Source: Clostridium sp. Marseille-Q2269
Lineage (GTDB): Bacteria; Bacillota; Clostridia; Clostridiales; Clostridiaceae
Length of the DNA stretch: 40,444 nucleotides
Assembly: GCF_943736985.1 (NCBI RefSeq)
Contig: NZ_CALSFS010000021.1
Span: 1 to 40,444 of the forward strand
Reading direction: 5' to 3'
Positions 1-40,444 of the stretch are shown piece after piece (position 1 is the first letter of the stretch; the number at the start of each line of letters is the position of its first letter). The notes below the pieces were generated by a model. It was not told the origin of the DNA. It searched no databases and saw only the letters and a program-made list of their open reading frames with translations. The position numbers and the translations under genes are program-made.

Positions 1-79
1 ATATTATTGAAATTGCAAAGTATAATATAACACCAAGTTTTTACAAAAAAGTATTGAAATATATTAAATTTTATGTTAG

Positions 80-85
80 TATAAT
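80..85 (+). promoter_or_regulatory. possible -10 box of the pyrR leader promoter
   Basis: A TATAAT hexamer lies 27 bases before the conserved PyrR-binding sequence, so it could start the attenuated leader. The best upstream partner, TTGAAA at 54-59, is 20 bases away, which is longer than usual. Only the -10 is reasonably supported. Confidence 0.4.
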
Positions 86-111
86 TTTAAAAATAAAATA
101 TTATAAAGCCC

Positions 112-191
112 TTTAAATGATCCTGAGAGATTGTAAGGTAGATATCTAATAAGTCTATATAAATGTCTTGGCTATGGGTCAAGGCATTTTT
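112..191 (+). promoter_or_regulatory. PyrR-dependent transcription attenuator
   Basis: The stretch 112-140 (TTTAAATGATCCTGAGAGAT, then TGTAAGG) matches the conserved loop of the PyrR anti-antiterminator. It is followed by an intrinsic terminator: TGTCTTGGCT (164-173) pairs, with G-U pairs, with GGTCAAGGCA (177-186), then five T. By family knowledge, PyrR bound to UMP/UTP stabilises the binding loop and lets the terminator form. The leader sits directly before pyrR, so the gene probably regulates itself. Confidence 0.85.
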
Positions 192-222
192 GATTTTAAT
201 ATAGATGAAGGGTGGAATTAGG

Positions 223-771
223 TTGAATTTAAAGGCTGTAATAATGGACGATGTAAAGATCAAAAGATCCATAATTAGAATTTCTCATGAAATAATTGAG
301 AAAAATAAAGGTGGACAGGATGTAGTATTAATAGGAATAAAAAGAAGAGGGGTACCAATAGCTAAAAGAATTGCAGAGAATATAAAAGATTTTGAAGGTA
401 TAGATATACCAGTGGGAGTTTTAGATATATCTTTATATAGAGATGATTTATCTGAATTGTCACAGGATCCAATAGTTAAAAATAACAAGTTACATATAGA
501 TATTCAAGATAAAAAAGTGATTTTAGTAGATGATGTAATTTATACCGGAAGAACAGTGAGAGCTGCTATACAGGCTATATTTGATAATGGTAGACCTAGT
601 AAAATTCAATTAGCTGTTTTGGTAGATAGAGGACATAGGGAACTTCCAATAAGACCAGATTATGTTGGAAAGAATATACCTACTTCATTGAGTGAAGCTA
701 TTTTAGTAGAACTTAATGAAATAGATGAAAAAGATTCAGTTAAAATCCTTGTACATCCTTTATATAAATAG
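223..771 (+). CDS. pyrR: bifunctional pyr operon attenuator / uracil phosphoribosyltransferase PyrR
   Basis: PyrR binds pyr mRNA leaders in response to uridine nucleotides and has weak uracil phosphoribosyltransferase activity. The 182-residue product has the family length. The PRPP-binding motif [13 protein letters not shown] lies near residues 99-111, and an early VLIGIKRRG segment is also typical. An ATG at 205 is in frame, but the ribosome site AAGGGTGG (208-215) sits inside that extension and is 7 bases from the TTG at 223. PyrR homologues also begin close to [10 protein letters not shown], so the TTG is preferred. No other pyr biosynthesis gene follows; the next genes are preT-preA, which also act on pyrimidines. 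Confidence 0.92.
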
Positions 772-773
772 TA

Positions 774-790
774 TTAAAGGTTAATTGCAA
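774..790 (+). repeat. left arm of 17-bp inverted repeat around the preT leader
   Basis: TTAAAGGTTAATTGCAA is the exact reverse complement of 1059-1075. It begins 3 bases after the pyrR stop. The two arms bracket the structured RNA and its terminator. Confidence 0.8.
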
Positions 791-859
791 AAATTTTTAT
801 ATTATTATATATAAAATTTGTACAAGGTTTTCATAAAATATAAAATATAGAAATATAAA

Positions 860-1040
860 CTATGCTGTGTTAATAGTCATGAAAATGTTAGCATTTCTGC
901 AAAATGCAGATATTGTTAAAAAAATGACGAAATGCTAGGAAAATTTATGGTTAAATTTCCCACAAAGCAGCATAGGGTTTAATTTTGCTTTAAATAATGA
1001 AAGTAGGTCATTTCTAAATTAGAAATGACCTGCTTTTTTT
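860..1040 (+). ncRNA. structured leader RNA of unknown class ending in a terminator, upstream of preT
   Basis: An outer helix CTATGCTG (860-867) pairs perfectly with CAGCATAG (968-975). Inside it, TTAGCATTTC (889-898) pairs with GAAATGCTAG (929-938), GTCAT with ATGAC, CTGC with GCAG, and GGAAAATTT with AAATTTCC. This gives a branched fold. A strong terminator follows: AGTAGGTCATTTCT (1002-1015) pairs with AGAAATGACCTGCT, then a T run. A branched fold followed by a terminator before a metabolic operon looks like a riboswitch or attenuator. I do not recognise the T-box, TPP, cobalamin, purine, SAM, lysine, FMN, glycine or c-di-GMP-I signatures. Strand + is chosen because the T run and preT lie downstream. 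Confidence 0.6.
1002..1040 (+). terminator. intrinsic terminator before preT
   Basis: A stem of about 14 bp (1002-1015 with 1021-1034, one G-U pair) and a T run from 1034. It lies between the structured leader and the preT ribosome site, so it is probably an expression platform and not simply the end of pyrR. Confidence 0.85.
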
Positions 1041-1058
1041 GTTAAAATATTGGTGTGA

Positions 1059-1075
1059 TTGCAATTAACCTTTAA
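1059..1075 (+). repeat. right arm of 17-bp inverted repeat
   Basis: TTGCAATTAACCTTTAA, exact reverse complement of 774-790. It ends 10 bases before the AAAGGAGG ribosome site of preT. Confidence 0.8.
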
Positions 1076-1099
1076 ATATTATATAAAGGAGGAATAATA

Positions 1100-2416
1100 T
1101 TGGATAATAAATTTAGTTATTTAAAAGAAAGAGAAGAAGTATTTACACCTCTTCTAGCTATTGAAGAAGCGTCTAGATGTTTATTATGTCATGATGCACC
1201 TTGTACAAAGGCATGCCCAGCAGGTACAGATCCTGCAAAATTTATACGTTCATTACGTTTTAGAAATTTTAAGGGTGCTGTAAATACAATACGTGAAAAT
1301 AATATTTTGGGTGGAGTCTGCGCAAGGGTTTGTCCTACAGATAAATACTGCCAAGGTGCTTGCAGTAGATGTGGTATAGACAAGCCTATTCAAATTGGAA
1401 GACTTCAAAGATACTTAACAGATTATGAACAGTCAACAGGAATAAAAGTATTAGAACCTATAGAAACTATAAAGGAAAAGGTAGCTATTATAGGTTCCGG
1501 CCCAAGTGGTCTTGCTACAGCTGCTAAGTTATCTTTAGAAGGATACAAAGTTACTGTATTTGAGGCAAGAAATGAATTAGGTGGATGGCTAACTTATGGA
1601 ATACCAGAAGATAGACTTCCACAAGCAATTGTTGAAAATGAAATTAGATACATAAAAGAATTAGGTATTAATTTTAGAACTAATTGTAAAGTGGGATCAG
1701 ATATTACTATAGATGAGCTCAAAAAGGAAGGATTTGAAGCATTCTTAGTAGCTGTAGGAATGCAAAAAAGTAAAGATATAGATATAAAAGGAAATAATCT
1801 AGAAGGTGTTGTCGCAGGAACAGACTTTTTAGCTAAAGTTAAGACTTCAAGAGGAAAAGTTAATATAGGAAATAAAGTTATAGTTATAGGCGGTGGGGAT
1901 GTAGCTATGGATTGTGCTGTAACATCTAAACTGTTAGGAGCAGAGGATGTTAAAATAGTGTATAGAAGAACTATAGAAAGAATGCCAGCAGATAGAAAAG
2001 AATTAGCTTATACTCAAGAATTAAATATACCTATATTTACTGGGTTAAAGCCTGCTGAGATAATTGGACATGATGGGAAAGTAGTTAGATTTAAAGCTGA
2101 AGGAATGTTTGATGATTCAGAGATGAATCTTCCAGCAGATATGATCATATTTGCTATTGGTCAAGAAGCAGAAGAAGTAAATGAATTAAAAGAGGCATTA
2201 AAAGAAGTAGCTGCGGCTAAAGAAGTAATAGCAATAGAATTTAATGAAAGAGGAATTATTAAAACTTGTGATTATAGTACTAATGTACCAGGTATTTTCG
2301 CTTGTGGAGATATAATTGAAGGGGATAAAACAGTTGTAAGTGCAATAAAACAAGGAAAAGAAGCAGCAATAGTTATAGGAAAATATTTAACAGCTAAGAA
2401 AGAAGGTGTAAGATAA
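1100..2416 (+). CDS. preT: NAD(P)-dependent dihydropyrimidine dehydrogenase, PreT subunit
   Basis: PreT is the flavin/NAD(P)H-oxidising subunit that feeds electrons to PreA for uracil or thymine reduction. The N terminus has two cysteine clusters (C27, C30, C35, C39 and C74, C78, C84, C88) typical of the Fe-S domain shared with the glutamate synthase small subunit. A first dinucleotide fold follows (GSGPSG near 132-137) for FAD, and a second ([10 protein letters not shown] near 262-271) for NAD(P)H. Start is a TTG at 1100 with AAAGGAGG at 1086-1092. The stop shares one base with the preA ATG, indicating translational coupling. Taken alone it could be named a GltD-like oxidoreductase; the adjacent PreA decides the call. 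Confidence 0.9.
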
Positions 2417-3651
2417 TGAAAAGAAGAGATCTTTCAATAGAATTTTGTGGAGTAAAATGTGAAAATCCATTTTTCTTATCATCATCACCAGTAGGAAATT
2501 GTTATGAAATGTGCGCAAAGGCTTTACAAACTGGTTGGGGCGGTATAGTATTTAAAACTATCGGTTATTTTATTGCAAATGAAGTTTCCCCACGCTTTAC
2601 TAATTTAGAAAAAGAAGGTACTCCATTTTTAGGATTTAAAAATATGGAGCAAATAGCAGAACATTCATTAGAGGAAAATCTAGAAGCTATGAGAAAATTA
2701 AAAAAGAATTATCCCAAGAAAGTTTTAGTAGCTTCAATAATGGGACAAAACGAAGAAGAATGGGAAAAACTTGCAAAGCTTGTTACAGAGGTAGGGGCCG
2801 ATATAATAGAATGCAATTTTTCATGTCCCCAAATGACCAGTAGTACTATGGGATCAGATGTTGGACAAAATTCACAGTTGGTTAAAAAATATTGCGAAGC
2901 AGTAAGAAGAGGAAGTGATCTTCCAATACTATCTAAGATGACTCCTAATATAGGAGATATGACTGTTCCAGCAATAGCTTCTATAGAAGGTGGAGCAACA
3001 GGTATAGCTACAATAAATACAATTAAATGTATTACAGGGGTAGATTTAGATAAATTCATAGGATATCCTATAGTAAATGGTAAATCATCAATATCTGGAT
3101 ATTCAGGAAAGGCTGTAAAACCAATAGCTTTAAGATTTATACAACAATTAGTCACAAATGAAAGACTTAAAGATGTTCCTATAAGCGGTATAGGAGGAAT
3201 AGAAACTTGGGAAGATGCTGCAGAATTCATATTATTAGGTTCAAGAAACTTACAAGTAACTACTGCTATAATGCAATATGGATATAGAATAGTAGAAGAT
3301 ATGATAGAAGGGTTATCATATTATATGGAAGAAAAGGGATTTGAAAAATTAGAGGATATGGTTGGATTAGCAAATAAAAATATAATCCCAGCAGAAGAAT
3401 TAGATAGAGGATATATTGTATATCCAAAATTTAATGAAGAAAAATGTGTAGGTTGTGGAAGATGCTATATATCTTGCTATGATGGTGGACATCAAGCAAT
3501 CAAATGGGATGTAGAAAATAGAAAGTCTATATTAGAAAAAGAAAAATGTGTAGGATGCCATTTATGTGCTAATGTATGTCCAGTTCAATGCATATCAAAA
3601 GGTGACATAGAGTTAAAAAAAAGTGAAGAATATAGAGAAGTAGTACTTTAA
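2416..3651 (+). CDS. preA: NAD(P)-dependent dihydropyrimidine dehydrogenase, PreA subunit
   Basis: PreA is the catalytic FMN subunit that reduces uracil or thymine to the dihydro-base, working with PreT. Residues 1 to about 300 form a dihydroorotate-dehydrogenase-like barrel; motifs that agree with E. coli PreA as I recall it include [41 protein letters not shown] and [16 protein letters not shown]. The C terminus adds two [4Fe-4S] motifs, [11 protein letters not shown] from residue 344 and [12 protein letters not shown] from residue 378. The 411-residue length matches PreA. Start ATG overlaps the preT stop (TAATG). Bacterial PreTA is known to reduce uracil and also 5-fluorouracil. Confidence 0.93.
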
Positions 3652-3775
3652 TATAAGTAAGATACAGAAGTATAGAAGTATGCTTAAACCTTTAAGGGCT
3701 ACATTAATTGTTATAATATCTAATTGTTTAGTTAGACTTTTCGTTAGTAGAAATGAAGTTGTTATTGATATAATT

Positions 3776-3820
3776 AAAAATGAAAGCAACCTGATATGGT
3801 AGCTTTCATTTTTATTTTTT
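3776..3820 (+). terminator. terminator after preA
   Basis: AAAAATGAAAGC (3776-3787) pairs with GCTTTCATTTTT (3802-3813), followed by more T. The rest of the 365-base gap 3652-4016 shows no other gene or clear signal. Confidence 0.8.
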
Positions 3821-4016
3821 ATAGTGACAAAATTATAATTAAAGTATAATTATAAAATAGTATTACAAAATATTAATGACTATGTGGTAACCTATTTAGT
3901 TATTTCATAAATGTGATTATATTAAGTAATTCTTTTAAATAATTGAACTTTTGATATAATTATATTTAGAATATATAGAGGCTTAAATTTATATTATTGG
4001 AAAGGAATTTATACCT

Positions 4017-5066
4017 ATGGATAGAGTTATTATGCACGTTGATATGGACGCATTTTTTGCATCTGTAGAACAAATGGATAATAAAAAACTTAAAGGTAAA
4101 CCTGTAATAGTAGGAGGAATAGGGGAAAGAGGAGTAGTTGCTACTGCATCTTATGAAGCTAGAAAATATGGTGTTCATTCTGCTATGCCCATTTTTGTAG
4201 CTAAAAAGAAATGTCCATTTGGTGTATATGTTCCTACAAGACATAGTAGATATAAGGAGATTTCAAATAATATATTTGAAATATTATTTCAGGTTACATC
4301 CATAATTGAACCTGTATCTATAGATGAAGCTTATTTAGATATTAGTCATATTAGTTATGAGCCAATTAAAGTGGCAGAATATATAAAAAATAGAGTTAAA
4401 AATGAACTAGGATTAACCTTATCTGTGGGGATTTCTTACAATAAGTTTTTAGCCAAACTGGCTTCTGATTGGCATAAACCTAATGGCATAAAAATGATAA
4501 ATAAGGATATGGTTCCTAAAGTATTAGAGCCTCTTCCTATAAGTAAGATTTATGGAATGGGTAAAAAATCTGTAGAGAAGTTACATAACATAGGGATTTT
4601 TACTGTAAAAGATATGTATAAATTATCTAAAGAATTCTGTGTAGAGTATTTTGGTAAATTTGGACTAGAAATATATGACAGAATAAGAGGAATAGATAAA
4701 AGAGAAGTAAAAGTTAGCAGAGAAAGAAAATCTATAGGAAAAGAAATAACCCTAAAAAAAGACATAGTAAATAAGCAAGAAATGAAGAAATATCTTTTAG
4801 ATTTTTCAAAAAACATATCCTACAATTTATACAAAAAAAATAGTGGTGGAAAAACTATTACTATAAAAATAAAAACTTCTAATTTTGAAACTCATACAAG
4901 AAGTAAGACAGTAAATTATTATTTAACAGATAAAGAGGAAATCTATAAATTGGCCTGTGATATATTAGAACAAATAGATTTTAAGGAGCCTATAAGACTC
5001 ATAGGACTTACAGTGTCTAATTTAGTACAAAATAAAATTCAACAAATAAGTTTTAACATTTATTAA
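4017..5066 (+). CDS. dinB: DNA polymerase IV (Y-family translesion polymerase)
   Basis: DinB copies past damaged bases with low fidelity. The N terminus HVDMDAFFASVE carries the first catalytic aspartates, and SIDEAYLDIS (near residue 101) supplies the second acidic pair. Two helix-hairpin-helix-like segments follow, around PLPISKIYGMGKKSVEKL, and a little-finger domain ends the protein. The 349-residue length is normal. A GGAAAGGA ribosome site precedes the ATG. It is alone between terminators. I see no LexA-type box directly upstream. The C terminus ends QISFNIY and I do not recognise a clear beta-clamp motif there. Confidence 0.93.
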   Translation: MDRVIMHVDMDAFFASVEQMDNKKLKGKPVIVGGIGERGVVATASYEARKYGVHSAMPIFVAKKKCPFGVYVPTRHSRYKEISNNIFEILFQVTSIIEPVSIDEAYLDISHISYEPIKVAEYIKNRVKNELGLTLSVGISYNKFLAKLASDWHKPNGIKMINKDMVPKVLEPLPISKIYGMGKKSVEKLHNIGIFTVKDMYKLSKEFCVEYFGKFGLEIYDRIRGIDKREVKVSRERKSIGKEITLKKDIVNKQEMKKYLLDFSKNISYNLYKKNSGGKTITIKIKTSNFETHTRSKTVNYYLTDKEEIYKLACDILEQIDFKEPIRLIGLTVSNLVQNKIQQISFNIY

Positions 5067-5180
5067 AATATAAAATAATTAAATATATTTATAAAATTAA
5101 CATATAAGCTATATGAGTTATATATATTTAGGCTCTATTGATAGAATTATTGTATAAATGTATAGTTAAATACAAACAAA

Positions 5181-5228
5181 ATTACCCCTGTGAAATATCA
5201 TATATTAATGATTCACAGGGGTAATTTT
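5181..5228. terminator. bidirectional terminator between dinB and the M15 peptidase gene
   Basis: ATTACCCCTGTGAA near 5181-5194 pairs with TTCACAGGGGTAAT near 5212-5225, with A/T runs on both sides. The two flanking genes converge here. Confidence 0.85.
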
Positions 5229-6159
5229 ATTTTAATACATTATTGATTTTATCTATATATTCTTTAATTTTTTCATTTTCAATTGGAGCGCCTTTATACC
5301 AAGGATCATTTATATTAGTATTTTTTTTAAAATATCTAGATTTTATTATAATTTCTGGTCTATATTCATAATGTAATATATCAAAATGGTTCCATTTTCC
5401 ACCCCATATAAAGTTGTTTTTTTCAAAAATTTCAACTAATTCTTTTGGATAAGAATTTAATCTTTCTTGTCCTTGTTTTTCTGTAGCCCATTTCCAATAA
5501 TCTTTATTGTTTCTTACTAAATCAATTGCAATTCCAAATGCATGAGGACTTAAAAGATTAGTACCTGCAATATGTCTATAATTAAAAGTACCATTAATAG
5601 GAGATATATTAGAACTAATTTTATTATTATTTTTTGAAATACTATGAATTTCATCTAATGCTTTTTTTAAGCTTTCTGCAGCCTTATTATTATTATTGAA
5701 TTGGAATGTACCATAAGGTGTATTAATGTTTTTTAAATTCTTCTGGATTATAGCAGAATTATTTCCATAAACATAATTTAATAAGCTATATACTCGAAAT
5801 CTTCCAGGATCAAAATCTTTATTCATTAACTTACGCGTAGTTTCTAAAGGATATATTTGTTCCAACATGTCTTGTATGTCTGAATTATATATTTTTTCAT
5901 TAAAAGTTTTATTCTTTTTATCGTCATAAATAATTTTTTCACCAGATTTAGTTATTATATATACTTTATTATCTTTAACTTCAATATCTTTTATATAATC
6001 ATCATATGCCATCATTAATGATAGAATATCTTGTTTCATAGTTCTATTGTATAATTGTTTGTTATTTTCTATGCCAAAGGCCTTTACTTTAGAAATATTT
6101 ATACATAAAGCATAAAATAATATATTTAAAATAATAATTTTTTTAAATAATTTTTTTAT
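5227..6159 (-). CDS. secreted M15-family peptidoglycan peptidase, non-standard start
   Basis: M15 zinc peptidases trim peptide side chains of peptidoglycan (VanY/CwlK type). From the internal Met at 6039 the motifs are SPHAFGIAIDL (zinc ligands H166, D173) and KWNHFDILHYEYRP (H223). The reading frame stays open upstream for 40 codons with no ATG, GTG or TTG, yet encodes a textbook signal peptide: KKLFKK, then a hydrophobic run IIILNILFYALCI, then KVKAF. A GAGGTG ribosome site (6167-6172) lies 4 bases before an ATT (6162-6160) and 7 before an ATA (6159-6157). I place the start at the ATA. The alternative, ATG 6039, gives a cytoplasmic 270-residue protein with no ribosome site. Confidence 0.7.
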   Translation of the reverse strand: MKKLFKKIIILNILFYALCINISKVKAFGIENNKQLYNRTMKQDILSLMMAYDDYIKDIEVKDNKVYIITKSGEKIIYDDKKNKTFNEKIYNSDIQDMLEQIYPLETTRKLMNKDFDPGRFRVYSLLNYVYGNNSAIIQKNLKNINTPYGTFQFNNNNKAAESLKKALDEIHSISKNNNKISSNISPINGTFNYRHIAGTNLLSPHAFGIAIDLVRNNKDYWKWATEKQGQERLNSYPKELVEIFEKNNFIWGGKWNHFDILHYEYRPEIIIKSRYFKKNTNINDPWYKGAPIENEKIKEYIDKINNVLK

Positions 6160-6280
6160 AATAAATCACCTCTTTTATTGTATATTTAAACAATTTTTAT
6201 ATTTTATATATAATTAATTCAAATTTAAATTCATATTTTTGAAAATATTTTTTTAATATTATTTTATATTAAAAATCATA

Positions 6281-7408
6281 TTAAAAATGTACTCTAACTA
6301 ACCAGAATTTTATTCCTTTATCATTCCATCCAAGATCCCAAGGAACTTTGTTTCTATCTGTATTATGGCAGGTTACTAAAGAATATCCTTTAGAGTCTGC
6401 TCCTGTCACCATTGATATATGAGTTATGTCTCCTTTTTTTTCATAAGCTACAAAATCACCAGGCAGAAGTTTATAAGAAGCTTTATATACTTTTTCATAA
6501 CTTCCATGGGCAATTATAGATGCTCTACCACTATATATCATATAATCTTTGAAACCATCTGCATTTACCCAAGCTCTAGTAGCCCCTTTGGAATCGTAGT
6601 TCCAAGCAGAGTTTTTTTTGAATTTTCCTCCCTCAAATAATATTTGAGAAGCAAAATTAGCACAATCTCCTCCTTTAGGGTTATAATCTCTATATTTTTT
6701 GTTATATTTATATTCATATTTTTCATCAGTAGCAGCTCCGCAATATTTTTCAGCATATTCTATAGTATTTAATCTTCTTTTATCTAAATTAGAAAAATCT
6801 CTAAAAGAATTATTTATTATATTTTGTTTTATATCATCAGCTTTTAAGTTATTAATATTAAGAGAATCAGCAAAAGGATCTTTATACCATTCTTTTGTAA
6901 TTACCCATTCATCATCTTTTTTTGTAAGTTTTATTAGATGATATGTACCTATGGTAGATTTATTAATTTTTTTTGGTTCATCTTCATAGGTGTATTTATA
7001 TTCTGTAGAACATATTAAATTAATTGAATAACTATCTTTTAGATTTTTCATGTTTTTGATAACAACCTTGGGATTTATATCAATAAATTTAACACCCTGT
7101 TTTTCTTCCCAATTATGCAGATATTTTATCTTTTTTTTCTCATGTTCATAAGCCCATATACCATATTTACTACTTGTATCATAAATAGATTCAATAAATT
7201 CTAAATCTCCTTTTAATAATGCTTTATTTCTATTTTCAAATATATCATTTATTAAATTAGTTATTTTGGCATCATCTGTAGTTTCATGAGCCTTATAAAC
7301 TAAGACATTTTTCCATTGAAATATTGATATAAAAAAAATTGATAAAATCATTATTATAGTAAGATTAACTATAATTTTTTTACTTTTATTCCTTTGAAAA
7401 AATCTCAT
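6281..7408 (-). CDS. secreted or membrane-anchored putative amidase-domain protein
   Basis: The C-terminal third matches the putative amidase domain (Amidase_6 type), a cysteine-hydrolase fold: GGDCANFASQ with C249, GDITHISMVTG with H330, and a later TCHNTD. Residues 11-30 form an N-terminal membrane segment after a basic start (MRFFQRNKSKK). The middle region, about 40-200, looks like a small alpha/beta domain of the kind that often precedes this amidase domain. The ATG follows AAAGGAG. It lies in tandem with the M15 gene, about 120 bases upstream of it. A role in cell wall or peptide cleavage is inferred; the substrate is unknown. Confidence 0.8.
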   Translation of the reverse strand: MRFFQRNKSKKIIVNLTIIMILSIFFISIFQWKNVLVYKAHETTDDAKITNLINDIFENRNKALLKGDLEFIESIYDTSSKYGIWAYEHEKKKIKYLHNWEEKQGVKFIDINPKVVIKNMKNLKDSYSINLICSTEYKYTYEDEPKKINKSTIGTYHLIKLTKKDDEWVITKEWYKDPFADSLNINNLKADDIKQNIINNSFRDFSNLDKRRLNTIEYAEKYCGAATDEKYEYKYNKKYRDYNPKGGDCANFASQILFEGGKFKKNSAWNYDSKGATRAWVNADGFKDYMIYSGRASIIAHGSYEKVYKASYKLLPGDFVAYEKKGDITHISMVTGADSKGYSLVTCHNTDRNKVPWDLGWNDKGIKFWLVRVHF

Positions 7409-7715
7409 AATTTTTATCTCCTTTGTTTCATATTATAGCTAATTTACTCAGTATTATTTTATAATTTAGTCTATGATATTATGGCTTAAAACTTAATAAA
7501 ATAAACACTTTAATTTTTCATAATTATAAAGAAAAAGGATTAACATGAAAATTTATAAAAATAAATTTAATTTCTCATTTGGTTTAAATACAAATTTTAA
7601 AATATATAGAAATAAGAGTATAATTGGTATGTATTTATTATAATAATCTTTATATATTATTATTTCATTTATAATTTGTAATTATGTAAGATATAAATAG
7701 GGGGAAATTAACAAA
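7409..7715. other. AT-rich divergent intergenic region
   Basis: This 307-base gap separates two divergently read genes and must contain both promoters. It is mostly A/T and I cannot choose a convincing -35/-10 pair. No hairpin or open gene stands out. Confidence 0.4.
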
Positions 7716-8213
7716 ATGGAAAATATAAAAAATATAAATCCCATTAGATTAATAATATTTGTAATAATAATAGTAATGGGAATAAGTTTATATAAAAATA
7801 GTTTTTTTTATATTGGCTCAAATAATTATTTATCAACAGTACAAGATGCGGAAAGAAGTGTTTATTTTAAAAGAAATGAAAGAGATAGTTTAGATGGAAA
7901 GAAATTTGATTTTGGTAAATTTACAGGTAAATGGTCTTTATTAGAATTTACTTCATATAAAGATAATAGAATAGTTATAGAAGATAAAACAAGAATTAGT
8001 AAAGGTAGCCTTTATCTTGTAGTATTAGATTCAGACTATAATATTATAGCTAAAAGAAATGAAAGAGAAGAAAATAATGATATAAGCTTTACTACACCAA
8101 AAAGTGGAAAATATATTATTAAAATTGTTGGAAAAAATTTAACTGGAAATTTTAATATAAAAATAAAAGCAAATGATAATATAGTAATTAAGCATATAGA
8201 TTTTTTCAAGTAA
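7716..8213 (+). CDS. small anchored exported protein of unknown function
   Basis: I do not recognise a family. The 165-residue product begins with a membrane segment or uncleaved signal (IIFVIIIVMGISLY, residues 13-26). The exported part is beta-rich. Its end (SGKYIIKIVGKNLTGNFNIKIKA) resembles the closing strands of the pre-peptidase C-terminal (PPC) fold, which is only an inference. The ATG follows a run AGGGGGAAA. It is read away from the amidase/peptidase pair, so a cell-surface role is plausible. Confidence 0.6.
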   Translation: MENIKNINPIRLIIFVIIIVMGISLYKNSFFYIGSNNYLSTVQDAERSVYFKRNERDSLDGKKFDFGKFTGKWSLLEFTSYKDNRIVIEDKTRISKGSLYLVVLDSDYNIIAKRNEREENNDISFTTPKSGKYIIKIVGKNLTGNFNIKIKANDNIVIKHIDFFK

Positions 8214-8291
8214 TTATAAATTAGTAGGAAACTAAAAATTATTAAATAAGGAATAAATGGAGCTTTAACTAATAATAAAATAGAAATAAAG

Positions 8292-8335
8292 AGCATCTTT
8301 TATGAAAAATAATATGGAGATGCTTTTTATTTTTA
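8292..8335 (+). terminator. terminator after the small exported protein gene
   Basis: AGCATCT (8292-8298) pairs with AGATGCT (8318-8324), followed by TTTTTATTTTTATT. Confidence 0.75.
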
Positions 8336-8422
8336 TTAAGTATACTATGAATAAATAATCTTTTTATATAGAAAGAATAGTATAAAATATAAATAAGTAT
8401 ATTTATAAATATAATAAATAAT

Positions 8423-8469
8423 ATACAATATATAGTGAAAATATAAGATGCTTATACAATATATTGAGT
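8423..8469 (+). promoter_or_regulatory. paired NrdR boxes upstream of nrdA
   Basis: ATACAATATATAGTGA (8423-8438) and ATACAATATATTGAGT (8454-8469) both fit the NrdR box consensus acaCwAtATaTwGtgt. Their starts are 31 bases apart, about three helical turns, which is a usual NrdR spacing. NrdR represses ribonucleotide reductase genes when ATP/dATP levels allow. A TATATT at 8460-8465 inside the second box could be a -10. Confidence 0.82.
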
Positions 8470-8498
8470 TTATCCTCATAAATCATATTTTTATATTG

Positions 8499-8527
8499 TT
8501 GATTTTAGATGTAATTACTTATATAAT
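8499..8527 (+). promoter_or_regulatory. candidate nrdA promoter
   Basis: TTGATT (8499-8504), 17 bases, then TATAAT (8522-8527). It lies about 30 bases downstream of the NrdR boxes. A second possible start uses TATATT inside the downstream NrdR box. Confidence 0.6.
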
Positions 8528-8599
8528 TTATTTAAAAATAATTATTTTATAATATATTTTATTAATTAAACAAATTTTTAAGAAAGTAAGGTTTGAATA

Positions 8600-10891
8600 A
8601 TGAGTATTAAAATAAAAAAGAGAAATGGACAATATGAAGAATTACAAGTTGAGAAAACAAAAAAAATGGTTAAGCTAGCATGTGAAGGTATAGAGGGCTG
8701 TGATCCTATCGAATTGGAATTAGATTCTAGAATCCAATTTAGAGATGGAATGACTACAAAAGAAATTCAAAAAACATTGATACAAACAGCTATAGAAAAA
8801 GTTATCCAAAGTAGCAAAGATAATAATGGGAACAACATAAAAAAAACTAATGTAAATTGGCAATATGTTGCTGCAAGGCTTTTGTGTTTTGATCTATATA
8901 AGGAAGCTAAAATTAGTAGATCTTATAATAATTTTGGTTATGGTGATTATTATGAATTAGTAAAAAAGTTAGTTAAGATGAAACTTTATGGTGAATACTT
9001 AACTGAAAATTATTCTGATAAAGAAATAAAAAAATTAGCAAAATATATAAAGCCACAAAGAGATGAATTATTTAATTATGAAGGATTGAAATTATTGAAT
9101 GACAGATATTTGATAAAAGGACATAATAGAGAAATATTAGAACTTCCACAAGAACGATTTATGACTATAGCTATGCATTTAGCTATGCCTGAAGGAAATA
9201 AAAAAGTTTTTTATGCAAAACAATTTTATGATCTTTTAAGCCAGTTAAAAGTTACAGTTGCTACGCCAACTTTAGGAAATGCAGGTACACCATTCTACCA
9301 GTTAAGTAGTTGCTTTATATCTGCAGTAGGAGATAATTTGTGGTCAATTTACGATGTGAATCAAAAATTTGCTCAAGTTTCAAAACATGGTGGAGCATTA
9401 GGCATATATATGGGAAAAATAAGAGCGTTGAATAGTGAAATAAGAGGACATAAGAATGCATCTGGTGGGGTTATACCTTGGATAAGACTTTACAATGATA
9501 CTGCTGTAGCGGTAGATCAGCTTGGCAAGAGGAAAGGAGGGGCAGCCATAACTTTAGACATATGGCATAAAGATATATTTGATTTTTTAGATCTTAAAAC
9601 CAATAATGGGGATGATAGAAGAAAGGCACATGATATATTTCCTGCTGTAAGTATTCCAGATTTATTTATGGAAAGATTAGAAAATAGAGAGAGTTGGTCT
9701 TTATTTGATCCTTATATGATAAAAAAGATAATGGGATACAATTTAGAAGATAGCTTTGATGATGTAGACAATAAAGAGTTTGCCCAAAAATATGTTGAAT
9801 TGGAAAAAAATACTAGTATTCCTAGGGAAACAGTACCCGCTCTTGATATTATGAAGAGATTAATGAAAAGTGCAGTAGAAACTGGAACGCCTTTTATTTT
9901 CTTTAGAGATACTGTAAATAAAGCAAATCCCAATAAACATAAAGGCATGATATATTCTTCAAATCTTTGTCATGAAATTGCACAGAATATGAGTGAAAGC
10001 CATCTTTTAGAGGAAGAGATAGCTGATGATAATGGAGTTAAACAAGTTGTTCAAAAAGTTAAGGCTGGAGATATGGTAACTTGTAATCTAAACTCAATAA
10101 ATCTTAGTAAGGTAAAAAAAGAAGAGTTTAGTGATTGCATTCCTCTTCAGATAAGGATGTTAGATAATGTTATATCTATTAATAAGCTTCCTGTTAAGGA
10201 ATCTAGGATTACTAGTGATAAATATAGAGCTATTGGATTAGGTACAAGTGGATATCATCACTTTTTAGCAAATAATAAGATAAGATGGGAAAGTGATGAA
10301 CATATTAAAATAGCAGATGACATTTATGAAGAAATAGCTTACATAGCCATAAAGGCCTCTATGGAATTGGCTAAAGAGAAGGGTAGTTACCCTGCTTTTA
10401 AAGGTTCAGAATGGGATACAGGAAAATATTTTGAAAGAAGAGGTTATAACTCCGAAAGATGGAGAAAACTTCAAGTGTATATTAAAAAATATGGAATGAG
10501 AAATGGTTATATTACAGCTATTGCTCCTACAGGTAGCACTTCTAACATAGCTAATACAACAGCAGGAATAGATCCTGTGTTTAAAAAGTTTTTTATGGAA
10601 GAAAAGAAAGGCAGCTTTACTCCCAAAACTGCACCAGATTTAAATGAAGAAAATTTTTGGTATTATAAAGAAGCACATACTATAGATCAACAATGGAGTA
10701 TTAAAGCTTGTGCAGCTAGACAAAAACACATAGATCAAGCTCAATCCTTTAATTTATATATAAATCCAAATATGAGAGCTAAAGACATATTAAACATGTA
10801 TGTAGAATCTTGGAAACAAGGTATAAAGAGTATTTATTATATAAGAAATAAATCTTTAGAAATGGATGAATGTACAAGTTGCTCAAGCTAA
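8600..10891 (+). CDS. nrdA: ribonucleoside-diphosphate reductase, class I alpha subunit
   Basis: This is the catalytic subunit that reduces ribonucleotides to deoxyribonucleotides with a radical supplied by the beta subunit. Residues 1 to about 90 are an ATP-cone (SIKIKKRNGQYEE), implying allosteric ATP/dATP control. Active-site residues are visible: C238 in SSCFI, N455/C457/E459 in SNLCHEI, and C495 in TCNLNS. YYIRN near the C terminus carries the paired radical-transfer tyrosines, and the tail CTSC is the redox-shuttle pair. Length is 763 residues. C457 to C495 are further apart than in E. coli NrdA (439 to 462), indicating a roughly 15-residue insertion. nrdB follows 173 bases later. Confidence 0.95.
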   Translation: MSIKIKKRNGQYEELQVEKTKKMVKLACEGIEGCDPIELELDSRIQFRDGMTTKEIQKTLIQTAIEKVIQSSKDNNGNNIKKTNVNWQYVAARLLCFDLYKEAKISRSYNNFGYGDYYELVKKLVKMKLYGEYLTENYSDKEIKKLAKYIKPQRDELFNYEGLKLLNDRYLIKGHNREILELPQERFMTIAMHLAMPEGNKKVFYAKQFYDLLSQLKVTVATPTLGNAGTPFYQLSSCFISAVGDNLWSIYDVNQKFAQVSKHGGALGIYMGKIRALNSEIRGHKNASGGVIPWIRLYNDTAVAVDQLGKRKGGAAITLDIWHKDIFDFLDLKTNNGDDRRKAHDIFPAVSIPDLFMERLENRESWSLFDPYMIKKIMGYNLEDSFDDVDNKEFAQKYVELEKNTSIPRETVPALDIMKRLMKSAVETGTPFIFFRDTVNKANPNKHKGMIYSSNLCHEIAQNMSESHLLEEEIADDNGVKQVVQKVKAGDMVTCNLNSINLSKVKKEEFSDCIPLQIRMLDNVISINKLPVKESRITSDKYRAIGLGTSGYHHFLANNKIRWESDEHIKIADDIYEEIAYIAIKASMELAKEKGSYPAFKGSEWDTGKYFERRGYNSERWRKLQVYIKKYGMRNGYITAIAPTGSTSNIANTTAGIDPVFKKFFMEEKKGSFTPKTAPDLNEENFWYYKEAHTIDQQWSIKACAARQKHIDQAQSFNLYINPNMRAKDILNMYVESWKQGIKSIYYIRNKSLEMDECTSCSS

Positions 10892-10966
10892 TTATATGTT
10901 TAATGTAGCAAATAAAAAAGTTATAATTTTTCAGTAAATTTAATATAAATATTTGAAATAATAACT

Positions 10967-11004
10967 ATATAGATAATTATATTTATAAATATAATTATCT
11001 ATAT
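10967..11004. repeat. 38-nt perfect palindrome between nrdA and nrdB
   Basis: The arms 10967-10985 and 10986-11004 are exact reverse complements of 19 bases, made almost only of A/T with one G-C pair. No T run follows, so a normal terminator is unlikely. It may be an mRNA-processing or stability hairpin that sets the alpha:beta subunit ratio, or a cruciform-prone site. Confidence 0.75.
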
Positions 11005-11064
11005 TACTAATATAAAATAAGTAGATTTAGAAAACGATATGTTAAGAAAGGGGTTTTACAGTAA

Positions 11065-12093
11065 ATGTTGAAAAAAATAATATTTAACGAAAATGGTCAG
11101 CGTGGAACGGAATCAATGATAAATGGAAATACTACCAACTTAAGAGAATGGAATAGAATAAAATATAATTGGGCTAGTGATTTTTATAGAACAATGCTTA
11201 ATAATTTTTGGATACCGGAGGAAATTTCTCTTAATGAAGATGTAAAACAATTTCCTTATTTAACAGATGGAGAGAGAAATGCCTTTGATAAGATCATTTC
11301 TTTTTTAAATTTTCTTGATTCAATACAAAGTGAAAATCTCCCTAATATATCAAGATATATAACTGCTTCAGAAGTTTCTTCTTTGTTAAATATTCAAACT
11401 TTTCAAGAAGAGATACACGCACAAAGCTATTCTTACATACTAGATACAGTTACAAATCCAATTACTAGAGATAAAATATATGATCAATGGAGAGAAGATG
11501 AGCATCTTTTAGAAAGAAATAAATTTATAGCAGGCATTTATGAAGAGTTTAATGAGAATCCTGAACTCCATAATTTTTTAAAAGTAATCATGGCAAATTA
11601 TATATTAGAAGGTATATATTTTTATTCTGGATTTAGTTTTTTTTATACCTTAGCAAGACAAGGAAAGATGACTTCTACTAGCACAATTTTTAAATATATA
11701 AATAGGGATGAAATAACCCATCTTGTGCTCTTTCAAAATATAATTAAGGAGTTAAAAAATGAAAATCCTCATATATTTACAGAGCAATTAGAAGAAGAAT
11801 TTAGACAAATGATGAGAATGGGAGTAGAACATGAAATTAAATGGGGACAATATGTAACTAACAATGAAATATTAGGGCTCAATGATGAATTAATAGATAG
11901 ATATATTAAATATCTTTCAAATCTTAGGCTGGAAGCTATAGGTCTAAAAATATTATATCCTGAAGTTCATAAGCATCCTATGGAGTGGATAGATAGTTTT
12001 TCAAAATTAAATAGCACAAAAACTGATTTTTTTGAGGCGAAGGTTACAAGTTATACCAAGGCAGCAGCCTTTGATTTTGATGATCTTGATTGA
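11065..12093 (+). CDS. nrdB: ribonucleoside-diphosphate reductase, class I beta subunit
   Basis: The beta subunit holds the metal centre and tyrosyl radical used by NrdA. All expected ligands are present: D85, E115, H118 (EEIHAQSY), E182, E216 and H219 (EITHL). The radical tyrosine is Y122, at the same number as in E. coli NrdB. This makes it a tyrosyl-radical class I enzyme and not a Tyr-less variant. Which metal it uses cannot be read from sequence, and no nrdI flavodoxin gene is adjacent. Length is 342 residues. The ATG at 11065 follows AAAGGGG. Confidence 0.94.
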   Translation: MLKKIIFNENGQRGTESMINGNTTNLREWNRIKYNWASDFYRTMLNNFWIPEEISLNEDVKQFPYLTDGERNAFDKIISFLNFLDSIQSENLPNISRYITASEVSSLLNIQTFQEEIHAQSYSYILDTVTNPITRDKIYDQWREDEHLLERNKFIAGIYEEFNENPELHNFLKVIMANYILEGIYFYSGFSFFYTLARQGKMTSTSTIFKYINRDEITHLVLFQNIIKELKNENPHIFTEQLEEEFRQMMRMGVEHEIKWGQYVTNNEILGLNDELIDRYIKYLSNLRLEAIGLKILYPEVHKHPMEWIDSFSKLNSTKTDFFEAKVTSYTKAAAFDFDDLD

Positions 12094-12470
12094 TTAAATA
12101 TGTAATATTTTACTGTGCATTAGAAGTTATTTAATTTGATCCAAAGAAAAACTATAATAAGCAATGCATAACAGAAAAGCTATAGGATTAATTAAAACTG
12201 ATCTTATAGTTTTTATTTTACATATTTTAATTTTAGAGAGTTTTAATCATATTAATTATTTAATTTATGATTTATAAAAAATATATATTTAAATTTGGTA
12301 TAAATATCTTATTTTCCCTATTATTATAAAAAAATAGACATAAAATTCTAAAAATATGTTTTAAATTTATATTTTCTAATATATAATGGATATAGTAAAA
12401 AATAATGGAGTAAAATTTAGTTTAATGTGTAATAAAATACATATTTTTACAATGAAGAGGGGGAAAATAA
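12094..12470. other. intergenic gap between nrdB and the chemoreceptor gene
   Basis: The 377-base gap begins with the nrdB terminator and is otherwise A/T-rich. I find no convincing sigma-D (motility) promoter before the chemoreceptor and no further structure. Confidence 0.4.
12180..12220 (+). terminator. terminator after nrdB
   Basis: CTATAGGAT (12180-12188) pairs with ATCTTATAG (12201-12209, one G-U pair), followed by TTTTTATTTTA. Confidence 0.75.
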
Positions 12471-14531
12471 ATGAAAGTTAAAAATATTATTCAAAAGAGC
12501 ATTTTTGCTAAAATGATGCTTTATATTCTTACAGCTGTACTTTTTGTATTTTTGACTTCCGGGATTTTTTTGGGGTTGAAAATTAAGAATATTGTGACTA
12601 AAATGAATTACGAAAATTTGGTTACGGAAGCTAGGGCTGCGTCTAATCAAAGTAATGAAATGTTTAAAAAAAGTGAAGTTTTAGTAAAACAAATGGCTAC
12701 AAATCAAGATATTATAAAATTAATGAAGGGCGCAAAAACTAAGGATAAAGTGAAAAGTCATCCTGATTATAAGGATGTAATAAGTTCTCTACAACAAATA
12801 AAAAATACAGACAAAAATCTTCAATTAGTATGGGTTGGGTTAGAGGATGCTAGTTATTTAGTTTCACAAGATGAGGTTGCCTCCAATAAGGAGTGGATTA
12901 TTAAAGAAAGACCTTGGTATGAAGAAGCTTCAAAATTAAAATCTGATGAGGTACTTTATACAGAACCATATATGGATTCAGTAACAGGAAAAATGGTAAT
13001 CAGTGTTATAAAGATAGTACAGGATGAAAAAGGGAAAAAATTAGGTGTAGTAGCAGTAGATATGCTCCTTGATGAATTACCTAAAATTATGGAAAAATAT
13101 AAAATAGGTAAAACTGGATTTGTATTTTTAATCAGTAAAAAGGGAGAATTAGTTTATCACCCTGTAAAGGAAATGATTTTAAAAAATAATATGACAAAAG
13201 AACAAGGTGGAATGGATGAAATAGGAACAAATATGATGGCCCAAAAACAAGGCACAGGAAAGTATTCCTATAAAGATACTCATAAATATGTAGGGTATTA
13301 TCCTATAGAGTCTAATAAGTGGTCTGTGGCTGCAGTAATAGATGAAAATGAATTTAATGAAAAGATCTGTGATATAACAAGAATTTTTGTTATTTGTTAT
13401 GTATTAGGAGCAGCTATTATTGCTATGTTAATTTTCTTAGTAGGAAAAGCTATAGTAAATCCTATAAAAAGTCTTGAAAAATATGGTGATAAAATGGCAG
13501 ATTTAGATTTTACAGAAGATGTATCCAAAGAATTAGTTAAAAGAGAAGATGAAATTGGATTATTGGCAAAAGCTTTTGATAATATTGTAGTAAATTTAAG
13601 AGATTTTGCTAAAAAAACATTGGAAAGTGCAGAGCAAGTGGCAGCATCCTCAGAGGAGCTTACAGCCACTAGTCAACAGACTGCAAAAGCGGCTAATGAA
13701 ATTACAAAAACTATAGAAGAAATGGCTAATTCTTCAGAAGATCAGGCAAGGCAAACAGAAAGTGGTGCCACAAATGTAAACATGCTTGGAGAGACAATTT
13801 ACAAAAATCAGCAAATGATGGACGATCTAAATGATGCAATAGAAAAGGTAGATACTTTAAAAGAAGAAGGGGTAACTACTTTAAAGGAATTGGTAGAGCA
13901 AACTATGGATAGCCAAAGGATATCAAAAGAAGTATATAAAGTTATTATGGATAGCAGTAACAGTGCAGAAAAAATTAAAAATGCTAGTGAAATGATAAAG
14001 AGTATTGCCTCTGAAACTAATCTTTTAGCTTTAAATGCGGCTATTGAAGCAGCTAGAGCAGGAGAGTCAGGAAAAGGTTTTGCAGTAGTAGCAGATGAAA
14101 TAAGAAAATTAGCAGAGCAATCAAATGCTTTTACTGATGAAATTTCTTTAGTAATTAATGAATTATCAATTCAGACAGAAAAAGCAGTTCAGAGTATGGA
14201 AGTTTCTAGTACCAATACAAAAGAACAAACTAAGCGTGTAGATAATACAAATTCAAAATTTGAAGGAATCTCTGTAGCTATAGATGAAATGAAAAAAGTT
14301 GTACAAATAGTGAATGAATCAGGAAAGGATATGGAAAATAAAAAGAATGAAATAATTTCAGTAATTGAAAACTTATCTGCTATTTCCGAGGAAAATGCAG
14401 CAGGAACAGAAGAAACTGTAGCTGCAGTAGAAGAGCAAACCGCTTCTATTTCAGAATTAGCTAATGCTAGCGAGGAATTAGCAAAGTTATCAGAAGATAT
14501 GCAAGAAAGTGTTTCAAAGTTTAAATATTAG
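12471..14531 (+). CDS. methyl-accepting chemotaxis protein with dCache-type sensor
   Basis: This transmembrane chemoreceptor signals to CheA/CheW. The layout is standard: membrane segment 1 near residues 15-37, an extracellular dCache-like sensor around 40-295 (with PWYEEASK and [15 protein letters not shown]), membrane segment 2 near 304-325, a HAMP linker to about 375, then a long helical cytoplasmic domain. The signalling tip is the highly conserved hairpin near residue 515 ([17 protein letters not shown]). The sensor's ligand cannot be read. The gene stands alone, with no che genes nearby, and starts at an ATG after GAAGAGGGGG. Confidence 0.93.
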
Positions 14532-14544
14532 ATGTTTTTAAATT

Positions 14545-14572
14545 AGTGCCTTAATAGGCACTGATTTTTTTA
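14545..14572 (+). terminator. terminator after the chemoreceptor gene
   Basis: AGTGCC (14545-14550), loop TTAATA, GGCACT (14557-14562), then GATTTTTTTATTT. Confidence 0.8.
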
Positions 14573-14585
14573 TTTATAATATATA

Positions 14586-14630
14586 TGGTATAATAAAAAA
14601 ACATTACATAATTAATTTTTATGGTATAAT
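14586..14630 (+). promoter_or_regulatory. two tandem extended -10 boxes
   Basis: TGGTATAAT occurs at 14586-14594 and again at 14622-14630, each inside ATGGTATAAT. Both match the extended -10 pattern TGnTATAAT. They lie about 200 bases before the 3D-domain protein and are its best promoter candidates; this implies a long leader. Confidence 0.5.
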
Positions 14631-14827
14631 GTAAAGATAATTTTAATAAATAATAGAATAATATTTAATTTATGGTTAGGTTTTCTTATTTTTAAATTTA
14701 GTCAAATATACCCATATACTTTACAAAAAGCATATATATATTATAAAATGAGAAGTATTAAACTTTAAAAGTATAAGGCAAATAAAGAATGTATAGATTT
14801 ACACACAAATTATAGGAGCGTGATAAA

Positions 14828-15844
14828 TTGAGTAAAAAGATGTTATCCTTTATTATAATGCTAACCTTAATTTTAAGTACAGGCAGTAATGTTTTAGCTG
14901 CGCCATCAGTTAAGGAGTCAAATAATTTAAAGGAAACTAGAGAACAAAAGAAGGAAATACAGCAAAGAGTTGGGAAAATGGACAGTGAAATTGACAATGT
15001 AATAGATGAAATAGATAAAAATAAACAGCTTATGAATAAAATTGATAAGGAAATCAAAGATACAGAAAGTAAATTAGCTGAAGTAAAAAAGAATGTGAAA
15101 ACAAAAGAAGATTTATTTGCCAAAAGAGTAAGAGCTATGTATATAAGTGGTGGTGATAGCTACTTAAATATAATTTTAGCATCAAAAGATTTAGGCGATT
15201 TTATGTCAAGAATAGATATAGTTTCAAAAATAATGAATTTTGATAAAAATGTTGTTACTAAATTAAAAGCAGAAAAAGAATCTATAGCAAAACAGAAAGA
15301 AAACCTAAATGAAGAGAATAATAAATTAGCAGAATTAAAGAAAAATAATCAAGAAAAATTAGCAAGACTAAATACAAGTATACAAGAAGAAAAATTGGTA
15401 CTTAATAAAGTAACAGAAAAAGAAAATCAAATAGTAGCTGATGAGGCTGAAAAAGCTAGACAAGCTGAAGAAAATACTAGAAAAGCCAGAGAAGTAGCAG
15501 TTAATAATAGTAATAGTTCACAGGGAGAGACTTTATCTCGTGGTGGGTCAATTTCTGGATCTTTTTCAAAAACATTAACAATGGTAGCAACTGCTTATGC
15601 AGGAGATGGTATAACCGCTTCTGGAAATCCTACAGTTAGAAATCCAAATGGATACAGCACCATAGCAGTAGACCCTAGGGTAATAGCTCCTGGGACTAAA
15701 GTTTATGTAGAAGGTTATGGTTATGCAGTAGCAGATGATACTGGAGGAGCTATTAAAGGAAACAGAATAGATTTATTTATGCACTCAGAGGCTGAATGTA
15801 ATAGCTGGGGTGTAAGAACTGTGACAGTTCATATAATAGGGTAA
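14828..15844 (+). CDS. secreted coiled-coil protein with C-terminal 3D (peptidoglycan-active) domain
   Basis: The signal peptide is clear (SKKMLSFIIMLTLILS, cleavage likely after VLAA near residue 24). Residues 30-235 form a long charged coiled coil like the PcsB/FtsEX-effector type. After a Ser/Gly linker, residues 255-338 are a 3D domain, named for three conserved aspartates, seen in VDPRVIAPGT, ADDTGGAIKG and NRIDLFM. The 3D fold is the catalytic domain of MltA-like lytic transglycosylases and of YocH/Rpf-like wall proteins. Start is a TTG with AGGAG 9 bases upstream. A role in wall remodelling outside the cell is inferred. Confidence 0.88.
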   Translation: MSKKMLSFIIMLTLILSTGSNVLAAPSVKESNNLKETREQKKEIQQRVGKMDSEIDNVIDEIDKNKQLMNKIDKEIKDTESKLAEVKKNVKTKEDLFAKRVRAMYISGGDSYLNIILASKDLGDFMSRIDIVSKIMNFDKNVVTKLKAEKESIAKQKENLNEENNKLAELKKNNQEKLARLNTSIQEEKLVLNKVTEKENQIVADEAEKARQAEENTRKAREVAVNNSNSSQGETLSRGGSISGSFSKTLTMVATAYAGDGITASGNPTVRNPNGYSTIAVDPRVIAPGTKVYVEGYGYAVADDTGGAIKGNRIDLFMHSEAECNSWGVRTVTVHIIG

Positions 15845-15991
15845 TAAAATATATATTTTTAAATAAATAGCATTTTAAAAGATAATTTTGTATGTAATAA
15901 CAATAAAATTAATTTATAAAAAATAGTTTTATTAAAAGAATTGAGCTTTAGTAATAGATTTATAATGTAAAATATTTAATTTTATAAGATT

Positions 15992-16050
15992 ATACCCTGT
16001 AGCGTAGAGGAATGAAGAGAAACTACACTATAGGGTATATTTTGTTTTTA
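15992..16050 (+). terminator. terminator after the 3D-domain protein gene
   Basis: ATACCCTGTAGCGTAG (15992-16007) pairs with CTACACTATAGGGTAT (16023-16038) with one mismatch and one G-U pair, followed by ATTTTGTTTTT. Confidence 0.8.
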
Positions 16051-16092
16051 AAAATTAAATATGTTAATTAGAAAGTATATTTGCATACTGTT

Positions 16093-16146
16093 AAAATAAA
16101 GTTAAAGCACTTACATAAGAAAAAATAAAGTTGAAAAACTTACATA
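16093..16146 (+). repeat. tandem 25-nt direct repeat just before a ribosome site
   Basis: Two copies (16093-16117 and 16122-16146) differ at 3 of 25 positions. Each begins AAAATAAAGTT and ends ACTTACATA or CACTTACATA, and they start 29 bases apart. The second copy runs directly into GGAGG of the next gene. Confidence 0.7.
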
Positions 16147-16157
16147 GGAGGAAATAG

Positions 16158-16628
16158 ATGGGATATAATATTATAGATCTTATAGATAGATCTATAGATA
16201 CAGGAAACAATATTATTAAAATATATATTGATATGAATAAACAATATGATGATACTAATCCCTTCAGTATATTTTCTAAGATATTTATGAAATATGAAAA
16301 GGAAAAGATAAGTTATTATAATTTTCTTAAGACAACTTTGAAAAAGGAAAAAATGAAAGATATTGATATATATACATATGATAAAATATCTTCTTTAATT
16401 GCCCAGTTTAATAATAAGATCTTAATAAAGTGCCATAAGGATAAAACCATAAAAGAATTTATAGAATACATATTAGATATTAATAAGGATATAAGAGCAT
16501 TATTTATAGATATAAGAGGAAGAATGATACAAAAAAATGGAGATGGAGATAGCTATGAATATGAAGTGTTAACTAATATAATAAAAATGGAAGAAAAATA
16601 CATAAGGGATTTAGAACAAGTTATGTAA
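16158..16628 (+). CDS. helical protein of unknown function
   Basis: I do not recognise the family. The 156-residue product has no signal or membrane segment and is predicted by eye to be almost all helix. The C-terminal MEEKYIRDLE recalls the last helix of ferritin-like bundles, but the usual pattern of Glu and His metal ligands is not evident, so this is only a structural hint. A strong AGGAGG precedes the ATG. It stands alone between terminators, behind a 25-nt direct repeat. Confidence 0.65.
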   Translation: MGYNIIDLIDRSIDTGNNIIKIYIDMNKQYDDTNPFSIFSKIFMKYEKEKISYYNFLKTTLKKEKMKDIDIYTYDKISSLIAQFNNKILIKCHKDKTIKEFIEYILDINKDIRALFIDIRGRMIQKNGDGDSYEYEVLTNIIKMEEKYIRDLEQVM

Positions 16629-16670
16629 AAATAAAATTTTAACATAAGAGAATGTAAATATACATAAAAA

Positions 16671-16718
16671 TTAGGGGTAAATCATTAAATTTATAGTTGT
16701 TTAATGATTTACCCCTAA
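16671..16718. terminator. bidirectional terminator, 19-bp perfect stem
   Basis: The arms 16671-16689 and 16700-16718 (TTAGGGGTAAATCATTAAA and its exact complement) form the stem. On the minus strand it is followed by TTTTTATG. It separates two converging genes. Confidence 0.88.
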
Positions 16719-16830
16719 TTTACTCTCATTTACATTAGTGTTAATCATCTTTTCGTGTAATTGCTATGGATTTATTATTATCGTAAATATATAGTAATTG
16801 TGCTTTTAGATGCTCTAGGTCATTCTTGTA

Positions 16831-17472
16831 TTAATTTATAGCATTTTTAGGACATATATTTACGCATTTTCCACATTGTATACAATCCGGATGGCTAATG
16901 GTGTTGTTTTTGTAATTATAAGGAACTATGCCCATAGGGCAAGTTTTTTTGCAAAGTTTACAAGAAATACAATTTGAATATACAGCTAGTTTTTTGCTAT
17001 CTCTTTTAAAATAAGATATTAAAGATGAGATACTTCCCATTGGACAAAAATTACACCAAGTTCTGTTGTTATAAAAAAAGCTTAGTATTATACCAACAAA
17101 TGTTGTAATTACAATCATTCTATAAAAAACCATGCCTATGCCCATAATATCTCCCCAATTTTTATATATTCCACTTCCAAACATATAAAACATAAATATA
17201 ATAACTAATAGTCTGAAAAATTTTGATTTAAGAAATTTAGGAACATTGTTATGATTGCTAAATTTATATAGAACATTATCAAAGAAACTACCACGTGGAC
17301 AAATATTTCCACACCAAAACCTTCCTTTACCTAAGATTGCAAGTAAAATAGGTCCAATCATACAAATAATAGCTATTAGAGCTATTTTAGGGTTGAATAA
17401 TCCTACAACTATAAAAAATATAAGAATAATATAACCATATTTTTTACAAAGATTTAAAAAAGAAGAACTCAT
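16831..17472 (-). CDS. membrane polyferredoxin (NapH/NosR/CcoG-like 4Fe-4S protein)
   Basis: An electron-transfer protein in the membrane with four or more helices. Two CxxxCP/CxxCP motifs follow membrane segments (WCGNICPRG, C54/C58; WCNFCPMG, C140/C143), as in NapH- and NosR-like proteins. The C terminus carries two [4Fe-4S] motifs: C168, C171, C174, C178 and C197, C200, C203, C207. Its redox partner is unknown; no nitrate or nitrous oxide reductase gene is nearby. The ATG follows GAGGTGAT. A sigma-A promoter and a CsoR/CstR-type palindrome lie just upstream, so it may respond to copper or to reactive sulfur. Confidence 0.85.
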   Translation of the reverse strand: MSSSFLNLCKKYGYIILIFFIVVGLFNPKIALIAIICMIGPILLAILGKGRFWCGNICPRGSFFDNVLYKFSNHNNVPKFLKSKFFRLLVIIFMFYMFGSGIYKNWGDIMGIGMVFYRMIVITTFVGIILSFFYNNRTWCNFCPMGSISSLISYFKRDSKKLAVYSNCISCKLCKKTCPMGIVPYNYKNNTISHPDCIQCGKCVNICPKNAIN

Positions 17473-17493
17473 TAGATCACCTCATAAAAATGA

Positions 17494-17516
17494 TATATAC
17501 CCAATAGGGGTATATA
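17494..17516 (-). promoter_or_regulatory. CsoR/CstR-family-like operator
   Basis: The arms TATATACCC (17494-17502) and GGGTATATA (17508-17516) are perfect complements around 5 bases. On the minus strand the core reads ATACCCCTATTGGGTAT, matching the Firmicute CsoR/CstR pattern of ATACCC facing GGGTAT. It lies directly downstream of the -10, where a bound repressor would block initiation. Confidence 0.68.
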
Positions 17517-17519
17517 AAG

Positions 17520-17548
17520 ATTTTATTATATTACAAAATCTATGTCAA
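17520..17548 (-). promoter_or_regulatory. sigma-A promoter of the polyferredoxin gene
   Basis: On the minus strand a perfect TTGACA (17548-17543), a 17-base spacer, and TAAAAT (17525-17520). The start point would fall within or beside the operator at 17494-17516. Confidence 0.8.
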
Positions 17549-17851
17549 TAAAATATATTAAAAAAATAATTTAAATATAACATAATTTGTTTATTATATT
17601 TTTAAAAGATGATAGTTTGACATAAGTATAAATAATATACTGTAGCAAAAAAACTTTAATATTACATATAAATCTTTCATATAGGATAAATTACTATTTA
17701 AAAATATAAAGTATTAAAATCGTATATAAGTATTGAAATCCATGTGATGGATAATGAAATTACTTTTTTAGTATTTAAAGTATATTAATTTAATAGTTGT
17801 CTAATATAACACATTACAAATAATTAATATAACATTTGTTCAGAGAATATG

Positions 17852-17880
17852 TTGAAATAATACCCAATATATGTTAATAT
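17852..17880 (+). promoter_or_regulatory. candidate promoter of the universal stress protein gene
   Basis: TTGAAA (17852-17857), 17 bases, TAATAT (17875-17880). The -10 lies inside the first Rex-like box. Confidence 0.5.
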
Positions 17881-17911
17881 AATAACAAAGATATTGTTAA
17901 TAAAATAACAA
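17871..17911 (+). promoter_or_regulatory. two tandem Rex-like operators
   Basis: TTGTTAA-TAAA-ATAACAA (17894-17911) differs at one base from the clostridial Rex consensus TTGTTAA-N4-TTAACAA. ATGTTAA-TATA-ATAACAA (17871-17888) differs at two. Their starts are 23 bases apart. Rex is a repressor released by high NADH/NAD+. A-rich sequence makes chance matches easier, so two copies in place matter. Confidence 0.6.
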
Positions 17912-17960
17912 ATAACTTTCATCTAAAAATATATTATTATAAATAAAGAGGTGTATTTGT

Positions 17961-18371
17961 ATGGGAAAATTAAAAGTTTTAGTTCCAGTGGATTCATCTG
18001 AGAGAAGTAGTTATTCTTTAGATTTATTAAAAGATATGTTTGATAAAAAGCAGGTGGAAGTTACTTTAATAAATGTTAAAGAAGTAAAAGTGAATAATAT
18101 CTTTTTAATTCAAGAAAAATTAAGAAAGCTTAAAGCTAAAAGTGAAAGAGTCATGAATGAAGCAAAACAGAAAATTATAAACCTGGGATATGAATATGAA
18201 ATGTATTCTTGTTTTGGTATACCAGCTGATAAAATAGTGGAAAAGGCTGAAAAAGATAATTTTGATATGATAGTTATGAGTAAATCTAATAAAAAAGGAT
18301 TAAAAAAAATTATGAGTTCTGTAACTGCTAGTGTAGTTAAAAATTCTCAAATACCAGTAATTGTTGTCTAA
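17961..18371 (+). CDS. universal stress protein (UspA family)
   Basis: A small single-domain Usp fold protein of 136 residues. It begins LKVLVPVDSSERS, where the aspartate sits at the nucleotide pocket, and has DMIVMSKSNKKGLKK in the position of the ATP-binding G-x2-G-x9-G(S/T) motif, ending SQIPVIVV. The glycine pattern of the ATP-binding loop is degenerate here, so ATP binding is uncertain. An AGAGGTG site precedes the ATG. The Rex-like boxes suggest redox control. It ends in a strong bidirectional terminator. Confidence 0.88.
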   Translation: MGKLKVLVPVDSSERSSYSLDLLKDMFDKKQVEVTLINVKEVKVNNIFLIQEKLRKLKAKSERVMNEAKQKIINLGYEYEMYSCFGIPADKIVEKAEKDNFDMIVMSKSNKKGLKKIMSSVTASVVKNSQIPVIVV

Positions 18372-18406
18372 ATAAAATTGAGCTCTTGTTTTTAAACTAT
18401 AAAATA

Positions 18407-18450
18407 AAAACATTATGGAATTAATTTAACACTAATTCCATAATGTTTTT
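18407..18450. terminator. bidirectional terminator, 18-bp perfect stem
   Basis: AAAAACATTATGGAATTA (18407-18424) pairs perfectly with 18433-18450, with A and T runs built into the ends. It separates two converging genes. Confidence 0.9.
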
Positions 18451-18468
18451 GTTTATTAATTATTAAAA

Positions 18469-18921
18469 CTATAAATTGTCTGATTGTGGATTAGAATCTT
18501 TATAGTTGTTTTCGGTTTCCTTTCCCATGTTATCAGCATTATCAGCTGAATCTGTAAAGTCTTCATAAAAATCTTTAGAATTTTCTACAACTTTATCTAT
18601 AGTATCTTCCACTTTATCTTTGCTTTCTTCATATATATTATTTATATCTTCACCAGTTCTATTTATGTTTTCTTCTATCTTTTCAGATTTTTCCTTTAAA
18701 ATTTCTTTTATATTTTTTCTTTTATCTTTCATTTTATTTTTAAGGTTATGTCCTTCATTCTTCATGTCTTGAATCTTAATTTTGAAACTTTTGCCATAAT
18801 CTGTTTTTTTAAAATCGCTACATCTAAATTTTTGATGGGCCTTTTTTAATATAAGTACAGAACCTGCTATAGCTATTGTAGAACCTAAAATTTTCCCAAT
18901 AGTACTTTTATTTCTTTTCAT
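18469..18921 (-). CDS. YtxH-like membrane-anchored amphipathic helix protein
   Basis: The 150-residue product has a short basic start, one membrane segment or glycine-rich hydrophobic segment (ILGSTIAIAGSVLIL, residues 11-25), then a long run of charged, repetitive amphipathic helices rich in K, E, D and N (GEDINNIYEESKDKVEDTID). This layout is that of YtxH-like and LEA/apolipoprotein-like stress proteins. The exact function is unknown. A GGAGGG site precedes the ATG. It converges on the universal stress protein gene, which fits a general stress theme but does not prove it. Confidence 0.65.
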   Translation of the reverse strand: MKRNKSTIGKILGSTIAIAGSVLILKKAHQKFRCSDFKKTDYGKSFKIKIQDMKNEGHNLKNKMKDKRKNIKEILKEKSEKIEENINRTGEDINNIYEESKDKVEDTIDKVVENSKDFYEDFTDSADNADNMGKETENNYKDSNPQSDNL

Positions 18922-19195
18922 AATGTACCCTCCTTAAAAATCTATAGAATTATATAATTATATTATGTATGTTTTTGAAATAAATACTTTTAAAATATAA
19001 TTATAATAACCACAATTATAAGTGATTTATATACGATAAATCGAAAAAAATTAAAAATAATTTAGATATATGTGAAATAATTAAGTAAAAAATAAAATGC
19101 AGATAATTTAGAAAAAATGAATATATATTAACAGATAATAATTTTTTTAACATTATACCATAAAAAATATATTAAAAAAATAGCTTTAAAACATA

Positions 19196-19224
19196 TTGCA
19201 TATAAAATTTATTTGTGATATTCT
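19196..19224 (+). promoter_or_regulatory. promoter of the zinc-ribbon/helicase unit
   Basis: TTGCAT (19196-19201), 17 bases, TATTCT (19219-19224). Transcription would begin near 19231 and leave a leader of about 100 bases. The rest of the gap 18922-19195 is A/T-rich with nothing else that I can support. Confidence 0.55.
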
Positions 19225-19261
19225 ATAGAAAGTGATTTAATAAGATAAAAACTAGGGTCTG

Positions 19262-19319
19262 CTTTTTTAAGAAGTATAGATTTTTCTTTATTAAATTAAA
19301 ATAAATTTTCTTAAAAAAG
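19262..19319 (+). promoter_or_regulatory. leader hairpin reaching the ribosome site of the zinc-ribbon gene
   Basis: CTTTTTTAAGAA (19262-19273) is the exact complement of TTCTTAAAAAAG (19308-19319). The downstream arm covers the first bases of the AAAGGAG ribosome site (19316-19322). Such a mostly A-U helix could act as a temperature-sensitive gate or be remodelled by the helicase encoded downstream. Confidence 0.5.
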
Positions 19320-19332
19320 GAGAGATATACAA

Positions 19333-19500
19333 ATGTCAGATAAGAATATTACATGTAAAGATTGCGGAAAAGAATTTGTTTTCACTGAAGGAGAACAAGA
19401 ATTCTACAAAGAAAAAGGATTCGAAAACGAACCACAAAGATGTCCAGATTGTAGAAGAGCTAGAAAACAATCTAGAAACAACAACAGATCTTTTAGATAA
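19333..19500 (+). CDS. 55-residue zinc-ribbon protein
   Basis: This small gene encodes a single treble-clef or zinc-ribbon module: CKDC (C8, C11) and CPDC (C37, C40) with FTEGEQEFYKEKGFE between them, and a basic tail RRARKQSRNNNRSFR. It fits the 'probable zinc-ribbon domain' family. The tail suggests nucleic-acid or ribosome binding (inference). AAAGGAG lies 11 bases before the ATG. The gene is unusually rich in favoured codons such as AGA and AAA, as expected for a highly expressed gene. A hairpin terminator separates it from the DEAD-box helicase 76 bases on, so both may share the upstream promoter with partial readthrough. Confidence 0.88.
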   Translation: MSDKNITCKDCGKEFVFTEGEQEFYKEKGFENEPQRCPDCRRARKQSRNNNRSFR

Positions 19501-19519
19501 TTAGAAAAGATTTTTTATT

Positions 19520-19551
19520 GGCTGTTGATTATATGTCAACAGCCATTTTTA
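19520..19551 (+). terminator. hairpin terminator between the zinc-ribbon and helicase genes
   Basis: GGCTGTTGA (19520-19528) pairs with TCAACAGCC (19536-19544), then ATTTTTAATT. The short T run suggests partial termination, lowering helicase expression relative to the zinc ribbon. Confidence 0.8.
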
Positions 19552-19576
19552 ATTAACAACCAGAAAGGAACATTGT

Positions 19577-21151
19577 ATGGAAAACAAAAACTTTGGAAAT
19601 TTAAACTTAAATGAAGATGTACTAAAAGCTATAGAACATATGGGATTTGAAACTCCATCTGCAATACAAGAAAAATCAATTCCAGTATTATTGGAAGGTG
19701 CAGACGTTATAGCACAAGCCCAAACAGGAACAGGTAAAACTTTAGCTTTTGGAGCTCCTGTAATAAGTGCTTTATGTAATGAGGAAAAAAGAAAAGGAGT
19801 AAAAGCTTTAGTGTTAACTCCTACAAGAGAATTAGCTCTTCAAATAAAGGATGAGTTAAAAAGATTGTCTAAATATAGTAAAACAAAAGTACTTCCTGTT
19901 TATGGAGGAGAATCTATAGAAAGACAAATAAAGGATATTAAGAGTGGAGTAGATATAGTAGTTGGAACTCCAGGAAGAATATTGGATCATATTAACAGAA
20001 GAACTTTAAAACTTGGAGGAATCAATTTCCTAGTTTTAGATGAAGCAGATGAGATGCTTAATATGGGATTTATAGAAGATATAGAAACTATAATGGCAAG
20101 CACACCTGAAGAAAAACAAACTATGCTTTTTTCAGCCACTATGCCAGAATCTATTAAAAAATTGGCTTTAAACTACATGAAAGAAGATGTAGAGCATATA
20201 GCTATTTTGAAAAAATCTTTAACAGTAGATAAAATAGAACAAAATTATTTTTCAGTAAAAAATAAAGATAAGCTAGAAGCTTTATGTAGAATAATAGATT
20301 CTGAGGAACCTGAAAGTGCTATAATATTTTGTAGAACTAAAAGAGGTGTTGATGAATTAGTAGAAGCTATGCAATCAAAAGGATATAATGTAGAAGGTAT
20401 GCATGGAGATATGAGTCAAAATCAAAGAATAAATACTTTGAAAAAATTTAAAAAGGCTAACTTAAACTTTTTAGTTGCAACAGATGTAGCAGCTAGAGGA
20501 ATAGATGTAGAGAATATATCTCATGTTATAAATTATGATATACCTCAAGACGCGGAATCCTATGTTCACAGAATAGGAAGAACAGCAAGAGCTGATAAAG
20601 AAGGAACAGCCTATTCTTTAGTTACCCCTAGAGAAGTATCTTCTATTAGACAAATAGAAAGAATAACTAAGAGTAAAATTAAGAAAAAAGAGTTACCTAC
20701 ATTAGAAGATATATTAGAAAAGAAATATGATAATTTATTAAATAATGTAACTTCTAAGGTGAAAGAAAATAATTATGAGAATTTTATGCCAATGGTGAAA
20801 ACTTTAGAGCAGAATTTTGATTTATCTCAGGTTGCAGCAACATTAATGGAAATGTTATTTAGCAAAGAAATGAGTTTTGATTATACTAATAATAAACTAG
20901 AGGCAGAAGTTCCAGTAAGATTATTTTTAAGTGTAGGAAGAAAAGATAGTATAAATGTAAAAAGCCTATTAACATTTATTCAAGATACAGCATCTGTAAA
21001 AAATCATGAAATTGGAGATATAGACATATTAGATAAATTTACTTTCATAGATGTACCATCAAATGTTGCAGAAAAGATAATAAATAAATGTTCAGGTAAA
21101 AAATTAAATAGAAGAAAAGTTAATATCGAGATAGCTAAAAGTAAAAAATAG
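19577..21151 (+). CDS. DEAD-box ATP-dependent RNA helicase with DbpA-type RNA-binding domain
   Basis: This helicase unwinds RNA in ribosome assembly, mRNA decay or cold adaptation. The motifs are in order: Q motif region (ETPSAIQEKSIP), Walker A AQTGTGKT (48-55), PTREL, DEAD (154-157), SAT, the second RecA domain with FCRTKRGVDEL and ARGID, then HRIGRTAR near 326. Residues from about 450 form a DbpA-like RRM (RLFLSVGRKDSIN), which in DbpA/YxiN targets 23S rRNA. Length is 524 residues. It could be named cshA or dbpA; I leave the symbol blank. It starts at an ATG after AGAAAGGA, just behind the zinc-ribbon gene. Confidence 0.93.
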   Translation: MENKNFGNLNLNEDVLKAIEHMGFETPSAIQEKSIPVLLEGADVIAQAQTGTGKTLAFGAPVISALCNEEKRKGVKALVLTPTRELALQIKDELKRLSKYSKTKVLPVYGGESIERQIKDIKSGVDIVVGTPGRILDHINRRTLKLGGINFLVLDEADEMLNMGFIEDIETIMASTPEEKQTMLFSATMPESIKKLALNYMKEDVEHIAILKKSLTVDKIEQNYFSVKNKDKLEALCRIIDSEEPESAIIFCRTKRGVDELVEAMQSKGYNVEGMHGDMSQNQRINTLKKFKKANLNFLVATDVAARGIDVENISHVINYDIPQDAESYVHRIGRTARADKEGTAYSLVTPREVSSIRQIERITKSKIKKKELPTLEDILEKKYDNLLNNVTSKVKENNYENFMPMVKTLEQNFDLSQVAATLMEMLFSKEMSFDYTNNKLEAEVPVRLFLSVGRKDSINVKSLLTFIQDTASVKNHEIGDIDILDKFTFIDVPSNVAEKIINKCSGKKLNRRKVNIEIAKSKK

Positions 21152-21199
21152 ATTATTTTAATTTTTAGTTATTTAAAGGGGAATTACTAAGGAATTTAG

Positions 21200-21247
21200 A
21201 AGCTAAGAGGTGAATTTTATTTGTTTCTTAGCTTTTGTTATTTTTTG
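21200..21247 (+). terminator. terminator after the helicase gene
   Basis: AAGCTAAGA (21200-21208) pairs with TCTTAGCTT (21226-21234), then TTGTTATTTTTT. Confidence 0.8.
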
Positions 21248-21466
21248 ATAAAAATGAGAATAAATTATTGTGTTTTAATTTTATAACATTAATTATTAAT
21301 ATTATAGGCATCATGTATTTTATATTTATAATTTATCTATATTATACAAATATTAAATATAAATATGAAAATTAAGGTAGAATAATTTAATCTCTAAGAC
21401 TAATAATAAAACATAGAGTGAGCCTAAATAAATATCATAATAAAGATTTAGGAGGGATATGTTTAA

Positions 21467-22198
21467 GTGAATAGTAAATTTAGAAAGTTCATATATCTAT
21501 TTTTATTCATAGCGTTAATTTTTAGTGGAATTACTTCATTTAATTATAAGGTTAAAGCTGATAAGAAAAATGATGCACATGAGAAAAAAGAAATTTATTT
21601 AACATTTGATGATGGACCCAGTGATAAAACTACAGAAAACATACTTCAAGTATTAAAAGAAAATGATGTGAAAGGTACCTTTTTTATAATAGGAAAATAT
21701 ATAGATGGTAGAGAAGACGTACTTAAAAAAATAGTTAAAGAAGGTCATAGTATAGGACTACATACCTATAGTCATAATTATGAAACTATTTATAAAAATA
21801 ATAAAATTTTTATAGATGAAATGGAAAAATGTAAAGATGAAATATATAAAGTTACAGGTGTTAATACTAATATAATTAGATTTCCAGGAGGAAGTGTAAA
21901 AAGATTAAATCAAGAATTTAAGAATGAATTAGAGAAGAAAGGTTTTAAAATATATGATTGGAATATGGCGCTAACGGATGGTATAAACCCTAAAGCACCT
22001 GTAAGTAAATTTTATAAAGAGGGTACTAAAAGAAAAAAAACATTATCTAAAATTATATTACTTATGCATTGCGATCATTTAAACAAAAACACTTGTAAAG
22101 CTCTTCCAGATATAATTAAATATTATAGAGCTCAAGGATATGAATTTAAAATCATTCATAAAAACACACCAGAATTTATATTCCCTTACAAGGAGTAA
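21467..22198 (+). CDS. secreted polysaccharide deacetylase (NodB domain)
   Basis: This enzyme removes acetyl groups from cell-wall or other polysaccharides. A signal or anchor lies at residues 9-26. NodB motifs are intact: TFDDGPSD (D48, D49), HTYSH (H99, H103, zinc ligands), RFPGGS near 138-143, DWNMALTDG, and LLMHCD near 200. It resembles PdaA/PgdA-type peptidoglycan deacetylases; the exact substrate is not readable. Start is a GTG at 21467, 10 bases after GGAGGG; the nearer ATG at 21459 hits a stop. It ends just before the hairpin that precedes pdxS. Confidence 0.9.
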   Translation: MNSKFRKFIYLFLFIALIFSGITSFNYKVKADKKNDAHEKKEIYLTFDDGPSDKTTENILQVLKENDVKGTFFIIGKYIDGREDVLKKIVKEGHSIGLHTYSHNYETIYKNNKIFIDEMEKCKDEIYKVTGVNTNIIRFPGGSVKRLNQEFKNELEKKGFKIYDWNMALTDGINPKAPVSKFYKEGTKRKKTLSKIILLMHCDHLNKNTCKALPDIIKYYRAQGYEFKIIHKNTPEFIFPYKE

Positions 22199-22233
22199 TG
22201 ATGAAAATGAGACTGTGGCACTAAGAATAAATT

Positions 22234-22281
22234 CTACAATATATTGTGTTGACTTTAAACTTGCGAAACAATATATTGTGC
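22234..22281 (+). promoter_or_regulatory. second pair of NrdR-like boxes, upstream of pdxS
   Basis: CTACAATATATTGTGT (22234-22249) and AAACAATATATTGTGC (22266-22281) both fit the NrdR consensus acaCwAtATaTwGtgt at least as well as the nrdA boxes. Their starts are 32 bases apart, about three turns. They bracket the promoter 22249-22277, whose -10 lies within the second box. Functional assignment is inference: pdxST is not a usual NrdR target. Confidence 0.55.
22249..22277 (+). promoter_or_regulatory. candidate pdxS promoter inside the hairpin loop
   Basis: TTGACT (22249-22254), 17 bases, TATATT (22272-22277). The transcript would start near 22284 in the right arm and have a leader of about 137 bases. 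Downstream, CAATTGTA (22319-22326) and TACAATTG (22346-22353) form another inverted repeat in that leader. Confidence 0.65.
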
Positions 22282-22420
22282 TTAAGTTATCTAGTGCCAT
22301 AGTCCCATTTTTCTTTTGCAATTGTATGGGATCATAATGTATGGGTACAATTGATGGAATAGCATTTCTGTGAAATAATGGTATCACTTAATTGTAAAAT
22401 ATGAAAAGGGGGATCTATTT

Positions 22421-23293
22421 ATGGAAAATAGACAGAAATTAAATGAAAATTTAGCACAGATGCTTAAAGGCGGAGTTATAATGGATGTTGTAAATGTAGA
22501 GCAAGCTAAAATAGCAGAAGAATCTGGAGCAGTGGCTGTAATGGCGCTGGAGAGAGTACCATCAGATATTAGAAAACAAGGTGGAGTTGCAAGAAGCTCA
22601 GATCCTAAAATGATAAAAGAGATAATACAGTCAGTTTCTATTCCGGTTATGGCAAAAGTGAGAATAGGGCATTTTGTAGAAGCTCAAATATTAGAAGCTA
22701 TAGGAGTAGATTATATAGATGAAAGTGAAGTTTTAACACCAGCAGATGATTTATATCATATAAATAAAAGAGATTTTAAGATACCATTTGTTTGTGGAGC
22801 AAGAAATTTAGGGGAAGTTTTAAGAAGAATAGGAGAAGGAGCTTCTATGATAAGAACTAAGGGGGAAGCTGGCACAGGAAATGTAGTGGAAGCTGTAAGA
22901 CATATGAGAACTATAAGTTCAGACATGAGAAAGCTACAACTAATGCCAAAGGAAGAATTAATGACAGCAGCAAAAGAAATGTCTGCTCCATATCATTTAG
23001 TAGAATATGTGGCTCAAAATCATAAACTGCCAGTAATAAATTTTGCAGCAGGGGGTATAGCAACACCAGCAGATGCAGCCTTAATGATGCAATTAGGTTG
23101 TGATGGAATATTTGTAGGATCTGGAATATTTAAATCAGATAATCCTCAAAAAAGAGCAAAGGCAATAGTTAGAGCAACAACTTACTTTAATGATCCGGAA
23201 ATTTTAGCTAATGTTTCAAAAGATTTAGGAGAAGCAATGTCAGGTTTAGAAATTAGCAAATTAGAAACAGAATTTGCTGAAAGAGGCTGGTAA
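22421..23293 (+). CDS. pdxS: pyridoxal 5'-phosphate synthase, PdxS (synthase) subunit
   Basis: PdxS condenses ribose 5-phosphate, glyceraldehyde 3-phosphate and ammonia into pyridoxal 5'-phosphate. The 290-residue sequence shows the expected barrel and its active-site residues: D22 (IMDV), K79 (MAKVRIGH) and K147 ([10 protein letters not shown]). Family phrases [20 protein letters not shown] and GIFVGSGIF are intact. The ATG follows AAAGGGGGAT. pdxT begins 2 bases after its stop. Confidence 0.97.
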
Positions 23294-23294
23294 T

Positions 23295-23876
23295 ATGATA
23301 AATGTAGGAGTGCTAGACCTTCAAGGTTCTGTAGCGGAACATATTAAAATTCTAGAAAAAATTCATGATGTATTTCCTGTAAAAGTGAAATACAAAGAGG
23401 ATTTAGATAATATTCAAGGAATAATATTGCCAGGTGGAGAAAGTACCACATTAGGTAAACTTTTAAAAGATTTTCATATATATTATCCATTAAAAAATAA
23501 AATAGAAATGGGACTACCTGTATGGGGGACTTGTGCAGGTATGATATTGTTGGCAAAACATATACAAGAACAAAAAGAAGCATATCTTAAATGTATTGAT
23601 ATAGAAATAAAAAGAAATGCTTATGGTGGCCAATTAAATAGTTTTTCTACAGAAGGAATTATAAATGAGGTGGACAAGAAGCCTATAGAATTAGTTTTTA
23701 TAAGAGCACCTTATATAACTAAAATTGGACCTAATGTAACCATACTAAAAAAGATACGGGGAAATATAGTAGCTGTAAAAGAAAAAAATATTTTAGTTAC
23801 ATCTTTCCATCCAGAACTTATAGAAGATACAAGATTTCATAAATATTTTATAGATAAATTTATATTAAATAAATAA
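23295..23876 (+). CDS. pdxT: pyridoxal 5'-phosphate synthase, PdxT glutaminase subunit
   Basis: PdxT hydrolyses glutamine and passes ammonia to PdxS. The 193-residue product begins INVGVLDLQGSVAEH. The glutaminase triad is visible: C80 (WGTCAGM), H172 and E174 (SFHPE). PGGESTT is the oxyanion loop. An in-frame TTG at 23274 lies inside pdxS; the ATG at 23295, after AGAGG, is the natural start because homologues begin here. Confidence 0.96.
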   Translation: MINVGVLDLQGSVAEHIKILEKIHDVFPVKVKYKEDLDNIQGIILPGGESTTLGKLLKDFHIYYPLKNKIEMGLPVWGTCAGMILLAKHIQEQKEAYLKCIDIEIKRNAYGGQLNSFSTEGIINEVDKKPIELVFIRAPYITKIGPNVTILKKIRGNIVAVKEKNILVTSFHPELIEDTRFHKYFIDKFILNK

Positions 23877-23931
23877 ATAAAGCATTTTAATCATTTATTT
23901 TGTATAAATATAATTCAATAAAAGTATACTT

Positions 23932-23984
23932 AATAGAAACTCTTTTTAATTATATATAAATATAAATTAAAAAGAGTTTCTATT
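23932..23984. terminator. terminator after pdxT, 20-bp perfect stem
   Basis: AATAGAAACTCTTTTTAATT (23932-23951) is the exact complement of the arm beginning near 23965, with T/A runs in the stem. Confidence 0.8.
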
Positions 23985-24040
23985 ATGTTCAATATTTTCA
24001 AATATTATTTTAATTATATAAATAAAAAACTAAAAAATAC

Positions 24041-24079
24041 TTACAAATATTTGAAAAACATTTGTAAAGGATGTATAAT
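24041..24079 (+). promoter_or_regulatory. promoter with overlapping palindrome before a small gene
   Basis: TTGAAA (24051-24056), 17 bases, TATAAT (24074-24079) is a strong sigma-A promoter. TTACAAAT (24041-24048) and ATTTGTAA (24060-24067) form an inverted repeat across the -35 and spacer, a natural operator position. I cannot name the regulator. Confidence 0.7.
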
Positions 24080-24122
24080 ATAAATATGCTTTGGAATTTT
24101 ATTCGAATGGAGGTTGGTCGGT

Positions 24123-24332
24123 ATGCTAGATAGGGGATTTATACAAAATGGATATGTTTATAATGAATGTGGAGATAGAATTTACCTTATAGAAGATATT
24201 TATATTTATAATATAAATAATATGCTTTGTGAATTTTACATTAAAGATAATTTAATTTGTGAAATGGAAGGGCCAGGAAAGTATTGGCTAAATAATAATT
24301 CTATTTATTTTTTAGGTAAACAAGCTATGTAA
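24123..24332 (+). CDS. 69-residue protein of unknown function
   Basis: I do not recognise this protein. It has no signal or membrane segment. The sequence looks beta-rich, with many Tyr, Ile and Asn (NGYVYNECGDRIYLIEDIYIYN), two or three Cys, and a PGKYWLNNNSIYFLG end. An in-frame TTG at 24114 exists, but GGAGG (24109-24113) is 9 bases from the ATG at 24123, which decides the start. A good promoter with an overlapping palindrome drives it alone. Confidence 0.65.
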   Translation: MLDRGFIQNGYVYNECGDRIYLIEDIYIYNINNMLCEFYIKDNLICEMEGPGKYWLNNNSIYFLGKQAM

Positions 24333-24428
24333 AATAAGTAATAAAGTTAAAGAAATAAATATGAAAAGTTATTATTATGGGAACATTACTTAACAATATA
24401 ATAATGCACAATGAGGATATAATATATT

Positions 24429-24480
24429 AAAGGCACTATGAAAATTTATATAAATTTTTATAGTGCTTTGTGATTTTTTG
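24429..24480 (+). terminator. terminator before the ger operon
   Basis: AAAGGCACTATGAAAATTT pairs with AAATTTTTATAGTGCTTT (one bulge), then GTGATTTTTTG. Confidence 0.7.
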
Positions 24481-24603
24481 AACTAAAGATTTATTTAACC
24501 ATTAAGATTTTAGAGATCTGATGAGTAATACAATTAATTTTGGAAAATTTGAACATAATATAGATAGGTATATTAATTAAGTTATATTAAGAAAGGATAA
24601 AAA

Positions 24604-26097
24604 ATGAAATATATGTTAAATAATAAGATGAAATATATCTTAGATAAACTTAATGAACCAGATAAATTTAATGTAAAAAAGATAAATTTAGGTAAAGGTA
24701 ATAATATAAAAATAACATTGGTTTATGATAAGGATTTAACAGATAGAAATCTGATGAACAACTACATATTAAAACCTTTAATGCTTCATGTAGATGAAAG
24801 TTTTACAGGGAAAGAAAATATCACAGAAATTTTAATAGAAAAATATATATGTGTAGATGATATTATTTTAAAATCAGATAATGAGGAAATAATGGATTTT
24901 ATAAAAAAAGGATTCACAGCAATTTTTGTTCCTAGTAGTGAAGATATAATAATTATTAATACTGTTAAAAGAGAGTATAAGCCTATTCTACCACCAGAAA
25001 TAGAAAGCTCTATTAGGGGACCTAAGGAGGCTTTCACGGAAAGCTTAGAAAGTAACTTGTGCATAATTAATAGAAGAATAAAAGATAAGAATTTAAGAAT
25101 AGAAAGATTTATAATTGGAGAAAGATCACAAACAGAAGTTGCAATTATATATATAGAAGACATAGCAGATGAAAATATAATAAATCAGATAAGAGAAAGG
25201 CTAAATTTAATACAAGTAGATCATATAAAAACTATAGGGTATATAGAGCAGTATATAGAAAATAATGCTTATACTGTTTTTCCACAATTTTATACCACGG
25301 AAAGACCAGATGTAATGGAAGCTAATATTATGGAAGGTAGGATAGGCATAGTTATGGAAGGATCTCAGCAGGGAATAACTGTACCTGCTATTTTCACAGA
25401 ATTCTTTCAAACAGTAGAGGATTATAATCAAAAATTTATGTTATCAACGGTTATAAGGATTTTTAGACTAATAGCTGTAATTTCAGTATTAAGCCTGACA
25501 TCTATATATTTAACTCTTGTAAAATTTAATGTTGAATTACTTCCAGATAAGCTATTGCAACCTATCGTACAATCTAGAGTTGGTATTGCACTAAGTCCAG
25601 TGATGGAAATCGTTTTAATGGAACTTATAGTAGAATTTCTAAGAGAAGGGGGTTTAAGATTACCTTCTAAAATAGGGCAAACTCTAAGTGTAGTTGGAGG
25701 AATTATAATTGGAGATGCTGCTATAAAATCTCATCTTGTAAGCTCTACAACGCTTTTAGTAGTGGGAGTGTCTACCGTATCTACATTCCTTATCCCTAAT
25801 TATGAAATGTCTTTAGCCATTAGGATATTAAAATTTCCTATATTGTTTTTAACTAATGCTTTAGGAATAATAGGTGTTGCTATAGGTTGGTTTTTTGTAT
25901 TGGTGGAATTATGCTCTTTAGATAGTATGGGAGTTCCATATCTTCAATTGAAGAAATCAGACATGAAAGATATATTTATAAGAGCACCTTTGTGGAAAAT
26001 GGAAAAAAGACCCAAGGCTATCCCAAATAAAAATCCTGTTCGTCAGAAGAACTTTAGAAGAAGATTTAGGGAGGGTGAAAATGGAGAACAGCAATAA
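24604..26097 (+). CDS. spore germinant receptor subunit A (GerA family)
   Basis: GerA-type subunits sit in the inner spore membrane and, with the B and C subunits, sense germinants. The 497-residue product has a large soluble N-terminal domain, typical phrases RGPKEAFTESLESN, QVDHIKTIGYIEQYIE, ERPDVMEANIMEGRIGI and VPAIFTEFFQTVEDY, then about five membrane helices from residue 280, and a basic tail. The germinant cannot be predicted. A CATAATA at 24554 resembles a forespore sigma-G -10 element, without a clear -35. The operon order is A-B-C with overlapping genes. Confidence 0.93.
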   Translation: MKYMLNNKMKYILDKLNEPDKFNVKKINLGKGNNIKITLVYDKDLTDRNLMNNYILKPLMLHVDESFTGKENITEILIEKYICVDDIILKSDNEEIMDFIKKGFTAIFVPSSEDIIIINTVKREYKPILPPEIESSIRGPKEAFTESLESNLCIINRRIKDKNLRIERFIIGERSQTEVAIIYIEDIADENIINQIRERLNLIQVDHIKTIGYIEQYIENNAYTVFPQFYTTERPDVMEANIMEGRIGIVMEGSQQGITVPAIFTEFFQTVEDYNQKFMLSTVIRIFRLIAVISVLSLTSIYLTLVKFNVELLPDKLLQPIVQSRVGIALSPVMEIVLMELIVEFLREGGLRLPSKIGQTLSVVGGIIIGDAAIKSHLVSSTTLLVVGVSTVSTFLIPNYEMSLAIRILKFPILFLTNALGIIGVAIGWFFVLVELCSLDSMGVPYLQLKKSDMKDIFIRAPLWKMEKRPKAIPNKNPVRQKNFRRRFREGENGEQQ

Positions 26098-27202
26098 AAA
26101 TACGTTGACTACAACTCAAGCTATATCTATTATAGTAGGATCAATGATAGGCATAGGAATATTATCATTACCTGCTAATTTAGCCAGTATAGCTGGTAAT
26201 GATGGTTGGATGGGAGTAATTATAGGCAGCATATACCCCTTTTATATGGTGGCATGTGCTATATTTATTTTTAAAGATGCTTCTTATCAAGATAGAAATA
26301 TAATAGAAATAAGTAAAAATTATTTTGGAAAAGTTATTGGCAGTATACTTGCTTTTATATTCAGCTTTCAATTTTTTACTTATATAATTATTACTACTGC
26401 TAATATAAGCAGCATGTTAAGAGTTTATTTAGTTCTATTTTTGGAACAGTATAGATTAGCTATTCCCATACTATTAATTTCAGTATACACTGCTACCAAA
26501 GGAATAAAAACTTTAGGAAGAATAAATGAAATTGTTCTTTATTTATCTATTCCATTAATAGCAATCACTGCTTTGGCAATAAAACAAGGTAGTATTTTAA
26601 ATATTAAACCTATATTTGATGCCCCTCTTTTTTCTATTATAAAATCTAGTATAGAGCCTATATATTCTTTCGTAGGAATAGAGATTATTTTTTTAATTAC
26701 TCCTTTAATGAAACATAAAGAAAATATAAAAAGTTCTTTTTTAAAAAGTGTATCAATAATAGTTTTTTTGTATGTATGGTTAAGTTTTATAGCTATATAT
26801 TATTTAGGTGCAGATGTTGCACAAAATTTATACTGGCCTACTTTATCTCTTGCAGAAACAATTGCTATACCAGGAATAAGCAATTTTAAATTTGTATTCA
26901 TGTTTTTATGGAGTAGTATAGTTTTTAAAACAATAGCAAATCAAAATTACTTTTTTTATTATTCATTGTCTACAATATTTAAAAAAATAAATCCATATAT
27001 TTTATATATATTAGTATTTTTAGTTGCAGGTAGTATTATTAGTAGAATAAATAGCTTAATGCTTCTTAGAATGATTAATAAGACTATTAGTATATTTTAT
27101 TTAATATTTAATTTAGTATTTATAACTATCATAACTATTATGAAGATTATAAAATATGGAGGGAAAAATGAAAAAGTTAATGGAGAAATTAAGCAACAAT
27201 AG
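26081..27202 (+). CDS. spore germinant receptor subunit B (GerB-type permease)
   Basis: The B subunit belongs to the amino acid/polyamine transporter superfamily and is thought to hold the germinant site. The start TTTQAISIIVGSMIGIGILSLPA carries the glycine-rich first-helix break of that family, and about ten membrane helices follow over 373 residues. A GTG at 26075 is in frame, but GGGAGGG (26069-26075) positions the ATG at 26081. It overlaps the A-subunit gene by 17 bases and the C-subunit gene by 35, which implies coupled translation. Confidence 0.92.
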   Translation: MENSNKNTLTTTQAISIIVGSMIGIGILSLPANLASIAGNDGWMGVIIGSIYPFYMVACAIFIFKDASYQDRNIIEISKNYFGKVIGSILAFIFSFQFFTYIIITTANISSMLRVYLVLFLEQYRLAIPILLISVYTATKGIKTLGRINEIVLYLSIPLIAITALAIKQGSILNIKPIFDAPLFSIIKSSIEPIYSFVGIEIIFLITPLMKHKENIKSSFLKSVSIIVFLYVWLSFIAIYYLGADVAQNLYWPTLSLAETIAIPGISNFKFVFMFLWSSIVFKTIANQNYFFYYSLSTIFKKINPYILYILVFLVAGSIISRINSLMLLRMINKTISIFYLIFNLVFITIITIMKIIKYGGKNEKVNGEIKQQ

Positions 27203-28301
27203 AATAATAATAATAATTTTAATAATAATAATTTTAAATATATATTATTATAATCCTGATATAAAATATGCAGAGGAATTGGATATACCATCTGGTATAG
27301 GTTATAATTTTCAAACGAAGATAGATAACATTAGGTATTATGAAATACCAATAAGTGCTTACATTTTTAATCCCAATGGTACAACTACAAGCACTATACA
27401 TGAAGGCAAAGGAGAAACCATATTAAAAACTCGTCAAGATAGACAGAGACAGACAAATAGAAAGTTTTTATTAGGAAACGAAAAGATTTATCTTATTGGA
27501 GAAAAGGCTGCTTATGATGGTGTAAGTGAATTTATAAATCTTTTATTTTTTAATCCTTTGGCTAATCCCCAAGCAGTTTCATTAGTTTGTTCTGGAAATC
27601 CAAAGGATATGTTAAGTCATAAAGTAAAGGGATATCCTAATGCTGCAGAATATATATATGGATTGATTCAGAATTCACCACAGTATAATTTCTTTCCCAC
27701 TAAAGGATATCTAACAAATCAAAATTATTATACATTAAAGACTGAAGGCAAAACTCTAGTTCTACCTTATATAGAAGCAAAAAAACATGGCATAGAAATT
27801 ACGGGCTTGGCACTTTTTAAGGAAGGTAAGATGCAAAGAAAAATAGATTCAGATGAGATGAAAGTATTAAATGGGTTAAGAGAAAATGAAACTAAAGGAA
27901 TTATTAGTGTTATAAAAAGTAATGATAAATTTATAGATGTAGATTGTTATGTAAAGAGAAGAGTGAAATGTTACAAAGATAAGGGAAAATATAAGTTTGT
28001 AATAAAGCTTGATATAAAGGGAGATGTGATTAATTGTAAATCATGTAAATATAATTTATCTACAACAGAAGGAAGAGAGGCTATACAAAGGGAGATCAAA
28101 GAAAGAGTATATAATAAATCTACTGCATTTATCAATAAAATGCAAAAGGAATATAGATTAGATGTTTTAAATTTAGGTAGTGTGGCAGCAGCTAAGTATG
28201 GAAGACATACTGGGGTGGATTGGGATGAAGTAATAAGTGATTCAGAAATAGATGTGGATGTAGATATAGATTTAGTTAGAGGTGCTAGGGGCACATTTTA
28301 A
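27168..28301 (+). CDS. spore germinant receptor subunit C (GerC family), no lipobox
   Basis: GerC subunits are normally lipoproteins with a Cys-Trp-Asp start to the mature protein. This one has an N-terminal hydrophobic segment (NRIIIIILIIIILNIYYYN) with no cysteine in its first 45 residues, so it cannot be lipidated in the usual way and may stay as a membrane-anchored or released protein. The mature part fits GerC: ELDIPSGIGYNF, GEKAAYDGVSEFINLLFFNP, CKSCKYNLSTTEGREAIQREI, and a C-terminal helix region LNLGSVAAAKYG. An ATG at 27156 is in frame, but GGAGGG (27158-27163) selects 27168. Length is 377 residues. Confidence 0.85.
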   Translation: MKKLMEKLSNNRIIIIILIIIILNIYYYNPDIKYAEELDIPSGIGYNFQTKIDNIRYYEIPISAYIFNPNGTTTSTIHEGKGETILKTRQDRQRQTNRKFLLGNEKIYLIGEKAAYDGVSEFINLLFFNPLANPQAVSLVCSGNPKDMLSHKVKGYPNAAEYIYGLIQNSPQYNFFPTKGYLTNQNYYTLKTEGKTLVLPYIEAKKHGIEITGLALFKEGKMQRKIDSDEMKVLNGLRENETKGIISVIKSNDKFIDVDCYVKRRVKCYKDKGKYKFVIKLDIKGDVINCKSCKYNLSTTEGREAIQREIKERVYNKSTAFINKMQKEYRLDVLNLGSVAAAKYGRHTGVDWDEVISDSEIDVDVDIDLVRGARGTF

Positions 28302-28410
28302 AATTAATGTAACTGTCAATAAGATTGGCTCAAAATTTAATTTACCACAATATGACTTATAAAGATACTTTAACTAGCACAATAGATCAATTTATGTAAA
28401 AAATAAATTT

Positions 28411-28442
28411 GGCTGTTGAAAAAAATATATTTATCAACAGCC
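28411..28442. terminator. hairpin between gerC and the converging aminopeptidase gene
   Basis: GGCTGTTGA (28411-28419) pairs with TCAACAGCC (28434-28442). The stem is the same as at 19520-19544. On the minus strand it is followed by AAATTTATTTTTTA, so it best serves the aminopeptidase gene. Confidence 0.65.
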
Positions 28443-28564
28443 ATGCATTAATTTATAAACTAATAAATTTAAATTATTTTAAATTTCATGTGAATATATT
28501 AGGAATTTTCATAATTCAATTTTTTATTAGATAATATATTAGTATTTATAAGTGTTATGTTTTA

Positions 28565-29797
28565 TTAAAATGCCCAATCTCCATTTTTAAAGATTTGAAT
28601 TTTATCACCATTTTTATTTTCACCTATAATATCTAGATCAGGGGAGCCTACCATGAAGTCTACGTGAGCTAAAGAATTGTTGGCACCGGCCTTTTCTAAT
28701 TCTTCTTTTGTCATATTATCTCCATTTTTAATACAAGTAGGATAAGCTTCACCAAGGGCTAAATGACAAGAAGCATTTTCATCAAATAGTGTATTATAAA
28801 AAATTATATTTGAATCTGAAATAGGAGAATGAAAAGGTACTAAAGCTACTTCGCCTAAATAGCAGGAACCTTCATCTGTTTCTATTAATTTTTTTAGAGT
28901 TTCATAACCTTCTTCAGCAGAGAAATCTACTACTTTACCATTTTTAAATTTTAAAGTGAAATTGTTTATTAAATTTCCACTATAATTTAAAGGTTTTGTA
29001 CTTTTTACTATACCGTTAACTCCAGTTTTTAGAGGAAGGGTAAATACTTCTTCAGTAGGCATATTTGCTACAAAATAAGTTTTATTTTTATTGTATTCTC
29101 CTCCTCCGCACCAGATATGACCTTTAGGTAGTTCTACAGTTAGATCAGTATCTTTTGATTTATAATGTAGTTTAGTTAGCTCTTTATTATTTAAAAAATT
29201 AACTTTATCTGCTAAATTATTTAAATGTTCTTCCCAAGCTTTTACGGGATCTTCTCTATCTATTCTAACTATATTAAATATATTTTCCCAAAGTTTTTTT
29301 ATAGCTTCTTGTTCTTTTAAATTTGGGAATACCTTTTTTGACCACGCTGCTGTAGGAACAGATAGAACGCACCATGATACAAAACTATTCATTATGTATT
29401 CATAATATTTTTTTAATGCTATTCCCCTTGTTTTATTAGCTGTTGCTATTTTTTTAGGATCAACGTCTTTTAATAATTCTGGATTTGAAGCTGATATAGA
29501 TAAAAAGGCAGCATTTTCTTTTGCTAAACTTTCTAATCCATCGGCTTCCCAACAAGGAAACTCTTCAAACGTTTCAAAAGGAGCTTTCATATATTTTATA
29601 AGAGACAGCTGTTCATCACTCCATCTCACATTAACATTTTTAGCACCTGCGTCATAAGCTTTACTAGCTATGATCCTTACAAATTCCGCGCATTCTATAG
29701 GGGAATTTATAACAAGAGTTTGGTTAGGTTGTATGTTTATACCTATCTTAACAGCTATGTCAGCATATTTTTCTAAAAGTTCTTTAAAATTATTCAT
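28565..29797 (-). CDS. aminopeptidase, M29 family
   Basis: M29 metallo-aminopeptidases (AmpS/PepS/aminopeptidase T type) cleave N-terminal residues from peptides in the cytoplasm. The 410-residue length fits. Metal-binding residues appear in the expected order in the C-terminal half: E in NMPTEEVF, E in GEVALV, H in ASCHLALG, and H and D in AHVDFMVG. KGHIWCGGGEYN and SPISDSNIIFYNTLFDENA are family phrases. A GTG at 29806 is in frame, but GGAGAG lies 8 bases before the ATG at 29797. It is a single-gene unit with no neighbour in its pathway. Confidence 0.92.
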   Translation of the reverse strand: MNNFKELLEKYADIAVKIGINIQPNQTLVINSPIECAEFVRIIASKAYDAGAKNVNVRWSDEQLSLIKYMKAPFETFEEFPCWEADGLESLAKENAAFLSISASNPELLKDVDPKKIATANKTRGIALKKYYEYIMNSFVSWCVLSVPTAAWSKKVFPNLKEQEAIKKLWENIFNIVRIDREDPVKAWEEHLNNLADKVNFLNNKELTKLHYKSKDTDLTVELPKGHIWCGGGEYNKNKTYFVANMPTEEVFTLPLKTGVNGIVKSTKPLNYSGNLINNFTLKFKNGKVVDFSAEEGYETLKKLIETDEGSCYLGEVALVPFHSPISDSNIIFYNTLFDENASCHLALGEAYPTCIKNGDNMTKEELEKAGANNSLAHVDFMVGSPDLDIIGENKNGDKIQIFKNGDWAF

Positions 29798-29939
29798 AAA
29801 AAACACTCTCCTTATAATATGTGCTTTATACTAGCATATATTTCTTTTATTATTAGTTTAAACCAATAAATATATAAGTCAATTATATTAATAAATTAAT
29901 TAAGGATATATATATATAATATTATTAGACAAGTTAGCT

Positions 29940-30554
29940 CTATTTTATTTGATTCTTATAATATTTCTTATTTTTAACAATAAAATAATAAAAAACATAA
30001 AAAATCACAGAGCCTATAAGATCTGATATTAAATCTATCATGGTATCATTAATACCACAATATTGTACTCTTTGCATATTTAGATTAAAAAAGGTGTCCA
30101 TGGTAAATTCATATATTTCCCAAATAACACCACATAGTGCTGTAAGAGATAATACGAAAACAAATATAAAAAAAGCATTATCAGTATCTATTCCCATAGG
30201 AGTATTATATTTTTTTAATATAATAATAGCACAAAATCCTATTATTATACCGGATATAGTATGAACCATGGTATCCCACCATTCATAACTATAGAAATTA
30301 TTTAAAGTACCTAAATAAAGAGAAATAAATATAAAAAATATAATAGATAAATATAAAGTTTTATCTGCTTTAATCTTTAATATTTTAAATATTAAAGGAG
30401 GAATAAATGTTAATATAAAGGCAGCAATTCCAATTACAGTGAAATAATAATCCTTTTTAACAATATTACTTATTATATTAATAAAAATAAGAGTTCTTAT
30501 GATGTATTTACATGTATTATAAGTTACTGTTTTTATTTTATAGTTAATTTTCAA
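29940..30554 (-). CDS. YjdF/DUF2238-like integral membrane protein
   Basis: The 204-residue product has about six membrane helices. The conserved polar stretch lies between them: EWWDTMVHTISGIIIGF, then IWEIYEFTMD and DTMIDLISDLIGS. These acidic/His residues facing the membrane are the mark of the DUF2238/YjdF group, of unknown function. Start is a TTG after AGGTGAT. The downstream gap to the aminopeptidase gene is short and A/T-rich. Confidence 0.75.
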   Translation of the reverse strand: MKINYKIKTVTYNTCKYIIRTLIFINIISNIVKKDYYFTVIGIAAFILTFIPPLIFKILKIKADKTLYLSIIFFIFISLYLGTLNNFYSYEWWDTMVHTISGIIIGFCAIIILKKYNTPMGIDTDNAFFIFVFVLSLTALCGVIWEIYEFTMDTFFNLNMQRVQYCGINDTMIDLISDLIGSVIFYVFYYFIVKNKKYYKNQIK

Positions 30555-30655
30555 AATATCACCTAGCCTTCCTTTGAGTAATGGCCAATATATAATATTA
30601 TATGGTGATTAATATGTTATTATTATGAAAATATTTCACCTAAAAGTTTATACCA

Positions 30656-30873
30656 CCTTTAGATTAAAAAAAGGATATGTGGTTAGAAAGGCAACTCACT
30701 TCAATAAGAGATTCTAATTTGTTTTTCCTTAAAATATATGATTCCAAATTATAACTCGCTGAACGCTCAAACAATAATTTAGAATATACATATATTTTGG
30801 AATAACAAACAAGAATCTCTAATTTTGTTCAAATACCTTTTACACCACATATGCCAATTTTTCAATCTAAAGG
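30656..30873. repeat. 218-bp imperfect inverted-repeat element (MITE-like)
   Basis: The ends CCTTTAGATT (30656-30665) and AATCTAAAGG (30864-30873) are exact complements. Similarity continues inward with gaps: GGATATGTGGT against ACCACATATG, AAGAGATTCTAATTTGTT against AACAAACAAGAATCTCT, and AAAATATATG against CATATATTTT. The central loop holds a more G/C-rich core, AACTCGCTGAACGCTCAAAC (30752-30771). The whole would fold into one long hairpin. It has no coding capacity. A miniature mobile element or a repeat family is the likeliest reading. Confidence 0.6.
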
Positions 30874-30909
30874 AAGATAGTATAATTGTTTGAATGTAAC
30901 TTTTTATTG

Positions 30910-30948
30910 AAGAGAAAGTACAAAAAGGGTATTTTACTTCCTCTTTTT
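30910..30948 (+). terminator. terminator-like hairpin
   Basis: AAGAGAAAGTA (30910-30920) pairs with TACTTCCTCTT (30935-30945) with one mismatch, and the T run extends to 30948. The transcript it would end is not obvious. Confidence 0.45.
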
Positions 30949-31181
30949 ACGTAAAATCTACAATTATATTTTTATTATTTAAAGAAAGGACTTAAAAAAT
31001 TTTTTAGTTAGAAAATTCGTGGGTATTATATCAACTAAATATAATCTTTATAAAATTTATATAGATTAATTTTACATATAAAGTAGCTACATAATAATAT
31101 GCTTTTAAAGATATTAAAACAAAAAATACTTTTAGAGAAGATAGATATCTAGAAAAATAATTAGGACATTTTATCTGTGAA

Positions 31182-31283
31182 CTAATATTTAAGTGTGAAG
31201 TAAACAGGACGTTTACTTAGATCTGTTGCCACAGGACGTGGCATTAGGATCCGTTAGCTTAAATATTAGAGCACAAATATTAG
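31182..31283 (+). ncRNA. two-hairpin structured RNA with ACAGGACGT loops (CsrA-binding-like)
   Basis: A 12-bp outer helix CTAATATTTAAG (31182-31193) with CTTAAATATTAG (31258-31269) encloses two hairpins: GTAAAC-AGGAC-GTTTAC (31200-31216) and GCCAC-AGGAC-GTGGC (31228-31242). Both loops present GGA within ACAGGACGT, close to the CsrA/RsmA consensus ACARGGAUGU with GGA exposed in a loop. Two further GGA sites lie at 31163 and 31247. AAATATTAG recurs at 31275-31283 and could replace the outer helix. A T-rich stretch follows (to 31299). Strand is inferred; the minus strand folds equally well but lacks GGA loops. No promoter is convincing. Confidence 0.5.
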
Positions 31284-31374
31284 TATCCTTTATTTTTATA
31301 GCCATCTATTGACTAAAAGTATTCCTTGTTTTAATTTTTATACTTTAAAAGATGTTACGTGGTAATTTTCTTAT

Positions 31375-33087
31375 TTAGTTCATGAACATTTTTATATCTT
31401 CATCCACTGTTGATATAGTTCCTATTCCAAAGTTTTCAACTAGTACTTTAGCTACATTTGGTGATAGGAAAGCTGGTAGTGTTGGTCCTAAGTGAATGTT
31501 CTTCACACCTAAGTGAAGTAATGCAAGTAATACTATTACAGCTTTTTGCTCATACCATGCTATATTATAAGAAATTGGTAATTCGTTAATATCTTCAAGT
31601 TCAAATACTTCTTTTAATTTAAGAGCTATTACAGCTAATGAATAAGAATCATTACATTGACCTGCATCTAATACTCTAGGTATTCCATTGATATCTCCTA
31701 AATTTAATTTGTTATATTTATATTTAGCACAACCTGCTGTTAATATAACTGTATCCTTTGGAAGAGCTTTTGCAAAATCTGTGTAGTAATTTCTACTCTT
31801 CATTCTTCCATCACAACCAGCCATTACAAAGAATCTTTTTATGGCTCCAGTTTTTACTGCATCAACTACCTGTGGAGCTAGAGCTAAAACTTGATTATGA
31901 GCAAATCCACCTATAATTTCACCTTTTTCTATTTCTTTAGGAGCAGCACATTTTTTTGCATGATTAATTATTTCAGAAAAATCTTTTTTACCATCTTTTG
32001 AAGGATTAATATGTTTAACTCCTTCGAAACCAGTTACACCAGTAGTGTACATTCTATCTTTATAAGAAGCTTTAGGTGTAACAATACAGTTTGTAGTCAT
32101 TAAGATTGGTCCATTAAAAGCTTCGAATTCTTCATTTTGTTTCCACCAAGCATTACCATAATTACCTACAAAGTGTTTATATTTTTTGAAAGCTGGGTAG
32201 TAATTTGCAGGAAGCATCTCGCTATGAGTATATATATCTACTCCAGTTCCTTCTGTTTGTTTTAAAAGTTCTTCCATGTCTTTTAAATCATGTCCACTTA
32301 TTAATATACCAGGATTATTTCTAACACCTATATTAACTTTTGTTATTTCAGGATTTCCGTAAGTTGATGTATTAGCTTTATCTAATAGGGCCATAGCATC
32401 TACCCCATATTTTCCACATTCTAAAACTAAAGCAGTTAAGTCATCACCAGAAAGTGTATCATCTAAAGTGGCTACTAAAGCTTTTTCCATGAATGCATGA
32501 ATGCTATCTTCGTCATACTCTAAATTATTGGCATGTTCTAAATAAGCTGCCATTCCTTTTAATCCATAAGTTAAAAGTTCTCTTAAAGATCTTACATCTT
32601 CATTTTCTGTAGCTAATACGCCTACTGTTTCAGCTTTCTTTTTAAAATCTTCAGGATTATTTGCAACCCATACTGCAGCATCGTGAATTTCTTTTTCATC
32701 TTTATCATTTTTTATTCCTAAAACGCTTAAGAATTTAGAGGTCCAGCTTTTATTTTCTTTTGAATCATAAGAACCACCAGCATTTATGATAGAATCTTTT
32801 AAGTTTTGTCTTATCTTTAAGCCTTGTTGTACTCTAAAATTTAGTGCTTTAGCATCAAAATTAGCATTAGTTATAGTGGAGAAAAGACTCTCAACTATAA
32901 ATTTATCAGCTTCATTAGTCTTTAGTCCCATTTCTCTAGCTTTAGAACTATATATTGCAATTCCTTTTACTACATAAATAATTAAATCTTGAGTTTTGGC
33001 TATATCTTCAGTTTTACCACACACACCTTTTACAGTACAACCACGTCCACCGGCAGCTTCTTGACATTGATAACAAAACATACTCAT
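31375..33087 (-). CDS. hcp: hydroxylamine reductase (hybrid-cluster protein)
   Basis: Hcp reduces hydroxylamine in vitro and handles nitric oxide stress in anaerobes. The N-terminal cluster cysteines are C5, C8, C17 and C23 ([19 protein letters not shown], the anaerobe-type spacing). Hybrid-cluster ligands appear in [54 protein letters not shown] and AWYEQKA. Length is 570 residues. An upstream ATG at 33102 is in frame, but GGAGG lies between it and the ATG at 33087, which therefore is the start. A CRP/FNR-type palindrome upstream suggests HcpR control. Confidence 0.96.
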
Positions 33088-33170
33088 TATTAATACCTCC
33101 ATATATTTTAAATTTTTTTAAAATTACTTATTTTTAATAGAGTAACCTTATCGCTTAACTCTGAATTAAT

Positions 33171-33210
33171 TGTATAAAAAAAACACTTATAATTCTGTAA
33201 CTTATGTTAC
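33171..33210 (-). promoter_or_regulatory. hcp promoter with HcpR-like (CRP/FNR-family) palindrome
   Basis: GTAAC-N4-GTTAC at 33197-33210 is a perfect CRP/FNR-type palindrome. On the minus strand a TATACA -10 box lies at 33176-33171, 20 bases downstream. This puts the palindrome centre about 40 bases before the start point, the class II activator position. There is no good -35, as expected for activator dependence. HcpR is the known activator of hcp in clostridia. Confidence 0.68.
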
Positions 33211-33295
33211 CTAACAAAAAGTTTTTTAAATTTTTTTGTTTTTTAATTGTTTATATGATTTACACAAGATAAAGATGTAGGTATTTGATGGTGAT

Positions 33296-33487
33296 ATGAA
33301 TAATTCAATTAATAATAGATTTTTTGATAAATTAGAAATTATTATAATAATAAATATAATTATATTGACAATAGATGGAATATATAGTACTGTATTAAGT
33401 GTACTATATATTATAGTACACTTAATACTCATAATACACTTTATTTTTATAGAGAGCATACAAAAGATAAATTTGATAATTGTTTAA
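33296..33487 (+). CDS. possible 63-residue hydrophobic peptide
   Basis: An open frame encodes a short Ile-rich product with about two membrane segments (KLEIIIIINIIILTIDGIY and VLSVLYIIVHLILIIHF). The ribosome site is weak (GATGGTGAT directly before the ATG). A perfect 34-base palindrome with a promoter-like TTGACA in front lies inside the frame, so the coding call is uncertain. A/T-rich sequence easily produces such frames. Confidence 0.3.
   Translation: MNNSINNRFFDKLEIIIIINIIILTIDGIYSTVLSVLYIIVHLILIIHFIFIESIQKINLIIV
33392..33428. promoter_or_regulatory. 17-bp perfect inverted repeat (operator-like)
   Basis: GTATTAAGTGTACTATA (33392-33408) is the exact complement of 33412-33428, around TAT. 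TTGACA (33365-33370) and TACTGT (33388-33393), 17 bases apart, form a weak promoter whose start would fall in the palindrome. The core AGTGTACTATA...TATAGTACACT resembles operators of the YtrA type of GntR repressors; such a gene lies at 34350. Confidence 0.5.
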
Positions 33488-33612
33488 TATCCTAAAAAAC
33501 CAGGGTTTAGAGTTGAAGAGGAGTAAGATTTTATAATTTATATTCATTAATTATAAAAGATATTATATATTTCATAATAATATGTCATTATATTCAACGA
33601 GGCGATTTTAGA

Positions 33613-34155
33613 ATGAAAAAGAGAATAATAAATATTTTATTTTTTACTGGGTTTGTATTTTATATTCTATTCTTATTGGAGAACATTCCTTTTAAATATG
33701 TATTACTTAGTAGCAACAGATATTTTTCTAGAACACTTAATTTAATTCCCTTTTATGATGTTTTTAATGGAAATTATAATGGATTAGATATTTGGGGAAA
33801 CGTAATTCTATTTATTACATTAGGAATCTATATAAATATGGTTAAGTGGAATATATCGAAGAGCACAACAAACAAAAGAATATATAACAGTTCCATAATA
33901 CACAAAAAGATTTGTAAAATTATATTAATTAGTTTAGCTTTTGAAGTGGGGGAATATATATTTGGTATAGGTGCTACCAATATAACAGATGTTATTACTA
34001 ATACTATGGGAGGAATCATTGGTATAACTATATATATTGTAATTAAGAAGATTTTTAAACAGGATAATAAAGTAAAAAAATTTGTTACTATATGTAGTAT
34101 TGTAATTATCATACCAGTTGCAATTATAGAGATAGGACTATTTATATACAATTAA
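33613..34155 (+). CDS. VanZ-like family membrane protein
   Basis: The 180-residue product has four membrane helices. VanZ-family marks are NLIPFYDV near residue 43, WGNVILFITLGIYIN, a conserved Glu in the third helix (FEVGEYIFGIG), and TNITDVITNTMGGIIG. VanZ gives low-level teicoplanin resistance in enterococci, but most homologues have no known role. The ATG follows GAGGCG. It precedes a GntR/ABC operon, and a decayed VanZ copy lies just after that operon. Confidence 0.85.
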   Translation: MKKRIINILFFTGFVFYILFLLENIPFKYVLLSSNRYFSRTLNLIPFYDVFNGNYNGLDIWGNVILFITLGIYINMVKWNISKSTTNKRIYNSSIIHKKICKIILISLAFEVGEYIFGIGATNITDVITNTMGGIIGITIYIVIKKIFKQDNKVKKFVTICSIVIIIPVAIIEIGLFIYN

Positions 34156-34243
34156 ATTATCCATAGAATCTTTATTAAATTAATTTAGTAATTTCAATAT
34201 TAAGTAATCTCAATATTATATAAATTATATTAAAAAGAATATC

Positions 34244-34258
34244 AACACCAAATGTGTT
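34244..34258 (+). promoter_or_regulatory. small inverted repeat upstream of the gntR gene
   Basis: AACAC-CAAAT-GTGTT lies about 90 bases before the GntR-type gene. It could be an autoregulatory site, but the arms are only 5 bases. Confidence 0.3.
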
Positions 34259-34349
34259 TTGATTTATGCTTTAATATTAACAATACTTTGTAAAAAACAT
34301 ATAAAAGTAAAAACATTATTTAAAATCAATAAAAGAAGGTGGTGAAATA

Positions 34350-34730
34350 ATGATAAATATAGACAGTAGAAGTAGTAAACCTATATATGAACAGATAATA
34401 GACAGTATAAAGGAAAATATCATAAGAGGAATATTAAAGTCCGGAGATAAATTACCATCGGTGCGAGAAATGGCTGTAATGATAACCACGAATCCTAACA
34501 CTGTTAGTAAGGCTTACAAAGAACTAGAAAGACAAAAAGTTATAGAGGTTTTAAGAGGAAAGGGAACTTATATATCAGATTTTAGTCCTAAGGAGGATGA
34601 GGAAAAAATGAATTTTTTAAGAAAGGAATTAAAACAGCTTCTTATAGAGTCACAATATATGGGAATAGATAAAAAAGAATTTATAAAGCTAATAGAAGAA
34701 ATTTATAATGATTTGGAAGAAAAGAGGTGA
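34350..34730 (+). CDS. GntR-family transcriptional regulator, YtrA type
   Basis: A short GntR protein of 126 residues: an N-terminal winged helix (SKPIYEQIIDSIKENIIRG, then GDKLPSVREMAVMITTNPN, TVSKAYKELERQ and VLRGKGTYI), followed by only a short helical tail and no large ligand domain. That is the YtrA subfamily, which usually represses the ABC transporter operon it starts. The GGTGG/GGTGA site precedes the ATG. Its stop TGA overlaps the start of the ATPase gene. Confidence 0.92.
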   Translation: MINIDSRSSKPIYEQIIDSIKENIIRGILKSGDKLPSVREMAVMITTNPNTVSKAYKELERQKVIEVLRGKGTYISDFSPKEDEEKMNFLRKELKQLLIESQYMGIDKKEFIKLIEEIYNDLEEKR

Positions 34731-35632
34731 TGGAGTTGATAAGCATAAGTAATGTTTCAAAAATATTGGGAGATAAAAAAACTTTAGATAATATTAATTT
34801 AAATATAGAAAAGGGAAGTATATTTGGTATTATAGGAGAAAATGGAGCAGGTAAGACAACTCTTATAAAGTGTATGTTAGGAATATACAAACAGGATGAA
34901 GGAGAAATAAAGATAGATGGTCAGTGTGTTTTTGAAAATCCTATAATAAAGGGAAAGATAGGTTATGTGGCAGCAGAAGTTCAATATTATTCATCCTTTA
35001 AAGTAAAAGAACTTATAAAATTTTATGCTTTAACTTATACTACTTTTTCCTATGAAAGGTTTAAAGAACTTAATAAAATATTTAAAATACCAGAAAATAA
35101 GAGAATAAGAGAACTTTCCAAAGGTATGAAAATGAGAGTTAGTTTAATGTTAAATTTGAGCATATATCCTGAAATATTAATATTAGACGAGCCTACTTCT
35201 GGATTAGATCCTATAATAAAAAGAAAATTAATAAACATATTAGTAGAGGAAGTTTCAGAAAGAAATACTACTATATTTATAGCAAGTCATCATTTAGATG
35301 ATTTAGAAAGAATATGTGATTCTATAGCTATTATAGAAAAGGGGAAAATAAAATATACAAATAACATAGAGAATATGAAAAAATATATAAAGAAACTTCA
35401 AGTTTTATTTAAAGATAAAAATAAAATAAAGGAAATAAAAAATTGGCATGAGATAATGACAGCTGAGAATATAGGAAGAATAAATTATTTAATAACAAAT
35501 GATTACACAGATGAATTACAAGAAAAATTATTAAACGCAGGAGCAGAGTTTGTAGAACAAATAGATTTAAGTTTAGAGGATATGTTTATATACTCCATGG
35601 AAGGGGGTAAAAAAGATGAAAACTTTATTTAA
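34730..35632 (+). CDS. ABC transporter ATP-binding protein
   Basis: A nucleotide-binding subunit for an ABC-2 exporter. Motifs: Walker A GENGAGKTT near residue 37, Q-loop region in YVAAEVQYY, signature LSKGMKMR, Walker B LILDEPTSGLD, and the H-loop in ASHHLDD. A C-terminal extension of about 70 residues is typical of the YtrB/EcsA-like group. The start is ambiguous: GTG 34727, ATG 34730 (TGATG overlap with gntR) or TTG 34736, the last being better spaced from AGAGGTGA. The permease gene overlaps its end. The substrate is unknown. Confidence 0.9.
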   Translation: MELISISNVSKILGDKKTLDNINLNIEKGSIFGIIGENGAGKTTLIKCMLGIYKQDEGEIKIDGQCVFENPIIKGKIGYVAAEVQYYSSFKVKELIKFYALTYTTFSYERFKELNKIFKIPENKRIRELSKGMKMRVSLMLNLSIYPEILILDEPTSGLDPIIKRKLINILVEEVSERNTTIFIASHHLDDLERICDSIAIIEKGKIKYTNNIENMKKYIKKLQVLFKDKNKIKEIKNWHEIMTAENIGRINYLITNDYTDELQEKLLNAGAEFVEQIDLSLEDMFIYSMEGGKKDENFI

Positions 35633-36689
35633 GGATCCTTTGTTTTATAAAGAGTGGAAAAATAGCAAATGGATTTGTATACTCATGACATTAATTTTAT
35701 TTTGGCATAAGGTTAACTACATTTCTAGTCAGCTGGATTTTTTTAAAGATACTACTAAGGGTAATCAGGCTATGTTTGATAAAATGTGGTTTAATAAATA
35801 TTTATTAAGTTCAGGCACAGATGGAATTATGCTTATGGCAGGGCCAACACTATTACTATGTATATTATTGTTCAAAGGGGAAAAACAGGATTCCACCTGT
35901 GATTTATTACATTCTATGCCTTTTACCAGAAAAGATATTATAATATCCAAAATTAAAGTTGGAATTTTAACTATAACTATACCATTTTTAATTAATTTTA
36001 TACTGCTTACATGTTTCTATTTAAACAATAAATCTTATATAGGAACTTCTTATATGGATATACCTAAGTTTTATTCTATAAATTTATTATTTATTTTGTT
36101 CTTTTTTGTATTCTTAGTATTTATGGAAACTATAGTGGGACAGTATTTTGCGGCTGTTGTATTTTCTCCAATAATTTTGACGGTGCCATATATGCTTACA
36201 TCTTATGTAGTAGATTTAATAAGATTTACGCAAGGATTACAGTATGATGCTTTTAAATTTGTTAGTATAAGTAAAATTAGTGAAAATTTATTTATATATG
36301 GTATAATCCAATCTAAACCATTATTAATAGATAAAAAGGATATAAATGGGGAAATAATAAGAGATGTTGATAAGCTTATATATGAAAATTTTAATATTAA
36401 AATAATGATACTTATAGTTTTAATAGTAGTATTTTCTATTTTAGCAGTAATCATATATAAAAAAGTTAAGTTAGAGAGAGTAAATAAATTAATTATATTT
36501 AAACCTATTGAAACAATATTTAAATGGGGAGTAGCCATATGTGTAGGTATGATTTTCTCACAAATATTTGGATATCCTCATAAACCAGAAGAATCAGCTA
36601 ATATGCCTCTTATATACACTACACTAGTAATAGGTACAGTTATAGGATATTTTATATCAAAGTTAGCCTTAAAGTTTTCCAATAGATAA
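35616..36689 (+). CDS. ABC-2 type transporter permease
   Basis: The membrane partner of the preceding ATPase, 357 residues. It begins FKDPLFYKEWKNSKW, as permeases paired with YtrA-type regulators often do, and has about seven membrane helices with a conserved SMPFTRKDII-like segment (LLHSMPFTRKD). The ATG overlaps the ATPase gene by 17 bases. Together with the GntR gene this forms a three-gene self-regulated exporter, a type often induced by cell-wall or membrane antibiotics (family knowledge; not shown here). Confidence 0.85.
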   Translation: MKTLFKDPLFYKEWKNSKWICILMTLILFWHKVNYISSQLDFFKDTTKGNQAMFDKMWFNKYLLSSGTDGIMLMAGPTLLLCILLFKGEKQDSTCDLLHSMPFTRKDIIISKIKVGILTITIPFLINFILLTCFYLNNKSYIGTSYMDIPKFYSINLLFILFFFVFLVFMETIVGQYFAAVVFSPIILTVPYMLTSYVVDLIRFTQGLQYDAFKFVSISKISENLFIYGIIQSKPLLIDKKDINGEIIRDVDKLIYENFNIKIMILIVLIVVFSILAVIIYKKVKLERVNKLIIFKPIETIFKWGVAICVGMIFSQIFGYPHKPEESANMPLIYTTLVIGTVIGYFISKLALKFSNR

Positions 36690-36923
36690 AATTGTATAAT
36701 AGTGTTATTCACTTTCCTTAAATAATAAATTTCAAATAATCTAAAATATTACTGAAAGTTGATTTAATATGTAAAATATGATTCTGTAATATTAATTTAA
36801 CTAGCACAAGGAATTAAATAAATTTTATATTAAATAGTATTATACTGGCATTTTCAAAGATAAATAAAAAAACAACTGCATAACAAAAGTCATATAATTG
36901 GAATATTATTTTTTACATTTATA
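36690..36923. other. spacer after the ABC operon
   Basis: A 234-base A/T-rich stretch. I see no clear terminator for the ABC operon and no good promoter for what follows. Confidence 0.3.
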
Positions 36924-37133
36924 ATGATTGTAGTTTTTTTATTAACAAGTATTTCTCCTATTAGTGGATTTCACACAGATATTCCGCTTGATGAGATATC
37001 ATATATTCCAGTTATAAGTACCTTGACAATGGTTAAGGCGGTATTTAATGCAAATATACCAGGAAATGAAGATGTGTTATATCTTGTTGCAAACATACTT
37101 GGAAACATTTTGATGTTTATAATTTGTTATTGA
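36924..37133 (+). pseudogene. remnant of a VanZ-like gene
   Basis: The frame reads like the first third of a VanZ-family protein: one membrane helix, then SPISGFHTDIP, then LVANILGNILMFI where VanZ proteins have N-GN-ILFIPLG. It stops at once with ICY and no continuation in any frame before a terminator at 37141. Upstream the frame is open for a further 18 or more codons without ATG, GTG, TTG or ribosome site. Both ends are therefore broken. Confidence 0.6.
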
Positions 37134-37140
37134 TAAATAT

Positions 37141-37188
37141 AAAAATTGCTAGTAATTAACAGCTAAGTCAGTATTACTAGCAATTTTT
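37141..37188. terminator. bidirectional terminator, 16-bp perfect stem
   Basis: AAAAATTGCTAGTAAT (37141-37156) is the exact complement of 37173-37188. It serves the UPF0145 gene on the minus strand. Confidence 0.85.
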
Positions 37189-37205
37189 ATATTAAAGACA
37201 AATAA

Positions 37206-37526
37206 TTAATCAGTTATAACTCCAGTACCAGAAGCTGTTACCATAAGCATACCTCCACCTTGACCTAGGACTTCGTAATCTATATCTATTCCAACTACTG
37301 CATTGCAACCTAATGAGGTAGCTCTATCCATCATTTCATTTATAGCTTCATTTCTGGCGCGAATTAGTTCTTCTTCATATCCTTGAGATCTTCCACCTAC
37401 CAAATCTCTTATACCTGCCATGAAATCTTTTAGAAAATTTACTCCTGTAATAACTTCTCCACAAACTATTCCTTTATATTCTATTATTTTTTTACCTTCT
37501 ATATTGTTAGTAGTTGTTGTTATCAT
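37206..37526 (-). CDS. YbjQ/UPF0145 family protein
   Basis: The 106-residue product fits the UPF0145/YbjQ family: [17 protein letters not shown], then [19 protein letters not shown], and the core [15 protein letters not shown], ending [11 protein letters not shown]. These proteins form pentameric rings. Some are described as heavy-metal-binding, but the function is not established. AGGAGG lies 7 bases before the ATG. It is a single-gene unit. Confidence 0.9.
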
Positions 37527-37782
37527 AATTAAAACCTCCTAAAAATTATTATAGAATGAATTCTATATAGTTTATGTAAATCCTTCAAAAATAATATTAA
37601 AAATTTTTCATGTAATGGTATTTTAAATAAATTTCAGAAATATACTAAAATAGAATACTATATAAAAATGGATTACGAATATATTTATTGAAATATATGT
37701 ATTAATATTAAGAATGCAATTACAAAATTTTATAAATTTATATATTTTGTATAACTAATTTTAATAAAATAAAAAATATCTA

Positions 37783-37810
37783 TTGAAAACGTAAACAAAA
37801 ATGATAAAAT
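37783..37810 (+). promoter_or_regulatory. glpF promoter overlapped by a cre (CcpA) site
   Basis: TTGAAA (37783-37788), 16 bases, TAAAAT (37805-37810). TGAAAACGTAAACA (37784-37797) matches the cre consensus TGWAANCGNTNWCA at 13 of 14 positions and lies across the -35. CcpA binding here would repress the glycerol genes when preferred sugars are present. Confidence 0.7.
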
Positions 37811-37845
37811 GTAATAAATTTAATAATATTAGGCGGAGATAAGAG

Positions 37846-37894
37846 AGCCAATTCATTACATTTTTATGGGTGAATTGGCTTCATTTTGTCTTTT
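37846..37894 (+). promoter_or_regulatory. leader terminator of glpF (GlpP-type antitermination site)
   Basis: AGCCAATTCA (37846-37855) pairs perfectly with TGAATTGGCT (37871-37880), followed by TCATTTTGTCTTTTTT. It lies between the promoter and the glpF ribosome site. In Bacillus the glp leaders carry such terminators, which GlpP overrides when glycerol 3-phosphate is present. I see no glpP gene here. Confidence 0.72.
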
Positions 37895-37932
37895 TTAGAA
37901 TTCAAATAATTTTCACAGGGGGAGTAAAAATT

Positions 37933-38637
37933 ATGTCAATTTATATGGCGGAGTTTTTGGGTACTATGATGCTTATTTGGTTAGGAGATGGTGTTGTAGC
38001 CAATGTAGTTCTTAATAAGAGTAAGGGAAAAGATGGAGGATGGATTGTTGTAACTGCTGCATGGGGATTAGCTGTAGCTATACCCGCATATATTTTTGGA
38101 GGTATAAGTGGAGCACATTTAAATCCAGCAGTAACTATTGGTAATGCTATAGCAGGAAGTTTTCCTTGGTCAAATGTATTAGGCTATATTGTAGCTCAAA
38201 TGCTAGGAGGATTTGCAGGAGCTGTTTTAGTTTGGCTTACTTATCTTCCACATTGGAAAGCTACAGAGGATAAAGCTGCTAAATTGGGAGTGTTTTGTAC
38301 AGCTCCAGCAATAAGAGATACAAAAGCTAATTTTATAACTGAATTTTTAGCAACAGCATTTTTAGTATTTGGTTTAATGGGTTTTGGACAGGCTAAAATG
38401 GTAGCTGGTTTTGGTCCATTAATTGCAGGTGCATTTATATTTGTTCTAGGACTTTCTTTGGGTGGACCAACAGGATATGCTATAAATCCTGCGAGAGATT
38501 TAGCACCAAGAATAGCCCATGCAATCTTACCTATAGCAGGAAAGGGAGATTCAGATTGGAAATATGCTTGGATACCAGTAGTGGGTCCAATATTAGGTGG
38601 AATATTAGGGGCATTAGTATTTATGCTAGTTTTCTAA
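37933..38637 (+). CDS. glpF: glycerol uptake facilitator (aquaglyceroporin)
   Basis: GlpF lets glycerol cross the membrane. The 234-residue protein has six membrane helices and the two pore motifs, NPA at 64-66 (AHLNPAVTIG) and NPA at 185-187 (AINPARDL). The arginine after the second is the selectivity-filter residue. A longer frame beginning at ATG 37870 starts inside the leader terminator; the ATG at 37933 has GGGGGAG in front and matches where family members begin. glpK follows 242 bases later. Confidence 0.95.
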   Translation: MSIYMAEFLGTMMLIWLGDGVVANVVLNKSKGKDGGWIVVTAAWGLAVAIPAYIFGGISGAHLNPAVTIGNAIAGSFPWSNVLGYIVAQMLGGFAGAVLVWLTYLPHWKATEDKAAKLGVFCTAPAIRDTKANFITEFLATAFLVFGLMGFGQAKMVAGFGPLIAGAFIFVLGLSLGGPTGYAINPARDLAPRIAHAILPIAGKGDSDWKYAWIPVVGPILGGILGALVFMLVF

Positions 38638-38858
38638 TTTAAAAATTGTAAAGGTTTTGGGATAAATAATTATAGAAAAGACAAGTTTAATAATTATTAA
38701 ATAAATAAAATGAAACAGAATATTTATGACTATTTTTAAAATTTAAATATAACAAAGTAGTATTTAAATATATGATTTTACTAGTTTTAATTATTATAAT
38801 ATTTCATTTTATAGAATTGTTTTGATAAAACCAATTTTAAACAAATACTGTTTTATAA

Positions 38859-40376
<1,518 letters not shown>

Positions 40377-40388
40377 AATTTACATATG

Positions 40389-40430
40389 TTAATTTTCATA
40401 CTAAATATTTATGCGTTAGCAATGAAAATT
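40389..40430. terminator. possible hairpin after glpK
   Basis: AATTTTCAT near 40390 and ATGAAAATT near 40422 are complementary arms. No T run is visible before the window ends, so terminator function is uncertain. Confidence 0.35.
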
Positions 40431-40444
40431 CGTATGATTAATTT

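Follow-up and report, generated by a model that had tools for sequence, protein, structure and literature searches.

The CsrA-motif prediction for the RNA families TwoAYGGAY (RF01731) and Bacillaceae-1 (RF01690) is reportedly due to Gardner and Eldai. As published, the CsrA-binding motif is matched by TwoAYGGAY and, read in reverse complement, by Bacillaceae-1, and CsrA-binding sRNAs are predicted in Clostridia and in Bacillales plus Lactobacillales; the source presents this as an untested prediction with validation in progress and notes that the discoverers were uncertain of the Bacillaceae-1 strand (PMC4333381). Both families are listed in the discovery paper (PMC2864571). The ligand rule for CsrA-type proteins is an A(N)GGAX loop on a closed stem, a form of which, the AGGAX pentaloop on a C-G stem, occurs in RsmZ SL3 and SL4; pentaloops that lack the N bind less tightly than hexaloops (PMC4005645). 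In Bacillus subtilis the CsrA antagonist is FliW, and the accessible text of the source leaves open whether FliW and an sRNA act jointly in any species (PMC7652899). A literature search that reached few subscription papers found no published test of the CsrA-binding prediction for these families and no published account of them as csrA-linked dispersed repeats.

The window analysed here, a stretch of 40,444 nucleotides with 26.7% GC, contains a single above-threshold Rfam match in its 40 kb, to Bacillaceae-1 on the minus strand at 31201-31263 (39.0 bits; gathering threshold 35). TwoAYGGAY gives a full-length alignment (1-168) on the plus strand at 31148-31302 with an E value of 0.0014, its 34.7 bits lying below the gathering threshold of 43. 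We give roughly an even chance to a joint reading in which the window element represents, in a clostridium, a structured intergenic repeat of the Bacillaceae-1/TwoAYGGAY type, an already catalogued RNA type, and in which its plus-strand RNA, if made, would bind one CsrA dimer as a small binding platform. The element as a whole is a palindrome of ~237 bp with no strand assigned (31106-31342), whose 30-nt arms (31106-31135 and 31313-31342; inverted repeat I1) are 83% complementary. Folding by chance was rejected: 31150-31310 folds at -47.4 kcal/mol on the plus strand (z -6.1 against shuffles) and at -48.8 kcal/mol on the minus strand (z -7.3), and 31110-31350 folds at -75.5 kcal/mol (z -9.3). 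Within the palindrome, a second inverted repeat on the plus strand (I2; 31172-31193 with 31258-31279, 86% complementary) forms the inner outer-helix, in which 31182-31190 pairs with 31261-31269 at probability 1.0. Hairpin 1 (31198-31218, plus strand) has eight pairs, aagtaaac with gtttactt, around AGGAC, its GGA at 31207-31209; hairpin 2 (31220-31251, plus strand) has six, tgccac with gtggca at 31227-31243, around the same loop, its GGA at 31234-31236, and stands on a basal stem gatct/ggatc via an internal loop GT / TTA. Both pentaloops are closed by a C-G pair. They are close to a SELEX consensus for CsrA, RUACARGGAUGU, and the same source indicates that stable stems, here of 8 and 6 pairs, may be disadvantageous (PMC7652899).

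The sequence-only reading had described two neighbouring hairpins with the same loop context, GGA in their loops and an enclosing outer helix of 12 bp, and all three features were recovered: ACAGGACGT occurs exactly twice in the window (31204-31212 and 31231-31239, no other exact site), the GGA of both copies is unpaired at probability 1.0, and the helix has 13 pairs in the predicted fold. With one mismatch permitted, ACAGGACGT has 4 sites in the window against a chance expectation of 1.24. The two extra GGA sites that it listed do exist, but they are mostly base-paired (the checked bases, 31163-31165 and 31247-31249, have an unpaired probability of no more than 10%) and were rejected as open binding sites. 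Similarly, AAATATTAG does occur twice downstream, at 31261 and 31275, but the pairing switch proposed for the outer helix was rejected, because the predicted probability that the 5' arm pairs with the second copy is 0.0, so that this copy does not compete for the helix, and because the word is not clearly commoner than chance in the window (7 occurrences against 4.44 expected; 19 of 100 shuffles reach 7). A second palindrome of ~225 bp lies in the same intergenic region (30650-30880); it lacks the GGA hairpin pair, and the fold of 30620-30900 that includes it reaches -70.1 kcal/mol (z -8.3).

The closest likeness is to Bacillaceae-1 read as its reverse complement, with which the window core shares a simple hairpin and, after it, a second one set on an internal loop (GT / ..TTA) and a basal stem, as well as loops of the form CAGGAYG or CAGGACG. 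The two differ in the low GC content of the window (26.7%), in the AT-rich hairpin 1 and basal stem of the window core, and in the long palindrome round the core; one Bacillaceae-1 copy, L115, has an internal loop GT / TCCTTA where the window has GT / TTA. TwoAYGGAY is similar in having a long outer helix that bears, on the plus strand, a pair of GGA hairpins, whereas its loops are AYGGAY hexaloops and not AGGAC, and the window lacks the GCGACYTG stretch that three sets of TwoAYGGAY repeats contain. A further comparison is with the small mobile repeats of enterobacteria, among them RU-1, which we take to be ERIC; no GGA hairpin pair is known to us in repeats of that type. The 127-bp RU-1 is likewise a short, intergenic, multicopy element and has been compared to MITEs (PMC2759123), but belongs to another lineage. 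Sequestering sRNAs of the CsrB/RsmZ type share with the window GGA in hairpin loops on C-G-closed stems, as in the RsmZ SL3/SL4 pentaloops, but RsmZ has eight GGA motifs and the window two accessible GGAs (PMC4005645). The sequence-only proposal of a CsrA-sequestering sRNA holds insofar as motif and structure fit a CsrA ligand; it is less likely to hold for a CsrB-like gene, the relatives examined often being dispersed multicopy repeats, and the plus strand is no more than a candidate RNA strand. Since CsrA-binding RNAs of this type had already been proposed (PMC4333381), the proposal amounts to rediscovery of a published prediction.

From L001-L116, 44 distinct cores besides the window were obtained, of which eight were left out as misparsed, truncated or divergent and L078 as truncated, giving a Bacillaceae-1 alignment of the window and 35 copies in which some genomes are represented repeatedly. 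The stems covary in this alignment: 98.7% of cells are paired and 15 of 20 pairs show changes on both sides, none of 500 shuffles being as good and slid controls being 30-41% paired; the basal 3' arm of the window row is displaced by three columns and is consequently scored against pairing. The constancy of the GGA loops in this alignment is partly built in, because the loci were collected with a GGA-containing search pattern, and some relatives found by model lose one or both loops, an outcome that the sequence-only reading had listed as speaking against it. Among 33 model-found Bacillaceae-1 copies, to which the bias of that pattern does not apply, 17 were predicted to have two GGA loops, 12 a single one and 4 no such loop, counts that come from folding the match region alone on the strand with more GGA loops, so that some short regions cut a hairpin off and the short locus L321 may cost some loops. 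TwoAYGGAY copies from four genomes have two A(N)GGAX core hairpins in 33 of 37 cases, the exceptions being L145, L162 (clipped by the region used), L171 and L172. Four Bacillaceae-1-like copies were also seen in G091, which is missing from the positives listed for the draw from the class of G002; their loci have 33-39% GC, and CAGGACG loops number two in L296, L302 and L307 and one in L311.

Both RF01690 and RF01731 are dispersed repeats, often with many scattered copies per genome and not one regulatory gene, an observation that is new here and suggests that both of these orphan Rfam families, similar in architecture, consist of dispersed repeats and not of single sRNA genes. RF01690 has 7, 47, 24, 53 and at least 150 matches in five Bacillales genomes, and one tandem array (G003:C4:356465-360587, of which L118 is the first part) comprises 14 Bacillaceae-1 cores at an exact period of 312 bp. 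For the laboratory strain Bacillus subtilis 168, a published source gives at least eight Bacillaceae-1 copies (PMC8208703). A phylum draw of 149 genomes gave 21 with RF01731, with from 1 to at least 17 matches each and a single match in 5 of the 21. Copies within one genome have sequence in common well beyond the hairpins, and in both the G005 set and the G002 set the copies end alike, with no long terminal inverted repeat seen. The evidence for MITE-like traits (multicopy occurrence, defined ends, inverted repeats) comes from relatives. In G124, for which 16 of 17 matches were used (L144-L159), 13 of 16 copies are bracketed by a duplicated gene-specific terminator-like hairpin, one on each side, the other three copies being L148, L149 and the left-truncated L158. 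The flanks of these 13 copies score above all 240 cross-copy comparisons, with edges set by best match, where as many as 20 of 38 positions on the left are mismatched, and the right-hand hairpin often runs into a T-tract, as intrinsic terminators do. The repeats of this genome look as if they had inserted into terminators with duplication of the whole hairpin. The pattern does not generalize to two other genomes, none of 6 G063 copies and none of 8 G075 copies having duplicated flanks once two and one copies, respectively, had been dropped for unclear ends. In some of the G063 copies (L173-L180), the repeat seems to be nested in a longer palindrome formed by GGAGCTTTGTGCTGCAAAACCTGGCCAAG and its complement across the element.

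Copy number, the tandem array and the host hairpins on both sides of the G124 copies fit the strongest rival of the preferred reading, namely a MITE- or REP-like DNA repeat, mobile now or in the past, that plays no part in CsrA regulation. A transposase would then recognize the hairpins as DNA, or they would be a by-product of palindromy, and the link to csrA would come from shared ancestry of motile lineages; we take this possibility seriously without favouring it. It is opposed by the retention of two A(N)GGAX hairpins across the four diverged TwoAYGGAY sets, by the csrA counts given below, and by the flanks, as duplication failed to appear in G063 and G075 and no direct repeats of 12 nt or more were found flanking the window copy.

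Tests of strand are in keeping with a mobile repeat. The orientation test drew on 131 Bacillaceae-1 copies with the GGA pattern, of which 15 lay inside ORFs of at least 90 amino acids and 103 were intergenic with both neighbours; it left out apparent chance hits (L064, L088, L103 and L114), duplicates and any copy no more than 400 nt from the end of its locus. The GGA strand of these 103 showed no bias with respect to gene orientation (same-strand upstream gene in 58, downstream gene in 50), and no clear bias was seen for TwoAYGGAY (20 of 36 upstream, 12 of 34 downstream). Deviations to G-U and to A-C, whose frequencies should differ if selection acted on the RNA of one strand, were about equally frequent among paralogous copies (18 versus 15 and 3 versus 1 pair variants) and gave no sign of such selection, and among TwoAYGGAY paralogues broken pairs exceeded compensated ones (30 versus 12 variants). 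At three loci, L294 and L300 in G144 and L301 in G222, a Bacillaceae-1 element abuts the start of a 16S rRNA gene, the linkage of L300 being taken from the 16S start motif only; here the UCCUG strand, not the GGA strand, is the rRNA sense strand, and one of the two GGA loops is changed in each copy. A 2022 article on Bacillaceae-1 (Gene 841:146756) is said to describe two classes in its abstract, one of them beside rRNA clusters.

The argument for CsrA comes from co-occurrence as well as from loop form. With csrA called by PF02599 above cut-off, the gene was found in all 21 RF01731-positive genomes and in 80 of 128 negative genomes (Fisher p 1.3e-4, shared ancestry uncorrected), and in 53 of 55 RF01690-positive and 101 of 195 negative genomes among 250 drawn from the class of G002 (p 3.7e-11, again uncorrected for shared ancestry). 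Both families together give 74 csrA-encoding genomes among 76 repeat-positive ones, a count in which ancestry and the tie between csrA and motility are uncontrolled; csrA was not found in the RF01690-positive genomes G382 (seven matches) and G267 (one weak match). A CsrA role is plausible on the strength of the Rfam match above gathering, the common core layout, stem covariation, A(N)GGAX loops and csrA co-occurrence, and CsrA binding by the window element itself is, as a prediction from these comparisons, likewise plausible. Counting against such a role are the lack of orientation bias and strand signal, the transcription of 16S-linked copies on the non-GGA strand with one loop changed, the loss of GGA loops in some copies, the two genomes in which csrA was not found, and the weaker binding of pentaloops. 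On the reading of the window element as a repeat copy that acts as a CsrA platform, the plus strand would be transcribed by read-through or from its own weak promoter, the two AGGAC loops would each occupy one of the two binding sites of a single CsrA dimer, a step that we infer from loop chemistry and csrA co-occurrence, and the transcript would become a small CsrA binding platform. A broader idea, which we consider doubtful, is that Firmicutes titrate CsrA, in place of one CsrB gene, by mobile palindromic repeats scattered over the whole genome, each with a hairpin pair for a CsrA dimer, that is, a distributed sponge that would have spread by transposition, in at least one genome into terminators, where its RNA might end up as a 3' UTR. 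Paired CsrA-type hairpins in at least 150 copies in one genome, with csrA nearly always present, make the question of joint FliW and sRNA action directly testable.

A dedicated sRNA gene of the CsrB/RsmZ kind, starting from a plus-strand promoter and ending at the U-rich 3' end of the palindrome, is improbable. A promoter-like site, TTTACA-16-AATAAT at 31071-31098 on the plus strand, does end 8 nt before the palindrome, and the two accessible loops are of the CsrA type. However, the site is weak and such sites are near chance level here (10 matches in 30500-31500 against 7.4 +/- 2.9 expected), no terminator passed in a scan of the same interval, and such a gene is made less likely by near-chance promoters, by accessible GGAs that number two and not many, and by relatives that are often scattered repeats. 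Least probable of all is a minus-strand element, either a structure at the 3' end of hcp or an RNA with UCCUG loops that pair to Shine-Dalgarno sequences, for although the minus-strand gene hcp has its end at 31375, 33 nt from the palindrome, and would read into it, Rfam models the minus strand (RF01690) and the three 16S-linked copies are transcribed on the corresponding strand, Bacillaceae-1 copies lie in both orientations to genes and the 16S-linked copies each have one changed loop.

A copy in a clostridium, which the host was taken to be from the sequence-only reading and the low GC content, would be unusual, since RF01690 was found in just 6 of 398 genomes of a phylum-wide draw with stricter filters (5 of them over the cut-off), 4 of which were also positive in the draw from the class of G002. 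No close relative of the window organism was present among the genomes searched, in which the best Hcp matches had 72-80% identity, a few of them covering just a portion of the protein. The small groups centred on G125, G011 and G048 (20-37, 21 and 1 genomes, respectively) gave no nearer match. Collections of plasmid and phage DNA gave weak, partial matches to the element, with one record covering 18% of it and two Mycoplasma phage records covering 24%. The GGA hairpin pattern also occurs in two viral-contig stretches, L292 and L293, twice in the latter.
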